A DNA stretch of 64,000 nucleotides from Streptomyces sp. DG1A-41 (GTDB taxonomy: Bacteria > Actinomycetota > Actinomycetes > Streptomycetales > Streptomycetaceae), in NCBI RefSeq assembly GCF_037055355.1, contig NZ_CP146350.1:6409001-6473000 (forward strand), read 5' to 3'. How positions within the stretch are numbered: the stretch's first letter is position 1; every line of letters starts with the position of its first letter. Made by a program: the position numbers and the translations under genes. Below the pieces are notes generated by a model. That model saw nothing but the letters and a program-made list of their open reading frames with translations. It had not been told where the DNA came from and made no database searches. Below, in pieces: positions 1 through 64,000 of this stretch.

Positions 1-207
1 CGCCAGCGCGCCCATGTCGCCGGGCTCCAGCCCGTCGTCGATCGCCCGGGACATGAGATACGGCGTCGCCGCCAGCAGCACCATCCACACGCTGCCGAAC
101 ATCGCCCCGGCGGCGCACCGGCCGGGCTGCCGGGTGACCAGCCACCACAGATAGCGGGCGCCGCTCCGGTGGTCCGGTGTGCCGGGATCCTCGTACGCGT
201 CGATCAT
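1..207 (-). CDS. ABC exporter subunit, N-terminal fragment (runs off the window)
   Basis: On the minus strand an ATG at 207 opens a frame that stays open to the window edge (69 codons). A GGAGG-like ribosome site lies just upstream. The peptide begins MIDAYEDPGTPDHRSGARY, then a tryptophan-rich stretch and a hydrophobic segment (MVLLAATPYLMSRAIDDGL) that resembles the first transmembrane helix of fused permease/ATPase exporters. It starts 34 nt after the stop of the preceding exporter gene and is probably the third gene of the same transcript. No ATPase domain is visible because the gene is cut, so the family call rests on helix pattern and context. Confidence 0.6.
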   Translation of the reverse strand, partial: MIDAYEDPGTPDHRSGARYLWWLVTRQPGRCAAGAMFGSVWMVLLAATPYLMSRAIDDGLEPGDMGALA

Positions 208-241
208 CCGCCCGCCCTCCGCAGCCCTCTCCGCCGCCGTT

Positions 242-2122
242 CTACGCCAGGCTGTCCCGCCAGGCCCGGTGCAGATCCGCGAACCTGCCCGTGCCCGCGA
301 CGAGTTCGGCCGGTCCGCCGTCCTCGACGATCTTCCCGTGTTCCATCACGAGTACGCGGTCCGCGATCTCGACGGTCGACAGCCGGTGCGCGATGACCAC
401 GGCCGTACGGCCCTTCAGCACCGTCGCCATCGCCCGCTGCACCGCACGCTCGCCCGGGATGTCCAGCGAGCTGGTCGCCTCGTCGAGGATCAGCACCGCC
501 GGATCGGCCAGCAGCGCCCGTGCGAACGCGACCAGTTGCCGCTGACCGGCCGAGATACGGCCGCCCCGCTTGCGTACGTCGGTGTCGTAGCCGTCGGGCA
601 GGGAGCTGATGAAGTCGTGAGCGCCGATCTCCTTGGCCGCCCGCTCGATCTCCTCGCGTGTGGCGTCCGGGCGGCCGATCGCGATGTTCTCCGCGACCGT
701 GCCGGAGAACAGGAACGCCTCCTGCGTCACCATGACCACCCCGCGCCGCAGTTCGGGCACGGCGAGATCGCGCAGGTCGACGCCGTCCAGCAGCACCCGG
801 CCCTCGGAGGGGTCGTAGAGGCGGGCCAGCAGCTTGGCCAGCGTGGACTTGCCGGCGCCCGTGGAGCCGACGACCGCGACCGTCTGCCCGGCCGGGATCG
901 TCAGGTCGAAACGGGGCAGCACCTCGCCGCCGGTGCGGTAGCCGAAGCGGACGCCGTCGAAGACGACCTCGCGGCCCGGCTGTTCACCCGCCAGCGCAGG
1001 GAGCTGCCGGGGGCTCGACGGCTCGGGCACGGACGGCGTCTGCGCGAGCAGCCCGGCGATCTTCTCCAGCGAGGCCGCCGCCGACTGGTAGGAGTTGAGG
1101 AACATTGCGAGCCGGTCGATGGGGTCGTACAGCCGCCGCAGATACAGCACGGCCGCCGCCAGCACACCGAGGGCGAGCGTGCCGTCCGCGACCCGGTAGG
1201 CGCCCCACAGCACGATCGCCGCGACCGCCGTGCTGGCGACCAGCCGTGAGCCGGTGACGTACCGGGCCATCTCCAGCAGCGCGTCGCCGTTGGTCCGCTC
1301 GTGCCGCTGGTTGAGCGCGCCGAAGTCCGCGTCGTTGACGGCCTCGCGGCGGAAGGCGCGCACCGGCCGGATGCCGTTCATGGTCTCGACGAACTTGACG
1401 ATGACGGCGGCGATGGCGGTCGACCGCGCCCGGTACACCCGCCCGGCGCGCCGCTGGTACAGCCGCACCAGGGCGTAGAGCGGCGCCAGGGACGCCACCG
1501 CCACGCCGCCGAGGCCCAGGTCGAGCCAGAGCAGCATCGCCGAGATGTAGACGAAGGACAGGATGACCGTCACGAGCTCCTGAAGGCCCTCGTCCAGCAG
1601 TTCGCGCAGCGACTCCACGTCCGTGGTGGAGCGGGAGATGAGCCGGCCCGAGGTGTAGCGCTCGTGGAAGTCGACGCTCAGCGCCTGCGCGTGGCGGAAG
1701 ATCCGGCCGCGCAGGTCGAGCAGCACGTCCTGGCTGACGCGGGCCGCCGCGGCGACGAACGCGCTCTGGAGCCCGCCCGCGGCCAGCGCGCACGTCAGAT
1801 AGCCGACGGCCACCGCGATCAGCGGCCCGTGGTCCTGCGCCCGGAACGCCGGCACGGCACGGTCGATGGCGTACGCCACGAGCAGCGGGCCAGCCTGCAC
1901 GACCGCCTGCTGGAGCAGCAGCAGGAGCGTAGTGACCGTGACGCGGGCCTTCATGGGCGCGAGCAGGGAGCGCAGCAGGGCGGATGTGGCGCCCGGGGGT
2001 GTGGGCAGGACGTCCCGGTCGAAGGGGTCGCCGGTGGCGGGAGCCCGAGCGTCGGGTTTCTCGTCCTCGGGTTTCTCGTCCTCGGCGTTCCCGTCGGCCG
2101 GTGCGGTGGTGGCCGCCGTCAT
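242..2122 (-). CDS. ABC exporter half-transporter, canonical ATPase site subunit
   Basis: A 626-residue fused permease/ATPase of the bacterial multidrug/lipid exporter type. After an acidic, Pro-rich N-terminal tail of about 45 residues come six predicted membrane helices, then the nucleotide-binding domain: Walker A GSTGAGKS, a canonical Q-loop (VTQEAFLFSG), Walker B ILDEATSSLD with the catalytic Glu, and the switch His (IAHRLSTV). The signature motif is ISAGQ instead of LSGGQ. Its ATG overlaps the stop of the upstream subunit (ATGA), so the two are translationally coupled and probably form a heterodimer: this subunit supplies a good Walker B and the partner supplies a good signature. The substrate is unknown. 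Confidence 0.9.
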   Translation of the reverse strand: MTAATTAPADGNAEDEKPEDEKPDARAPATGDPFDRDVLPTPPGATSALLRSLLAPMKARVTVTTLLLLLQQAVVQAGPLLVAYAIDRAVPAFRAQDHGPLIAVAVGYLTCALAAGGLQSAFVAAAARVSQDVLLDLRGRIFRHAQALSVDFHERYTSGRLISRSTTDVESLRELLDEGLQELVTVILSFVYISAMLLWLDLGLGGVAVASLAPLYALVRLYQRRAGRVYRARSTAIAAVIVKFVETMNGIRPVRAFRREAVNDADFGALNQRHERTNGDALLEMARYVTGSRLVASTAVAAIVLWGAYRVADGTLALGVLAAAVLYLRRLYDPIDRLAMFLNSYQSAAASLEKIAGLLAQTPSVPEPSSPRQLPALAGEQPGREVVFDGVRFGYRTGGEVLPRFDLTIPAGQTVAVVGSTGAGKSTLAKLLARLYDPSEGRVLLDGVDLRDLAVPELRRGVVMVTQEAFLFSGTVAENIAIGRPDATREEIERAAKEIGAHDFISSLPDGYDTDVRKRGGRISAGQRQLVAFARALLADPAVLILDEATSSLDIPGERAVQRAMATVLKGRTAVVIAHRLSTVEIADRVLVMEHGKIVEDGGPAELVAGTGRFADLHRAWRDSLA

Positions 2123-3936
2123 CGTGCGTCCTCCTGTTCGACGGACCGGTCGGCCGGCTGTTCCCCTGACGGTTCGCCGGACATCAGGTGCGCGTACTCG
2201 GCGTTCGTACGCAGCAGTTCGTGGTGGGTGCCGACCGCGGCGATCCGGCCGCCGGACAGCAGCGCGACGCGGTCGGCGAGCAGCACGGTGGACGGGCGGT
2301 GCGCCACGATCAGGGCGGTGGTGTCCGCGAGGACCTGCCGCAGGGCGGCCTCCACGGCGGCCTCGGTGTGCACGTCCAGGGCCGACAGCGGGTCGTCCAG
2401 GACGAGGAACTCCGGCTGCCCGACGACAGCTCTGGCCAGCGCCAGCCGCTGCCGCTGCCCGCCGGAGAGGCTGAGGCCCTGCTCGCCCACCTGGGTCTCC
2501 GTCCCCTGCGGCAGGGCGTACACGAAGTCGGCCTGGGCGACGGTAAGGGCGCGCTCCAGCTCGGCCGGGCCTGCCGTGTCGTCGGCGCCCATGAGAACGT
2601 TGTCGCCGACCGCGGCCGAGAAGAGCGTGGGTTCCTCGAAGGCGACCGCGACCTTGGCGCGCAGCGCCTGACGGGACAGGGTCGTGATGTCGACGCCGTC
2701 GAGGGTGATGCGGCCCGAGGTCACCTCGTAGAAGCGGGGGATGAGCGCGGTGAGGGTGGTCTTGCCGCTGCCTGTCGCTCCGACCAGGGCCATGGATTCG
2801 CCGGGGCGGATGTGGAGGCCGACCTTGTCCAGGACGGGAGGGGAGTGGGGTGGGGCGTCGGGGTAGCGGAAGGTGACGTCGTGGAACCGGAGACCGGAGC
2901 CGGCTGCGGGCGGTGACACCGAGTCAGCGGGAACTCCCCGTTCCTCGACGCCCTCGTCCCTCACCTCGAAATACCGCTCCGTCGCCGTCGCCGCCTCCTG
3001 GCTCATCGCCAGCAGGAACCCGATCGACTCCACCGGCCACCGCAACGCCAGCGCCGTGGACAGGAACGCCACCAACGTCCCCGCCGACAGCCCCCCGTCG
3101 GCCACCTGCACCACGCCCACCACCAGCGCCGCCCCGATGGCGAGCTCCGGCAGCGTCACGATGACGCCCCAGATCGTCGCCAGCAGGCGCGCCTTGCGCA
3201 GCTCCGTGCCGCGCAGCGTCCCCGACAGCTCCCTGAAGGCACGGGCCTGGCTGCGGTGCCGGCCGAAGCCCTTGATGACGCGGATGCCGAGCACGCTCTC
3301 CTCGACGACCGTGGTCAGGTCGCCGACCTGGTCCTGGGCGAGCCGGGCCGCCTTGGCGTACCGCTTCTCGAAGATCACGCAGGTGACCATGACGGGCACG
3401 GCGGGCCCGAGGATCACCAGCCCCAGGGTCCAGTCCTGGAGCAGCATGATGACCACGCCGACGAGGATCGTCACGCCGTTGACCAGCAGGAAGGTCAGCG
3501 GGAAGGCGAGGAACATGCGCAGCAGCATCAGGTCCGTCGTCCCCCGGGACAGCAACTGCCCCGAGGACCACCGGTCGTGGAAGGCCACCGGCAGCCGCTG
3601 GAGGTGCCGGTACAGATCCGCCCGCATGGACGCCTCGACGTGGGAGAGCGGCCGGGCCACCAGCCACCGCCGCAGCCCGAACAGCAGGGCCTCGGCGAGG
3701 CCGAGGAGCAGCAGGATCAGCGCGCCGAGCCAGACCCCGCCCGGGTCCCGGTCGGCGACCGGCCCGTCCACCATCCACTTCAGCACGAGCGGGATCACCA
3801 GGCTCATGCAGGAGGCCAGTATCGCGACGAACGCGGCGGTGAACAGCCGCACCCGCACGGGCCGCACGTACGGCCACAGGCGCAGCAGCGTACGCACGGT
3901 CGAACGGGCCTGGGCGGGGGCGGGTGTCGTGGCCAT
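2119..3936 (-). CDS. ABC exporter half-transporter, degenerate ATPase site subunit
   Basis: A 605-residue fused permease/ATPase and first gene of the exporter operon. Six membrane helices occupy roughly residues 30-310. The ATPase domain carries Walker A GATGSGKT, a perfect LSGGQRQR signature and the switch His (VAHRPSTV). The Q-loop has Glu where Gln is expected (AFEEPTLF), and Walker B ends in Asp-Asp (LVLDDPLSALD), so the catalytic Glu is replaced by Asp. This complements the downstream subunit, which has intact Walker motifs but a poor signature. The pattern is that of known heterodimeric exporters with one degenerate nucleotide site. Substrate and regulation cannot be read from the sequence. 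Confidence 0.9.
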   Translation of the reverse strand: MATTPAPAQARSTVRTLLRLWPYVRPVRVRLFTAAFVAILASCMSLVIPLVLKWMVDGPVADRDPGGVWLGALILLLLGLAEALLFGLRRWLVARPLSHVEASMRADLYRHLQRLPVAFHDRWSSGQLLSRGTTDLMLLRMFLAFPLTFLLVNGVTILVGVVIMLLQDWTLGLVILGPAVPVMVTCVIFEKRYAKAARLAQDQVGDLTTVVEESVLGIRVIKGFGRHRSQARAFRELSGTLRGTELRKARLLATIWGVIVTLPELAIGAALVVGVVQVADGGLSAGTLVAFLSTALALRWPVESIGFLLAMSQEAATATERYFEVRDEGVEERGVPADSVSPPAAGSGLRFHDVTFRYPDAPPHSPPVLDKVGLHIRPGESMALVGATGSGKTTLTALIPRFYEVTSGRITLDGVDITTLSRQALRAKVAVAFEEPTLFSAAVGDNVLMGADDTAGPAELERALTVAQADFVYALPQGTETQVGEQGLSLSGGQRQRLALARAVVGQPEFLVLDDPLSALDVHTEAAVEAALRQVLADTTALIVAHRPSTVLLADRVALLSGGRIAAVGTHHELLRTNAEYAHLMSGEPSGEQPADRSVEQEDAR

Positions 3937-4009
3937 CAGCAGCGAGCCTACGGATCGCCACTGACACTGCCCACCGAGTTTTCGCCGTACCCGGGTCGGC
4001 CGTTGGTCC

Positions 4010-4073
4010 TACGACCTGGGGGTACCTCCCTGCTCGAGCGAAGCCGAGAGCTTGGGGGAGTTCGAGGGTCGTA
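4010..4073. repeat. Palindromic dispersed repeat, REP/MITE-like
   Basis: Outer arms TACGACC (4010-4016) and GGTCGTA (4067-4073) enclose a core with GGGGGTACCTCCC, the hairpin-forming CTCGAGCGAAGCCGAGAG and TTGGGGGAG. From memory this core recurs between genes in many Streptomyces genomes. Here it sits in a 600-nt stretch with no intact gene, beside a gene relic. A role as terminator, structured RNA or miniature mobile element cannot be separated from sequence alone. Confidence 0.6.
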
Positions 4074-4188
4074 CGGCGGCACCAGCCGATCGGATGATGC
4101 CCGTTCGAGCGCGACGGCCGATGCGCCGGTGCCCGCCGCGCCGCGACTCTCGTCGTATGCCGACCGCACCTGTCATCGAAGTCACCGA

Positions 4189-4284
4189 GTTGCTACCCAC
4201 CTCACCCACCTCTACGCCAAGCTCGGCGTCAGGGACCGCGCGGCGGCGGTGGCGGTGGCGTACGACCGGGGGATCCTGGGCCGG
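4189..4284 (+). pseudogene. Relic of a LuxR/NarL-type response regulator (C-terminal HTH only)
   Basis: The plus strand encodes VATHLTHLYAKLGVRDRAAA followed by VAVAYDRGIL. This is the recognition-helix end of a LuxR-type DNA-binding domain, whose usual form is TVKTHLTHLYAKLGVRDRAAA. No start codon, receiver domain or upstream half of the helix-turn-helix exists in any frame. It is therefore the last ~32 codons of a deleted gene. From memory S. coelicolor has a two-component system at this position next to glgX, which would fit a deletion here. Confidence 0.65.
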
Positions 4285-4317
4285 CCCGGGGGCGGGAAGG
4301 GGGTCACCCTTCCTGAG

Positions 4318-4412
4318 GGGCGGACGACTGGTCCAGGTCACGGTCACGGACCATGGTGAAGATGGCGATCGCCTCGGTGAGGGCCACTCAGGCCAGCACC
4401 ACGGTCCTCAGG
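4318..4412 (-). pseudogene. Possible relic of a membrane protein C-terminus
   Basis: On the minus strand a frame reads TPLRTVVLA, a TGA stop, then VALTEAIAIFTMVRDRDLDQ and ends shortly after. The hydrophobic stretch followed by a charged tail looks like the end of a membrane protein with one internal stop. No start or longer domain is visible and I cannot name the family. It lies between the LuxR relic and glgX, in the same apparently deleted stretch. Confidence 0.25.
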
Positions 4413-4532
4413 GGCGTCCTGTCGAGGCCCGGGCAAGGGCGCGGCACCCCGGCGTCAGAGCTCCCACCGCCCCGCCGACGGTCAGGCCCGCGGGCCGAAG
4501 TGCTGCGCTGCCCCGCCCGGCGAAACGATGCC

Positions 4533-6785
4533 TCAGCCCGCCACCCGAAGCAGCAGCACCGCCCGCGCCGGCACCGTGATCTCCGTCCCCGCCACGTGCT
4601 CCACCCCCGGCGCCTGGCCCTGTTCCTCCAGGCTCGTGTCGACGACGACCTCGTAGCGCTCCGCCCAGGGCGGCCCCGGCAGCACGAAGCTCACCGGCCC
4701 CTCGCCCGCGTGCAGGACGGCGAGGAAGCTGTCGTCGAGGATCTGGTCGCCGTGCTCGTCACGGCCCGGTATGTCCCGGCCGGAGAGGTACATGCCCAGC
4801 GTGGCGGCGGGCGCGTACCAGTCCTGCTCCGTCATCTCGGTGCCCCGGGACGTGAACCAGGCCAGGTCGCGCAGGCCGTCCGCGGTCTGGGCCCGGCCCG
4901 AGAAGAACGCCCGGCGCCGCAGCACCGGGTGCCGGTGGCGCAGCTCGATCAGCCGGGCGGTCAGCTCGAACAGCGCCTTCCAGCCCGGGTCCTGAAGCAG
5001 GCCCCAGTCCACCCAGCTGATCTCGTTGTCCTGGCAGTACGCGTTGTTGTTGCCGCCCTGCGTGCGGCCCAGCTCGTCGCCCGCGACCAGCATCGGCACA
5101 CCGGTCGACAGCAGCAGCGTGGTCAGCAGGTTCCTCAGCTGCCGCCGCCTGAGGGCCCGTACGCCCTCGTCGTCCGTCTCGCCCTCGGCGCCGCAGTTCC
5201 AGGCCCGGTTGTCGTCCGTGCCGTCGCGGTTGCCCTCGCCGTTGGCCTCGTTGTGCTTGCGCTCGTAACTCACCAGGTCGCGCAGGGTGAAACCGTCGTG
5301 CGCGGTGATGAAGTTGACGGACGCCTGCGGCCTGCGGCCGCCCCAGGCGTACAGGTCGCTGGAGCCCGACAGGCGGTAGCCCATCTCCCGTACGTCCGGC
5401 AGCGCGTGCCGCCAGAAGTCCCGTACGGCGTTGCGGTACCGGTCGTTCCACTCCGTCCACAGCGGCGGGAACGCCCCCACCTGGTAGCCGCCCGACCCCA
5501 CGTCCCACGGCTCGGCGATCAGCTTCACCCGGCGCAGCACCGGGTCCTGGGCGATGACCGCCAGGAACGGGGAGAGCATGTCGACGTCGTGCATGGAGCG
5601 GGCCAGCGCCGCCGCCAGGTCGAAGCGGAAGCCGTCCACGCCCATCTCCGTCACCCAGTACCGCAGGGAGTCCGTGATGAGCCGCAGCACATGCGGCTGG
5701 ACCACGTGCAGCGTGTTGCCGCAGCCGGTGTAGTCGGCGTAGCGGCGGAGATCGTCCTGGAGGCGGTAGTAGCCGCGGTTGTCGATGCCCTTCAACGACA
5801 GCGTCGGACCCAGCTCGCCCGCCTCCGCGGTGTGGTTGTAGACCACGTCGAGGATGACCTCGATCCCCGCCGCGTGCAGGGCGCGCACCATGCGCTTGAA
5901 CTCGCCGACCTGCCGGCCTCGCGTCCCGGAGGCCGCGTAGGCCGCGTGCGGGGCGAAGTAGCCGATGGAGTTGTAGCCCCAGTAGTTCCTCAGGCCTCTG
6001 CGCAGCAGATGGTCCTCGTGCGCGAACTGGTGCACGGGCAGCAGTTCCACCGCCGTCACGCCCAGCCTCACCAGATGCTCGATCGCCGCCGGGTGCGCGA
6101 GACCGGCGTAGGTGCCGCGCAACTCCTCGGGTATGCCCGGGTGCAGCCGGGTGAAGCCCTTGACGTGCAGCTCGTAGATCACCGAGTCCGCCCACGGCGT
6201 CTTCGGGCGGCGGTCGTCCGCCCAGTCGTCGTCATCGTGGACGACCACGCCCTTGGGGACGTACGGCGCCGAGTCCCGGTCGTCGCGCACGGTGTCGGCG
6301 ACGTGCTGCTGCGGCCAGTCGCGCACGTGCCCGTACACCTCCGGCGGCAGGGTGAAGTCTCCGTCCACGGCACGGGCGTACGGGTCGAGGAGCAGCTTCG
6401 CCGGGTTCCAGCGGGCGCCGGTCCACGGGTCCCAGCGGCCCTGCACCCGGTAGCCGTAACGCTGCCCGGGCAGTACGCCCGGGACGAAGCCGTGCCAGAT
6501 CTCGTGGGTCAGCTCGGCGAGCCGGACCCGCGACTCCTTGCCCGCCTCGTCGAAGAGGCACAGCTCGACCCCTTCGGCCCCGCCCGCCCACAGGGCGAAG
6601 TTGGTCCCGGCCACCCCGTCCGGGCCGACCCGGAACCGGGCGCCGAGCGGCGTCGGCGCGCCCGGCCGGGCGGGCACCGCGGGCGGCGGCGCGGCCCGCC
6701 GTGCGCCGTTCACGGCGGCGGCCTGGCGCCCGTTCTCGGTGGCCTGATGGCCGGCCACCGCCTCCTGCTCGGCTGCGCTGGACAC
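4533..6785 (-). CDS. glgX: Glycogen debranching enzyme GlgX (GH13)
   Basis: A 750-residue cytoplasmic alpha-1,6-glucosidase that removes branch stubs left by glycogen phosphorylase. A low-complexity Ala/Pro tail (about 45 residues) precedes a CBM48-type N-terminal domain (FALWAGGAEGVELCLFD) and the GH13 barrel. Catalytic residues are visible: nucleophile Asp near 386 (VDGFRFDLA), acid/base Glu near 424 (LIAEPWD) and the stabilising Asp near 495 (TAHDGFT). GTG start with a GGGAGG ribosome site 7 nt upstream. It stands alone, divergent from the L,D-transpeptidase genes. Length and motifs are typical of bacterial GlgX. Confidence 0.95.
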   Translation of the reverse strand: MSSAAEQEAVAGHQATENGRQAAAVNGARRAAPPPAVPARPGAPTPLGARFRVGPDGVAGTNFALWAGGAEGVELCLFDEAGKESRVRLAELTHEIWHGFVPGVLPGQRYGYRVQGRWDPWTGARWNPAKLLLDPYARAVDGDFTLPPEVYGHVRDWPQQHVADTVRDDRDSAPYVPKGVVVHDDDDWADDRRPKTPWADSVIYELHVKGFTRLHPGIPEELRGTYAGLAHPAAIEHLVRLGVTAVELLPVHQFAHEDHLLRRGLRNYWGYNSIGYFAPHAAYAASGTRGRQVGEFKRMVRALHAAGIEVILDVVYNHTAEAGELGPTLSLKGIDNRGYYRLQDDLRRYADYTGCGNTLHVVQPHVLRLITDSLRYWVTEMGVDGFRFDLAAALARSMHDVDMLSPFLAVIAQDPVLRRVKLIAEPWDVGSGGYQVGAFPPLWTEWNDRYRNAVRDFWRHALPDVREMGYRLSGSSDLYAWGGRRPQASVNFITAHDGFTLRDLVSYERKHNEANGEGNRDGTDDNRAWNCGAEGETDDEGVRALRRRQLRNLLTTLLLSTGVPMLVAGDELGRTQGGNNNAYCQDNEISWVDWGLLQDPGWKALFELTARLIELRHRHPVLRRRAFFSGRAQTADGLRDLAWFTSRGTEMTEQDWYAPAATLGMYLSGRDIPGRDEHGDQILDDSFLAVLHAGEGPVSFVLPGPPWAERYEVVVDTSLEEQGQAPGVEHVAGTEITVPARAVLLLRVAG

Positions 6786-6973
6786 CTGTCAGCCTCCCGC
6801 GGCTCGTGGAACGACGGGGGACAGAGGAGTGCGGCCCTGTGCTCCGGACCGGGGCGCGGCTCCCCTGCGCGTCGTCCTCCCCACTGTTCTGCCCAGAGCG
6901 TGGGTCGCACTCACGTTTCCCCGGGGGCGGGCATGGTCGTTTCCCGGGGACGCGGCCGGTCGTTGGGCACCTC

Positions 6974-8218
6974 GTGAGGCACGTACAAGGGCGCGCGCGG
7001 CGCGCGAGGGCCGCGCTGGCCGCCGTAGCGACATGGGCAGGGCTCCTGACCGGAGCCACCGGCTGTACCTCGGACGACGCGGGCGGGATCGCCGGGGCGT
7101 TCGGCGCGCCCCCGGCGCCCGAGGACTTCATCCAGGTCTCGCCCGACGACGGCAGCAGGGGTGTGCGCCCCGGGAAGAAGCTGCGGGTGCATGTGCCCGA
7201 CGGCAGGCTGGAGTCGGTGAAGGTCGTCCGGTCGCAGGACGCGCAGGAGTCCCGGGTGCCCGGGCACCTCTCCGCCGACGGGCTGTCCTGGGAACCCGAC
7301 GAGAAGCGGCTCGCGCTGGCCGCCAAGTACACGATCGACGCGGTGGCCGTGGACGGCGACGGCCGCCGCTCCGCCCGGCACACCACCTTCACGACGTACG
7401 TCCCGGAGGAACGCTTCATCGGCTACGTCAGCCCGGAGCACCGGGCCACGGTCGGCACCGGCATGATCGTCTCGCTGGAGTTCAACCGCGAGATCGCCCA
7501 CCGCGCCGCCGTCGAACGCGCGGTGAAGGTCACCGCCCGCCCTGCCGTCGAGATCCGCCCGCACTGGTTCGGCCGGAGTCGCCTCGACTTCCGCCCCGAG
7601 CACTACTGGAAGCCCGGCACCCAGGTCACCGTCGCCCTGCGCCTGCGGGACGTCGAGGGGGCACCCGGGGTCTACGGCCTCCAGCACAAGACGTTCTCCT
7701 TCACCGTCGGCCGCAGCCAGGTCTCCGTGGTCGACGCCGCCCGGCACACCATGGAGGTGCGGCGCGACGGCGAGCCGCTCGCCACCGTGCCGATCACCGC
7801 CGGCGCCCCCAAGACCACCACGTACAACGGCAAGATGGTGGTGACCGAGATGCTCGAGGTCACCCGGATGAACGGTGCCACGGTCGGCTTCAAGAAGCGC
7901 AACGGCAAGGGCGAGTACGACATCCCCGACGTCCCGCACGCCATGCGCCTGACCGACTCCGGCACCTTCCTGCACGGCAACTACTGGGCGCACCACACCG
8001 TCTTCGGACGTACCAACGTCAGCCACGGCTGCGTCGGACTGCGCGATGTGAAGGGCGGCGGTTCGCACACCCCGGCCGGCTGGTTCTTCGACCGCAGCCT
8101 CATCGGGGACGTCGTCGAGGTCGTCCACAGCAACGACAAGAAGGTCGCTCCCGACAACGGGCTCGGAGGCTGGAACATGAGCTGGAACGCGTGGAAGACG
8201 GGCAGTGCGGTGAAGTAG
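6974..8218 (+). CDS. L,D-transpeptidase, probable lipoprotein (YkuD domain)
   Basis: About 414 residues from the GTG at 6974; the ribosome site is weak, so the start is uncertain. An arginine-rich N-terminus and hydrophobic stretch end at TGATGC, a loose lipobox. Ig-like domains follow, then a YkuD domain with the catalytic signature HGNYWAHHTVFG... SHGCVGLRD: the conserved His and the Cys nucleophile of 3-3 cross-linking enzymes. Proteins of this kind form meso-diaminopimelate cross-links in the actinobacterial wall and can resist most beta-lactams. The next gene is a paralogue with the same domain order. Confidence 0.9.
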   Translation: MRHVQGRARRARAALAAVATWAGLLTGATGCTSDDAGGIAGAFGAPPAPEDFIQVSPDDGSRGVRPGKKLRVHVPDGRLESVKVVRSQDAQESRVPGHLSADGLSWEPDEKRLALAAKYTIDAVAVDGDGRRSARHTTFTTYVPEERFIGYVSPEHRATVGTGMIVSLEFNREIAHRAAVERAVKVTARPAVEIRPHWFGRSRLDFRPEHYWKPGTQVTVALRLRDVEGAPGVYGLQHKTFSFTVGRSQVSVVDAARHTMEVRRDGEPLATVPITAGAPKTTTYNGKMVVTEMLEVTRMNGATVGFKKRNGKGEYDIPDVPHAMRLTDSGTFLHGNYWAHHTVFGRTNVSHGCVGLRDVKGGGSHTPAGWFFDRSLIGDVVEVVHSNDKKVAPDNGLGGWNMSWNAWKTGSAVK

Positions 8219-8379
8219 CCCGGCAGGGGGGCGGGCTGCTTCAACTTTCCGTGGAAGTTGGAACTGAACAGTGACAATCGCAGGCCGCCGGGGCGCGGCG
8301 CCTTGTGGTTAATATTCGCCGGTGCGCGGGGGACGCGCAGGGGTGCGGGCCTGGCCAGGCCCTGGGAGGGGAGAACGAT

Positions 8380-9610
8380 TTGAACGGGCGACCGATATCG
8401 GGGGCGTCGGTTGGCGGCAGGCAGGGACTGCTCGCGCTGATACTGGGCGTGTTGCTGCTCGCCGTCACGGCGTGCGGCGGCGGGGGCCGGCTCCGGTTCC
8501 GGCGGGGGCGCCGGCAAGGCCAAGGACGCGGACGCCGCGCAGAGCAAGCAGTCCGAGGCCGTCGTCGACATCACCCCCAAGGACGGCGCCAAGTCCGTCG
8601 ACACCAGCGGGGCACTGAAGGTGACCGCCGCCAAGGGCAAGCTGACCGAGGTCGAGGTCAAGGACGCCAAGGGCAAGAAGGTCGACGGCGAGATATCCGG
8701 CGACGGCGCCACCTGGACGCCGTCCACCCACCTGGCCGCCGCCACCAAGTACACGGTGCACGCGGTCGCCAAGGACTCCGAGGGCCGAACGGCCGCGGAG
8801 GACGCGGGCTTCACGACCCTGACGCCGGAGAACACCTTCATCGGCACCTTCACCCCGGAGGACGGCTCCAAGGTCGGCGTGGGCATGCCGTTCTCCATCC
8901 GCTTCAGCCGGGGCATCACCAACCCGGACGACGTCGAGAAGGCCATCCGCATCAAGACGGAACCGGCCGTGGACGTCGAGGGCCACTGGTTCGGCAACGA
9001 CCGTCTCGACTTCCGCCCCGAGAAATACTGGAAGCCCGGCACCAAGGTGACCGTCGACCTCGGCCTCGACGGCGTCGAGGGCCGCCCCGGCGTCTACGGC
9101 GAGCAGGACAAGACGGTCTCCTTCACCATCGGCCGCAACCAGGTCTCGGTCGTCGACGCCAAGAAGCTCACCATGAAGGTCATGCGCGACGGCAAGGTCA
9201 TCAAGACCATCCCGGTCACCACCGGCAAGCCCGGCATGGAGACCTGGAACGGCCAGATGGTCATCAGCGAGATGCTCACGGTGACCCGCATGAACGGCGA
9301 GACGGTCGGCTACGGCGGCGAGTACGACATCAAGGACGTCCCGCACGCCGTGCGCCTCACCACCTCCGGCACCTTCCTGCACGGCAACTACTGGGCGGGC
9401 GGCGCCTTCGGCAACTACAACGCCAGCCACGGCTGCATCGGCCTGCGCGACGTGCGCGGCGGCTGGGACAAGAAGGCGCCGGCCGCGTGGTTCTTCAACC
9501 ACTCGATGGTCGGCGACGTGGTGATCGTCAAGAACTCCGAGGACCGCATCGTCGACCCGGACAACGGGCTCAACGGCTGGAACATGTCGTGGGAGAAGTG
9601 GAAGAAGTAG
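8380..9610 (+). CDS. L,D-transpeptidase lipoprotein, frameshifted after the lipobox
   Basis: A TTG at 8380, after GGGAGGGGAG, opens a frame encoding a clear lipoprotein signal (GLLALILGVLLLAVTAC). The mature protein continues in the +1 frame (GSGSGGGAGKAKDADAAQ...), so one extra base is present between 8475 and 8489, inside or beside a run of five G. Downstream everything is intact to the stop: two Ig-like domains and a YkuD domain with SHGCIGLRD. It is a close paralogue of the preceding gene. If the frameshift is real, the enzyme could only be made from an internal start without its membrane anchor. A sequencing indel in the G run is equally possible. Confidence 0.8.
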
Positions 9611-9630
9611 CTCTCCGCCGCTGACAAGAG

Positions 9631-9666
9631 GGCCCCGGTATGACGGACCGCACCGGGGCCTTCGTC
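9631..9666 (+). terminator. Rho-independent-type hairpin after the L,D-transpeptidase
   Basis: Perfect 9-bp arms GGCCCCGGT (9631-9639) and ACCGGGGCC (9652-9660), a 12-nt loop, then TTCGTCGTT. It lies 20 nt after the stop and before the next start. Confidence 0.75.
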
Positions 9667-9691
9667 GTTAGTGGGCGTTAACCTGCTGCCT

Positions 9692-10459
9692 ATGACCGTC
9701 TCTCTCGAAGTCGCCGAAGGCGTCGGCACGCTCCGTCTCGACCGCCCGCCCATGAACGCGCTGGACATCGCCACGCAGGACCGGCTGAAGGAACTCGCCG
9801 AGGAGGCCGCGCGCCGCGAGGACGTGCGGGCCGTGGTGGTCTACGGCGGCGACAAGGTGTTCGCGGCCGGCGCGGACATCAAGGAGATGCAGGCGATGGA
9901 CCACACCGCGATGGTCCTGCGCGCCCGCGCCCTCCAGGACTCGTTCACGGCGGTAACCCGGATCCCCAAGCCGGTCGTCGCGGCCGTGACCGGCTACGCG
10001 CTCGGCGGCGGCTGCGAACTCGCGCTGTGCGCGGACTACCGCATCGCCGGCGAGAACGCCAGGCTCGGCCAGCCGGAGATCCTGCTCGGCCTGATCCCCG
10101 GCGCGGGCGGCACCCAGCGCCTGGCCCGCCTGGTCGGCCCCTCCAGGGCCAAGGACCTGATCTTCACAGGCCGGATGGTGAAGGCCGACGAGGCGAAGGA
10201 GATCGGCCTGGTCGACCGGGTCGTACCCGCCGACGAGGTGTACGCGCAGGCGCACGCCTGGGCCGCGAAGCTGGCGCAGGGCCCGGCTCTCGCGCTGCGC
10301 GCCGCGAAGGAGTCGATCGACACGGGCCTGGAGACGGACATCGACACGGGCCTGGCGATCGAACGGAACTGGTTCGCGGGCCTGTTCGCCACCGAGGACC
10401 GCGAGCGCGGCATGCGCAGCTTCGTGGAGGAGGGCCCGGGCAAGGCCAAGTTCCTCTGA
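9692..10459 (+). CDS. Enoyl-CoA hydratase/isomerase (crotonase family)
   Basis: A 255-residue soluble crotonase-fold enzyme, likely hydrating trans-2-enoyl-CoA in beta-oxidation or a related acyl-CoA pathway. The oxyanion-hole segment (AAGADIKEM) and both catalytic glutamates are present, in GYALGGGCELAL and in GQPEILLGLIPGAGGTQRL, matching classical enoyl-CoA hydratases rather than inactive homologues. ATG at 9692 is chosen because the crotonase fold begins immediately (MTVSLEVAEGVGTLRLDRPP); a GTG at 9671 is also possible. It is probably monocistronic, lying between two non-coding stretches. The exact substrate is not predictable. Confidence 0.93.
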   Translation: MTVSLEVAEGVGTLRLDRPPMNALDIATQDRLKELAEEAARREDVRAVVVYGGDKVFAAGADIKEMQAMDHTAMVLRARALQDSFTAVTRIPKPVVAAVTGYALGGGCELALCADYRIAGENARLGQPEILLGLIPGAGGTQRLARLVGPSRAKDLIFTGRMVKADEAKEIGLVDRVVPADEVYAQAHAWAAKLAQGPALALRAAKESIDTGLETDIDTGLAIERNWFAGLFATEDRERGMRSFVEEGPGKAKFL

Positions 10460-10519
10460 ATCTTCCTCCTGGCACTTGCAATTGACGTGGTGTCTGATCC
10501 GGGTCCCTCGATGGGGCGG

Positions 10520-10584
10520 TTCACGGCAGTCTTGAGGCGGCCTTGGGCGTTGCCCGGTCGAGGGGCTGCGTCGATTGCCGTGAA
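10520..10584. repeat. Inverted repeat in the gap after the enoyl-CoA hydratase gene
   Basis: Perfect 9-bp arms TTCACGGCA (10520-10528) and TGCCGTGAA (10576-10584) enclose 47 nt that contain a smaller GGGCGTTGCCC hairpin. There is no U-run. It could be a structured leader for the next gene or a weak terminator; the function is unknown. Confidence 0.4.
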
Positions 10585-10635
10585 ACGGGTCGTTGTCGCA
10601 GGTCAGACGGGTTGTGTGCGATTTTTGGATGCCTT

Positions 10636-10647
10636 TGGCATATGCCA
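10636..10647. promoter_or_regulatory. Perfect 12-bp palindrome TGGCATATGCCA
   Basis: A self-complementary 12-mer about 75 nt upstream of the ATPase gene, next to a T-rich stretch (ATTTTTGG) that is rare in this DNA. Position and symmetry suggest the operator of a dimeric regulator; no regulator can be assigned. Confidence 0.4.
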
Positions 10648-10722
10648 CGGGTCCGCCGGTGTGCACCCCGCTCCCGGGGGCGCATTCGCCGGGAACGGCC
10701 CCCAAGGGTGCTCCGGGCGGCC

Positions 10723-11238
10723 ATGATGGGGGGCATGGCGGGGCTGGAGGGTATGGAACAGCCGCGGGGACACGCACCTGTGGCCGCGGCGCGCTGGTCG
10801 CCGACCGTCGAGGACGAACGCGCGCTGAAGGCGATGGAGTTGTACGGCAACCCGACGGAGGCAGAGGTCCTGCTGCCGTCCCGCCCCGAGTCCGCGGCCA
10901 CCGCCAGACGGCTGGCCCAGGTCGTCGTCCTGCGCCACTGGGGGCTCACCCCCAAGACCACCGAGGACGCGGTCCTGCTCGTCTCCGAACTGGTGGGCAA
11001 CGCCGTACGCCACACCGGCGCCCGGGTCTTCGGGCTGCGTCTGCACCGGCGCCGCGGGTGTATCCGCGTGGAGGTCCGTGACCCGTCGCGGGGGCTGCCC
11101 TGTCTGATGCCCGTCCAGGAGATGGACGTCAGCGGCCGGGGCCTGTTCCTCGTCGACAAGCTGGCCGACCGCTGGGGGGTCGATCTGCTGCCCCGCGGGA
11201 AGACCACGTGGTTCGAGATGCGGGTCGCCGGCCGCTGA
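10723..11238 (+). CDS. Histidine-kinase-like ATPase (anti-sigma/SpoIIAB-type)
   Basis: About 171 residues. The C-terminal ~110 form a GHKL ATPase domain: N-box ELVGNAVRHTG (metal/ATP-binding Asn) and G1-type box DVSGRGLFLVDKLADRWGV. There is no sensor, membrane or dimerisation domain. Such stand-alone domains are abundant in Streptomyces and often act as anti-sigma kinases or as partners of anti-anti-sigma factors, though none is encoded next door. Several starts compete (ATG at 10723, 10735, 10753); the first is used here and no ribosome site settles it. Confidence 0.8.
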   Translation: MMGGMAGLEGMEQPRGHAPVAAARWSPTVEDERALKAMELYGNPTEAEVLLPSRPESAATARRLAQVVVLRHWGLTPKTTEDAVLLVSELVGNAVRHTGARVFGLRLHRRRGCIRVEVRDPSRGLPCLMPVQEMDVSGRGLFLVDKLADRWGVDLLPRGKTTWFEMRVAGR

Positions 11239-11348
11239 CGACCGCCTCCGCGGCCGGGCTCGACGAGGGGCGTGACCTGCGTCAGCGCGCCTGGCCGCCG
11301 ATCGGGCGAATCACTGGTTTCCCCGCGAAGCGGACCTTAAATGGTGCG

Positions 11349-12527
11349 ATGCACCGCCACCTTGTCAAAAGCGCCCTCGTCACGGGCGCCGCCCTCGCCC
11401 TCCTCGCCGCCTGCGGCACCGAGGGCGGGGAACGGACCTCCGAGGCACACGGCACCAAGGCCGCCGTGCCCGCGCCGCGCGAGAAGAAGCCCGTCCAGGG
11501 GCTGCCCGGGATGCCGCCCGTCCTCGACCCCGAGGACGTGTACGCGGCCGACCGCCCGAACAAACTGTCGCCCGTGGTCAAGGGATTCCCGTCCCGGGTC
11601 TACGTCCCCAACACCGAGTCCGACACCGTCTCCGTCATCGACCCGAAGACGTACGAGACCATCGAGACGATTCCCGTGGGCCGGCAGCCCCAGCACGTCG
11701 TCCCCTCCTGGGACCTGAAGACGCTCTGGGTCAACAACAACCGCGGCCACACCCTCACCCCGATCGACCCGAAGACCGGCAAGGCGGGCAAGGAGGTCGA
11801 GGTCCACGACCCGTACAACCTCTACTTCACGCCGCACGGCAAGTACGCCATCGTCATGGCCTCCCTCGACCGCGAACTGGTCTTCCGCGACCCGCACACC
11901 ATGGAGCGCAAGAAGACGGTCCCGGTCTCCTGCTACGGCGTCAACCACGCCGACTTCTCCCTCGACGGCCGCTACTTCATCGTCTCCTGCGAGTTCAGCG
12001 GCGAACTGCTCAAGGTCGACACCGAGAAGATGAAGGTCGTCGGGCAGCAGCGGCTGCCGTTCGAGGGCGCCATGCCGCAGGACGTGAAGGTTTCGCCCGA
12101 CGGCAAGAAGTTCTACATCGCCGACATGATGGCCCACGGCATGTGGGTCCTGGACGGCGACAAGTTCACCGAGCCCACCCTGCTGCCCACCGGCAAGGGC
12201 TGCCACGGCCTGTATGTCAGCCGCGACTCCCGCGAGATGTACGTGTCCAACCGTGGCGAGGGCACGATCTCCGTCTTCGACTTCACGCAGGACAAGCTGA
12301 CCAAGAAGTGGCAGCTGCCCGACGGCGGCAGCCCCGACATGGGCGGTGTCTCCGCCGACGGCAAGGTGCTGTGGCTCTCCGGCCGCTACGACGCCGAGGT
12401 GTACGCCATCGACACCCGCACCGGCATCCAACTGGCCCGCATCCCCGTCGGCAGCGGCCCGCACGGCCTCGCGGTCTACCCGCAGCCCGGCCGCTACTCG
12501 CTCGGCCACACGGGCATCTTCCGGTGA
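11349..12527 (+). CDS. Lipoprotein with YVTN/seven-bladed beta-propeller repeats
   Basis: A 392-residue exported lipoprotein. The signal ends in a good lipobox (LALLAAC, Cys near residue 21), followed by a charged/Pro linker and a beta-propeller built from repeats such as VYVPNTESDTVSVIDPKTY, TLWVNNNRG and MYVSNRGEGTISVFD. These match the YVTN/surface-layer and YncE type. YncE-like proteins bind DNA or ligands at the envelope; no catalytic residues are expected. The ATG at 11349 is supported by the signal sequence, but the ribosome site is weak. Confidence 0.85.
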   Translation: MHRHLVKSALVTGAALALLAACGTEGGERTSEAHGTKAAVPAPREKKPVQGLPGMPPVLDPEDVYAADRPNKLSPVVKGFPSRVYVPNTESDTVSVIDPKTYETIETIPVGRQPQHVVPSWDLKTLWVNNNRGHTLTPIDPKTGKAGKEVEVHDPYNLYFTPHGKYAIVMASLDRELVFRDPHTMERKKTVPVSCYGVNHADFSLDGRYFIVSCEFSGELLKVDTEKMKVVGQQRLPFEGAMPQDVKVSPDGKKFYIADMMAHGMWVLDGDKFTEPTLLPTGKGCHGLYVSRDSREMYVSNRGEGTISVFDFTQDKLTKKWQLPDGGSPDMGGVSADGKVLWLSGRYDAEVYAIDTRTGIQLARIPVGSGPHGLAVYPQPGRYSLGHTGIFR

Positions 12528-12620
12528 GCGCCATCCGCCGTCCACCGAGGGGCAGTTGACACGCCCCTGATCGAGTGAGGGTCCCCGGTCCGGCGCCGCG
12601 GACCCGCGATCGTGCCCCCC

Positions 12621-13256
12621 ATGCTCACAGCCAGTCTGCGGCGGCGCACCGCTGCCGCCGCCCTCTCCCTCGCGGCCGTCCTCACGACCACGGCCGCCAC
12701 GCCCGGCCACGCCCCCATGGCTCCCGCGGCGTCCGCGGCGACGCCCGCCAAGGCCGCCGCCCCCGGACCGGCCGCCTGTCCCGTCCAGTTCGACGACAAG
12801 ATCAAGGCCGCCGCCGACCGCCGGGTCCAGGTCGACCGCATCACCCCCGACCCGTCCTGGCGCACCAGCTGCGGCACCCTCTACCGCGCCGACGGCCGCG
12901 GCCCCTCCGTGATCTTCGAGGAGGGCTTCCGCCCCCGGGACGTCGTCGACGGCCAGTACGACCTGGAGAAGTACGTCCTGGTCAACCAGCCGTCCCCGTA
13001 TGTGTCGACCACGTACGACCACGACCTGTTCAAGAACTGGAAGTCCGCCTTCAACTACTACGTCGACGCTCCCGGCGGCGTCGACGTCAACAAGACCATC
13101 GGCGACACCCACAAGTGGGCCGACCAGCAGGAGGTCGCCTTCCCCGGCGGCATCGCCCGCGAGTACATCGTCGGCGTCTGCCCGGTCGACAGGCAGACCA
13201 AAACCGAGATCATGAGCGAGTGCGAGAGCAACCCGCACTACGAGCCCTGGCACTGA
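12621..13256 (+). CDS. Secreted pierisin/Scabin-type ADP-ribosyltransferase (ScARP homologue)
   Basis: A 211-residue protein with an N-terminal secretion signal (positive head, Ala/Leu core, AxA-like site near residue 31), an Ala/Pro linker and a compact ADP-ribosyltransferase domain. The R-S-E class residues are visible: Arg89 in LYRADGRGP, the STT motif at 129-131 (YVSTTYD) and the ARTT-loop Gln169-x-Glu171 (DQQEVAFPGG), where Gln-x-Glu marks the guanine-modifying group. Four Cys could form disulfides outside the cell. From memory the S. coelicolor orthologue (SCO5461, ScARP) transfers ADP-ribose to guanine bases and nucleosides. No immunity gene or type VII signal is apparent nearby. GTG at 12612 is an alternative start. 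Confidence 0.92.
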   Translation: MLTASLRRRTAAAALSLAAVLTTTAATPGHAPMAPAASAATPAKAAAPGPAACPVQFDDKIKAAADRRVQVDRITPDPSWRTSCGTLYRADGRGPSVIFEEGFRPRDVVDGQYDLEKYVLVNQPSPYVSTTYDHDLFKNWKSAFNYYVDAPGGVDVNKTIGDTHKWADQQEVAFPGGIAREYIVGVCPVDRQTKTEIMSECESNPHYEPWH

Positions 13257-13881
13257 GCAGCACCTCCGAGCCCACGGGCCGGTCGCCGGCCGCCTGGAAC
13301 GCCCGCAGGCTGCGGGCGTTCCCCGCTGACACCTGAGCCCACACCGGCGCACCTCCGGCCAGGTGCCGCGCCGCCGCCACCAGCCGCCGCCCCAGCCCCC
13401 GGTGCCGTGCCCCCTCGGCCACCTCGACCGCGACCTCCCACCGCCCGGCCACGCCACGGCCCAGCACGAGCACCCCGCCGTCCGCCGCCCACACCCGCAC
13501 CTCGTCACGCCGCCGGCGTGCGGAGACCACCCGCGGATGGCCGGGATCGTCGATCTCCGCCAGCCCGACCGGCGGCTCCCCGGACAGCGCGGCACCGGTC
13601 AGCAGCACGTCGATGGTGTCGGACTCACGTCCCGTCCGGTCCATGAGGGCCGTCAGGAAGCGGGCGTTCATCGTGGCCGCGAGCCTGTCGCAGTCGGTGC
13701 GGCCCAGCGTCCGTCGCACCCACTCGGGATCCTCGTCGGTGAAGACGACCGAGTGAGCCGTGAAGGCCAGGACCCCCGCGTCCCGGGGCGAGGACTGCGG
13801 CACGATCGTCGTACCGCCGTCCGCCGGCGGGAAGACGCCCCGGGCCGCCGCGTCGAGAATGTCCCGCAGAGTTGCCGCCAC
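13210..13881 (-). CDS. GNAT-family N-acetyltransferase
   Basis: A 223-residue protein. The GTG at 13881 is chosen because AAGGAG lies 7 nt upstream; longer frames would run through the divergent MerR gene. The C-terminal half has the acetyl-CoA binding motif A (VEVAEGARHRGLGRRLVAAA) and the following SAGNARSLRAFQAAGDRPVG typical of GNAT enzymes. The substrate is unknown. It converges on the ADP-ribosyltransferase gene and the two coding ends overlap by 47 nt, so antisense transcription across the toxin 3' end is likely. Confidence 0.8.
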   Translation of the reverse strand: MAATLRDILDAAARGVFPPADGGTTIVPQSSPRDAGVLAFTAHSVVFTDEDPEWVRRTLGRTDCDRLAATMNARFLTALMDRTGRESDTIDVLLTGAALSGEPPVGLAEIDDPGHPRVVSARRRRDEVRVWAADGGVLVLGRGVAGRWEVAVEVAEGARHRGLGRRLVAAARHLAGGAPVWAQVSAGNARSLRAFQAAGDRPVGSEVLLSARARSAGCSRTRS

Positions 13882-13894
13882 CCGCGCGCTCCTT

Positions 13895-13924
13895 GAGTCT
13901 CCACCCACTGGAAGGCCCAGACTC
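13895..13924. promoter_or_regulatory. MerR-type operator/promoter between divergent genes
   Basis: An interrupted palindrome GAGTCT (13895-13900)...AGACTC (13919-13924) with an inner CTCCA...TGGA, preceded by CTTGAGTCTCC, which fits a -35 embedded in the repeat. This layout, an operator inside an over-long promoter spacer, is the hallmark of MerR autoregulation. It sits directly upstream of the broken MerR gene. Confidence 0.6.
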
Positions 13925-13930
13925 CCAGAC

Positions 13931-14839
13931 ATGATCGACGACGGCACCGGACTGCTCACCATCGGCGAACTGGCCCGGTCACGGGGCTGACCGTGCGCAC
14001 CGTCCGGTACTGGTCCGACGAGGGCGCGCTGCCCCCGGTGGCCCGGTCCGCGGGCGGTTACCGGCTGTACGACGCCGCGTCCGTGGCGCGGCTGGAGCTG
14101 ATCCGGACCCTGCGCGAACTCGGCCTCGGGCTGGCGGACGTCCGCCGGGTGCTGGCCGGTGAGACGACGGTCGCGCAGGTCGCGGCCGCGCACGTGGCCG
14201 CGCTGGACGCGCGGATCCGGTCGCTCAAGGTGACCCGTGCGGTGCTGTCAGTGGCGAGACGTGGTCGGCGCGGAGGAGACGACACTCATGAACAGACTGG
14301 CACGGCTGTCGGCAGCGGAACGGCGGCGCATCGTGGAGGAGTTCGTGGACGAGGTGTGCCACGGGCTGGACACGGCGGACCCGGTGATCCGGGAGCGCAT
14401 GCGGAACACCGCCGCCGACCTGCCCGAGGAACCGACGCCCGAGCAGGTGGACGCCTGGCTGGAGCTGGCCGAGATGCTCCAGGACCCGGACTTCAGGGCC
14501 GAGATGCGCAAGGCCGCCGAGTTCAACGCGGCCGACCACGGTCATGACACGCCCGCAGGGGCGTCCCTGTCGTTCTCCCGGCGGCTCGTACAACTGGGAG
14601 CCCGGGCCCGCGAGCGCGGCATCGCCCCCGAGTCGCCGGAGGCCGCTCAGGTGCTGCGCGAGCTGCTGGGCGATGCCGACCCCGCCACCGTGCTGGAGCG
14701 GCTGCGGTCGCACGCCACCAACGGGGTCGCCCGCCACCGCGAGTTGCTCGCCGTCGTGAAGGGAACCGGGCCCGAGGCGGCGTACCGCGAGGAGTTCGCC
14801 TGGGTGGTCGCCGCACTGGAGGCGCGTACGGGCAGTTAA
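13931..14839 (+). pseudogene. MerR-family regulator with two frameshifts
   Basis: The ATG at 13931 starts MIDDGTGLLTIGELARS, then a stop; one base later the frame continues TGLTVRTVRYWSDEGALPPV, the rest of a MerR winged helix-turn-helix. One base is missing near 13983. A second shift near 14255-14270 moves the frame to VGAEETTLMNRLARLSAAER and a ~185-residue C-terminal effector/dimerisation region that runs to the stop. All parts of a typical ~300-residue Streptomyces MerR regulator are present, but no single frame encodes it. Either the gene is dead or the assembly has two indels. Its operator upstream is intact. Confidence 0.8.
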
Positions 14840-14887
14840 TCTGACCTTCGTCAGTACGACGCAGAACACGAGAGTAGGGGCGGATCG

Positions 14888-15100
14888 GTGGCGGACATCG
14901 AGGAAGCACGCAAGCAGTTCGAGCGGATCGATACGGACGGCGACGGATTCATCACCGCTGCCGAGTTCAAGTCCGCCCTGGCCCGGTCCGGCGACTGGAA
15001 CGTCACCGAGTCGGTCGCCGAGGTCGTCATCAAAACCCGCGACCTCGACGGCGACAAGAAGCTGAGCTTCGACGAGTTCTGGAGCTACCTGAACAAGTGA
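14888..15100 (+). CDS. Small EF-hand calcium-binding protein
   Basis: A 70-residue protein with two EF-hand loops: DTDGDGFITAAEF (residues ~15-27) and DLDGDKKLSFDEF (~52-64). Both have Asp/Asn at positions 1, 3 and 5, and Glu at 12. The first loop is canonical; the second has Lys at position 6 in place of Gly. There is no signal peptide or membrane segment, so it is a cytosolic calmodulin-like protein. GTG start behind AGGGG. Streptomyces encode several such proteins, linked to calcium buffering and aerial growth. A strong terminator follows. Confidence 0.92.
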   Translation: MADIEEARKQFERIDTDGDGFITAAEFKSALARSGDWNVTESVAEVVIKTRDLDGDKKLSFDEFWSYLNK

Positions 15101-15120
15101 CGCCGGCGCTGTGGGGTGTG

Positions 15121-15154
15121 GGGGCCCGGTCCGTCCGCGGACGGACCGGGCCCC
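15121..15154. terminator. Bidirectional terminator between convergent genes
   Basis: Perfect 16-bp stem: GGGGCCCGGTCCGTCC (15121-15136) and GGACGGACCGGGCCCC (15139-15154) around a GC loop. It lies 20 nt after the EF-hand gene and 4 nt from the stop of the convergent ABC ATPase gene. Confidence 0.9.
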
Positions 15155-15157
15155 TCG

Positions 15158-15949
15158 TCATGCCCGGCGTGCCGTGCGTACGCTCCAGCGACCGTCGTGC
15201 CGCTCCAGCGTCAACGGCAGGTCGAAGCACTTGCCCAGCCCGTCGGCGGTCAGCACCCCGGCCACCGGACCGCCCGCGAGCGCACGCCCCTCGCGCAGCA
15301 GCAGGGCGTGCGTGGTGTGGGCCGGCAGCTCCTCCATGTGGTGGGTGACCAGGACCGTCGCCAGATGCGGATGCTGCCGGCGCAGTTCCCCGAGCGCCCC
15401 GATCAGCTGCTCCCGGCCTGGCAGGTCCAGGCCGGTGGCGGGCTCGTCCAGGAGCAGCAGCCGGGGCTCGGGCATGAGGGCCCGCGCGATGAGGGTCCGG
15501 CCCCGCTGCCCCTGGGAGAGCGTGGGCCAGCGCGCCTCACGGTGCTCGGCCAGTCCCAGCGTCCGGATCAGCCGCTCCGCCCGCTCCCGCTGCTCCGGCG
15601 CCGGACGCCACCGGGGCAGCGGCTCCACCGAGTTGGTCAGGCCGGTCAGGACGACGTCCCGTACCCGCAGCGGCGAGGTGAGCGGATGCCGCGGGTCGAC
15701 ATGCCCGACGTGCGCACGCAGCTCCCGCACGTCGACCCGGCCCAGCCGGTGGCCCAGCACCTCCACGCGGCCCCTTGTCGGGTGGACGAGCGCGCCGAGC
15801 AGGCCGAGCAGGGTCGACTTGCCCGCGCCGTTCGCGCCGAGCAACGCCCAGTGCTCACCGGCCCGGACGGTCAGTGACACCTCCGCCAGGATCGGCCGGC
15901 CGTCGCGTACGACGTGGACGTCCTCGGCCCGCAGGACGACTTGCGTCAC
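15158..15949 (-). CDS. Stand-alone ABC transporter ATPase, coupled to leuA
   Basis: A 263-residue single ATPase domain: Walker A GANGAGKS, signature LSQGQRGR, Walker [13 protein letters not shown] and switch His (LVTHHMEE). No permease or binding protein is adjacent. Its GTG overlaps the leuA stop (GTGA), so it is translated with leuA and probably controlled by the same attenuator. The sequence resembles ModF/YtrB-like ATPases, but the substrate cannot be read; a leucine-linked role is inference from position only. The C-terminal ~45 residues after the ATPase core are unassigned. Confidence 0.85.
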
Positions 15950-17658
15950 CGCAGCGCCCTGTTCACCGCGGACAGCACCGCCCGGACCGAGGCGCCCAGG
16001 GCCGAGGAGTCCCGGCCCGCGCCCCAGCACGTCCTGCCGCCGACACGGCACTCCGCGAAGGCGTTCGTGCCCTCGTCGCCGCTCTGCTCGCAGAAGTCGA
16101 GCACGTCCACGGTGATCCCGGCGCCGGCCAGCGCGTCGACGAACGCGGAGACCGGGCCGCCGCCGGTGCCCTCGTAGTCGCCGGTGCGGTCGGCGGTCCG
16201 CAGCGTGCACACGAAGCGGTGGCCGCCGGTCTCGTCGCGGTGCACGGACCAGGCCTCCAGCGCCACCTCCCCGTCCTCCACCACGTACGTCGCCCGGAAC
16301 AGCGCGTACAGCTCCTTCGCCGTCATCTCCCGCCCGCTGTCGTCCGTCGCCTCCTGCACGGCCCGGGAGAAGTCCGGCCGCATGCGCGCGGGGATGTCGA
16401 CGCCGTGACGGGTGCGCAGCAGGTAGGCCGTGCCGCCCTTGCCCGACTGCGAGTTCACGCGGATCACCGCCTCGTAGGAGCGGCCTACGTCGGCCGGGTC
16501 GATCGGCAGGTACGGCACCGACCAGGGCGCCTGCCGCTCGGGCACGCCCAGTTCCCGGGCCCGCTCGGCGTGCCGGGCCAGACCCTTGCTGATCGCGTCC
16601 TGGTGGGTGCCCGAGAAGGCGGTGTGGACGAGATCCCCGGCGTACGGGTGGCGCGGGTGCACGGGCAGCCGGTTGCAGTGCTCGACCGTCTCCCGGACGG
16701 TGTCGATGTCCCTCAAGTCGATCATCGGGTCGACGCCCTGGGCGTACAGGTTGAGCGCCAGGGTCACCAGGTCGACGTTGCCGGTGCGCTCGCCGTTGCC
16801 GAACAGACAGCCCTCGACGCGCTGGGCACCGGCCAGTACGGCCAGTTCGGCGCAGGCGACGCCGGTGCCGCGGTCGTTGTGCGGGTGTACGGAGAGGATC
16901 ACGCTGTCGCGGCGGGCCAGATGGCGGTGCGCGTACTCGATCTGGTCGGCGTAGACGTTCGGTGTCGCGATCTCCACGGTCGCCGGGAGGTTGTGGGTGA
17001 CCGGCCGGTCCGGGCTCGCGTCCCACAGCCCGGTCAGCCCGTCGCACAGTTCCAGGACGAAGTCCGGCTCGGTCAGGTTGAAGGTCTCCGGGGAGAACTG
17101 GAAGCGGACGTACGAGGCCCGGTCCGCCCGGCGGGCCATGTGCTCGGCGGCCTCCCGCACGGTCCGCCACACCGCGGCCCGGTCCCGCCCCAGGACGACG
17201 TCCCGCCACACCGGCGAGGTCGCGATGTACAGATGCACGACGGCCCTCGGCAGCCCCTCGATCGCCTCGAAAGTGCGGTCGATCAGGTCCCGGCGGGCCG
17301 GGGTGAACACGACGGGCGTGACATCGTCCGGTACGGCGCCGGAGGTCACCAGATGCCGTACGAAGTCGAAGTCGGTGCGGCTCGCCGAGGGGTAGCCGAC
17401 CTCGATCTCCTTGAAGCCCATGCCGGTCAGCAGGTCGAAGAAGCGGCGTTTGCGGGGCGTGTCCATCGGCTCGGCCAGGGCCTGGTTGCCGTCGCGCAGG
17501 TCGACGGGGACCCAGAGGGGAGCGCGCTCGATACGGGCGGCGGGCCAGTCGCGGCCGGCGGCGGGGACGCGGACCCGGTCCTGGAAGGGGCGGTATCGGT
17601 GGAACGGCATGGGGCCCGGGCGCTGGGGGTTCCAGACCGGGGCAGGGATGGTGGTCAT
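15946..17658 (-). CDS. leuA: 2-isopropylmalate synthase
   Basis: A 570-residue enzyme that condenses acetyl-CoA with 2-oxoisovalerate, the first committed step of leucine biosynthesis. Barrel motifs are present: DLRDGNQAL (Arg-Asp at the active site), the metal-binding HPHNDRGTG and [11 protein letters not shown]. The C-terminal ~130 residues ([13 protein letters not shown]... [12 protein letters not shown]) form the regulatory domain where leucine feedback binds. Length fits the long LeuA2-type enzyme of actinobacteria. The start MTTIPAPVW at 17658 is preferred over longer frames that would enter the attenuator. It overlaps the downstream ABC ATPase gene. Confidence 0.95.
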
Positions 17659-17710
17659 CGTCGGCTGTGGCCTTTCGGCTCGGTCGGACGGTGACCGGCA
17701 GCACGGCAAC

Positions 17711-17748
17711 CCGCGGCGGGGTGCCGGTCGCGTCAGGCCCCGCCGCGG
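17711..17748 (-). terminator. leuA attenuator hairpin
   Basis: Perfect 11-bp stem: CCCCGCCGCGG/CCGCGGCGGGG between 17738-17748 and 17711-17721, 53 nt upstream of the leuA ATG. The first arm lies within the last codons of the leucine leader peptide, so a ribosome stalled on the four Leu codons would cover it and keep the stem from forming. No separate antiterminator is needed. There is no U-run, which is common for Streptomyces terminators. Confidence 0.75.
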
Positions 17749-17780
17749 CAGCCGAGAAGAAGGAGACCGCGGAACGTCAT
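17733..17780 (-). CDS. Leucine leader peptide (leuA attenuator)
   Basis: A 15-residue open frame, [15 protein letters not shown], starting with ATG at 17780 and ending in TGA, upstream of leuA on the same strand. Four consecutive Leu codons (CTC CTT CTT CTC) are a classic attenuation sensor: low charged Leu-tRNA stalls the ribosome there. Its ATG is only about 7 nt after a -10 element, so the mRNA is probably leaderless. The opposite strand of this ATG is also the ATG of a longer, less likely start for the divergent regulator. Confidence 0.8.
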
Positions 17781-17787
17781 GCGCAGT

Positions 17788-17817
17788 ACGCTAACCACCA
17801 CTCAGGTCCTCAGACAA
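17788..17817 (-). promoter_or_regulatory. leuA promoter
   Basis: -35 TTGTCT (17817-17812), 18-nt spacer, -10 TAGCGT (17793-17788). The leader-peptide ATG begins 7 nt beyond the -10, where a transcript would start. The -35 overlaps one copy of the 13-bp direct repeat. Confidence 0.6.
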
Positions 17818-17845
17818 GTGGAATCCCTCTACTCCTCAGACAAGT
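17807..17845. promoter_or_regulatory. 13-bp direct repeat, probable GntR operator
   Basis: TCCTCAGACAAGT occurs twice, at 17807-17819 and 17833-17845, 26 bp apart (two and a half helical turns). The first copy covers the leuA -35 and the second lies just upstream of the divergent GntR gene. Position suggests joint control of both; binding is inferred, not shown. Confidence 0.55.
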
Positions 17846-17856
17846 TGGTGAACCTC

Positions 17857-18537
17857 ATGCCGCTCGGTGCCGTCCGCCCCAGCCCCCTGGTCGAGCAGGC
17901 CGCCGCCCGGCTGCGCGAACAGATCGCCGGCGGCGACTGGCCGGTCGGCACCCGGCTGCCCGGCGAGACCACACTGGCGAAGGAACTGGGCGTGGGCCGC
18001 TCCACCGTCCGCGAGGCGCTGCGCGCGCTCGCCGGAGCCGGGCTGGTCCAACCCCGCCAGGGCGCCGGTGTCTTCGTCATCGCGACCGAGCCGGTCGAGG
18101 ACTGGCCGACACGTCTGCGCCGGGCCGCCGTGACCGACGTCTACGAGGTCCGGATGGCGGTCGAGGTGCACGCCGCCCGGCTCGCCGCGCGCCGCCGCAC
18201 CCCCGAGGACGTCATGGCGCTCCGGGCCGCTCTGGAGGGCCGCCGCGCCGCCGGCACGGCCGACGACGCCGCCTTCGTCGACGCGGACATCGCCTTCCAC
18301 GCCGCAGTGGTCGCCGCCGCCCACAACCCGGTCCTCGCCGACCTGTTCGCCGAGTTCAGTCCCGTCCTGCGCGAAGGCCTGATCGAGCTCCTGTCCCTGA
18401 CCGGCCTGCGCGCCGACGACCCGGACACCGGCGACGAGGCGCACGAGGCACTCGTACGGGCGGTGGCGGACGGGGATGCGGAGGGGGCGGCGGAGGTGCT
18501 GCGGGGGGAACTGGAGGATCCGTTCGCTCAGTCCTAG
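17857..18537 (+). CDS. GntR/FadR-family transcriptional regulator
   Basis: About 226 residues. The N-terminal winged helix-turn-helix (VEQAAARLREQIAGGDWPVG... LAKELGVGRSTVREALRALA) is clear, and the C-terminal all-helical FCD domain has the metal-binding pattern Asp/His (FVDADIAFHAAVVAAAHNP). FadR-subfamily members bind small organic acids or metals. The ATG at 17857 is used because the longer frame (17779) would run through the operator repeats and the leuA promoter. It is divergent from leuA, separated only by those repeats, so control of leuA and of itself is plausible. Intact, unlike the nearby MerR gene. Confidence 0.88.
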   Translation: MPLGAVRPSPLVEQAAARLREQIAGGDWPVGTRLPGETTLAKELGVGRSTVREALRALAGAGLVQPRQGAGVFVIATEPVEDWPTRLRRAAVTDVYEVRMAVEVHAARLAARRRTPEDVMALRAALEGRRAAGTADDAAFVDADIAFHAAVVAAAHNPVLADLFAEFSPVLREGLIELLSLTGLRADDPDTGDEAHEALVRAVADGDAEGAAEVLRGELEDPFAQS

Positions 18538-18623
18538 GTGTGCGTCTGCGGTGCAGCGGGGCCTGAGGCTGCCGGGTGTCTCTGCGTCTGAGGTGCGAGA
18601 CCAACGCGAGGCCCGTGCGCAGC

Positions 18624-19181
18624 TCAGGCGTCCGCCGCCCACTTCCGCAGCGCCGCCTTGCTCTCGAAGTCCGCCACGTTCTTGTCCAGCGGGTCGTCGG
18701 TGTACTGGTGGAAGCGCCACCTGGCCTTGATGCGGGGCTTGCCCGCGCTGACGTAGTCGGCTATCCACAGGGCGTCGCCCGCGTAGGACGTCGTGTCGTG
18801 GTTGAGCCAGAAGTTCCGGTTGCAGTAGAGCACCACCTGGTTATCCGGCCGGAGGTCCTTCAGCTTCCGGATGAACAGGTCCTTCTCGGCGTTGCTCGCG
18901 TGTGTCCCGTTGCTGGTCGTCTCCCAGTCGACGGCGAGGATGTCGCCCGGCCGGTCCGGGGCCTTGGCGACGAAGTACTGGGCCTGGGCGGTGAGGTTGC
19001 CGGGCCAGAGGAAGTGGTAGAAGCCGACCACCAGGCCGGCGTCGCGGGCCCGCTTCGTCTGGGCCGCGAGTTTCGGGTTGACGTACGAACGGCCCTCCGT
19101 CGCCTTGACGATGACGAAGGAGAGGCCGTCGGTGTCGTAGGAGGAGGACTGGTAGGCGCTCACGTCTATGCCGCGCAGCAT
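18624..19181 (-). CDS. GH25-type muramidase domain protein
   Basis: A 185-residue single GH25 domain. It has the family start GIDVSAYQ (Asp6), the central motif AVDWETT (Asp85 and Glu87, the catalytic pair in GH25 lysozymes) and WIADYVSAGKP, with a closing FHQYTDD. It would cut the MurNAc-GlcNAc bond in peptidoglycan. No signal peptide is present, so it is either exported another way, released on lysis, or acts inside. ATG behind GGGAG. It is divergent from the decayed cassette that starts near 19.26 kb. Confidence 0.9.
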   Translation of the reverse strand: MLRGIDVSAYQSSSYDTDGLSFVIVKATEGRSYVNPKLAAQTKRARDAGLVVGFYHFLWPGNLTAQAQYFVAKAPDRPGDILAVDWETTSNGTHASNAEKDLFIRKLKDLRPDNQVVLYCNRNFWLNHDTTSYAGDALWIADYVSAGKPRIKARWRFHQYTDDPLDKNVADFESKAALRKWAADA

Positions 19182-19270
19182 GGGCTCTCCCTGAAGTGCC
19201 GGTGGGAAAGGGGGAGTTGGTGTCTACCACCATGACACGGGCTGCTGTGGATTGACGTGGAAATGTCAAC

Positions 19271-19631
19271 TTGGCCGCCGCCGGGGAGGCCACCGCATCC
19301 GACATCAGCATGTCCCGCGGACCGCGCGACACCCTTCGGCTCAGCCTGCTGCTGGCCGAGGGCAGCGTCGAACCCGGGCACTGGAAGACCAGCGAGTACT
19401 ACTGCTGCGTCGTGCCCCGGCGAGGACTTCCGCCGCCGGCTCGCCGACGCCGGAGCCGCCGCCGAGGTGCCCCAGGTGGTGCGCGCCATCGCGGCCCGCA
19501 TGCGCTGGAACGGCTGGCACTTCATGCCGCACGCCGCCGGTGTCACGGACGACGCGAGCCTTGCCGAGCGCGACTGGTTCTTCGCTCCCTCCATGCCCGA
19601 CATGACGGAATGGACCTCACACCACCATTAG
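19271..19631 (+). pseudogene. Unknown protein, frameshifted; first member of ATP-grasp cassette
   Basis: Two frames carry the halves of one protein. The first reads MSRGPRDTLRLSLLLAEGSV then EPGHWKTSEYYCCVVP. After a shift near 19420 the next frame reads GEDFRRRLADAGAAAEVP, then MRWNGWHFMPHAAGV and a Trp/Phe-rich end (ERDWFFAPSMPDMTEW). The original was about 100-120 residues. I do not recognise the family. The start is unclear (TTG 19271 or ATG 19310). It lies 6 nt before the next gene and in the same direction as the ATP-grasp gene, suggesting one transcript. Confidence 0.45.
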
Positions 19632-19637
19632 GGACAT

Positions 19638-19949
19638 GTGGCCAACGGCGTACGGCTCGCCATCCGCGTCCCCTTCGGCATCACCCGGGCCGGCGCCCAC
19701 CGGCCCGGCGTGCACGACCTGCGGCTGATGCGCAGCGAGGGCGACGTCCACGGCCCGCGCGAACTGCGCGCGGCGATCGCGATGGGCGAGATCCTGCGCG
19801 GCCTCTACCAGGACCGCGCCCTCCGGCTGGAGAAACGAGCGGAGACCGCCGTGGTCGGCGACTTCACCAACGCCTGGTACCAGCATCGCTACGGTACGGA
19901 GGCCCTCCAAGGCGCGCAGGCCACGACGGCGAACGAGAACGGTGTCTGA
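19638..19949 (+). CDS. Unknown 103-residue protein in ATP-grasp cassette
   Basis: GTG start behind TAGGGA. The protein is mixed alpha/beta, soluble, and has the distinctive stretches RLAIRVPFGITRAGAHRPGV and AVVGDFTNAWYQHRYG. No signal peptide, membrane segment or known motif is seen and I do not recognise the family. Its stop overlaps the start of the ATP-grasp gene (19942-19949), so the two were translated together. A function as a small accessory protein to the ligase is only an inference. Confidence 0.6.
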   Translation: MANGVRLAIRVPFGITRAGAHRPGVHDLRLMRSEGDVHGPRELRAAIAMGEILRGLYQDRALRLEKRAETAVVGDFTNAWYQHRYGTEALQGAQATTANENGV

Positions 19950-21170
19950 CCAGATGACGACAGCACACACCCCCGCGGTGAACCCGACGGCAGCGGACGA
20001 CGGCGGCGAGGCCGGGAGCAGCACGGTGCTCTACCTCGGCCTGCGGCGCTCCCCCCTGGAATGGCGCGCCGAACTCGACGCCGCCGCCGCACGGGGACTC
20101 GGCGTCCACGTCGCGTCCGACGCCGACGTCTCCCACACCGGGCTGCCCGACCACCGGCGCGGCTCCTTCGACCGCGGCTCCTCGCTCGCGGAGCAGGCCG
20201 CTCAGGCCTCCCCGGACCAGGCCCCCGTCGCGGTCGTCTGCTGGGGCGACAAGTACGTCGGCCTCACCGCGCTGCTCGCCGAGCGGTTCGGGGTGCGCGG
20301 CATCGGTACCGACGCCGCGGCCGTCACCACCGACAAGGCGGCCCAGCGCTGGGCCATGGAGCCGTACGGGCTCAACCCGCCCTGGCGGGCGGGCCGGACG
20401 CTCGACGACCTGCGGGCCGTCGCCTCGGAGCTCGTCGCCGCCGCAGGCCTCTGGTGTTCAAGCCCGCCCACTGCTCCGGCGGCCGCGGCATGGCGCTGAT
20501 CACCCAGGACACCGGCCTGGACGAGGTGTTCGCGCTCACGGCCGCCGACTACGCAGGGACCAGCGACTTCCTCGTCGAGGACTACGTCGACGGCTCCGAG
20601 CACTCCGTCTCCGGTGTCGTCGCCGACGGCACGGTGCGGATCCTCGGCGTCACCGACAAGAGCGTCGACGGGCCGTTGTCCCCGTCGTGGGCCACGGCCG
20701 TCCCCTCCGCCCTGGCGGACACGCAGGTCAAGGGCCTGATGCGGGCCGCCGAGCAGGCCGTGCTCGCCGTCGGCCTCGGGACCGGGGGGTTCCACGTCGA
20801 CCTGCGGCTCGGCTCCGCGGGCCCCGTCGTCCTGGAGGTGGGCGGACGGCTCGGCGGGGACCTGATCAACTCCCACCTCATCCCGTACGCGCACCAGGGG
20901 GCCGTCCGCCCCTACGAGGCGCTGCTGGCCCTGCTCACCGACGGGGAGCTGCCCGGCGAGACCCCCGAGCCGGGCCGCGGCGCGGCCATGGTGCTGTTGC
21001 CCAAGGACGGGCGCCCGGCAGCCGAGGCGGCCGTGGCCGCGCTCGCCCACCCGCGGGTCGTCCTCGCCGAGGACTGGCCCGGTACGGACACCGTCGTGGC
21101 GATCGTCGTCACCGAGGACCCGGCCGATCTGCCCGCGGCCGTTGCGGACGTCCGCGAGTCGGCCCGGTGA
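19942..21170 (+). pseudogene. ATP-grasp ligase, frameshifted (amino-acid ligase-like)
   Basis: About 409 residues across two frames. The first frame gives the pre-ATP-grasp domain (VLYLGLRRSPLEW... VVCWGDKYVGLTALLAERFG, then GTDAAAVTTDKAAQRWAM). Near 20452 one base is lost, and the next frame continues LVFKPAHCSGGRGMALI (ATP-binding Lys and Gly loop), VEDYVDGSEHSVSGVV, VDLRLG and VLEVGGRLGGDL (metal-binding Glu/Asn-type residues), then a C-terminal lid domain. The order matches YwfE/BacD-like L-amino-acid ligases and carboxylate-amine ligases. With the frameshift no active enzyme is made; a sequencing indel is the alternative. Confidence 0.75.
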
Positions 21171-21290
21171 CCGCCGGCCCCGCAACCGCGCCCGGCCTTC
21201 GAAGAGCTGACGCGCCTCACCGGCACGGGTGATGACAGCTTCTTCCGCCACGACCGCGGCGACCGCTGCCCGGCGCCGCGCGGGCCGTCA
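21167..21290 (+). pseudogene. Truncated fourth gene of the ATP-grasp cassette
   Basis: A GTG at 21167 overlaps the ATP-grasp stop (GTGA) and begins VTAGPATAPG. After a likely shift another frame gives EELTRLTGTGDDSFFRHDRG. Coding then ends where the convergent sdaA gene finishes. This looks like the first ~35 codons of a coupled gene whose remainder has been deleted. I cannot name the family. Confidence 0.4.
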
Positions 21291-22655
21291 GCACTCGATG
21301 ATGTTGACCGCCAGCCCGCCCCGCGCCGTCTCCTTGTACTTCACCGACATGTCCGCGCCGGTGTCCTTCATCGTCTTGATGACCTTGTCCAGGGACACCT
21401 TGTGGGAGCCGTCGCCGCGCATCGCCATGCGGGCGGCGGTGACGGCCTTGACCGCCGCCATGCCGTTGCGCTCGATGCAGGGAATCTGCACGAGGCCGCC
21501 GACCGGGTCGCAGGTCAGGCCGAGGTTGTGCTCCATGCCGATCTCCGCGGCGTTCTCGACCTGTTCCGGCGAGCCGCCGAGCACCTCGGCCAGCGCGCCC
21601 GCCGCCATCGAGCAGGCGGAGCCGACCTCGCCCTGGCAGCCGACCTCGGCTCCGGAGATGGAGGCGTTCTCCTTGAAGAGCATGCCGATCGCGCCCGCGG
21701 CGAGCAGGAAGCGGACCACGCCCTCCTCGTCGGCGCCGGGCACGAAGTTGACGTAGTAGTGCAGGACCGCCGGGATGATGCCGGCCGCGCCGTTCGTCGG
21801 GGCGGTGACGACCCGGCCCCCGGCCGCGTTCTCCTCGTTGACCGCCATCGCGTAGAGGGTGATCCACTCCATGGCGAGGGCCTTCGGGTCGCCCTCGGAG
21901 CGCAGCTTGCGGGCGGTGTTCGCGGCGCGGCGGCGCACCTTCAGGCCGCCCGGCAGGATGCCCTCGCGGGACATGCCGCGCGCCACGCAGGCCTCCATCA
22001 CCCGCCAGATCTCCAGCAGGCCGGCGCGGATCTCCTCCTCGGTGCGCCAGGCGCGCTCGTTCTCCAGCATCAGGGCGGAGATCGACAGCCCCGTCTCCCG
22101 GGCCATGCGCAGCAGCTCGTCGCCCGTGCGGAAGGGGTACTTCAGCATGGTGTCGTCGAGCTTGATGCGGTCCGCGCCGACCGCGTCCTCGTCGACGACG
22201 AAGCCGCCGCCGACCGAGTAGTACGTCTTCGTCAGCAGCTCCGCGCCCGAGGCGTCGTACGCCCACAGGGTCATGCCGTTCGCGTGGTACGGCAGGGTTT
22301 TGCGGCGGTGCAGGACCATGTCGTCGTCGAAGGAGAACTCGATCTCGTGCTCGCCCATCAGCCTCAGCCGGCCGTCGGACTTGATCGTCTCCACCCGTCC
22401 GTCGGCCGTCTCCACGTCCACCGTGCGCGGCGAGTCGCCCTCCAGGCCGAGCAGCACCGCCTTGGGCGTGCCGTGGCCGTGGCCGGTGGCGCCGAGCGAG
22501 CCGTACAGCTCGGCCCGGACCGAGACAACGGTCTCCAGCAGCTCCTCGTTGCGCAGCCGCAGGGCGAACATCCGGGCCGCGCGCATCGGGCCGACGGTGT
22601 GGGAGCTGGACGGGCCGATGCCGATCGAGAACAGGTCGAAGACCGAGATGGCCAC
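21288..22655 (-). CDS. sdaA: L-serine dehydratase, iron-sulfur type
   Basis: A 455-residue single-chain enzyme deaminating L-serine to pyruvate and ammonia. The N-terminal domain has [13 protein letters not shown]. The C-terminal catalytic domain has the [4Fe-4S] cysteines in [15 protein letters not shown] and [19 protein letters not shown]. The chain ends in Cys (VNIIEC), as in bacterial enzymes where the C-terminal tail enters the active site. GTG start behind AGGAG. It follows glyA on the same strand but a strong hairpin separates them, so it is probably expressed by read-through or its own promoter. It fits a route glycine to serine to pyruvate. Confidence 0.95.
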
Positions 22656-22690
22656 GGAAACTCCTGACTACGGGGGTGGTGCAAGGGGGA

Positions 22691-22721
22691 GGGCGCCCCG
22701 CCCACGCGGGACGGGGCGCCC
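22691..22721 (-). terminator. Terminator after glyA
   Basis: 10-bp perfect stem GGGCGCCCCG/CGGGGCGCCC (22691-22700 and 22712-22721), 16 nt after the glyA stop and 36 nt before the sdaA start. It may attenuate sdaA relative to the gcv-glyA genes. Confidence 0.75.
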
Positions 22722-22736
22722 TGAAAGGTTTCTTCG

Positions 22737-23999
<1,263 letters not shown>

Positions 24000-24013
24000 A
24001 CGGCTACGACTCC

Positions 24014-24391
24014 TCAGCCGGCGGAGAACGCGGTGTACTCGTCGGCGGAGAGCAGGTCGCCCGGCTCCTCCGCGACCCGCACCTTGAACAGCCAGCCGCC
24101 CTCGAAGGGGGCCGAGTTCACCAGCGACGGGTCGTTCACGACGTCCTCGTTGACCTCGGTGACCTCACCGGAGACGGGGGAGTAGAGGTCGGACACCGAC
24201 TTGGTCGACTCCAGCTCACCGCAGGTCTCGCCCGCGGACACCGTGTCGCCGACCTCGGGGAGCTGGACGAAGACCACGTCGCCGAGCGCGTTGGCCGCGT
24301 GCTCCGTGATGCCGACCGTCGAGACGCCGTCCTCGGCGGCCGACAGCCACTCGTGCTCCTTGCTGTAACGCAGCTGCTGGGGGTTGCTCAT
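24014..24391 (-). CDS. gcvH: Glycine cleavage system H protein
   Basis: A 125-residue lipoyl carrier. The lipoylated lysine is Lys64 in [18 protein letters not shown], the standard site. H protein shuttles the aminomethyl group from P protein to GcvT and then to L protein. Neither gcvP nor lpd is in the window, so P and L must be encoded elsewhere. ATG behind AGGAGAA. It sits 103 nt after gcvT and 14 nt before glyA, all under the glycine riboswitch. Confidence 0.97.
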
Positions 24392-24494
24392 GGCCTGGAT
24401 TCTCCTGTACGCGCGGGAGTGCTGTGGAAGGGGGACTGCTGGTGAGCTGCGACGACGGACGAGCAGGGTCGCTGCCGCGGCCCTTGGCCAGTGT

Positions 24495-25616
24495 CTACTT
24501 CTGGCGCTTGTAGAACGGCAGCGCCACGACCTCGTACGGCTCGTGACTGCCCCGGATGTCCACGCCTACGCCGGGCGTGCCGGGCGCGGCGTGCGCGGGG
24601 TCGACATAGGCCATGGCGATCGGCTTGCCGAGCGTGGGGGAGGGGGCACCGGAGGTGACCTCGCCGATCACCTCGCCGCCGGCGACGACCGCGTACCCGG
24701 CGCGCGGGACCCGGCGGCCCTCGGCGACCAGGCCGACCAGCACGCGGGGCGGGTTCCGCTCGGCGCGGGCGGCGGCCTCCCGCAGGGCCTCGCGCCCCAC
24801 GAAGTCGCCCTCCTTCTCGAACTTCACCACCCGGCCGAGCCCCGCGTCGAAGGGCGTCAGGGACGTGCTCAGCTCGTGCCCGTACAGCGGCATGCCCGCC
24901 TCCAGGCGCAGCGTGTCGCGGCAGGACAGCCCGCACGGGACCAGGCCGGCACCCTCGCCCGCCTTGGTCAGGGCCTGCCACAGCTCGACCGCGTGCTCCG
25001 GCTTCACGAACAGCTCGAAGCCGTCCTCGCCGGTGTAGCCGGTCCGGGCGATCAGGGCCGGAACCCCCGCGACCGTGCCGGGCAGACCGGCGTAGTACTT
25101 CAGGCCGTCGAGGTCGGCGTCGGTCAGGGACTTCAGGATCCCCGGGGACTGAGGCCCCTGTACGGCGATCAGCGCGTAGGCGTCCCGGTCGTCGCGCACC
25201 TCGGCGTCGAAGCCCGCGGAACGTTCCGCCAGGGCGTCCAGCACGACCTGCGCGTTGGAGGCGTTGGCGACGACCATGTACTCGGTCTCGGCGAGCCGGT
25301 AGACGATCAGGTCGTCGAGGATGCCGCCGTCGGCCCGGCAGATCATGGTGTAGCGGGCGCGGCCGGGCTTGACGCCGCCGATGTTGCCCACCAGGGCGTA
25401 GTCCAGGAGGGCGGCGGCCTGCGGACCGGTGACGGTGATCTCACCCATGTGGGAGAGGTCGAAGAGCCCGGCCTTCGCGCGCACGGCGTTGTGCTCGTCG
25501 CGCTCGGAGCCGTAGCGCAGGGGCATGTCCCAGCCGGCGAAGTCGGTCATCGTCGCGCCGAGCGAACGATGCAGGGCATCGAGCGCGGTGTGGCGGAGTT
25601 CTCCTGTACTGCTCAC
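24495..25616 (-). CDS. gcvT: Glycine cleavage system T protein (aminomethyltransferase)
   Basis: A 373-residue folate-dependent enzyme releasing ammonia and passing the one-carbon unit to tetrahydrofolate. It has the N-terminal GcvT domain with [12 protein letters not shown] and [12 protein letters not shown], the catalytic-site stretch [14 protein letters not shown], and the C-terminal beta-barrel (DFVGREALR). GTG at 25616 ([16 protein letters not shown]) is preferred to a longer frame because GGGAG precedes it. It is the first gene after the glycine riboswitch, which ends about 40 nt upstream. Confidence 0.96.
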
Positions 25617-25654
25617 GGTCGGTCGTCTCCCAAGGCAATGACGGGCGAGGTCGT

Positions 25655-25857
25655 TCCTCCCCATCTGTCATCGGAACCTGAGAGGTTCGCCATGACCACA
25701 CAGGACATGGCTTGCACCTTGGGTGGGACCACCGAGGTGGCGGCCCGCTTTTCAGATGTGCCTCGCCCGCGCGGTAACGGGGCCTGAGAGATTCAAGGGA
25801 GGGACTTGCTCCTTCGGCGCCCCAGCGTCAGCGGTGCTGGGAACTCTCCCGCGCGGA
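25655..25857 (-). ncRNA. Tandem glycine riboswitch upstream of gcvT
   Basis: Read on the minus strand, aptamer 1 has GGGAGAGTTCC, GGCGCCGAAGGAGCAAGT and AATCTCTCAGGC. After a short linker aptamer 2 has TCTGAAAAGCGGGCC, CACCCAAGGTGCAAG and AACCTCTCAGGTTCC. The conserved GAAGGAGCAA-type loop, the two CTCTCAGG helices and the tandem order are diagnostic of cooperative glycine sensors. Glycine binding should turn on the downstream gcvT-gcvH-glyA genes. No clear terminator follows aptamer 2, so control may be at translation or Rho level. Confidence 0.93.
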
Positions 25858-26042
25858 TTCAAACGGCCGGTATGCAGTTGGCGCGCACATCATTGCACGC
25901 ATCGTCGAGGGGTGGCAGGGGGACCACCTTGTAGCAGGCCTGTTGCGGGAAGAGGACTAAATCCAGAGGCATCGGGCATTACCTTCTCTTTACACTCAGC
26001 GGGGATGGGACTCCGTACCTGGCCCCAGGGGAGGACATCACG

Positions 26043-26711
26043 GTGAACAGGACCACCGCGTACGCCACGACATCGGGCGTCGCGCTGCCCGAGCAGCCGG
26101 CCGTTCCGGCACGCGCGGGCCGCGGCCCGCTGCCGGTGCCGGTCGTCCGCGATCTGCGCGAGCGCGCCGGCCGCGGCCCGCACGCGCTGCTGTTCGGCCC
26201 CCGCGACCTCGTCGTGGTCACGGGCCTGCCCGGCAGCGGCAAGTCCACGCTGATGCGGCGCACCGTGCCCGGCCGGCGCATCGACTCCCAGGACACCCGC
26301 GACCGCTGGGACGGCCGCATGCCGCGCTTCCTGCCGTACGCGGTCTACCGCCCGCTCGTCCGCCTCGCCCACTACACCGGGCTGCGCCGCGCCCTGCGCA
26401 CCGGCGAGGGCGTCGTCGTGCACGACTGCGGCACCCAGGCCTGGGTCCGCCGCTGGCTGGCCCGCGAGGCCCGCCGCCGCGGCGGCACCCTGCATCTGCT
26501 CATGCTCGACGTCACCCCCGAGGAGGCCCTGGCCGGCCAGCGCGACCGCGGCCGCGGTGTCTCGCGGTACGCGTTCCTGCGCCACCGCGCGGCGACCACC
26601 CGTCTGCTGCGCTCCGTGGAGCTAGGCGACCTGCCCGCGGGCTGCGGCTCGGCGATCCTCGTCGACCGGGACGCGGCGGACACCCTGCGCCGGATCGGGT
26701 TCACGGGCTGA
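26043..26711 (+). CDS. P-loop NTPase, AAA_33/zeta-like kinase
   Basis: A 222-residue protein with a Walker A motif VVVTGLPGSGKSTLM after a ~58-residue N-terminal tail. It then has the lid-type pattern of small-molecule or polynucleotide kinases (RRIDSQDTRDRW, VVVHDCGTQAW) and a Walker B-like LHLLMLDVTPEEAL. Members of this superfamily phosphorylate diverse substrates; the one here is unknown. GTG behind GGGGAGGACATC, a strong ribosome site. It is divergent from the glycine riboswitch and precedes the SseB pair. Confidence 0.8.
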   Translation: MNRTTAYATTSGVALPEQPAVPARAGRGPLPVPVVRDLRERAGRGPHALLFGPRDLVVVTGLPGSGKSTLMRRTVPGRRIDSQDTRDRWDGRMPRFLPYAVYRPLVRLAHYTGLRRALRTGEGVVVHDCGTQAWVRRWLAREARRRGGTLHLLMLDVTPEEALAGQRDRGRGVSRYAFLRHRAATTRLLRSVELGDLPAGCGSAILVDRDAADTLRRIGFTG

Positions 26712-26777
26712 CCGTTGGCGGCCGGCGAGCCGCTAGCCTTTGAGCCACAGCAGTGGTTCCAGGCAGGCGGTAGGCAG

Positions 26778-27566
26778 ATGGACTTCCCGGCGGACTTCTC
26801 CGCGGACTTCCCGGCGCACACGCAGACCCACCCGCACGGCGGATGGCCCGGCAACGAACTGGAGGAGGTGCTCTCGGCCTCCCTCGGCGCCGGGCCGTCG
26901 GCCGGCGGGCGGATCGTCGAGGTGCTCGGCCGCAGTTTCGTCTGGGTCCCCCTGCCGAACGGCGGCGGCCCGCAGAGCGGCCCCCTCGACCTGCCGGGCA
27001 TCGAGATCGAGGGCCAGGCGTACGTTCCGGTGTTCAGCTCCGAGGAGCAGTTCCGCCAGGTCGTCGGCTCCCACATGTCGTACACCATCGCGCCCGCCGT
27101 GGAGTTCGCCCGCGGCCTGCCCCCGCACGCCGGGATAGCCGTCAACCCGGGCGGTGTGGTCGGCATACCGCTCCCGCCGCCCGCCGTGGCCGAGCTCTGC
27201 CGGGCCGGCCGGACCCCCTTGGACGGCCCCGCGAGCGGCGGCCGGGTCCGCCTCTTCGAGCCCGACTGGCAGGACGACCCGGTGGACTTCCTCTCCGCCG
27301 CCTCCGCCGAGTTCGAGGCGATCGGCGTCGTCGTCACCGCCCGCCGCTGCCTCGCCGCGATCGAGACCGCCGACCCGGTGATGTTCGTGGGCGTCGAGCT
27401 CTCCCAGTGGGAAGGCGATCTGCGGGCCCTCCCCCTGGAGGCCCTTTCCCGGGCCGTGACCAGGTCCCCGGCCCCGTGGCCGGTCAACCTGGTCCTCCTG
27501 GACGTGGCGGAGGACCCGGTGGGCACCTGGATGAAGGACCGGGTCCGGCCCTTCTACCAGCGGTAG
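26778..27566 (+). CDS. SseB-family (enhanced serine sensitivity) protein, copy 1
   Basis: A 262-residue soluble protein of two SseB-like halves. The N-terminal half carries FVWVPLPNGGG and YVPVFSSEEQFRQVV, and the C-terminal half VRLFEPDWQDDPVDF, RCLAAIETADPVMFVGVEL and the conserved ending MKDRVRPFYQR. From memory the fold is named after E. coli SseB; its biochemical role is unclear. The N-terminus has an internal repeat (PADFSADFPA). The ATG at 26778 follows GGTAGGC. A paralogue lies 160 nt downstream, and both end in the same kind of R.FY motif. Confidence 0.8.
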   Translation: MDFPADFSADFPAHTQTHPHGGWPGNELEEVLSASLGAGPSAGGRIVEVLGRSFVWVPLPNGGGPQSGPLDLPGIEIEGQAYVPVFSSEEQFRQVVGSHMSYTIAPAVEFARGLPPHAGIAVNPGGVVGIPLPPPAVAELCRAGRTPLDGPASGGRVRLFEPDWQDDPVDFLSAASAEFEAIGVVVTARRCLAAIETADPVMFVGVELSQWEGDLRALPLEALSRAVTRSPAPWPVNLVLLDVAEDPVGTWMKDRVRPFYQR

Positions 27567-27728
27567 ATCAGCGAACCCAGGGGCGCGGGACCGTATCAAC
27601 ATGCGGGCCCGCCGCGTGGGCGCGACAAGCCACATACGACCCGCGCCCGCAAACCGGTACCAGGCCCCGAGCTCCTGGCGGGCTTAAGCTAGGTCACGGT
27701 CGAGGCGTTGTACGAAGGGGCGGTAAAG

Positions 27729-28529
27729 GTGAGCGCGAGCGGCACGGCCGCGGCCGGACAGGTCGAGCACATGCTGCGCCAGGTCACGCCCGGGCGTTAC
27801 GACGCCTACGAGGCACTCCTGCGCGCGCTCGCGACCCCGCACACCGGCCAGATCTGGATGCTCCTCTGGCACGGCCAGGCGGGCTCCCCCGACGCCCAGT
27901 ACGGGAACATGGAGGTCGACGGCTACGGCTACGCCCCCTGCGTGACCTCCGCCCAGGAGCTCTCGGCCAGCGGCTGGAACCGCAGTTACGAGGTGGTCGA
28001 CGGAATCGACGTCGCCCGCGCCCTCTACCCCGACCACTACGGCCTCTGGCTCAACCCGCACGCCCCCGGCGGCGGCGTCGGCATCCCCTGGCTCGACCTG
28101 CGCCGGATCGCCACGGGCCTGGACCGCCAGCCCGCAGGCCCGCTGCGGCTGTCCGAACCGGCCATCGAGATCCCGCAGTTCTACGCCCTGCTCGCGCAGA
28201 ACGCCCACCGCACCCCGGCCGTCCGCTCGCTGCGCCGGGCCTGGGTACAGCCCGCGCTGGGGGCGCCGTATCTCGCCATCGGACTGGACGTGTACGACAC
28301 TTCGCCCCCGGCCGTGGACTCCGTGCGCGCGATGATGCAGCAGTCCCTCGGTGCGGTACCGGACGGGCTGCCCGTCTCGACCGTCGCCATGTCCGACGAA
28401 CACGACCCGGTCGCCATGTGGCTGCGCGCGAACGCCCGCCCCTTCTACGACCGCGAGGCCCACGCCACCGCCCCTGTCCAGGCGCCGGCGACCGGTTACG
28501 GCTTCCCGCCCGCTCAGGGTCGCTACTGA
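27729..28529 (+). CDS. SseB-family (enhanced serine sensitivity) protein, copy 2
   Basis: A 266-residue paralogue of the preceding gene. It has WMLLWHGQAG, YAPCVTSAQELSASGWNR and GLWLNPHAPGGGVGIPW in the first half, then a second half ending WLRANARPFYDRE. GTG start behind AAGGGGCGG. The C-terminus has a short Pro/Gly tail. No membrane segment or catalytic motif is visible. The two copies are probably co-evolving partners. Proximity to the glycine/serine operon (about 2 kb) is suggestive given the family name, but the link is untested. Confidence 0.8.
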   Translation: MSASGTAAAGQVEHMLRQVTPGRYDAYEALLRALATPHTGQIWMLLWHGQAGSPDAQYGNMEVDGYGYAPCVTSAQELSASGWNRSYEVVDGIDVARALYPDHYGLWLNPHAPGGGVGIPWLDLRRIATGLDRQPAGPLRLSEPAIEIPQFYALLAQNAHRTPAVRSLRRAWVQPALGAPYLAIGLDVYDTSPPAVDSVRAMMQQSLGAVPDGLPVSTVAMSDEHDPVAMWLRANARPFYDREAHATAPVQAPATGYGFPPAQGRY

Positions 28530-28596
28530 CGCTGCCCCGCCGCCCTCCGAGGTGAAAACAGAAGCGCGTCTTCGCGCGTAGATCCGCCTGAAATGT

Positions 28597-28612
28597 TCTA
28601 GCCTGCGCTAGA
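28597..28612. promoter_or_regulatory. Inverted repeat upstream of the peptide transporter operon
   Basis: TCTAGC-CTGC-GCTAGA, 6-bp perfect arms, in a relatively AT-rich part of the 315-nt non-coding region. Probable operator; it may also overlap a -10. Confidence 0.45.
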
Positions 28613-28700
28613 TGTCCCCATTTCCCCGCGTCCGACGGCCGCCACCAACTGTCCGGATAACGGAACCCCGCGTGCAGCATCACGTTTACGCATCCTTTCT

Positions 28701-28716
28701 TTGCCAAGTCTGGCAA
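28701..28716. promoter_or_regulatory. Second inverted repeat upstream of the peptide transporter operon
   Basis: TTGCCA-AGTC-TGGCAA, 6-bp perfect arms, about 130 nt before the first permease gene. The remainder of 28530-28844 holds no gene; it has a small GCGCG/CGCGC hairpin near 28565 and is otherwise featureless. LacI/GntR-like operators often look like this. Confidence 0.45.
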
Positions 28717-28844
28717 CAAAACGCCGAAGCGTTGAAGACTCCCGCACCAGGGGTGTTCGCCCTTGTGTACGACGGACTGATCAAGCCGCCACAGCGGCAA
28801 GTGCGGGCCGGCCACCGCCGGTTGAGAAGAGGGGTCCCTGCCAG

Positions 28845-29852
28845 ATGACGGCACCATTGCACGAGCCGACCGCGGAAGCGGCCCCGAGTGCCGCCGAGGA
28901 AGCGGCGGTTGCCACCGCCGGCGAGAAGGCCGTACAGGGTCGCTCCCTGGGCCGGATCGCCTGGGAGCGCCTGAAGCGGGACAAACTCGCCCTCGCGGGC
29001 GGCGCCGTGGTGCTGTTCCTCGTCGTTGTCGCACTGCTCGCGCCCGTGATCACCAACCTGTACGGGCAGGACCCGGACGCCTATCACGAGGAACTGATCG
29101 ACCCTCTGTTCGGCACGCCCACGGGGTCCTTGGGCGGGGTCAGCGGCGACCACTGGCTGGGTGTCGAGCCGGTCAACGGCCGCGACATCTTCGCCCGCAT
29201 CCTCTACGGCGCCCGGATCTCCCTGCTGGTCGGCTTCCTGTCCGCGATCGTCGCCGTCATCCTCGGCACGATCCTGGGCGTGCTCGCCGGCTTCTTCGGC
29301 GGCTGGGTCGACTCCGTCATCAGCCGTGTGATGGACGGTCTGCTGGCCTTCCCGCAGCTGCTGTTCATCATCGCGCTGGTCTCCGTCATGCCGAACGAGA
29401 TGCTGGGACTGACCGGCACGGGTGTGCGCGTGTTCGTGATGATCCTGGTCATCGGCTTCTTCGGCTGGCCCTACATCGGACGCGTGGTGCGCGGCCAGAC
29501 GCTCTCCCTGCGTGAGCGGGAATACGTCGAGGCGGCCCGCTCGCTGGGCGCCGGGCGGCTGTACATCCTGTTCAAGGAACTGCTGCCCAACCTGGTCGCG
29601 CCGATCATCGTGTACACGACGATGATGATCCCCACCAACATCCTCACCGAGGCGGCACTCAGCTTCCTGGGCGTGGGCGTCAAGCCGCCCACGTCCTCCT
29701 GGGGGCAGATGCTTTCGAGCGCGATCGACTACTACGACTCGGACCCCATGTACATGGTGGTCCCAGGCGTGGCGATCTTCATCACCGTTCTTGCCTTCAA
29801 CCTTTTCGGCGACGGCGTGCGGGATGCGCTGGACCCGAAGGCCTCCCGCTGA
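28845..29852 (+). CDS. Oligopeptide ABC transporter permease (OppC/DppC type)
   Basis: A 335-residue membrane protein with an N-terminal cytosolic Ala/Glu tail and the OppC-type first helix preceded by LGRIAWERLKRDKLALAGG. After a periplasmic-side loop come five more helices. The coupling (EAA) motif REYVEAARSLGAGRLYILFKE contacts the ATPases. ATG at 28845 behind GAAGAGGGG. It opens the operon oppC-oppA-oppB-oppD-oppF; permease C placed before the binding protein is unusual for this transporter type. Confidence 0.92.
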   Translation: MTAPLHEPTAEAAPSAAEEAAVATAGEKAVQGRSLGRIAWERLKRDKLALAGGAVVLFLVVVALLAPVITNLYGQDPDAYHEELIDPLFGTPTGSLGGVSGDHWLGVEPVNGRDIFARILYGARISLLVGFLSAIVAVILGTILGVLAGFFGGWVDSVISRVMDGLLAFPQLLFIIALVSVMPNEMLGLTGTGVRVFVMILVIGFFGWPYIGRVVRGQTLSLREREYVEAARSLGAGRLYILFKELLPNLVAPIIVYTTMMIPTNILTEAALSFLGVGVKPPTSSWGQMLSSAIDYYDSDPMYMVVPGVAIFITVLAFNLFGDGVRDALDPKASR

Positions 29853-29922
29853 ACTGCCGTACCAAAAGTGTCCCGTGGCATCCACACACGGGGTCTCTCA
29901 TCAATCCGGAGGATCCGAGATC

Positions 29923-31713
29923 GTGACTACCCAACGCACCTCAGGGCGGCGAAAGCAGGCATGGGCCGCTGTCGCCGCGGTCGCCGCGCTGCTGACCACG
30001 GCGGCGTGCGGCGGCGGTGACAGCGACGGCGGCTCTAAGTCGGGCGCGGCCGGTTTCGACGCCGCGAACAACAAGGTCGCGCAGGCTTCCCTGGCCAAGA
30101 AGGGCGGCACGCTGAAGTTCGGTGGTGCCCAGGACGCCGACTCGTGGGACACCACGCGCGGCTACTACGGCTTCATGTGGAACTTTTCGCGCTACTACAG
30201 CCGCCAGCTCGTCACGAACAAGACGGAGCCCGGAAAGGCCGGCGCCGAGCTGACCCCGGACCTCGCCACCGGTCTCGCCAAGGTCACGGACGACGGCAAG
30301 ACCTACACGTACACCCTGCGTGACGGCGTCACGTGGGAGGACGGCAAGCCGATCACGTCCAAGGACGTCAAGTACGGCATCGAGCGCGTCTGGGCGCAGG
30401 ACGTGCTGTCCGGCGGCCCGGTCTACCTCAAGGACGTGCTGGACCCGAAGGGCGAGTACAAGGGCCCGTACAAGGACTCCTCCCCGGACAAGCTGGGTCT
30501 GAAGGCGATCGAGACGCCGGACGACAAGACCATCGTCTTCAAGCTGCCGGCGGCCAACTCGGACTTCGAGGACATGCTGGGCCTGACCTCCGCGTCCCCT
30601 GTTCGCCAGGACAAGGACACCAAGTCCAAGTACGGCCTTAAGCCGTTCTCCTCCGGCCCGTACAAGTTCCAGTCGTACAGCCCGGGCAAGGACCTGACCC
30701 TGGTCCGCAACACCGAGTGGAAGCAGGCCTCGGACCCGATCCGCAAGGCCTACCCGGACAAGATCACCGTCCAGTTCTTCTCGGACGCCAACCAGCTCGA
30801 CCAGCGCCTGATCAACGGTGACCTGGACCTGGACATCAACCAGACCGGCATGTCGCCGCAGGGCCGTACCACCGCCCTGAAGCAGCACAAGGGCAACCTG
30901 GACAACCCGGTCTCCGGTTACATCCGCTACGCGACCTTCCCGCAGAGCGTGGCGCCGTTCAACAACGCCGAGTGCCGCAAGGCCGTGATCTACGGAGCCG
31001 ACCACGTGTCGCTGCAGACCGCGCGCGGTGGCCCCATCGCCGGTGGTGACATCGGCACCAACATGCTGCCGCCGTCCGTGGCGGGTGCCGAGGGCCAGAA
31101 GTACGACCCGTACGAGATCGCCGGAGCCAACAAGAAGGGCAACGTCGCCAAGGCCAAGGAAGCGCTGAAGGCCTGCGGCAAGCCGAACGGCTTCTCCACC
31201 ACCATCGCCGTCCGCAACAACAAGCCGGTCGAGGTGGCCACCGCCCAGTCCCTGCAGGCGTCGCTGAAGAAGGTCGGCATCAACGCCCAGATCGACCAGT
31301 TCGACGGGTCGCAGACCACCGGCATCATCGGCAGCCCCGAGAACGTGAAGAAGAAGGGCTACGGCATCATCATCATGGGCTGGGGCCCGGACTTCCCGAC
31401 CGTCCAGGGCTTCGGTATGCCGCTGTGGGACAGCAAATACATCCTGGAGAGCGGTAACAACAACTTCGCCCTGATCAACGACAAGACGATCGACGGCCTG
31501 TTCGACCAGTACATCACCACGCTGGACGACGCCGGCAAGACCAAGATCGCCACGGAGATCAACCACAAGGTGATGGAGGGCGCGTACTACCTGCCCTTCG
31601 TCTTCGAGAAGTTCATCAACTGGCGCTCCGACCGACTGGCGAACGTGTACACGACCGACGGCTACAGCGGTGTGTACGACTTCGTCAACCTCGGCCTGAA
31701 GTCCACGACCTGA
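29923..31713 (+). CDS. Oligopeptide-binding lipoprotein (SBP family 5)
   Basis: A 596-residue extracellular substrate-binding protein. The signal ends in a lipobox (LLTTAACGGG, Cys near residue 29), then a Gly/Ser/Asp linker. The family-5 fold follows: GGTLKFGGAQDADSWD, the conserved VTWEDGKPITSKDVKYGIER and FKLPAANSDFEDML. Intact to the stop. It binds short peptides or similar amines for the permease pair around it. GTG at 29923, behind GGAGG. A strong hairpin 60 nt downstream should keep this gene's mRNA more abundant than the permease genes. Confidence 0.93.
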   Translation: MTTQRTSGRRKQAWAAVAAVAALLTTAACGGGDSDGGSKSGAAGFDAANNKVAQASLAKKGGTLKFGGAQDADSWDTTRGYYGFMWNFSRYYSRQLVTNKTEPGKAGAELTPDLATGLAKVTDDGKTYTYTLRDGVTWEDGKPITSKDVKYGIERVWAQDVLSGGPVYLKDVLDPKGEYKGPYKDSSPDKLGLKAIETPDDKTIVFKLPAANSDFEDMLGLTSASPVRQDKDTKSKYGLKPFSSGPYKFQSYSPGKDLTLVRNTEWKQASDPIRKAYPDKITVQFFSDANQLDQRLINGDLDLDINQTGMSPQGRTTALKQHKGNLDNPVSGYIRYATFPQSVAPFNNAECRKAVIYGADHVSLQTARGGPIAGGDIGTNMLPPSVAGAEGQKYDPYEIAGANKKGNVAKAKEALKACGKPNGFSTTIAVRNNKPVEVATAQSLQASLKKVGINAQIDQFDGSQTTGIIGSPENVKKKGYGIIIMGWGPDFPTVQGFGMPLWDSKYILESGNNNFALINDKTIDGLFDQYITTLDDAGKTKIATEINHKVMEGAYYLPFVFEKFINWRSDRLANVYTTDGYSGVYDFVNLGLKSTT

Positions 31714-31771
31714 TAACCGGCACACCCGCCGTACGGCACGAAAGGCAGGTGAAGGCCGGCGCAGCGTGATC

Positions 31772-31802
31772 GCGGGCCACCGGAAGACCTCCGGTGGCCC
31801 GC
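31772..31802 (+). terminator. Intra-operon hairpin between binding protein and permease
   Basis: 13-bp perfect stem GCGGGCCACCGGA (31772-31784) and TCCGGTGGCCCGC (31790-31802) with an AGACC loop, 58 nt after the binding-protein stop and 22 nt before the next start. Such stems stabilise the upstream mRNA and partly terminate, matching the need for excess binding protein. Confidence 0.75.
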
Positions 31803-31824
31803 GGTCCGCAGCGGGCCGAGAGCT

Positions 31825-32819
<995 letters not shown>

Positions 32820-32823
<4 letters not shown>

Positions 32824-33917
32824 CCGAACTCAGCAAGAGCGGAGCGGCCGTGGGGGAGCCCACCGGCACCTCGCCCGCTCCGACCGCCTTCCTCGAAGTA
32901 CGCGACCTGAAGGTGCACTTCCCGACCGACGACGGCCTGGTCAAGTCCGTCGACGGGCTCAGCTTCCAGCTGGAGAAGGGCAAGACCCTCGGCATCGTGG
33001 GCGAGTCGGGCTCCGGCAAGTCGGTGACCTCGCTCGGCATCATGGGCCTGCACACCGCCGGCCAGTACGGCAAGCGCAAGGCGCAGATCTCCGGCGAGAT
33101 CTGGCTGGACGGCACCGAGTTGTTGACCGCCGACCCGGACTACGTGCGCAAGCTGCGCGGCCGCGAGATGTCGATGATCTTCCAGGACCCGCTGTCGGCG
33201 CTGCACCCGTACTACACGATCGGCCAGCAGATCGTGGAGGCGTACCGCATCCACCACAACGTGGACAAGAAGACCGCCAAGCGCCGTGCCGTGGAGATGC
33301 TCGACCGCGTCGGCATCCCGCAGCCGGACAAGCGCGTCGACAACTATCCGCACGAGTTCTCCGGCGGCATGCGCCAGCGCGCCATGATCGCGATGTCGCT
33401 GGTCAACAACCCCGAACTGCTTATCGCGGACGAGCCGACGACCGCCCTCGACGTGACCGTCCAGGCGCAGATCCTCGACCTGATCCGGGACCTGCAGAAG
33501 GAGTTCGGCTCGGCGGTCATCGTCATCACGCACGACCTGGGCGTCGTCGCCGAGCTCGCCGACGACATCCTGGTGATGTACGGCGGCCGCTGCGTGGAGC
33601 GCGGCCCGGCAGAGGAGGTGTTCTACGAGCCCCGCCACCCCTACACCTGGGGCCTGCTCGGCTCGATGCCGCGGCTGGACCGTGAGCAGCAGGAGCGCCT
33701 GATCCCGGTCAAGGGCTCCCCGCCCTCACTGATCAACATCCCTTCCGGCTGCGCCTTCAATCCGCGCTGCCCGTACGCCGACATCCCGAAGGACGACGTC
33801 ACCCGCACGATTCGCCCCGAGCTGACCGAGGTCGGCAGCAAGCACTGGGCCGCCTGCCACATGACCCAGGAGCAGCGGGAGCGTATCTGGACCGAAGAGA
33901 TTGCGCCGAAGCTGTGA
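32820..33917 (+). CDS. Oligopeptide ABC transporter ATPase (OppD/DppD type)
   Basis: A 365-residue ATPase with Walker [10 protein letters not shown]-loop IFQDPLSAL, signature FSGGMRQR, Walker [12 protein letters not shown] and switch His (VITHDLGVV). The C-terminal oligopeptide-specific domain normally binds a [4Fe-4S] cluster with four Cys. Here [10 protein letters not shown] and a final AACHM give three; the third ligand, usually 6-8 residues after PRC, is absent ([11 protein letters not shown]). The partner OppF-type protein has all four. ATG overlaps the permease stop. Confidence 0.92.
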
Positions 33918-35149
33918 GCGAGAACTCCAAGGACACAGTCGTGACCACTCCCGCGAAGAGCGACGGCGCCGCCCTCACCAAGGACGTCGCCCCCGGCGAG
34001 ACTCTGCTGAAGGTGACCGGGCTCCAGAAACACTTCCCGATTAAGAAGGGCCTGCTCCAGCGGCAGGTCGGCGCGGTGCACGCGGTCGACGGGCTCGACT
34101 TCGAGGTGAAGTCCGGCGAGACCCTCGGCGTCGTGGGCGAGTCGGGCTGCGGCAAGTCCACGATGGGCCGGCTGATCACCCGGCTGCTCGAACCGACCGG
34201 CGGCAAGATCGAGTTCGAGGGCAGGGACATCACGCACCTCGGGGTGGCGGGCATGCGTCCGCTGCGCCGCGATGTGCAGATGATCTTCCAGGACCCGTAC
34301 TCGTCGCTGAACCCGCGTCACACCATCGGCACCATCGTCGGCGCACCCTTCCGGCTCCAGGGCGTCTCGCCCGAGGGCGGCATCAAGAAGGAGGTCCAGC
34401 GCCTGCTGTCGGTGGTCGGCCTCAACCCCGAGCACTACAACCGCTATCCGCACGAGTTCTCCGGCGGCCAGCGCCAGCGCATCGGCATCGCCCGCGCGCT
34501 CGCGCTCAACCCGAAGCTGGTGGTGGCCGACGAGCCGGTCTCCGCCCTCGACGTGTCGATCCAGGCGCAGGTGGTGAACCTGCTGGACGACCTCCAGCAG
34601 GAGCTCGGCCTGACGTACGTGATCATCGCGCACGACCTGTCGGTCGTCCGGCACGTCTCGGACCGGATCGCGGTGATGTACCTCGGCAAGATCGTCGAGC
34701 TGGCCGACCGCGAGTCGCTGTACCGGGCGCCGATGCACCCGTACACCAAGGCGCTGATGTCGGCGGTCCCGATCCCGGACCCGCGCCGCAAGTCGGCCAA
34801 GAGCGAGCGCATCCTGCTCAAGGGCGACGTGCCCTCGCCGATCTCCCCGCCGAGCGGCTGCCGCTTCCACACCCGGTGCTGGAAGGCGACGGAGACCTGC
34901 AGGACGACCGAGCCGCCGCTGATCGAGCTGAAGCCCGGCCAGCAGGTCGCCTGCCACCATCCGGAGAACTTCGAGGACCAGGCCCCGCAGGACACCGTCC
35001 TGCTCTCCGCGGCCAAGGAGGCGGCGGAACTGGTGTCGGACGAAGTGCTCGCGGAGTCGGCGGCAACGAGCGCGGCGGTGGCCAAGGAGGTGGTGGGCGA
35101 AGGCAAGTCCACCGAAGCCGCCGAAGAACCGCGAGAAGCACAGGATTGA
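33914..35149 (+). CDS. Oligopeptide ABC transporter ATPase (OppF/DppF type)
   Basis: A 411-residue ATPase. Walker [10 protein letters not shown]-loop IFQDPYSSL, signature FSGGQRQR, Walker [12 protein letters not shown] and switch His (IIAHDLSVV) are all canonical. The C-terminal domain has four Cys in [14 protein letters not shown] and QQVACHH, fitting a cluster site. After this an acidic Ala/Glu tail of ~60 residues ([16 protein letters not shown]...) exceeds the usual family length. GTG at 33914 overlaps the OppD stop. It is the last gene of the operon; a strong terminator follows. Confidence 0.92.
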
Positions 35150-35156
35150 AGCTCGT

Positions 35157-35214
35157 CCAAGAGAAGGGCAGGGGCCGACGGCAATATGCCCGTCGGCCCC
35201 TGCCCTTCTCTTGG
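35157..35214 (+). terminator. Strong terminator of the peptide transporter operon
   Basis: A 24-bp perfect stem: arms 35157-35180 (CCAAGAGAAGGGCAGG...) and 35191-35214 (...CCTGCCCTTCTCTTGG) with a 10-nt loop containing CAATAT. It lies 8 nt after the oppF stop. Probably bidirectional, protecting the MFS relic side. Confidence 0.9.
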
Positions 35215-35230
35215 AGATTCCCCCTCCAGT

Positions 35231-35248
35231 AGTACGGCGTGCCGTACT
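35231..35248. promoter_or_regulatory. Perfect 18-bp operator-like palindrome
   Basis: AGTACGGC-GT-GCCGTACT, eight-base perfect arms. Typical of TetR-family operators that control efflux genes; an MFS transporter relic lies 48 nt away and no TetR gene is adjacent. Likely a leftover site. Confidence 0.5.
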
Positions 35249-35295
35249 TCTCCATGGCAATGAAGGCATCGGTGCCCCGTCTTCTTCTGGTGCGC

Positions 35296-35393
35296 TGCGA
35301 TGGAGACGTCGACCAAACCCTGGGTCTTACCGCGGGTGGCCAGCGGCACGGTGTCGGTGATGATCGCGGTGCCGGCCACGAGTCCGAAGTTCG
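35296..35393 (-). pseudogene. Relic of an MFS transporter
   Basis: The minus strand encodes NFGLVAGTAIITDTVPLAT followed by RGKTQGLVDVSIA, which matches the conserved central loop of Streptomyces MFS permeases (..TDxxPxxxRxxTQGxVDvsiA). No start, stop-linked frame or other helices are present, so about 32 codons of a once ~400-residue gene remain. The rest of 35249-35589 holds no credible gene. Confidence 0.6.
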
Positions 35394-35589
35394 CCGTTCT
35401 CGATGCGGGACAGGAGGCGGCGAGACGTGCGCACGTCGGCCAAGTTCGGACAGCGAGTAGTCGCGATCCTGCGGAACTCTTGGATGCGTACCCTGATGCG
35501 CTCCGGGGTGGCGCTATGCCGGTTCTGCCGGGCGATCCGCCCGCGGGTGAGGCAGCGGACGTGCCCCGTATGCCCGGCCGCTCGACGCC

Positions 35590-36297
35590 GTGATGGCTGC
35601 GTCGTCGCGCCAGAATGTCCGGGTGCTCCAGCAACTCTTCAGTCCGTCCGTCCAGCACACGCTCGACCTGATCGGCATCTTCGTCTTCGCGATCTCCGGC
35701 GCCCTGCTGGCCGTGCGCAAGAACTTCGACGTGTTCGGCATCGCCGTGCTCGCCGAGGTCACCGCGCTGGGCGGCGGGCTCTTCCGTGACCTGGTCATCG
35801 GGGCCGTACCGCCCGCCGCCTTCACGGACCTGGGGTACTTCCTCACCCCGCTGCTCGCCACGCTCCTGGTTTTCTTCCTGCACCCGCAGGTGGAGCGCAT
35901 CCAGGTCGCCGTGAACGTCTTCGACGCCGCCGGCCTCGGCCTGTTCTGCGTCGCCGGCACGATCAAGGCGTACGAGTACGGGCTCGGACTGACCGCCTCC
36001 GCCGGCCTGGGTCTGACCACCGCGGTGGGCGGCGGTGTGCTGCGGGACGTCCTCGCCAACGAGGTGCCCTCGCTGCTGCGCTGGGACCGCGACCTGTACG
36101 CGGTTCCGGCGATCGTCGGCGCCACCATGGTCGCCCTGTGCATCCGCTACGACGCCCTGAACCCGCTCACCAGTGCTCTCGCGGTGATCACCGCCTTCGT
36201 ACTGCGCCTGCTCGCGATGCGGTTCCACTGGCGAGCTCCGCGGGCCTGGCACCGGCGGTCGACGGTGAGCGAGGAGGAGCAGCCCGTCCTGCCGTGA
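35590..36297 (+). CDS. TRIC-type cation channel/UPF0126 membrane protein
   Basis: A ~235-residue membrane protein with two repeated units, each with helices and a GGGxxRD motif: ALGGGLFRDLVIG and AVGGGVLRDVLANE. This is the trimeric intracellular cation channel homology seen in prokaryotes (YadS/YvgT-like). A GTG at 35620 (VLQQLFSPSVQH) may be the true start, because homologues usually begin at that point; no ribosome site decides. A charged C-terminal tail follows the last helix. Its 3' end overlaps the convergent esterase gene by 110 nt. Confidence 0.85.
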   Translation: MMAASSRQNVRVLQQLFSPSVQHTLDLIGIFVFAISGALLAVRKNFDVFGIAVLAEVTALGGGLFRDLVIGAVPPAAFTDLGYFLTPLLATLLVFFLHPQVERIQVAVNVFDAAGLGLFCVAGTIKAYEYGLGLTASAGLGLTTAVGGGVLRDVLANEVPSLLRWDRDLYAVPAIVGATMVALCIRYDALNPLTSALAVITAFVLRLLAMRFHWRAPRAWHRRSTVSEEEQPVLP

Positions 36298-37423
36298 CGT
36301 GGCCGCGGCCCGTCACCTCCGTCAGCCAGCGGAACGCGGGAACCACCTGCGGCCGCCACAGCGCCATGGTGTGACCGCCCGCGCTCCTCGGGATGTACAC
36401 CACGTGCACGGTCGTCGGCGCCTTGGCGGTCTGTTCCAGGGCGATGGCCGCCTCGTAGCCGTCGTGCGGCTGGCCGGAGAGGTAGAGCGAGACGCGCGGC
36501 GGGACGGGCGCCTTGCGCAGCAGCAGGTAGGGGTTGTTCTCGGCCCGCAGGGCGGGGGTCTGCGCGGCGAGCGAGTCGCGTTCGCCGATCGGGTCGTTGT
36601 AGCCGGACAGGCTGACGGCGGCCCGGTAGCGGTCGGGGTGGGCGACGGCCAGCTTGGCCGCGCAGTGCGCACCGGCCGAGTAACCGGCCACCGCCCAGCC
36701 CTGCGGGGCGGACTCGGCGCGGAAGTTGTCCATGACCATCATCGGCACGTCGACGCTCAGCCAGGTGTCGGCGTTGACCGTGCCCGGGATGTTGGCGCAG
36801 CCGGTGTCCACCCCCGCCAGCAGATTGGTGCGCGGCGCGACCAGGATGAACGGGGCGATCTGCCCGTCTCGCATCAGCGGCTCCAGCTGCTCGTGCGCGT
36901 GCAGCGAGCCGAACCAGGCCTTCGCCGAGCCGGGGTAGCCGGGCAGCAGCTCCACGACCGGGAACTTGTGGTGCCGGTAGGCCGGTTCGTCGTACTGCGG
37001 CGGGAGCCAGACGTAGACCTCGGCGTTCACGCCCGAGACCCGGCCCTTGAGCTGGGTGACCCGCACGCCGCCGGCCGCGCGCATGCCGGGCCCGGTGGCC
37101 GGCCGGAAGGTCTGACGCACCTTGGGCAGCCGCTTCAGCGCGATGCCTCCGGTGCCGTCGGCGCCCAGGTTGGCCGCCTGCTGCACGTGGTCGCCGGTGC
37201 CGAGCAGGTCGGCCCAGTTGTCGTACAGGTTGTTGGCGTTGTTGACCATCGTGAAGACCAGCGCCACGGCGGTCCCCTGGGCGAACAGCAGCATCAGCGC
37301 GCGCGCCGCGGTGCGCACGGCGCGGGGGCCGCGGACGCGCGACCACAGCGCGAGCGGCAGCGCGAGCGCGACGACCGACAGCGCGATCAGCGTGTAGAGG
37401 AACGGAGTCCCGGTGAGGCTCAT
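36188..37423 (-). CDS. Membrane-anchored esterase, alpha/beta-hydrolase fold
   Basis: A 411-residue protein with an N-terminal part of three likely membrane helices (residues 1-65), then an esterase D/mycolyltransferase-like alpha/beta-hydrolase domain on the outer face. The nucleophile is Ser near 249 in AVAGYSAGAHCA; the catalytic His is in SAGGHTMALW. The antigen-85/esterase family has the same layout in actinobacteria lacking mycolates, so the substrate is unknown. The last ~35 residues (Arg/Ala-rich, VTAGRAAPPRSPSTAG...) overlap the TRIC gene and are probably dispensable. Confidence 0.88.
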   Translation of the reverse strand: MSLTGTPFLYTLIALSVVALALPLALWSRVRGPRAVRTAARALMLLFAQGTAVALVFTMVNNANNLYDNWADLLGTGDHVQQAANLGADGTGGIALKRLPKVRQTFRPATGPGMRAAGGVRVTQLKGRVSGVNAEVYVWLPPQYDEPAYRHHKFPVVELLPGYPGSAKAWFGSLHAHEQLEPLMRDGQIAPFILVAPRTNLLAGVDTGCANIPGTVNADTWLSVDVPMMVMDNFRAESAPQGWAVAGYSAGAHCAAKLAVAHPDRYRAAVSLSGYNDPIGERDSLAAQTPALRAENNPYLLLRKAPVPPRVSLYLSGQPHDGYEAAIALEQTAKAPTTVHVVYIPRSAGGHTMALWRPQVVPAFRWLTEVTGRGHVTAGRAAPPRSPSTAGARPAELASGTASRAGAVRRR

Positions 37424-37558
37424 GTCTCTTCAGAGGGGCAGGCGGCCCTTCGGGTTTACGGACGAGTGAGGACACTTACCGAGAAATTGCCGAGGCCTCA
37501 CTCAAGCCGGTGCCTACCAAAGCTACCGCTTAGTAGTCGGTTCTTGTACTGTTCAGCC

Positions 37559-38446
37559 ATGCCAGAAGCAGCCTCCGCACCGGCCGTCCGGGCCACGATC
37601 GGCGACAGCGAGTTCGACCGCGACACCGCGCTCACCCGGCGCGCGCCCGGCGTCTACGACATCGACCTCTCCGCCGGCTGGACGATCATCAGCGCCGTCA
37701 ACGGCGGCTATCTGCTGGCCGTCCTGGGCCGCGCGCTGGCGGACACCCTGCCGCACGCCGACCCCTTCACCATCTCGGCGCACTACCTGACCGCTTCGCG
37801 GCCCGGCCCGGCGGTCGTCCGCACCGACGTCGTCCGCACCGGCCGGACCCTGTCGACGGGCCAAGCCTCCCTCGTCCAGTACGACGACGAGGGCCGCGAG
37901 GTGGAACGCATCCGCGTCCTCGCCTCCTACGGCGACCTGGACACCCTGCCCGACGACGTCCGCACGACGGCCAGGCCGCCCGCTATCCCGCCGCTGGAGC
38001 ACTGTTTCGGCCCGGAGGCCGCATCTGATATCCGACTACCGTCGGGTGGCCCCGCCCCGGTGCCCGGCAGCTCGGCCATAGCCGACCGGCTGATGCTCAA
38101 GCTGGACCCGTCGACCCTGGGCTGGGCCCTCGGCAAGCCGTCCGGCAAGGGGGAGATGCGGGCCTGGTTCGGGCTCGCGGACGGCCGTGACCACGACCCG
38201 CTCTCCCTGCTGCTGGCGGTGGACGCCCTGCCGCCCACCGCCTTCGAGCTCGGGCTGAAGGGCTGGGTGCCCACCGTCGAGCTGACCGTGCACGTCCGCT
38301 GCCGTCCGGCGCCCGGTCCGCTGCGCGTGGCGATCAGCACGCGCAACCTCGCCGGTGGCTTCCTGGAGGAGGACGCCGAGGTGTGGGACAGCGCCGACCG
38401 GCTGGTGGCGCAGTCCCGTCAGCTCGCGCGGGTCAGGCTCGGCTGA
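37559..38446 (+). CDS. Acyl-CoA thioesterase, TesB-like double hotdog
   Basis: A 295-residue protein of two hotdog halves. The N-terminal half has GWTIISAVNGGYLLAVLGRA and PFTISAHYLTASRPGPA; the C-terminal half has DPLSLLLAVDALPPTAFELG, VPTVELTVHVRCRP and LEEDAEVWDSADRLVAQSRQ. The second half carries the Asp/Gln-like residues of the TesB family. It hydrolyses acyl-CoA thioesters of unknown chain. ATG at 37559. It is divergent from the esterase and its 3' end overlaps the neighbouring gene by 14 nt. Confidence 0.85.
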   Translation: MPEAASAPAVRATIGDSEFDRDTALTRRAPGVYDIDLSAGWTIISAVNGGYLLAVLGRALADTLPHADPFTISAHYLTASRPGPAVVRTDVVRTGRTLSTGQASLVQYDDEGREVERIRVLASYGDLDTLPDDVRTTARPPAIPPLEHCFGPEAASDIRLPSGGPAPVPGSSAIADRLMLKLDPSTLGWALGKPSGKGEMRAWFGLADGRDHDPLSLLLAVDALPPTAFELGLKGWVPTVELTVHVRCRPAPGPLRVAISTRNLAGGFLEEDAEVWDSADRLVAQSRQLARVRLG

Positions 38447-39016
38447 GCGGCTCGCGCCCCAGCCAGGCCGCCAGCCTGCCGTAGACGTCGGCACCCTCGG
38501 GGCCGGCCGGGCCGTGGCGAACGGCGTGTTCTCGTCCCGCTGTTCGTCCGGCAGCATGCGCCGGGCGACGGTCAGCGCGAACTCGGCGAGCTCCGGGTCC
38601 AGTTCGCGCGGGTGTCCCAGGGCCTCGGACAGGTCCCAGGTGTGGGTCACGGTCTCCAGGACGTAGGCCGACAGGGCGGCCCGGCCGGGCATCTCGCCGA
38701 ACGGCAGGCGCACCACCGCGTCCAGCAGGTCGTCGCCCGCCCAGGCCTTGACGGCCCGGGTCCTGGCCTCGTCGTACGCGGCCGTCCAGCCGTCGTCCGG
38801 CACACCCTCGGCGAACGGCCGTACGGCGCTCGCGTCACCGCCCTCGGCGACGACGGCCAGCCGGTGGGTCGCGCCGGTGAGATGGCTCAGCAGCGTGCGC
38901 ACGTCGAACTCGGTACACGGCGTGGGGCCGTCGAGCTGCTCCGCGCGGACGGACCGGATGAGTTCGGCGGCCTGCTTCGCGGTGCGGCCGAACAGCGGAC
39001 GGGGATCGTCGGTCAT
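38433..39016 (-). pseudogene. DinB/maleylpyruvate-isomerase-type protein, frameshifted near its end
   Basis: ATG at 39016 behind GAGGAG. The frame reads MTDDPRPLFGRTAKQAAELI, CTEFDVRTLLSHLTGATHRL (metal-binding His) and VLETVTHTWDLSEALGHPRE, the TIGR03086/DinB-like family. Near 38503 one base is lost: the last ~22 codons lie in another frame (PEGADVYGRLAAWLGREPLS). The gene is otherwise intact, and an extended shadow frame would give a foreign ~100-residue tail. It is divergent from a YafY-type regulator, a pairing often seen. Confidence 0.75.
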
Positions 39017-39063
39017 GAAACTCCTCTTGAGTGGGTGGACAGCGGGAGCATGGCCGGAAAACC

Positions 39064-39078
39064 TGACAGCCGCCGTCA
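39064..39078. promoter_or_regulatory. Operator-like palindrome between DinB-type gene and regulator
   Basis: TGACAGCCGCCGTCA: arms TGACAG/C-GTCA, near perfect, centred 48 nt from the DinB-type start and 48 nt from the regulator start. YafY/PafR-like proteins bind such TGAC-N-GTCA sites. Confidence 0.55.
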
Positions 39079-39118
39079 ACATTTGCCCGGACCCCTCACC
39101 CGCCCCGATGCTGATGCC

Positions 39119-40096
39119 GTGAAGTCCGACCGCCTGCTGTCGATCCTGTTGCTCCTCCAGACTCGCGGCCGGGTCCCCGCGCGCGAACTAGCCGAGCGGC
39201 TCGAGGTGTCGGTCCGCACCGTCTACCGCGATGTCGAGGCCCTGTCGGCCGCCGGCGTCCCGGTCTACGCGGAACGCGGTCGGCACGGTGGCATCGAACT
39301 GCTCGCCGGGTTCCGCACGGACGTCACCGGTCTGACCGCCGACGAGTCCCGCGCGCTGTTCGTCCTGGCCGCGCAGGGCGCGCACGCCGCGCTCGGACTG
39401 GACGCGGCGTTCGGCTCGGCCCTGCGCAAGGTGATGGCCGCGCTGCCGGCTCCGCACCGCCCGGCCGCCGAGACGACCTCCCGCCGCATCCTCGTCGACG
39501 CCAGCCGCTGGCGCGGCGGGCCGCAGCCGGCCGTCGACCTGGAGGTGCTGCGGGACGCCGTCTTCGCCGACCGCAGGCTGCGGCTGCGCTACCGGCACAG
39601 CGGAGAACGCCAGGTGCGGACGTACACCGTCGACCCGTACGGCCTCGTCGCCAAGGCGGGCGTCTGGTACCTGGTCGCCGACCGGCGGGCCGAACCCCGG
39701 CTCTTCCGGGCGGACCGGGTGCGCTCGGCCCGGCTCCTCGACGATCCCGTACGGCGGCGTCCGGGCGTCGAACTCGCCGACGCCTGGGAGGCCCTGCGCC
39801 GCCAGGTCGAGGAACGGTCCGGCGGGCTGGACGTCACCGTCCGGGTGCGGCGCGAGCGGCTCGACATGTTCCTGCGGCTGACGGCCTTCCTGCCGGCGGA
39901 ACTCCTCGACGACGACGGCGAGAGCGAGTGGGCGACCGTGCGACTGACGTACGGACTCCTCCCCGAGACCCGCCAACTGCTCGTGTTCGCCGACCAGGTG
40001 GAGGTCCTCTCGCCCCCTCAGGTGCGCGACGAACTGGCCCGGGCGGCCGGTTCCGTCACGGAGCTGTACCAGCGCTCCGGGGCGGACCCAACGTGA
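39119..40096 (+). CDS. YafY-type regulator with WYL domain
   Basis: A 325-residue regulator. N-terminal helix-turn-helix (SDRLLSILLLLQTRGRVPAR, RLEVSVRTVYRDVEALSAAG), then a WYL domain (RLRYRHSGERQVRTYTVDPY, KAGVWYLVADR) and a C-terminal extension. The WYL-domain segment GVWYLVAD is clear. WYL domains sense nucleic acids or other ligands, e.g. in DNA-damage control. GTG at 39119. Divergent from the broken DinB-type gene with one shared palindrome, so it probably controls it and itself. Confidence 0.9.
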   Translation: MKSDRLLSILLLLQTRGRVPARELAERLEVSVRTVYRDVEALSAAGVPVYAERGRHGGIELLAGFRTDVTGLTADESRALFVLAAQGAHAALGLDAAFGSALRKVMAALPAPHRPAAETTSRRILVDASRWRGGPQPAVDLEVLRDAVFADRRLRLRYRHSGERQVRTYTVDPYGLVAKAGVWYLVADRRAEPRLFRADRVRSARLLDDPVRRRPGVELADAWEALRRQVEERSGGLDVTVRVRRERLDMFLRLTAFLPAELLDDDGESEWATVRLTYGLLPETRQLLVFADQVEVLSPPQVRDELARAAGSVTELYQRSGADPT

Positions 40097-40236
40097 AATG
40101 CCTGGTCGGCGGGGTGTCTTGAGGCGCGCTTTGCCCTGCTGACAGGGCGGTCACAGGGCGGTCCCAAGGGAGCCCCAGGCGGCGTTGGTTGAGTGCCCGC
40201 CTCAGGACTCCCTCATCTTCCCTGGAGTTGTTTCTC

Positions 40237-40617
40237 ATGATGCGTGTGCGTCTCGTCCCCGCCGTGGCCCTGCTGGCGCTCTCGCCCCTGGCCCTGGTGG
40301 CCTGCGGCTCCGGCGACTCCTCGACGTCTTCGGGCAGCGGCGGCGGTTCCGGGCAGCAGCAGTCCTGCAAGGCGCCGTCGGGGGCGCCGAGCGGGGCGCC
40401 ATCGGGGACGCCCTCAGGGGCTCCGTCCGGTGCTCCGTCAGGTGCTGCTTCCGGCGGTGCCAAGCCGACGGGGACACCGTCCGGGGCGCCTTCGGGAATG
40501 CCCAGCGGGGCGCCGGGTGGCGGCCAGGGCGGTCCTGGTGGTGGCCAGGGCGGCGGCTGTGGGGCTCCGGGCGGCGGGGGCCAGGCCGCGGGCGGGCAGG
40601 GGGAGCAGGCCCGGTAG
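40237..40617 (+). CDS. Low-complexity lipoprotein with PSG(A) repeats
   Basis: A 126-residue exported lipoprotein: signal MMRVRLVPAVALLALSPLAL then lipobox LVAC, and a Ser/Gly linker. A run of APSG/TPSG tetrapeptide repeats follows, and a Gly/Gln-rich end with one Cys (GGGCGAPGG). There is no folded domain; the Pro/Ser/Gly-rich chain should be an extended wall-spanning stalk. ATG behind GGAG. It is flanked by a WYL regulator and a TetR gene but is probably monocistronic. Function unknown. Confidence 0.75.
   Translation: MMRVRLVPAVALLALSPLALVACGSGDSSTSSGSGGGSGQQQSCKAPSGAPSGAPSGTPSGAPSGAPSGAASGGAKPTGTPSGAPSGMPSGAPGGGQGGPGGGQGGGCGAPGGGGQAAGGQGEQAR
40370..40520. repeat. ~12-bp tandem coding repeat (PSGA)
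   Basis: About eleven imperfect copies of a GCGCCGTCGGGG-like 12-mer, encoding PSGA/PSGT/PSGM tetrapeptides. Codon variation between copies shows it is old; the copy number may vary between strains. Confidence 0.7.
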
Positions 40618-40715
40618 GCGTACGCGGACGGGCCCGGGCCCGTCCGCGACATCAGGGGCGGCGCGCCCGGCGAAGGGGCGCGCCGCCCCCGCTGTCGTTC
40701 CCGCCGCGCGGTCCG

Positions 40716-41354
40716 TCAGTCCAGCCAGTGATGGCGGCCCAGGCCGATCAGCCGCATCTGGCGGGTCGCCACCTGCGCGACGTGCCGGGTCCGCTCCTCG
40801 CGCTCCTGTTCCGGCCCCTCCAGCGCCTCCAGGAAGAGCGACGCGGTGATCAGCATCTGGTCGACGTAGAGGTGCGCGAGCATCAGCAGGTCGTCCTCGG
40901 TCCAGCCCGCGGACACCGGGTCCTTGGCCAGTTCGTCCTTGACCTCCTGGGCGAACCGGGCCAGTTGCTCCCGTATGGCCTCCCGTACCGGCTGGACTCC
41001 GCCATGTCGCTCACGGGCGATGAACCGGACATGTGCGGGGTACCCGTCGACGTGACGGGCGATCAGCTCGATGGTGCGCGTGATGCGCTTTTCGCTGTCG
41101 CCCGTCGTGGACACCGTCGTCCGGATCATCGGGTGCAGGCTGCCCAGCGCCTCCTCGACCAGGGCCACGCCCAGATCCGCCGTGGAGCGGAAGTGGCGGT
41201 AGAAGGCCGTCGGGGCGACACCGACGGCGCGGGTGACCTCGCGCAGCCCCAGGCTGCTCAGACTCTGCTCCTCCAGCAGCCCGAGGGCAGCGTCCAGGAG
41301 CGCCTGCCGGGTCTTCTGCTTCTGGGCCTGCCGGATGCCGAGGGTGTGACTCAT
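40716..41354 (-). CDS. TetR-family regulator, FabR/DesT-like
   Basis: A 212-residue TetR-type protein. The N-terminal helix-turn-helix is SLGLREVTRAVGVAPTAFYR with HFRSTADLGVALVEEAL. This arrangement (APTAFYRHF) resembles FabR-like repressors of unsaturated fatty-acid genes. The ligand domain is all-helical (ERHGGVQPVREAIREQLARF...). ATG at 41354. It is divergent from two small membrane-protein genes; a palindrome and a direct repeat lie between. Autoregulation and control of the divergent genes are likely; a lipid target is inference. Confidence 0.85.
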   Translation of the reverse strand: MSHTLGIRQAQKQKTRQALLDAALGLLEEQSLSSLGLREVTRAVGVAPTAFYRHFRSTADLGVALVEEALGSLHPMIRTTVSTTGDSEKRITRTIELIARHVDGYPAHVRFIARERHGGVQPVREAIREQLARFAQEVKDELAKDPVSAGWTEDDLLMLAHLYVDQMLITASLFLEALEGPEQEREERTRHVAQVATRQMRLIGLGRHHWLD

Positions 41355-41360
41355 ACCATG

Positions 41361-41419
41361 CAGTTAACAACTGTTCTCTGTAATTGGGAAGTCATGGGGC
41401 CCGCTAGACTGGGAAGTCA
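41361..41419. promoter_or_regulatory. TetR operator region with palindrome and direct repeat
   Basis: Palindrome CAGTT-AAC-AACTG (41361-41373) just before the TetR start. Direct repeat TGGGAAGTCA at 41385-41394 and 41410-41419. GCTAGACT (41403-41410) resembles a -10 for the rightward gene. Spacing fits one shared divergent promoter region. Confidence 0.5.
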
Positions 41420-41638
41420 GTGAACAAGTGTAACTACAATCGTTCACCGAAACCCTGGGGGTTGTTTCCCGTGCTGTTCATCGTCGCCGCACTCCTGCTG
41501 CTGGGTGCCGTGCTGGGCACCGTGGCCCACGCGCCGGTCACCTTCTCCGTCGCCCTCGGCGTCGTCATCGCCGTCTGGCTCGGCATCTTCGCGATCCGCG
41601 AGCGTCATGGCCGCCGGCGCCACACGCAGGCCCACTGA
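41420..41638 (+). CDS. Small two-helix membrane protein
   Basis: A 72-residue protein with two hydrophobic segments (LFPVLFIVAALLLLGAVLG and VTFSVALGVVIAVWLGIFAI) and a basic C-terminus (RERHGRRRHTQAH). GTG start, with Cys at position 4. No family recognised. It is followed 40 nt later by another small membrane protein and shares the TetR operator region. Confidence 0.65.
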   Translation: MNKCNYNRSPKPWGLFPVLFIVAALLLLGAVLGTVAHAPVTFSVALGVVIAVWLGIFAIRERHGRRRHTQAH

Positions 41639-41678
41639 CCTTCTTTCCCGTCCCGATCCGAGAGTCGGAGCTGACACC

Positions 41679-41945
41679 ATGCAACTCACCGCACCGGCAA
41701 CACGCCGCACCGGTATCCGCGACGCCGACGGCATGGCCGTCGCGTCCTTCATCCTCGGCCTGGTCGGCCTCCTCGTCTTCAACGTCTTCCTCGGGCCGGT
41801 CGCCATCGTGCTGGCCGGTGTGGCCCTGTGGCGGGGCACCACCCGGCGCGGGCGCGCGTACCTGGGGATGGGCCTCGGCGTCGCCGACCTGCTGGTCCTG
41901 GCGGCGTTCGTGCAGGCGGACAGCACGATCTCGTGGAACTTCTGA
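41679..41945 (+). CDS. DUF4190-type membrane protein
   Basis: An 88-residue protein. After a short N-terminal tail it has the DUF4190 layout: DGMAVASFILGLVGLLVFNV, then LGPVAIVLAGVALWRGTTRR and LGMGLGVADLLVLAAF, i.e. two or three helices with the GLxVF signature. DUF4190 proteins are common small membrane proteins in Actinobacteria with no known role. ATG behind GGAGC. The last gene of this two-gene unit. Confidence 0.75.
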   Translation: MQLTAPATRRTGIRDADGMAVASFILGLVGLLVFNVFLGPVAIVLAGVALWRGTTRRGRAYLGMGLGVADLLVLAAFVQADSTISWNF

Positions 41946-42027
41946 ACCGCCTCGCGCCAGGGCGGTCCAAGTTCGGCCAACCTTGATCTGAGGACGCTCG
42001 AGGGGGAGCCGTAGAATCGGGCTCACC

Positions 42028-43197
42028 ATGGCTTACCTCGACCACGCCGCGACCACCCCGATGCTCCCGGAGGCGGCAGAGGCGCTCACCGCCCACCTGG
42101 GTGCCACCGGCAACGCGTCCTCCCTCCACGCATCCGGCCGGCAGGCCCGCCGCACCGTCGAGGAGGCCCGCGAGACCCTCGCCGAAGCCCTCGGCGCCCG
42201 CCCCAGCGAGGTCGTCATCACCTCGGGCGGCACGGAGGCCGACAACCTCGCCGTCAAGGGCCTTTACTGGTCACGCCGTGACGCCGACCCGGCCCGCACC
42301 CGCGTCCTCGCCAGCCCCGTCGAGCACCACGCGGTCCTCGACGCCGTGCACTGGCTCGGCGAACACGAGGGCGCCGCCATCGAGTACCTGCCGGTCGACG
42401 CCCATGGCCGCGTCCACCCGGACGCCCTGCGCGAGGCGATCGCCCGCAACCCCCACGACGTGGCCCTCGCCACCGTCATGTGGGCCAACAACGAGATCGG
42501 GACGATTCTGCCGATCCGCGAACTCGCCGACGTGGCCGCCGAGTTCGGTGTCCCGCTGCACTCGGACGCCGTCCAGGCCTTCGGCCAGATCCCCGTCGAC
42601 TTCGCTGCCTCCGGCCTCGCGGCGATGACGGTGTCGGGCCACAAGATCGGCGGGCCGTACGGCATCGGCGCCCTGATCCTCGGCCGTGAGCACACCCCCG
42701 TACCCGTCCTGCACGGCGGCGGCCAGGAACGCCACGTCCGCTCCGGCACCCTCGACGTGCCCGCCATCGCCTCCTTCGCGGTCGCCGGGCGGCTGGCCGC
42801 TGAGCAGCGCGAATGGTTCGCCCGCGAGATCGGCGCCCTGCGCGACGCCCTCGTCACCGCCGTCCGCACGGCGGTGCCGGACGCGATCCTCGGCGGCGAC
42901 CCGGACCCGGAGGGCCGCCTCCCGGCCAACGCGCACTTCACCTTCCCCGGCTGCGAGGGCGACTCCCTGCTGCTCCTGCTCGACGCCCAGGGCATCGAGT
43001 GCTCCACCGGCTCCGCCTGCACCGCCGGCGTCGCCCAGCCCAGCCACGTCCTCCTCGCCACCGGCACCGACCCGGACCTGGCTCGCGGCACCCTCCGCTT
43101 CTCCCTCGGTCACACCTCCACGGAGGCCGACGTCGAGGCCCTGGCGAAGGCCATCGGCCCGGCGGTGGAGCGGGCGCGGGCGGCGGGGCTGACGTAG
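42028..43197 (+). CDS. Cysteine desulfurase, NifS/IscS type
   Basis: A 389-residue PLP enzyme removing sulfur from cysteine. PLP Lys206 is in [10 protein letters not shown]; the active-site Cys331 is in GSACTAGVA, with [11 protein letters not shown] and EHHAVLDAV also conserved. Group I (NifS/IscS) layout. TAGAAT ends 9 nt before the ATG and there is no ribosome site, so the mRNA is probably leaderless. mnmA lies 750 nt downstream in the same direction; the desulfurase likely supplies sulfur for its tRNA thiolation, with a sulfur carrier not seen here. Confidence 0.93.
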
Positions 43198-43226
43198 TTC
43201 CCGCCGTCTTGGCCCTGCTCGACCGG

Positions 43227-43892
43227 TCAGGCCGGCGTCGTACGCGCCGCGCGCACCAGACGCATGTACGTGTCCCAGTCCCAGTGCGGCCCGGGGTCCG
43301 TGTGGTCCGTGCCCGGGACCTCCACGTGGCCGATGATGTGCTCGCGGTCGACGGGTATGTCGTAGCGCGCGCAGATCCGGGCCGTGAGGCGGGCCGAGGC
43401 CTGGTACATCTCGTCCGTGAAGTCCTGCGGGCGGTCCACGAAACCCGCGTGCTCGATGCCGACACTGCGCTCGTTGTAGTCGCGGTTGCCCGCGTGGTAT
43501 GCCACGTCCAGCTCGCGGATCATCTGGGCGATGTGCCCGTCCTTGCGGACGATGTAGTGCGACGCCGCTCCGTGCGACGGGTTCCGGAAGGCCCTCACCG
43601 CGCTGTCGAAGCCGCCCTGGGTGACATGGATGACCACCATGTCTATGCCGTAGTCGTCGGGCCGGTCCGCGCGGCGCCAGTTGGCGTCCGACGCCGCGAC
43701 CCAGCGCGCGCCCGCGTAGTCGACCTCGCCCTCCTTGCGCGGCTTCTCCACGCCGGGCACGCGCCACCACAGCCGGCCCAGCTCGTCACGGGCCAGCACC
43801 GCGGAACCCGCGGCGGCCGCCGCCCCGCCCACGATCAGGGCCCGCCGCCCGATGCGCCGGTCCGTGTCCTTGGATGCTCGTCTCGCCCCCAT
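43227..43892 (-). CDS. Tat-exported N-acetylmuramoyl-L-alanine amidase (Amidase_2/PGRP-like)
   Basis: A 221-residue zinc amidase. The N-terminus has a twin-arginine signal ([20 protein letters not shown]). The amidase domain has the zinc His in [10 protein letters not shown], the second region GIEHAGFVD, and [13 protein letters not shown] with His. It should cut the MurNAc-L-Ala bond in peptidoglycan. The start ATG at 43892 is about 60 nt from the divergent mnmA start, so they share a promoter region. Convergent with the desulfurase. Confidence 0.9.
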
Positions 43893-43952
43893 GTGATCGC
43901 CAACGGATACCCGGCGGCCTTGGTTCCCGCGCCCCCGTACCCTGGAAGGGTT

Positions 43953-45083
43953 ATGACTCACACCCCGCAGCGCTCCCGCCCCCTCCGCGTCCTGGCCGCC
44001 ATGTCCGGCGGAGTCGACTCCGCCGTGGCCGCCGCCCGCGCGGCCGAGGCCGGCCACGACGTGACCGGCGTCCACCTCGCGCTCTCCGCCAACCCTCAAT
44101 CCTTCCGCACGGGCGCGCGGGGCTGCTGCACCATCGAGGACTCGCGCGACGCCCGCCGCGCCGCGGACGTCATCGGCATCCCCTTCTACGTGTGGGACCT
44201 CGCCGACCGCTTCCGTGAGGACGTCGTCGAGGACTTCGTCGCCGAGTACGAGGCCGGCCGCACCCCCAACCCCTGCCTGCGCTGCAACGAGAAGATCAAG
44301 TTCGCGGCCCTGCTGGACAAGGCGCTGGCGCTGGGCTTCGACGCGGTCTGCACAGGCCACTACGCGCAGATCGTGACCCTTCCCGACGGCACCCGCGAGC
44401 TGCACCGTGCCTCCGACATGGCCAAGGACCAGTCCTACGTCCTCGGCGTCCTGGACGAGAAGCAGCTCGCCCACGCGATGTTCCCGCTCGGCGACACCGT
44501 CACCACCAAGGACGAGATCCGCGCGGAGGCCGAGCGCAGGGGCCTGGCGGTGGCCAAGAAGCCCGACTCGCACGACATCTGCTTCATCGCCGACGGCGAC
44601 ACCCAGGGCTTCCTGGCGAGCCGGCTCGGCAGGTCCGAGGGCGACATCGTCGACGAGTCCGGCAACCGGCTCGGCACGCACGAGGGCGCGTACGGCTTCA
44701 CCATCGGCCAGCGCAAGGGCCTGCGCATCGGCACCCCGGCGCCCGACGGCAAGCCGCGCTACGTCCTCGACGTCTCCCCGGTCACCAACACGGTCACGGT
44801 CGGCCCGGCCGACGCGCTCGACGTCAGCGCCCTGACCGCGATCAAGCCGCGCTGGTGCGGCGTCGCCCCCACCGGCCCGGGCACGTACACGGCCCAGCTC
44901 CGCGCCCACGGCGGCGAGACCGAGGTCACCGCCGAGCTCGTCGACGGCCACCTGGAGGTGACGTTCGCGGAGCCGGTCCGCGGCGTCGCCCCCGGCCAGG
45001 CGATCGTCCTGTACGACGGCACACGCGTGGTGGGCTCGGCGACGATCGCCTCGACCAGGCGAGCGACGGCGGGCGTGGCCTGA
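43953..45083 (+). CDS. mnmA: tRNA-specific 2-thiouridylase
   Basis: A 376-residue enzyme making 2-thiouridine at the wobble position of Lys, Glu and Gln tRNAs. PP-loop [13 protein letters not shown], catalytic Cys in [12 protein letters not shown] and second Cys in [11 protein letters not shown], all intact. The C-terminal beta-barrel ([18 protein letters not shown]...) is also intact. ATG behind GGAAGGG. The cysteine desulfurase upstream is a plausible sulfur source. The gene order desulfurase-amidase-mnmA is conserved in Streptomyces from memory. Confidence 0.97.
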
Positions 45084-45171
45084 CGCTGCGGGCATCCGGG
45101 ACACGTCACCACGCGCGCGTGCCCCCGTCCCACTCAGCCCTCCCCGCGCGCGTGGCCAGCCCCCAGCCCGC

Positions 45172-45954
45172 TCAGCCCCGCGTGAAGAACTCCGCCAGCA
45201 CCGGCGCCAGCACGTTCGGCTCCACCATGTGCGTCTGGCCCTGGAGCGTGCGGTACGACCCGCCGGGGACGGAGTCCGCGATCGCCCGGGCCGCCTCGCG
45301 GAGCCAGGCCGGGCTCGCGTCGCCCGCGACCGCCAGGACGGGGACGCCGATCGAGGCCAGCCGGGCGCGCGGGACCCGGCCGTCGCGCATGACGGCGTCG
45401 TCGTGGGCGAGGCTCGGGGCGATCGCCTCCATGCCGGCCCACATGGGGGACTGGCGGGCGCCCTGGATCACCCCCTCGGCCAGGCCGGTCAGCCGCAGGA
45501 ACAGCTCGACCGCGTCCCCGCGCCGCCCCTCACCGAGCGCCTCCGTCAGACGCGCGGTGTACTCCGCGCGCTCCATGGCACCCTCCTCGGACATCGCGAA
45601 CGGCGTCTCGTAGACAGCCACGCGCCGCACCGGCAAGCCGCTCGCCGCCGCCTCCAGCGCCAGTGCCCCGCCCGACGAGATGCCGTACAGGAACGCCTCG
45701 CCGCCCACCGCCTCGATCACCGCCGCCAGGTCTTCGACCTCACGCTCCACGGCGTACGGCGGAGTGTCCCCGCTGGCACCGCGGCCCCGGCGGTCGTACA
45801 CGACGGCCTGAAAGCGCTCCGACAGCGACACGGCCAACGGCGCGAGCGTGCCGCCCGTCGACATCGCGCCGCTCACCAGGACGACCGCGGGGCCCCGGCC
45901 GGTGCTCTCGTAGGCGATGCGGGTGCCGTCACGCGAAAGGATCCTCTTGTCCAT
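45172..45954 (-). CDS. Alpha/beta hydrolase
   Basis: A 260-residue soluble alpha/beta-hydrolase: GRGPAVVLVSGAMSTG (oxyanion), nucleophile Ser in LYGISSGGALAL, acid Asp in LAVAGDASPAW and His in LQGQTHMVEP. All three triad residues are present, so it is probably active. The substrate is unknown; esterase, lactonase and dehalogenase members share this fold. ATG at 45954. Convergent with mnmA. Confidence 0.9.
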   Translation of the reverse strand: MDKRILSRDGTRIAYESTGRGPAVVLVSGAMSTGGTLAPLAVSLSERFQAVVYDRRGRGASGDTPPYAVEREVEDLAAVIEAVGGEAFLYGISSGGALALEAAASGLPVRRVAVYETPFAMSEEGAMERAEYTARLTEALGEGRRGDAVELFLRLTGLAEGVIQGARQSPMWAGMEAIAPSLAHDDAVMRDGRVPRARLASIGVPVLAVAGDASPAWLREAARAIADSVPGGSYRTLQGQTHMVEPNVLAPVLAEFFTRG

Positions 45955-46015
45955 GTCAGTGCAGACTGCCGCACGGCGCGGTCTTCATGGGTGAGGCGGG
46001 CCGTGCGTCAGCCGA

Positions 46016-46339
46016 TCACAACACTTCCACCTCGTAGAAGCACAGGTGGTCCTTGATCTCCGCGACGTCCGGCTCGGGCTCCGGATACGCCCAGACGAGG
46101 TCCGCGGCGTCCGGCAGCGACCAGTAGGACGCGGTGCCCTTGAACGGGCAGTACGTGTGCGTGCCGGACGGTGTCAGCAGGTCGAGGCGTACGTCCTCGG
46201 CCGGGATGTAGTAGCGCTCGGGACAGCCCGTCTCGCGCAGGACCAGCGGCCGGTCGCTCTCCGCCAGGACCTGCCCGGCGTGTACCACGCGTACGGGCCG
46301 GTCACTCTCCTTGATGGTGATGCGATGCCCGGTTGCCAC
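46016..46339 (-). CDS. DUF427-type protein
   Basis: A 107-residue soluble protein of the DUF427 beta-tent type: ITIKESDRPVRVVHAGQVLA, RETGCPERYYIPAEDVRLDL, THTYCPFKGTASYWSL and AWAYPEPEPDV-like ending. The conserved CPFKG and YYIPxEDV stretches are diagnostic. Function unknown in any organism I can recall. ATG at 46339. It is probably alone, between a hydrolase and a broken methyltransferase gene. Confidence 0.9.
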   Translation of the reverse strand: MATGHRITIKESDRPVRVVHAGQVLAESDRPLVLRETGCPERYYIPAEDVRLDLLTPSGTHTYCPFKGTASYWSLPDAADLVWAYPEPEPDVAEIKDHLCFYEVEVL

Positions 46340-46420
46340 GATCGCCCTCCTTTGGGTAGCCGCCTCCTGGGATCAGCGCACGCTGAAGCGGAGTTCTTCC
46401 CTCTCCGTAAGAGGCCACTC

Positions 46421-47215
46421 ATGCCAGCCACGAAACCGGCCAGAAACCGCAGCGCCCTGGCCCACCAGATCCGGTACGCCCTGCGCCACCCGGAGCGCGT
46501 GCCGCCCGGCGCGCGGTACGAGACGCCTGGCTGCGGCTGCGGTACCGCGACCACATCGCGTACTACCGCGCCGTGATGGCCTCCGACGCGGCGCGCAGCG
46601 CGGAGGCGGCGGTGGGGCACACCCCCTCGCGAGGCGTGGCTGCGGATCGGGCGCATGCAGTTGGACTACCTCGTGGGGCACGGACTCCAGCCGCACCACC
46701 GCATGCTGGAGATCGGCTGCGGCAATCTGCGCGCCGGGCGGCTCTTCATCGACTGCCTCGACACCGCGCACTGCTACGGCACCGACATCTCGCCGCACAT
46801 CCTGCTCGCCGCCCAGGACACCCTCGTAACCGAGAAGCTCCAGCCCAAGCTGCCCTACCTGACGCTCGCCGACGACCTCACCTTCGCCTTCCCGCCCGAC
46901 GCGCACTTCGATGTCGTCCACGCGCACAGCGTCTTCTCGCACTCGCCGCTGCACGTCATCGAGGAATGCTTCGCCCACGTCGGCCGGATCCTCGCGCCCG
47001 GCGGGTTCTTCGACTTCACGTTCGACCGCACCGAGGGCGAGGAGCACCAGGTGCTGCACGAGGACTTCTCCTACCGGACGGCGACGCCGGCCGAACTCGC
47101 CGCTGAGTACGGCCTGGACGCCCGGTTCATGGACGACTGGGAACAACTCCCGCACCGGCAGTCGGAAATGCGGGTCACCACGACGGCGGACCCGGCCCGT
47201 ACGGTGGGGCCATGA
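46421..47215 (+). pseudogene. SAM-dependent methyltransferase with two frameshifts near its N-terminus
   Basis: ATG at 46421 reads MPATKPARNRSALAHQIRYA then LRHPERVPPGARYE. A shift near 46525 leads to DAWLRLRYRDHIAYYRAV and MASDAARSAEAAVGHTPS. A second shift near 46632 leads to SREAWLRIGRMQLDYLVGHG, followed without further damage by a methyltransferase fold: HRMLEIGCGNLRAGRLFI (SAM-binding), AHCYGTDISPHI and VVHAHSVFSHSP. An internal ATG at 46655 could still give a ~186-residue catalytic part. Its stop overlaps the next ATG (ATGA). Confidence 0.75.
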
Positions 47216-47751
47216 ACATCTGTGTCTTCCTCTCCGCCGCCGACCTCGACGAGCGCTACACCCGTCCCGCCCGGGAGTTCGCCAAGCTGCTGGGCAAGGG
47301 TGGTCACACCCTCGTGTGGGGCGGCTCCGACGTCGGCCTCATGAAGGTGGTCGCCGACGGGGTGCAGGAGGCGGGCGGCCGGCTCGTCGGCGTCTCCGTA
47401 CAGTTCCTCTCGGCCAAGGCCCGCCCCGGCGTCGACGAGATGGTCGTCGCCCGTGACCTCGCCGAGCGCAAGAAGCTGCTCCTGGAGAAGGCCGACGCCG
47501 TGGTGATCATGGTGGGCGGCACCGGCACGCTCGACGAGGCGACCGAGATCCTGGAACTGAAGAAGCACGGCCACACGGACAAGCCCGTGGTCCTGCTCAA
47601 CACCGCGGGCTTCTACGACGGCCTGAAGGAGCAGTTCCGCCGCATGGAGGACGAGGGCTTCCTGCCCCGCCCGCTCACCGACCTGGTGTTCTTCGCGGAG
47701 GAGCCGGTGGGGGCGCTGGCGTACCTGGAGGAGAGCCGGGGCGTGGCGTGA
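47212..47751 (+). CDS. LOG-family nucleotide-binding protein (TIGR00730-like)
   Basis: A 179-residue protein with the LOG/lysine-decarboxylase-like Rossmann fold. The usual PGGxGTxxE motif reads MVGGTGTLDEATEI, so Pro is replaced by Val. The upstream part has TLVWGGSDVGLMKVVAD. LOG proteins convert cytokinin nucleotides to bases or hydrolyse other nucleotides. ATG overlaps the methyltransferase stop. The variant motif suggests a shifted specificity, so the reaction is unknown. Confidence 0.85.
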   Translation: MNICVFLSAADLDERYTRPAREFAKLLGKGGHTLVWGGSDVGLMKVVADGVQEAGGRLVGVSVQFLSAKARPGVDEMVVARDLAERKKLLLEKADAVVIMVGGTGTLDEATEILELKKHGHTDKPVVLLNTAGFYDGLKEQFRRMEDEGFLPRPLTDLVFFAEEPVGALAYLEESRGVA

Positions 47752-47801
47752 ACCCGGGCCGGTGCCCTGAGTGACCCGCGCGTGATGCGAGCATGGCGGG
47801 C

Positions 47802-48491
47802 ATGGCTACTCATGTGATCACCGGAGCCGGTTCCGGCATCGGCGCCGCCGTGGCCCGCCGCCTGCACGCGCGCGGGGACGACCTCGTGCTGCACGCGCGC
47901 GACGCGGGCCGCGCGAAGGAGCTGGCGGCCGAGTTCCCCGGGGCGAAGACCCTGGTCGGCGACCTGGCCGACCCCGACAAGCTCTCCTGGGCCTTCTCCC
48001 ACCAGTCGCTGCCCGACCGCGTGGAGTCGCTGCTGCACATCGCCGGGGTCGTCGACCTCGGCCCGGTCGGTGAGCTCACCCCGAAGACCTGGCGCCACCA
48101 GCTCAACGTCAACCTCGTCGCCCCGGCCGAGCTGACCCGCCACTTCCTGCCCCAGCTGCGCGCGGCCCGGGGCCACGTGGTCTTCGTCAACTCCGGAGCC
48201 GGCCTGAACGCCCACGCCGGCTGGTCCGCGTACGCCGCCTCCAAGCACGGTCTGAAGGCCCTCGCCGACTCCCTGCGTCACGAGGAGCACGCGGGCGGCG
48301 TCCGCGTCACCTCGGTCTACCCCGGCCGCACGGCGAGCCCCATGCAGGCCAAGGTCCACCAGCAGGAGGGCAAGGAGTACGACGCGTCGAAGTGGATCGA
48401 CCCCGAGTCGGTCGCCACGACGATCCTGATGGCCCTGGACCTGCCGAGGGACGCCGAGGTCAACGACCTGACGGTACGACCGGGGAACTGA
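47802..48491 (+). CDS. Short-chain dehydrogenase/reductase
   Basis: A 229-residue SDR: NAD(P)-binding TGAGSGIGAAVARRLHARG, LLHIAGVVDLGP (NAG-equivalent), Ser in VFVNSGAGLN, Tyr/Lys in WSAYAASKHGLKAL. All catalytic residues are present. The substrate is unknown. The ATG at 47802 begins right at the fold (MATHVITGAG); an ATG at 47793 would add three residues. It is transcribed with its neighbours in the same direction. Confidence 0.92.
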   Translation: MATHVITGAGSGIGAAVARRLHARGDDLVLHARDAGRAKELAAEFPGAKTLVGDLADPDKLSWAFSHQSLPDRVESLLHIAGVVDLGPVGELTPKTWRHQLNVNLVAPAELTRHFLPQLRAARGHVVFVNSGAGLNAHAGWSAYAASKHGLKALADSLRHEEHAGGVRVTSVYPGRTASPMQAKVHQQEGKEYDASKWIDPESVATTILMALDLPRDAEVNDLTVRPGN

Positions 48492-48520
48492 CCGGCGGGG
48501 CCGCTGCGTAGGCTGCTCCG

Positions 48521-49528
48521 GTGAGCGAAAACAGCCAGTTCAGGTTCGGTGCCGCCACGGGTGTCGGCTCCATGCCGGGGGGCGACGCCCGGGAAGCCGC
48601 CCGAACCGTCACCGGAACCTTCGAGGACTTCCCCTTCCTGCCCGAACTGCCCGCCCGCGGACCCGGCGCGGACATGATCGGACGGACCGCCGGCCTGCTC
48701 GTCGAGCTGTACGCGCGCGTGGAGCCCAGCGGATGGCGGCTCGGCGACCGCCCGGGGCGGGACACCAAACGGGCCCGCGCCTGGCTCGGCGAGGACCTCG
48801 ACGCGGTGGAGGAATTCACGCAGGGGTACCAGGGGCCGCTGAAGGTCCAGGTCGTGGGACCGTGGACCCTCGCCGCCAACCTGGAGCTGCGAGGCGGCGA
48901 GGCCGCCCTCTCCGACCCCGGAGCCTGCCGCGACCTCGCCGCCTCCCTCGCCGAGGGGCTCCGCCTGCACCTCGCCGAGGTCCAGCGGCGGGTCCCCGGC
49001 GCGCAGCTCGTCCTCCAGCTCGACGAGCCGTCCCTCACCGCCGTGCTGCGCGGCCAGGTGAAGACCGCCAGCGGTTACCGCACTCACCGGGCCGTCGACC
49101 GGCAGATCATCGAGGCCACCCTCCGCGATGTCGTCGCCGTGCACGCCGGCGGCCCGGTCGTCGTCCACTCCTGCGCACCGGACGTCCCGTTCGCCCTGCT
49201 GCGCAGGGCGGGCGCGGCGGCCGTCTCCTTCGACTTCTCCCTGCTCACCGAGCGTGACGACGAGGTGATCGGGGAGGCGGTGGAAGGCGGCACCCGGCTC
49301 TTCACCGGTGTCGTCCCGACCACACAGGGCCCATTGTCAGACCCTGCCGGTAGCGTCATGGGTGTCAGGACGCTGTGGCGCAGGCTGGGGCTGTCACCGG
49401 GGCTTCTCGCGGAGGCGGTCACGGTCACGCCGGCGTGCGGACTCGCGGGGGCCTCCCCGGGGTACGCGCGCGCGGCCCTCGCCCACTGCGTCCAGGCGGC
49501 GAGATCTCTCGCGGACAACCCAGAGTAA
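48521..49528 (+). CDS. MetE-C-terminal-like methionine synthase family protein
   Basis: A 335-residue barrel protein related to the C-terminal half of cobalamin-independent methionine synthase: ATGVGSMPGGDAREA, VQVVGPWTLAANLELR, VLQLDEPSLTAVLRG, PVVVHSCAPDVPFALL (His, Cys) and the late Cys in TPACGLAGASPG. These His/Cys residues would bind zinc. It lacks the N-terminal half of MetE, so it cannot be a full MetE; it may use another methyl donor. GTG at 48521. It ends 15 nt before ligA. Confidence 0.88.
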   Translation: MSENSQFRFGAATGVGSMPGGDAREAARTVTGTFEDFPFLPELPARGPGADMIGRTAGLLVELYARVEPSGWRLGDRPGRDTKRARAWLGEDLDAVEEFTQGYQGPLKVQVVGPWTLAANLELRGGEAALSDPGACRDLAASLAEGLRLHLAEVQRRVPGAQLVLQLDEPSLTAVLRGQVKTASGYRTHRAVDRQIIEATLRDVVAVHAGGPVVVHSCAPDVPFALLRRAGAAAVSFDFSLLTERDDEVIGEAVEGGTRLFTGVVPTTQGPLSDPAGSVMGVRTLWRRLGLSPGLLAEAVTVTPACGLAGASPGYARAALAHCVQAARSLADNPE

Positions 49529-51739
<2,211 letters not shown>

Positions 51740-51995
51740 CGGTTGAAGGCCACCCGATCGGCGCATACCAGATGCATACGGGTGGCCGGGGCGCATTCGG
51801 GCAACCGTCGGCGACCGCTGCCCGTGGAAGCCTTCTGCGGCCTACTGTTGAGATGTGCGCCTGCCGTGCCCAGCTGCGGTCGGGGCATCTTCGTGCTCGT
51901 GGAGCACGGGGAAGGGTTTTCCAACGCGGGCCGCCCAAGGTTGTCGGGCACCGGGCCGCGGGGCGTGGGCACCGCCGGCTGTGAGAGGGACGGGA

Positions 51996-54290
51996 ATGGA
52001 ACCGACCGAGAGCGCCGTGCCGGGCTCACGGCTGCGCCTGCGCCGCATGGCGGTCGTATGGCGTGCAGTCCGTGGGACGGGCCTGGCGGGGCGTCCGGGC
52101 GCGGAAGGGCGCGCCGCCGGACAGTACACAGCGGACGGGCGTACCTCCGGGGGGCGCGCCGCGGCGGACGGCCGCGGCGCCGCGCAGCCGGTCACCGAGC
52201 ACCCGTCCGGCCTGACCGGCACGGACGCGGACCCGGAACGGCACCTGTCCTGGCCCGCGCTGCCCGCGGCGGTCGTCGCGGCGGCCGGGTTCGTCCTGGG
52301 CGCCGGCTTCTACCGCGCCTTCACCGGCGACCACGCGCTCTTCCCGTCCGGCACGGCCGGCTGGGCGCTGGCCGTGCTGACCGGCATCATCGTGGGCCAC
52401 CTCGTCATGCTCGGCCGCTCCCGCTGGTGGGGCGGCACCGGCTCGGGCGCCGCCCTCACGCTCGCCGTGCTGCTGCTGTACGGCTGGGTACCGGCCGGCA
52501 TGGTCAGCCTCACGGTCGTCGTGCTGGTCGGCATAGCCCGCCGCAACCGCTGGCGCCAGGGCGTCCTGCACGGGGCGGTCGACCTCCTCGGCATCGGCGC
52601 CGGCGCCCTGGTACTGGGCGTCTTCGGGTCCGTACCGTCCGTCGAGTCCCCCTCGGATCCGGACAGCTGGACGCTCTACACCGCGCCCGAGGTCGTCATG
52701 GTCGCCGTCGCCTACCTGGCGGTCACCCGCGTCCTGCTCTGGTACCTGCACGCCCCGCGCCCCGGTCTGCCCACCGTCGCCCGCACCGCCCTGGTCAGAC
52801 AGGGCCTGGTCGCGGTCGCGCTGCTGGGGATCGCGCCGCTGGTCTGCGTGGTGGCCGTGGCCCAGCCGATCCTGCTGCCTCTGTTCTCCATCCCGCTCAT
52901 CGCCCTGGACTCCACGCTCTGGATAGCCCGGGCCCGGGCCGAGGAACAGCTGCGCGACCCGCTGACCGGGCTGCCCAACCGCCAGTGGCTCCAGGAGCGC
53001 ATCTGGACCGCGCTGGACGACGCCGAGCGGATCGACGCGCGCGCCGCCCTGATGCTGATCGACCTCGACCGTTTCCGGTCGGTCAACGACACGCTCGGTC
53101 ATCTGGCCGGTGACCGGCTGCTCCTCCAGATCGCCGACCGGCTGCGGGTGGCGCTGCCGCGGGGCGCGGAGGCCGCGCGGCTCGGCGGGGACGAGTTCGC
53201 CGTCTTACTGCCAGTTGCCGACTCCACGACGTCCGCGACCCGGGTCGCCCGCAACCTGGTCTCCGCGCTCAGCTCCCCGCTCGACCTCGACGGCCTCACC
53301 CTCGTCCTGGAGGCCAGCGCCGGGGTCGCCGTCTTCCCCGACCACGCGCTGGACGCCGAGGGGCTGCTGCGGCGGGCGGACGTGGCGATGTACCAGGCGA
53401 AGCGGGACCGTACGGGTGTGGAGGTCTACGAGTCCAAGCGCGACTCGAACACCCCGGACCGGCTCGGTCTGCTGGGAGACCTCCGCAGGGCGCTGGACGC
53501 CCACGAGGTCGAACTCCACTACCAGCCCAAGGTCCGCTTCGACGGACAGGTCGCGGGTCTGGAGGCCCTGGTCCGCTGGGTGCACCCCGAGCGGGGCAAG
53601 GTGCCGCCGGACGAGTTCATAGCGATCGCCGAGTCCTCGGGCCTGATGCCCCATCTCACCGAGTACGTCCTGGAGACCGCGCTCGCCCAGGTCGCGCGGT
53701 GGCGGGCCCAGGGACTGTTCGTCCCGGTCGCGGTCAACGTCTCCCCGCGTGACGTCCACACCCCCGGCTTCGCGGGCTCGGTCGCCGCGCGGCTGGCCCG
53801 GCACGGCGTCCCGGCCGGAGCACTCCAACTGGAGATAACGGAACACGTCCTCCTGGAGGACCCGCAGCGCGCCGCCGACACCCTCAACGCACTGACCGGG
53901 CACGGCGTGAAGATGTCCCTGGACGACTTCGGCACGGGCTACTCGTCGCTGGTGCACCTGCGCAAGCTCCCGGTCAGCGAACTGAAGATCGACCGCTCGT
54001 TCGTCGCCCGGCTCGCCATCGACACCGAGGACGCGGAGATCGTGCGCTGCACGGTCGACCTCGCGCACTCCCTCGGCCTGCTCGTCGTCGCCGAGGGCGT
54101 CGAGGACGACGAGACCTGGGAGCGCCTGCGCGACCTCGGCTGCGACGCCGTCCAGGGCTGGCTGGTCGCCGCCGCGATGCCCCCCGACGAGACCACGGCC
54201 TGGCTCCGCGCCCGGGGCTCCTGCGGCTGGCAACGCCCCCGGGCCGCCCTCCCGGCGGCGACGGCGGACGACTCGGGCCGCATCGTCTAG
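51996..54290 (+). CDS. rmdB: GGDEF-EAL cyclic-di-GMP protein (RmdB homologue)
   Basis: A 764-residue membrane protein. After a cytosolic N-terminus of ~90 residues, six to eight hydrophobic segments (residues ~90-310) form a membrane sensor. A GGDEF domain follows (LGGDEFAV, near 397-401), with no RxxD inhibitory site before it. An EAL domain (E523-A-L, NVSPRDVH, LEITEHVL, LDDFGTGYSSL, LKIDRSF, AEGVED) has every catalytic residue, so phosphodiesterase activity is expected. From memory, S. coelicolor RmdB (SCO5495), next to ligA, degrades c-di-GMP and affects development. ATG at 51996 behind GAGAGGGACGGGA. The region 54291-54543 is non-coding. Confidence 0.93.
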   Translation: MEPTESAVPGSRLRLRRMAVVWRAVRGTGLAGRPGAEGRAAGQYTADGRTSGGRAAADGRGAAQPVTEHPSGLTGTDADPERHLSWPALPAAVVAAAGFVLGAGFYRAFTGDHALFPSGTAGWALAVLTGIIVGHLVMLGRSRWWGGTGSGAALTLAVLLLYGWVPAGMVSLTVVVLVGIARRNRWRQGVLHGAVDLLGIGAGALVLGVFGSVPSVESPSDPDSWTLYTAPEVVMVAVAYLAVTRVLLWYLHAPRPGLPTVARTALVRQGLVAVALLGIAPLVCVVAVAQPILLPLFSIPLIALDSTLWIARARAEEQLRDPLTGLPNRQWLQERIWTALDDAERIDARAALMLIDLDRFRSVNDTLGHLAGDRLLLQIADRLRVALPRGAEAARLGGDEFAVLLPVADSTTSATRVARNLVSALSSPLDLDGLTLVLEASAGVAVFPDHALDAEGLLRRADVAMYQAKRDRTGVEVYESKRDSNTPDRLGLLGDLRRALDAHEVELHYQPKVRFDGQVAGLEALVRWVHPERGKVPPDEFIAIAESSGLMPHLTEYVLETALAQVARWRAQGLFVPVAVNVSPRDVHTPGFAGSVAARLARHGVPAGALQLEITEHVLLEDPQRAADTLNALTGHGVKMSLDDFGTGYSSLVHLRKLPVSELKIDRSFVARLAIDTEDAEIVRCTVDLAHSLGLLVVAEGVEDDETWERLRDLGCDAVQGWLVAAAMPPDETTAWLRARGSCGWQRPRAALPAATADDSGRIV

Positions 54291-54474
54291 GTCCCGGACC
54301 GGACCGTTCCTGACCCCGGTGCCTTCCAGTCGGCGCCGTCGGCCGGACCCGTGGCGCCGGCTGGACGGAACCCCTCGCCCCGGCACCGCCGGCCTGTCCG
54401 CCTGCGCGCTGGTCGGCCGCGAGCGGCACACGGTCACCTGCCTCCGCAGGGTTGCGGTCTCCGTTCCTGAAGCA

Positions 54475-54499
54475 CTCCGGCGGGGCCGGGCCGCCGGAG
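54475..54499 (+). terminator. Hairpin after rmdB
   Basis: CTCCGGCGG (54475-54483), 7-nt loop, CCGCCGGAG (54491-54499): perfect 9-bp stem, 185 nt after the rmdB stop and 40 nt before the gat promoter-like -10. No U-run. Confidence 0.5.
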
Positions 54500-54537
54500 C
54501 CGGCGAAACCGTTTCACGGTCACGCCTGCCCGCCCCA

Positions 54538-54543
54538 TAGGAT
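54538..54543 (+). promoter_or_regulatory. Probable -10 element of the gat operon
   Basis: TAGGAT matches the Streptomyces housekeeping -10 pattern. The best -35 is weak (TTCACG, 54513-54518, 19-nt spacer). Transcription would start near 54550, at the beginning of the structured leader. Confidence 0.45.
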
Positions 54544-54723
54544 TAGGACCTGGCGCCCCACGTTCCCGCCTGCCGTGCGACGCCTGGCACGCACGCTCGC
54601 CGCGTTGCCGAATCGCCCACGTGGTCCCGCCACGAGGACGCTCCGGCCCCTTGCGATCGCTCGCGCCGGACGCCGCACGGCCCGCCCTCCGGGCGGACGA
54701 CGGGAATGTGACGCCAGGTCCTA
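54544..54723 (+). ncRNA. Structured RNA leader upstream of gatC (multibranched)
   Basis: Closing helix TAGGACCTGGCG (54544-54555) with CGCCAGGTCCTA (54712-54723), 12 perfect pairs; after a small internal loop it continues with ten more pairs (54559-54568 with 54701-54710, one G-U). Inside are a helix GCCGTGC/GCACGGC (54572-54578 with 54675-54681), a hairpin CCGCCC-TCC-GGGCGG (54682-54696), CGTGG-TCCCG-CCACG (54620-54634) and TCCGGC/GCCGGA (54642-54647 with 54665-54670) enclosing GCGA-TCGC-TCGC. No credible protein is encoded. It is either a regulatory leader of gatCAB or an independent small RNA. I know of no named RNA family of this shape at this site. Confidence 0.65.
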
Positions 54724-54761
54724 GGCCCAAACCACACACACTCACCCCAGAGGATCGCTGC

Positions 54762-55058
54762 ATGCCTGGCATCACGCGCGAGGAGGTCGCCCACCTCGCC
54801 CGGCTGGCGCGTCTGGAGCTGAAGCCCGAAGAGCTCGACCACTTCGCGGGACAGCTGGACGACATCATCGGCGCGGTGGCCCGCGTCAGCGAGGTCGCCG
54901 ACCAAGACGTACCGCCGACCTCGCACCCGCTCCCGCTGACGAACGTCATGCGCCCGGACGAGGTCCGTCCCTCGCTCACCCCCGAGCAGGCGCTCTCCGG
55001 AGCCCCGGCCCAGGAGCAGCAGCGTTTCAAGGTGCCGCAGATCCTGGGGGAGGAGTAA
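54762..55058 (+). CDS. gatC: Asp/Glu-tRNA amidotransferase subunit C
   Basis: A 98-residue subunit that belts GatA and GatB together: [40 protein letters not shown] and [20 protein letters not shown] are typical. ATG at 54762 behind AGAGGAT, 38 nt after the structured RNA. It is the first gene of gatC-gatA-small ORF-gatB; the order C-A-B is conserved in actinobacteria. GatCAB amidates Glu-tRNA(Gln) and/or Asp-tRNA(Asn). Confidence 0.97.
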
Positions 55059-55064
55059 CCCGCC

Positions 55065-56560
<1,496 letters not shown>

Positions 56561-56564
<4 letters not shown>

Positions 56565-56800
56565 GTGCACTGACCAAGGCCAAGGGCTTCAAGAAGTCCA
56601 GGTCCGGTACGTATCTGTCCATGGCCGGGACCGCGTTCGGCGCGATCGGCGTCGCCAAGCGGCTGAAGAAGGCCCGCGCCGAGAAGGACACCCTGGTCCT
56701 GATCGACGCCACCGTGTCCGCCGTCGCCATCGTCACCGGCCTCGCGATCCTGTACCGCGAGCTGAAGCGGCTGGGCGACGACGACGTCCTGCTGGGCTGA
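56561..56800 (+). CDS. Small conserved membrane protein nested between gatA and gatB
   Basis: A 79-residue protein starting [20 protein letters not shown]. It has two hydrophobic segments ([15 protein letters not shown] and [19 protein letters not shown]), a basic loop, and an acidic end ([10 protein letters not shown]). GTG overlaps the gatA stop, and gatB follows after 15 nt, so it is translated in the operon. I recall a gene of the same size at this place in S. coelicolor, which suggests selection. No GatCAB-like motif; function unknown. Confidence 0.75.
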
Positions 56801-56815
56801 GAGGGAAGTTACACC

Positions 56816-58330
56816 GTGACCACCACGACCGACCTGGTGTCGTACGAGGAAGCACTCGCGTCGTACGACCCCGTCATGGGCCTCGAGGTCCATGTCGAAC
56901 TCGGCACCAAGACCAAGATGTTCTGCGGCTGTTCGACCGCCCTCGGCCAGGGCGCCAACACGCAGACCTGCCCCGTCTGCCTCGGCCTGCCCGGCGCGCT
57001 CCCGGTCGTCAACGCGACCGGCGTCGAGTCCGCGATCAAGATCGGCCTCGCGCTGAACTGCGAGATCGCCGAGTGGTGCCGCTTCGCCCGGAAGAACTAC
57101 TTCTATCCGGACATGCCGAAGAACTTCCAGACCTCCCAGTACGACGAGCCGATCGCCTTCAACGGCTACCTCGACGTGCAGCTGGAGGACGGCGAGACCT
57201 TCCGCGTGGAGATCGAGCGCGCCCACATGGAGGAGGACACCGGCAAGTCCACGCACGTGGGCGGTGCGACGGGCCGTATCCACGGCGCCTCGCACTCGCT
57301 CCTGGACTACAACCGCGCCGGCATCCCGCTGATCGAGATCGTCACCAAGCCGATCGTCGGCGCGGGCGAGCGTGCCCCCGAGGTGGCGAAGGCGTACGTC
57401 CGTGAGCTGCGCGAGGTCATCAGGGCGCTCGGCGTCTCCGAAGCCCGTATGGAGATGGGCCAGATGCGCTGCGACGTGAACCTGTCGCTGCGCCCGAACG
57501 GCACCGAGAAGTTCGGCACGCGTTCCGAGACGAAGAACGTCAACTCGCTGCGGTCCGTGGAGCGCGCGGCCCGCTTCGAGATCCAGCGGCACGCGGCCGT
57601 GCTGAGCAGCGGCGGGACGATCGTCCAGGAGACCCGGCACTTCCACGAGGACACGGGGTCGACGACCTCGGGCCGGGTGAAGGAGGAGGCCGAGGACTAC
57701 CGGTACTTCCCGGAGCCCGACCTCGTCCCGGTGGCCCCGTCCCGCGAGTGGGTCGAGGAGCTGCGGGCCGCGCTGCCCGAGCTGCCGCTGGTCCGCCGCA
57801 ACCGGCTCCGCGAGGAGTGGGGCGTCTCGGCCACCGACATGCAGGCCATCCTCAACGCCGGTGCGCTGGAGCCCATCGTCGCCACCATCGAGGCCGGGGC
57901 CGACGCCGCCTCCGCCCGGAAGTGGTGGATGGGCGAGCTGGCCCGCAGCGCCAACGAGTCGGGCAGGGCGCTCGACGAGCTGGCGATCACGCCGCAGCAG
58001 GTCGCCCGGGTCACCGAGTTGGTCGCGAAGGGTGATCTCAACGACAAGCTGGCCCGTCAGGTCATCGAAGGCGTCCTCGCGGGCGAAGGCACCCCGGACG
58101 AGGTCGTCGACAAGCGCGGGCTGAAGGTCGTCTCCGACGAGGGCGCGCTCACCGCCGCCGTCGACGAGGCCATCGCCGGCAACCCGGCCGTCGCGGACAA
58201 GATCCGCGGCGGCAAGGTGGCCGCGGCCGGCGCGCTGGTCGGCGCGGTCATGAAGGCGACCCGGGGGCAGGCCGACGCGGCCCGCGTGAAGGAGCTGATC
58301 CTTCAGAAGCTGGGCGTCAGCGAGGGCTGA
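56816..58330 (+). CDS. gatB: Asp/Glu-tRNA amidotransferase subunit B
   Basis: A 504-residue subunit that activates Asp/Glu-tRNA with ATP and transfers ammonia. Zinc-binding Cys ([19 protein letters not shown]), the kinase-like core ([15 protein letters not shown]), [16 protein letters not shown] and [19 protein letters not shown] are all conserved. The C-terminal YqeY-like tail ([20 protein letters not shown]) binds tRNA. GTG behind GAGGGAAG. Terminator downstream; convergent with a methyltransferase gene. Confidence 0.97.
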
Positions 58331-58349
58331 TCGCCCGCGGGCCCGAAAG

Positions 58350-58379
58350 GGGGGATGCACCGAAACCGGTGCATCCCCC
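58350..58379. terminator. Bidirectional terminator after gatB
   Basis: GGGGGATGCACCG (58350-58362), loop AAAC, CGGTGCATCCCCC (58367-58379): perfect 13-bp stem, followed by TCTC. It lies 20 nt after gatB and 6 nt before the stop of the convergent gene. Confidence 0.9.
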
Positions 58380-58385
58380 TCTCAG

Positions 58386-59189
58386 CTACTTACGGCGTCC
58401 CACGACCCGCACGAAGCCCAGCGTGCCGCCCTGGTCGAGGCGCAGCATCTCGGCGGACCGGCCGGCCATCCGGATGTGGAATTCGTCCGTGTGCTCCTCG
58501 GCCACGACCTCGGACCACCGCAGCCAGTCGCGCCAGCCGTCCTCCAGCCAGTCGGCCGTCTCGACCTCCACGGCCCCGCTGCGGGTCCAGTGGCGACGCC
58601 ACCAGGCGGCCGTGTGGAAGCACCAGAATCCCGGCTCCCAGTACGGCTTGAGGTGCTCCGGCGGCTCGGCGCCGTCGATCTCCTCGCGCAGCGCCGGTGC
58701 GACGACGCCGATCCGCCCGCCCGGCTTCAGCAGCCGGGTCAGCGTGGGCAGATACAGGTCGTCGGTGCCGAAGTAGTGGTACGCGTCGACGGAGACGATC
58801 GCGTCGAAGCCGCCCTCGCCGAACGGCAGGTCGTGCGCCTCGGCGAAGACGGGCAGGACCCGGTCCGCGACGCCGGCCTCGGCGATACGGGCCGCGTTCT
58901 CGCCGGGCTCGACCCACAGGTCGGCGGCGGTGACCTGGACGTCGTACTCCTTGGCCAGGAAGATCGACGTCATGGCGCGTCCGCAGCCCAGGTCGAGCAC
59001 GCGGGAGCCGGGGCTCAGGGTGTCGAGCCCCAGAGCCGGGGCCAGCCACTCCAGCAGCCACAGCGCGTGCGGGCCCATCTGGTTCTCGATGGTCCAGCGG
59101 GCGTCGTAGCGGTTGCTGCGCGGGTAGCGGGGGTGACTGACGCGGTCAGTGAGGGGGTCGTTCGAGGTCCGGGAAGTGATGTCCGACAT
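58386..59189 (-). CDS. SAM-dependent class I methyltransferase
   Basis: A 267-residue methyltransferase: motif I VLDLGCGRAMTSIFLA, motif II VTAADLWVEPGENAARI, motif IV FDAIVSVDAYHYFGTDDLYL and LKPGGRIGVVAPALR. The C-terminal half is rich in Trp (CFHTAAWWRRHWTRSGAVEV), so the substrate may be hydrophobic; it is unknown. ATG at 59189. Divergent from the acidic membrane-protein gene; no membrane segment. Confidence 0.9.
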   Translation of the reverse strand: MSDITSRTSNDPLTDRVSHPRYPRSNRYDARWTIENQMGPHALWLLEWLAPALGLDTLSPGSRVLDLGCGRAMTSIFLAKEYDVQVTAADLWVEPGENAARIAEAGVADRVLPVFAEAHDLPFGEGGFDAIVSVDAYHYFGTDDLYLPTLTRLLKPGGRIGVVAPALREEIDGAEPPEHLKPYWEPGFWCFHTAAWWRRHWTRSGAVEVETADWLEDGWRDWLRWSEVVAEEHTDEFHIRMAGRSAEMLRLDQGGTLGFVRVVGRRK

Positions 59190-59378
59190 CGGTGAACGGG
59201 CTCCTTGAGTCCTTGAGGAAGAAGAGGGATGCGTCGGAGCTCGGTCGGACCGTCAAACAATGCACCTGCTTCGGCCGGGCGGCGGGCGCCGCGGGCGTAC
59301 CTCGGACCAGCGGACGCTAACAGCCGGTCCATCGGCCCCGCACCCGGTTTTCCCACCCGACGCGCTACCGTCTCGGCC

Positions 59379-59801
59379 ATGAGTGGACGCGCTGATTCCG
59401 ACACCGATCCTGAGATAACGGTCCCGGAGGCAGCCGCCGCGCAGGACATCGAGCCGGATGCCGGGCCGGACGGGGCGGACGACGAGCCGGGCGAGTCCGA
59501 CGACGCCGACGAGTGGGATGACGCCGACGAGCCCGGCGACGCCGACGAGCCGGCAGAGGGCGCGCGGCGGGCCCGCTGGACGGCGGCCGGCACCGGCGCC
59601 GTCCTGGCCCTCGCGGGTCTGGCCGCCGCACTGCTCCGCCTCACCCGCTCCGTACCGCCACTCGTCCCGGCGGCGTACGCCTGCGGAGCGGCCGTCTGCC
59701 CGGGCGCCGCCGTGCTGGGCTCCCGGGGACGCACCCGGCGGGCGCTGTGGCTGCTGATCGCGGGCGTGACGGTGATGGCGTTGGGAGACCAGTTCGACTG
59801 A
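59379..59801 (+). CDS. Acidic-tail two-helix membrane protein
   Basis: A 140-residue protein. The N-terminal ~65 residues are very acidic with repeats (DDADEWDDADEPGDADEPAE), followed by two helices (GTGAVLALAGLAAALLRLTR and ALWLLIAGVTVMALG). No known domain. A Cys pair (ACGAAVCPGA) lies between the helices. ATG start with no strong ribosome site. The acidic tail could bind cations or a basic partner. Function unknown. Confidence 0.7.
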   Translation: MSGRADSDTDPEITVPEAAAAQDIEPDAGPDGADDEPGESDDADEWDDADEPGDADEPAEGARRARWTAAGTGAVLALAGLAAALLRLTRSVPPLVPAAYACGAAVCPGAAVLGSRGRTRRALWLLIAGVTVMALGDQFD

Positions 59802-59991
59802 GGGCACAGGGTTCGGTGTTGGTCCTGTGAGCTGTCTCCCACGGTTGTGAAAAAGCCCACGAATACGACAAATGATCTCGTGTGCCTGTAAGAGTGGCGT
59901 GCATTGCTCATGCGTTCTTTGCGGGCTGTTCAGTTCATGGACGACTGCTCCCGGCCAAAGATCCAAAAAAGTCACCCTGGGAGCACGTTTC

Positions 59992-62238
59992 GTGGCAGCC
60001 CTCGCACGCTGGTGTGTCCGACGCCGTCTGGTCACCGTCCTGCTCTGGCTCCTCGCCTTCGCTGGGGTGGCCGCGGGCGCAGCGGTCGCCGGCTCCGCGT
60101 ACTCGAACGACTACCAGGTCTCCGGCACCGAGTCGGGCCGCGCCACCCAACTGCTGCACGAGGGCTTCCCGCGGCTCGGCGGCGACAGCGACACCGTCGT
60201 CTGGCACACCACGTCCGGCAGCGTCCGCGCCGCCGACGTCGAGCAGACGATGACCCGCGCCCTGGAACGGGTCGAGAATTTGCCCGGCGTGGCCTCGGTG
60301 ACCAGCCCCTACGACGGGCCGGGCGCGGGACGCGTCAGCGCGAACGGCCGTACGGCGTACGCCACGGTCACCTTCGACGACCAGGCGCAGGACATCAGCC
60401 GCTCCGAGGCGCAGGCCGTCGTCGACACCGCGAAGAGCGTGGAGACCGACGGGCTCCAGGTGGAGCTGGGCGGCCGCGCCGTCGAGATCACCGAGTCCTC
60501 CGGCGGGCACGTCGCCGAGGTCGTCGGCGTGGTCGTCGCCGCGGTCGTGCTGTTCCTCGCCTTCGGCTCCCTCGCCGCTTCCCTGCTGCCCATCGCCACC
60601 GCCCTGGTCGGCGTCGGCACCGCCTACGCCGGGATCGTGCTGCTCGGGCATGTCATGACCGTCGCCGACTTCGCCCCCATGCTCGGCATGCTGATCGGGC
60701 TCGGCGTCGGCATCGACTACGCGCTGTTCATCGTGACGAGACACCGGCGCGGGCTGAAACGCGGGCTGTCCGTCACCGAGGCGGCCACCACCGCCGTAGC
60801 GACCACGGGACGGGCGGTCGTCTTCGCGGGTGCCACCGTTTGCATCGCCCTGCTGGGCATGCTGATCCTGCGCCTGAGCTTCCTCAACGGCGTCGCCATC
60901 GCCGCCAGCCTGACCGTGATCCTCACCGTCGCGGCCTCCGTGACCCTGCTGCCCGCCCTGCTGTCCCTCATCGGCATGCGGGCGCTCAGCCGCCGCGAGC
61001 GCCGCCGTCTGGCCGAGCACGGGCCCGAACCCGAGCTGCCCACAGGCTTCGCCGCCCGCTGGTCGGCGTTCGTGGAGCGCCACCCCAAGGTGCTCGGGGC
61101 GGTCGCGCTGGTGGTCATGGCCGTCCTCGCGCTGCCCACGTTCTCCCTGCACCTGGGCACCTCCGACCAGGGCAACGACCCGAAGACGTCCACCACCCGC
61201 CAGGCCTACGACCTCCTCGCCGACGGTTTCGGCCCCGGGGTGAACGGCCCGCTCACCCTCGTCACGAAGGTCGAGGGCGCCGACGATATGCTCGCCCTGG
61301 ACAACCTCGACGGCACGCTCCGGGCCACCGAGGGCGTCGCCGCGGTGACACCCGTGACGTTCGACTCCGGCGGCCACACCGCGTACCTCACCGTCGTACC
61401 GGAGTCCTCGCCGCAGTCGAAGCAGACCAGCGACCTCGTCGACCGGCTGCGCGAGAAGGTGCTGCCCCGCGCCGAAGCGGGCACCTCGCTCGACACGCAG
61501 GTCGGCGGCATGACGGCCGGCTACGACGACTTCGCCGACGTCATCGTCTCCAAGCTGCCCGTCTTCATCGGGGTGGTGATCGGCCTGGGCTGTCTGCTGC
61601 TCCTGCTCGCCTTCCGGTCGATCGGCATACCCCTGAAGGCCGCCGCGATGAACGTCGCCGCCGTGGCCTCCGCCTTCGGAGTGGTCGTCGCGATGTTCCA
61701 GTGGGGCTGGGGCAGCGAACTGCTCGGCCTCGGCAGCGCCGGGCCCATAGAGCCCTTCCTGCCCGTGATCATGGTGTCGGTGCTCTTCGGTCTGTCCATG
61801 GACTACCAGGTCTTCCTGGTGAGCCGGATGTACGAGGAGTGGCTGGAGACCGGCGACAACCGGCGTGCCGTCCGGATCGGCCTCGCCGAGACCAGCCGGG
61901 TGATCAACTCGGCGGCGGTCATCATGATCTCCGTCTTCCTCGCCTTCGTCCTCAGCGGCGACCGCGTGATCGCCATGTTCGGCATCGCCCTGGCCGCCGC
62001 CGTCGCCCTGGACGCCTTCGTGCTGCGCACCCTCCTCGTCCCCGCCCTCATGCACATGCTCGGCGGCGCCAACTGGTGGCTGCCCCGCTGGCTCGACAAG
62101 CGCCTGCCGCGGATCAGCATCGAACCGCCCGAGGCCCGGGCCGCCCATGAGAGGCTGGCCGCCGCGACGGACGCCGAGGTGGCGGACGTCCTGGCACAGG
62201 AGGAGCGGCAGCGCGATGTACGCGATATCCCTGGGTGA
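59992..62238 (+). CDS. MmpL/RND-type membrane transporter
   Basis: A 748-residue RND-family protein with two repeated halves of a large external loop plus six helices. The proton-relay motifs are GLGVGIDYALFIVTRH in the first half and GLSMDYQVFLVSRM in the second (Asp-Tyr pairs typical of MmpL). MmpL proteins export lipids or siderophore-like products; the substrate is unknown. GTG at 59992 (VAALARWCVRRRLVTVLLWL) is supported by GGGAG 8 nt upstream; an upstream frame to 59872 is not. It overlaps the next gene by 23 nt. Confidence 0.93.
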   Translation: MAALARWCVRRRLVTVLLWLLAFAGVAAGAAVAGSAYSNDYQVSGTESGRATQLLHEGFPRLGGDSDTVVWHTTSGSVRAADVEQTMTRALERVENLPGVASVTSPYDGPGAGRVSANGRTAYATVTFDDQAQDISRSEAQAVVDTAKSVETDGLQVELGGRAVEITESSGGHVAEVVGVVVAAVVLFLAFGSLAASLLPIATALVGVGTAYAGIVLLGHVMTVADFAPMLGMLIGLGVGIDYALFIVTRHRRGLKRGLSVTEAATTAVATTGRAVVFAGATVCIALLGMLILRLSFLNGVAIAASLTVILTVAASVTLLPALLSLIGMRALSRRERRRLAEHGPEPELPTGFAARWSAFVERHPKVLGAVALVVMAVLALPTFSLHLGTSDQGNDPKTSTTRQAYDLLADGFGPGVNGPLTLVTKVEGADDMLALDNLDGTLRATEGVAAVTPVTFDSGGHTAYLTVVPESSPQSKQTSDLVDRLREKVLPRAEAGTSLDTQVGGMTAGYDDFADVIVSKLPVFIGVVIGLGCLLLLLAFRSIGIPLKAAAMNVAAVASAFGVVVAMFQWGWGSELLGLGSAGPIEPFLPVIMVSVLFGLSMDYQVFLVSRMYEEWLETGDNRRAVRIGLAETSRVINSAAVIMISVFLAFVLSGDRVIAMFGIALAAAVALDAFVLRTLLVPALMHMLGGANWWLPRWLDKRLPRISIEPPEARAAHERLAAATDAEVADVLAQEERQRDVRDIPG

Positions 62239-62791
62239 CGACGGCGCGGAACTGCGGCCCCTCGAGCCCTGGCACGCGGAGGAGTTCTTCGCGCACCTGG
62301 AGCGGGGCAGGGAGTTCATCGGGCGGTTCGTCAACTTCGGGTCACAGGAGACGGACGTGGAGTCCGCGCGGGCCCTGCTCCAGCGGTACGCCGACCTGCG
62401 CGCCGCCGACTCCCGCTCGCTGCACGGGCTGTGGCTGAACGGCAAGCTCGTGGGCGGCGTGCTGTTTCTGAACTTCGACGCCGCGAGCGGCAACTGCGAG
62501 GTCGGCTGCTGGCTGGAGCCCGCCGGGACCGGGCGTGGTCTGGTCACCCGGGCGATGCGTGTCCTCATCGACTGGGCGGTCGAGGAGCGCGGCATCCACC
62601 GGATCGAGTGGGTCGCCGCCTCGGGCAACCAGCCGAGCCTGAACGTGGCCCGGCGCCTCGGAATGACCCGCGACGGTGTGCGGCGCGAGGCGCACCCCTA
62701 TGGTGGCGTACGGCACGATCTCGAAGTCTGGTCGGTGCTGGCGCCCGAGTGGCGCGCCGCACGCGCGCGTGCCGCTCACGACGATCATTAA
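62216..62791 (+). CDS. GNAT acetyltransferase, RimJ/RimL type
   Basis: A 191-residue protein: AELRPLEPWHAEEFFAHLER, GLWLNGKLVGGVLFLNFD, CEVGCWLEPAGTGRGLVTRA (acetyl-CoA loop) and RIEWVAASGNQPSLNVARRL. This pattern matches ribosomal-protein Ser/Ala N-acetyltransferases of the RimL group. The true target is unknown. ATG at 62216, behind GGAGGAG inside the MmpL 3' end, gives a 23-nt overlap. The C-terminus is basic and Ala-rich. Confidence 0.9.
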   Translation: MYAISLGDDGAELRPLEPWHAEEFFAHLERGREFIGRFVNFGSQETDVESARALLQRYADLRAADSRSLHGLWLNGKLVGGVLFLNFDAASGNCEVGCWLEPAGTGRGLVTRAMRVLIDWAVEERGIHRIEWVAASGNQPSLNVARRLGMTRDGVRREAHPYGGVRHDLEVWSVLAPEWRAARARAAHDDH

Positions 62792-62826
62792 GAGACTTCT
62801 CAGACAGCGACCCTACGGTGCGAGAC

Positions 62827-63357
62827 ATGGCAACGAACGCAGTGGACGAGACCGAGGCCATCGAGGCCACGACCGACGAGAAGGCGGTGGACACCACCAA
62901 GTCCGACGAGGTGACCAAGACCGAGGTCCCGGCCGAGGCCGCCGAGGCCAAGGAGGAGGGACCCTCCGGCGTCGGGCAGGGCGCTGCCGCCGTGGTCTCC
63001 GCCGCGCTGGGCGTCGTCTCGCTCACCGGCAGCTGGCTCGGCACGGTGGCTGCCGCACGCCAGAACCTCATCGGTCAGCTGGAGACCGCGCAGAACGCGG
63101 GCGTGGCCAAGCAGATCCAGGCGGTCTACGGTGACGCCTGGCAGACCACCGCCCTGTGGGGCGGCTTCTTCGCGCTGACGGCGCTGGTCGTCGGCGTCTT
63201 CGTGCTGGCGCGGCCGGCGTTCGGCACGCCCGGCAGGATCCAGGCCCCCTGGATCAAGTCGGTCGCCTGGGCGGGTGTCGCGCTCGGCGTGTTCGGCCTG
63301 TTCCTGGCCGTCCTCAAGTACACCGGCATCCTGCTCGGACTGCCGTCCGCGGGCTGA
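62827..63357 (+). CDS. Membrane protein with acidic N-terminus and three helices
   Basis: A 176-residue protein. The N-terminal ~45 residues are acidic (DETEAIEATTDEKAVDTTKS). A Gly/Ala-rich segment (AAAVVSAALGVVSLTGSWLG) and two stronger helices (LWGGFFALTALVVGVFVLAR, KSVAWAGVALGVFGLFLAVL) follow. No family recognised. A possible -10 (TACGGT) lies just upstream of the ATG, so the mRNA may be leaderless. A large hairpin follows. Confidence 0.75.
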   Translation: MATNAVDETEAIEATTDEKAVDTTKSDEVTKTEVPAEAAEAKEEGPSGVGQGAAAVVSAALGVVSLTGSWLGTVAAARQNLIGQLETAQNAGVAKQIQAVYGDAWQTTALWGGFFALTALVVGVFVLARPAFGTPGRIQAPWIKSVAWAGVALGVFGLFLAVLKYTGILLGLPSAG

Positions 63358-63370
63358 GTCACCGCAGGTC

Positions 63371-63425
63371 CTGAGGGGTCTTAGGGCATCCGTGAGTACC
63401 TTACGGAGGCCCTGAGACCCCTCAG
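63371..63425 (+). terminator. Long hairpin, likely terminator
   Basis: CTGAGGGGTCTTAGGGC (63371-63387) pairs with GCCCTGAGACCCCTCAG (63409-63425) with one G-U; the inner CCGTGAG-TAC-CTTACGG extends it to about 25 pairs. It lies 13 nt after the membrane-protein gene. Confidence 0.75.
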
Positions 63426-63556
63426 CCGCGTCTAAGGCCCCGGCCGCCTGCCAAGATGCGGAACTCTCCCGATGTGGCAGCCCCGCCTGGGAGACGAAGG
63501 TGGAGGCATCGCAGAAAGCGAAGCCCCAGCACCCGACCTCTCACCAAGGACACGCC

Positions 63557-63754
63557 ATGTACGAGTACGAGTTCCAGCAGATGCGCGCCGCCGACCTGAG
63601 GCGCCGCGCCGATCACGAGCGCCAGGTCCGTGAGGCCGCCCTGGCCCGCCGCGCCGCCCGCCGCGCCGCCCGTCGCGAGGCCGCCGAGGGCTCCGCCGAG
63701 CACGAGAGCCATAGCCGCCGCTTGCGCAGGCCCGGGTCCGCCCGGACCGCGTGA
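63557..63754 (+). CDS. Small highly basic/acidic protein, unknown
   Basis: A 65-residue protein: MYEYEFQQMRAADLRRRADH, then an Arg/Ala-rich helix (ALARRAARRAARREAA) and a hydrophilic end. Probably one long amphipathic helix. ATG behind AAGGAC. Its stop overlaps the GTG of the next gene (GTGA), so it is coupled to that regulator. No family recognised. Confidence 0.65.
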   Translation: MYEYEFQQMRAADLRRRADHERQVREAALARRAARRAARREAAEGSAEHESHSRRLRRPGSARTA

Positions 63755-64000
63755 GCACGGGGGCGGGACCGGCCGACGCCATGATCGTCCGTGGGGAAGC
63801 GGCTGCTGACGCGGTGGCCGTCCGTACGGGGGCGGCCGCCGGTCCCGTGGCCGGCCGTGGCGAAACCGGTGCCGTGCTGCCGGACGCGCGTGCGATGCTC
63901 GCTTCCGTGGAGACCAGGTCTGTCAGCCCCGTGTTCGTCGGCCGTGCCGAGGAGTTGGGCACGCTTCTCGACGCACTCGCACGCTCCTTCCGGGGAGAGC
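63751..64000 (+). CDS. Large ATPase/LuxR-type regulator, N-terminal fragment
   Basis: GTG at 63751 opens a frame that runs off the window (83 codons). After an Ala/Gly/Val-rich leader it reads SVSPVFVGRAEELGTLLDAL, which is the start of the AAA/P-loop domain of LAL-type regulators (FVGRxxEL...). The Walker A motif would follow beyond the edge. It is coupled to the preceding small gene. Family call is from this one motif, so moderate. Confidence 0.6.
   Translation, partial: MSTGAGPADAMIVRGEAAADAVAVRTGAAAGPVAGRGETGAVLPDARAMLASVETRSVSPVFVGRAEELGTLLDALARSFRGE

Follow-up and report, generated by a model that had tools for sequence, protein, structure and literature searches.

A predicted fold in front of gatCAB in Streptomyces sp. 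DG1A-41 is very probably a copy of a miniature transposon family with a strand-asymmetric core

Upstream of gatC, Streptomyces sp. DG1A-41 carries about 180 nt with a strong predicted fold, which had been proposed to act either as a regulatory leader of gatCAB or as a stand-alone small RNA. Is this fold a gatCAB switch, or something else that happens to lie there? We analysed the window (the whole stretch of 64,000 nucleotides, positions 6,409,001 to 6,473,000 of contig NZ_CP146350.1) together with related loci. The fold is probably not a gatCAB switch. Judging from sequence comparisons, it is very probably a copy of a non-autonomous miniature transposon (MITE) family that is scattered through Streptomyces genomes.

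The fold, its borders and its empty counterparts

The structural part of the original prediction holds. The 12-bp perfect closing helix (54544-54555 with 54712-54723), the 10-bp extension (54559-54568 with 54701-54710) and several inner stems all appear in the minimum free energy prediction, and the fold does lie between TAGGAT, a likely -10 box, and the gatC ribosome site (GAGGAT, 54750-54755, with the start ATG at 54762). On the plus strand, 54544-54723 has a predicted minimum free energy of -108.4 kcal/mol; 200 dinucleotide shuffles average -79.73 (sd 4.21), and none of them matched the native value (z -6.81). Two properties had been overlooked: the reverse strand of the same interval folds even better (-133.5), and the sequence is a dispersed repeat (features in Table 1). 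At 180 bp the element is below the 600-bp bound for MITEs and carries no transposase gene, and the open reading frames that cross it in the ORF list are mechanical. No Rfam match at E <= 10 was found within 52000-57000, which bears out the earlier exclusion of T-box, 6S and glycine-type RNAs; five other loci gave 8 Rfam matches, all far under the gathering score and mostly to miRNA hairpin models. The gene upstream (51855-54290) presumably encodes a GGDEF/EAL cyclic-di-GMP protein, to judge from motifs in its translation.

Table 1. Features of the window copy and its surroundings (positions in the window)
Feature	Positions	Strand	Basis
Whole element (MITE copy), TA to TA	54544..54723	- (better-folding core strand)	fold, repeat copies, filled versus empty gatC sites
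Left TA, presumed target duplication	54544..54545		empty sites GGATTAGGCC in L029, L090, L091
Right TA, presumed target duplication	54722..54723		same empty sites (L029, L090, L091)
Left terminal inverted repeat, outer helix P1 (12 + 10 bp)	54544..54568	+	fold; other copies arranged alike
Right terminal inverted repeat, outer helix P1	54701..54723	+	fold; other copies arranged alike
Conserved core, about 132 nt	54569..54700	-	covariance model R1, 126.4 bits; genome 6463569-6463700, minus
Long arm P2 of core	54572..54681	-	fold, pair statistics, core alignment
Short hairpin P3 of core	54682..54696	-	fold, core alignment
TAGGAT, likely gatC -10 box, outside the element	54538..54543	+	promoter role inferred
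gatC, downstream host gene	54762..55058	+	ORF; 80 relatives carry gatC

The gatC region was compared in the best 80 of 462 confirmed loci, nearly all from organisms named Streptomyces. By BLAST (E <= 1e-3), the element is present at 7 of the 80 loci and absent from the other 73; one copy (L025) lacks its middle, and L094 is a deletion remnant consisting, by eye, of the outer arms alone. Most of the other loci are uninterrupted (...CCATAGGATTGGGCC(C)AAACC...), and some differ there by other short changes. Three of them (L029, L090, L091) read GGATTAGGCC, that is, the flanks of the window copy with a single TA; as the filled site has TA on both sides, insertion at a TA with duplication of the TA would account for both states.

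Dispersal, ends and candidate helper transposons

Elsewhere in the same single-contig genome of 8.99 Mb, the seven places that match best are 77-94% identical to parts of the window element. A search with R1 returned 16 matches at E <= 1; as three repeat a place already matched on its other strand, about 13 places are left, the weakest of which are doubtful. Each of 150 Streptomyces genomes yields at least one match at E <= 1, although many of these matches are weak; many long ones are found among the matches listed, several in some genomes. Across the order, 95 of 119 genomes, from 4 of the 5 genera, match R1 at E <= 0.001; Streptomyces contributes at least 90 of these, out of at most 108 genomes. 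The copy counts in this sample are lower bounds, since 28 candidates were scored per genome. The element also occurs on 25 plasmid records, all from Streptomyces. A phage origin was considered and dropped, the phage collection having given zero matches.

Several variant forms were seen. Genome G012 holds a divergent subfamily (L394-L413; 49 matches) in which the P2 motifs are kept and P3 is replaced, and G147 contains derivatives of 71-72 bp or slightly more (L223, L227, L226) that lack P2 and have perfect or near-perfect ends. In L047, L119 and L152 a small hairpin repeat of about 20-30 nt, of the CTCCCCC...GGGGG...CCCCCAG type, occupies the same spot in the P2 arm; L005 and L006 have a similar stretch on the other arm.

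The ends were processed in 124 loci, a set in which the window copy occurs twice and which includes some near-identical pairs. A long inverted repeat is present in most of them, in many cases with CTAG at its borders. The terminal repeats vary greatly from copy to copy (for example CTAGGCCCTGTCGTCAAATTCCCG, CTAGGGCGTGTTTTGAAAGT and AGAGCCTGTGAACAAACCCCCG), while the core stays similar. For the 108 copies with a usable palindrome, a crude boundary finder placed CTAG at both ends in 29, at one end in 25 and at neither in 54, and TA at both ends in 43 but not in the remaining 65.

Transposase genes of the PF13340 type, whose elements we take to be IS5-type, are present in all 10 genomes searched. 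At 3 of 30 PF13340 loci the gene lies in an element of about 0.9 kb whose ends are similar, though not identical, to those of the MITE (L271, 893 bp; L274, 906 bp; less perfectly L279, 942 bp). In G064 a MITE (323833-324010) even adjoins such an insertion sequence (324008-324904), with a CTAG common to both and with ends CTAGGGCCTGTCTTCAAAG and CTAGGGGGTGTCTTCAAATG. Thus the terminal inverted repeats, the TA or CTAG flanks of many copies, the dispersal, the uninterrupted sites of relatives and the similarly ended PF13340 elements together argue for a MITE. By comparison of ends, PF13340 transposases are the inferred movers in trans: the enzymes of the 0.9-kb elements would act on the MITE ends and insert at YTAR/CTAG sites, in many cases at a TAG stop codon, and the variety of ends might arise because different copies follow the ends of different insertion sequences.

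Insertion sequences of the PF13613 type were also considered as helpers, and their ends (AAGGGCTGTCCCG or AAAGGGTGTTGCA types) fit worse than the PF13340 ones. No helper was found for the window copy's own degenerate ends. Two loose end-pattern searches recovered nothing besides MITE copies or strays, and a search of G147 with the exact end pattern found 16 sites, all of them MITE copies or the 71-72-bp derivatives, with no helper element among them. On a Streptomyces cavourensis plasmid (L235), an IS630-type and an IS5-type element are stacked next to a copy; the IS5-type element and the copy have a TTAG/CTAG junction in common.

How does this family relate to known ones? The PF13340 elements share its terminal repeats and CTAG flanks at the 3 loci mentioned, but differ in length, in possessing a transposase gene and in that the genes listed lack a replication-linked orientation. 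REP sequences and REPINs are likewise dispersed hairpin repeats of extragenic DNA, but REPs are 20-40 bp long and linked to the RAYT tyrosine transposase, whereas the Streptomyces element measures about 180 bp and has terminal repeats flanked by TA or CTAG. The BOX elements of Streptococcus pneumoniae (mentioned in PMC10969869) are also dispersed, non-coding, folded and possibly active as RNA, but have another sequence and a modular build. MITEs with stable folds are already known: PMC10969869 presents QMITE2 of Coxiella, among prokaryotic MITEs, as short and gene-less, with terminal inverted repeats, a target duplication and a stable predicted fold. The Streptomyces element differs from these in that both it and its host are GC-rich, in joining a constant core to very different ends, and in that this core covaries, is strand-asymmetric and has an orientation linked to replication. 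It is the combination of such a core with variable ends and a replication-linked orientation in a MITE that we regard as new. The element had been singled out as structured and as a candidate for an undescribed one; it does covary, and no description of such a Streptomyces MITE was found in the open-licence PMC literature, which is weak evidence.

Strand-specific folding of the core and orientation to replication

The core strand, which in the window is the one opposite to gatC, folds better in all 61 copies, by 27.7 kcal/mol on average, and does so again in 61 of 61 when DNA energies are used. About 12 kcal/mol of the difference is due to composition; in 31 copies with 20 shuffles each, z was -13.1 on the core strand versus -9.5 on the other. 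Pairs were then counted on the core strand in an alignment of 58 copies (from the 124 loci, 91 had clean ends and 67 were below 93% identity, after which odd forms and three copies with inserts were dropped). In the 30 pairs of the inner P2 arm there are 1343 Watson-Crick, 347 G.T and 18 A.C cells, and the 10 basal P2 and P3 pairs have 520, 51 and 3, respectively. Parsimony on a FastTree tree gave 63 changes from one Watson-Crick pair to another, 45 to G.T and 13 to A.C, a significant asymmetry (p 3e-5); since the pairs were predicted on the core strand, the count is biased in favour of that strand, and the ratio is 38:13 without the seven mostly-wobble pairs. Two-sided changes occur at 19 of the 42 core pairs.

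The copies also tend to be aligned with replication. The core strand points towards oriC or the chromosome centre at all 11 places used in the host genome, out of 13 (12:1 if the two weakest, one each way, are added), and at all 10 among the matches listed for G202, out of 18. These two genomes (21:0), in which the pattern was noticed, are exploratory. In 22 other complete genomes with oriC located by dnaA, the ratio was 79:31 (p 5e-6), with the majority concordant in 20 genomes, discordant in one and tied in one; the matches came from 150 listed of 197, 40 of which, from G012, were set aside because dnaA lies far off centre there (21:19). G064 and G213 had already been inspected in part by eye when this test was made, and excluding G007 and G118, treated as rotated records with dnaA near the start, leaves 66:29. 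A further set of 25 genomes, 15 of them with matches, gave 40:20 (p 0.013) on the assumption of a central oriC, and 31:15 without the central fifth; 10 genomes were concordant, three discordant (G194, G227, G210) and two tied. The later sets pool to 119:51 (119 of 170), or 140:70 with G012, and all p values are optimistic in that shared old insertions were kept in the counts. In multi-contig genomes, inspected by eye and included in no set, 4 of 5 (G104), 3 of 4 (G141) and 1 of 5 (G066) copies point towards oriC. The PF13340 transposase genes are unbiased (10 of 19 and 9 of 18, from the 19 of 21 and 18 of 20 matches listed).

Transcription of the neighbours gives no such pattern. Among 60 copies, one inside a gene call, those between tandem genes were co-directional in 13 cases and opposite in 18 (home-made gene calls), while concordance with replication held across all gene arrangements (10:3, 15:3, 16:6 and 4:2). 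The bias thus tracks replication rather than transcription, and the orientation of neighbouring genes finds no support as its cause. We also looked for a stronger fold asymmetry in concordant than in discordant copies; there was no difference (p 0.90), and 20 G012 copies are as asymmetric as the rest.

The wobble pairs, the conserved mismatches and the replication-aligned orientation suggest that the core folds as single-stranded DNA. By fork geometry, the commoner orientation would make the better-folding strand the leading-strand template, so that one possible cause of the bias is the loss of copies that expose the fold on the lagging-strand template. Because orientation follows replication and not the neighbouring genes, we tentatively favour, with somewhat less than even confidence, a core fold that has a function or is tolerated while the DNA is single-stranded at replication forks. 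One might further speculate, with more doubt, that the family consists of a conserved single-strand-folding module joined to many IS5-type ends, whose spread or survival would be set by which fork strand exposes the fold, the core alternatively giving rise to an RNA from that strand.

The wobble evidence is just as compatible with an RNA made from this strand. It is conceivable, though rather doubtful, that transcription of the core from the strand opposite to gatC yields a structured RNA that acts in trans, perhaps by binding a protein or as a substrate of RNase III. The wobble pairs and two-sided changes on that strand, along with its strongly conserved core positions, are all in keeping with this, and RNA-seq of S. 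coelicolor is reported to have detected short transcripts over palindromes, many in 3' UTRs (PMC4681348). The same paper, however, takes most of these transcripts as decay intermediates, tandem neighbours show no preferred direction, and the orientation tracks replication. On balance, folding as single-stranded DNA at forks appears more likely than folding as RNA. A stand-alone RNA from this strand would in any case belong to the transposon family and not to gatCAB.

Could the covariation have arisen with no selection on the fold? Long inverted repeats undergo correction by template switching where they are imperfect, and the outer group (26 pairs, mainly P1) looks the part: it has 1390 Watson-Crick, 48 G.T and 16 A.C cells, but 27 of the 48 G.T stem from one inner pair, without which the P1 mispairs are nearly balanced (21 G.T, 15 A.C). 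An initial plus-strand analysis of 61 copies likewise gave 26 G.T and 36 A.C cells beside 2556 Watson-Crick ones. Specific core mismatches are nevertheless kept, among them a G.T pair found unchanged in all 58 copies, which indicates that the palindrome is not simply corrected to perfection. The mispairs are moreover strand-asymmetric, and the 45:13 parsimony ratio speaks against a single ancestral state followed by strand-balanced changes, so that palindrome correction seems an improbable source of the covariation.

We give about as little weight to the idea that transposition has spread a transcription terminator working both ways, or a stabiliser of 3' ends. By home-made gene calls, 75 of 118 gene ends that face a copy are 3' ends, and a hand count finds 20 of the 60 copies overlapping a neighbour's stop codon. 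But a CTAG target, met at TAG stop codons, makes such overlap expected and could by itself account for the 3' ends, and the gatC copy, lying in a 5' leader, would require read-through.

The preferred reading, a MITE core constrained as a folded single strand in copies that tend to align with replication, makes the family a testable case, with a bearing on the survival of hairpin-rich mobile DNA in Streptomyces chromosomes and on the question whether MITEs of bacteria hold functional nucleic-acid folds.

The gatC insertion

A gatCAB leader (a riboswitch, or a sensor of tRNA or glutamine), possibly a transposon copy taken into service, is very unlikely, even though the element lies between the -10 box and the ribosome site and its fold is kept in 16 gatC-site copies, in which 18 of the 65 pairs occur as two or more Watson-Crick types: the same element is found far from gatC, it is absent from most gat loci, which the original prediction had itself named as contrary evidence, and a selected leader should have more G.U than A.C on the mRNA strand, where the opposite holds (A.C 21, G.U 9). 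Part of this A.C excess is inherited from the MITE family; the count used a structure predicted without G.U, with L057 and L042 omitted as near-copies of L104 and L110 and L047 trimmed of its first bases. A tempting riboswitch candidate, probably a wrong one, is thereby removed, and covarying palindromic transposons can mislead scans for structured RNA in GC-rich bacteria.

At least 11 of 150 sampled genomes, that of DG1A-41 included, carry the element at gatC. The filled loci are scattered across a tree of 91 gatC-gatA sequences, and all insertions seen share one base position and one orientation. When 106 cores are placed in a tree, read without support values, the gatC copies fall in adjacent groups that form no single clade, and those of L104 and L057 are placed elsewhere. 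The likeliest history is one old insertion followed by many losses or by recombination, repeated insertion at gatC being a possible alternative; the gatC copy is old and probably immobile. Insertion right after the -10 box would lengthen the gatC leader and leave the promoter and ribosome site in place, and most simply it is tolerated, both the -10 box and the ribosome site being intact.

The TAGGAT itself is kept in the 80 gatC loci with small variations, as ATAGGAT or CTAGGAT (by eye). About 18 nt before it, the block AAACCGTTTCACGG (54506-54519) is, also by eye, kept in many of the 80 loci and is perhaps a -35 region or a regulator site. Five loci (L021, L022, L060, L070, L085) have a different extra stretch of about 60 nt after the -10 box, at the same gatC site (by eye).
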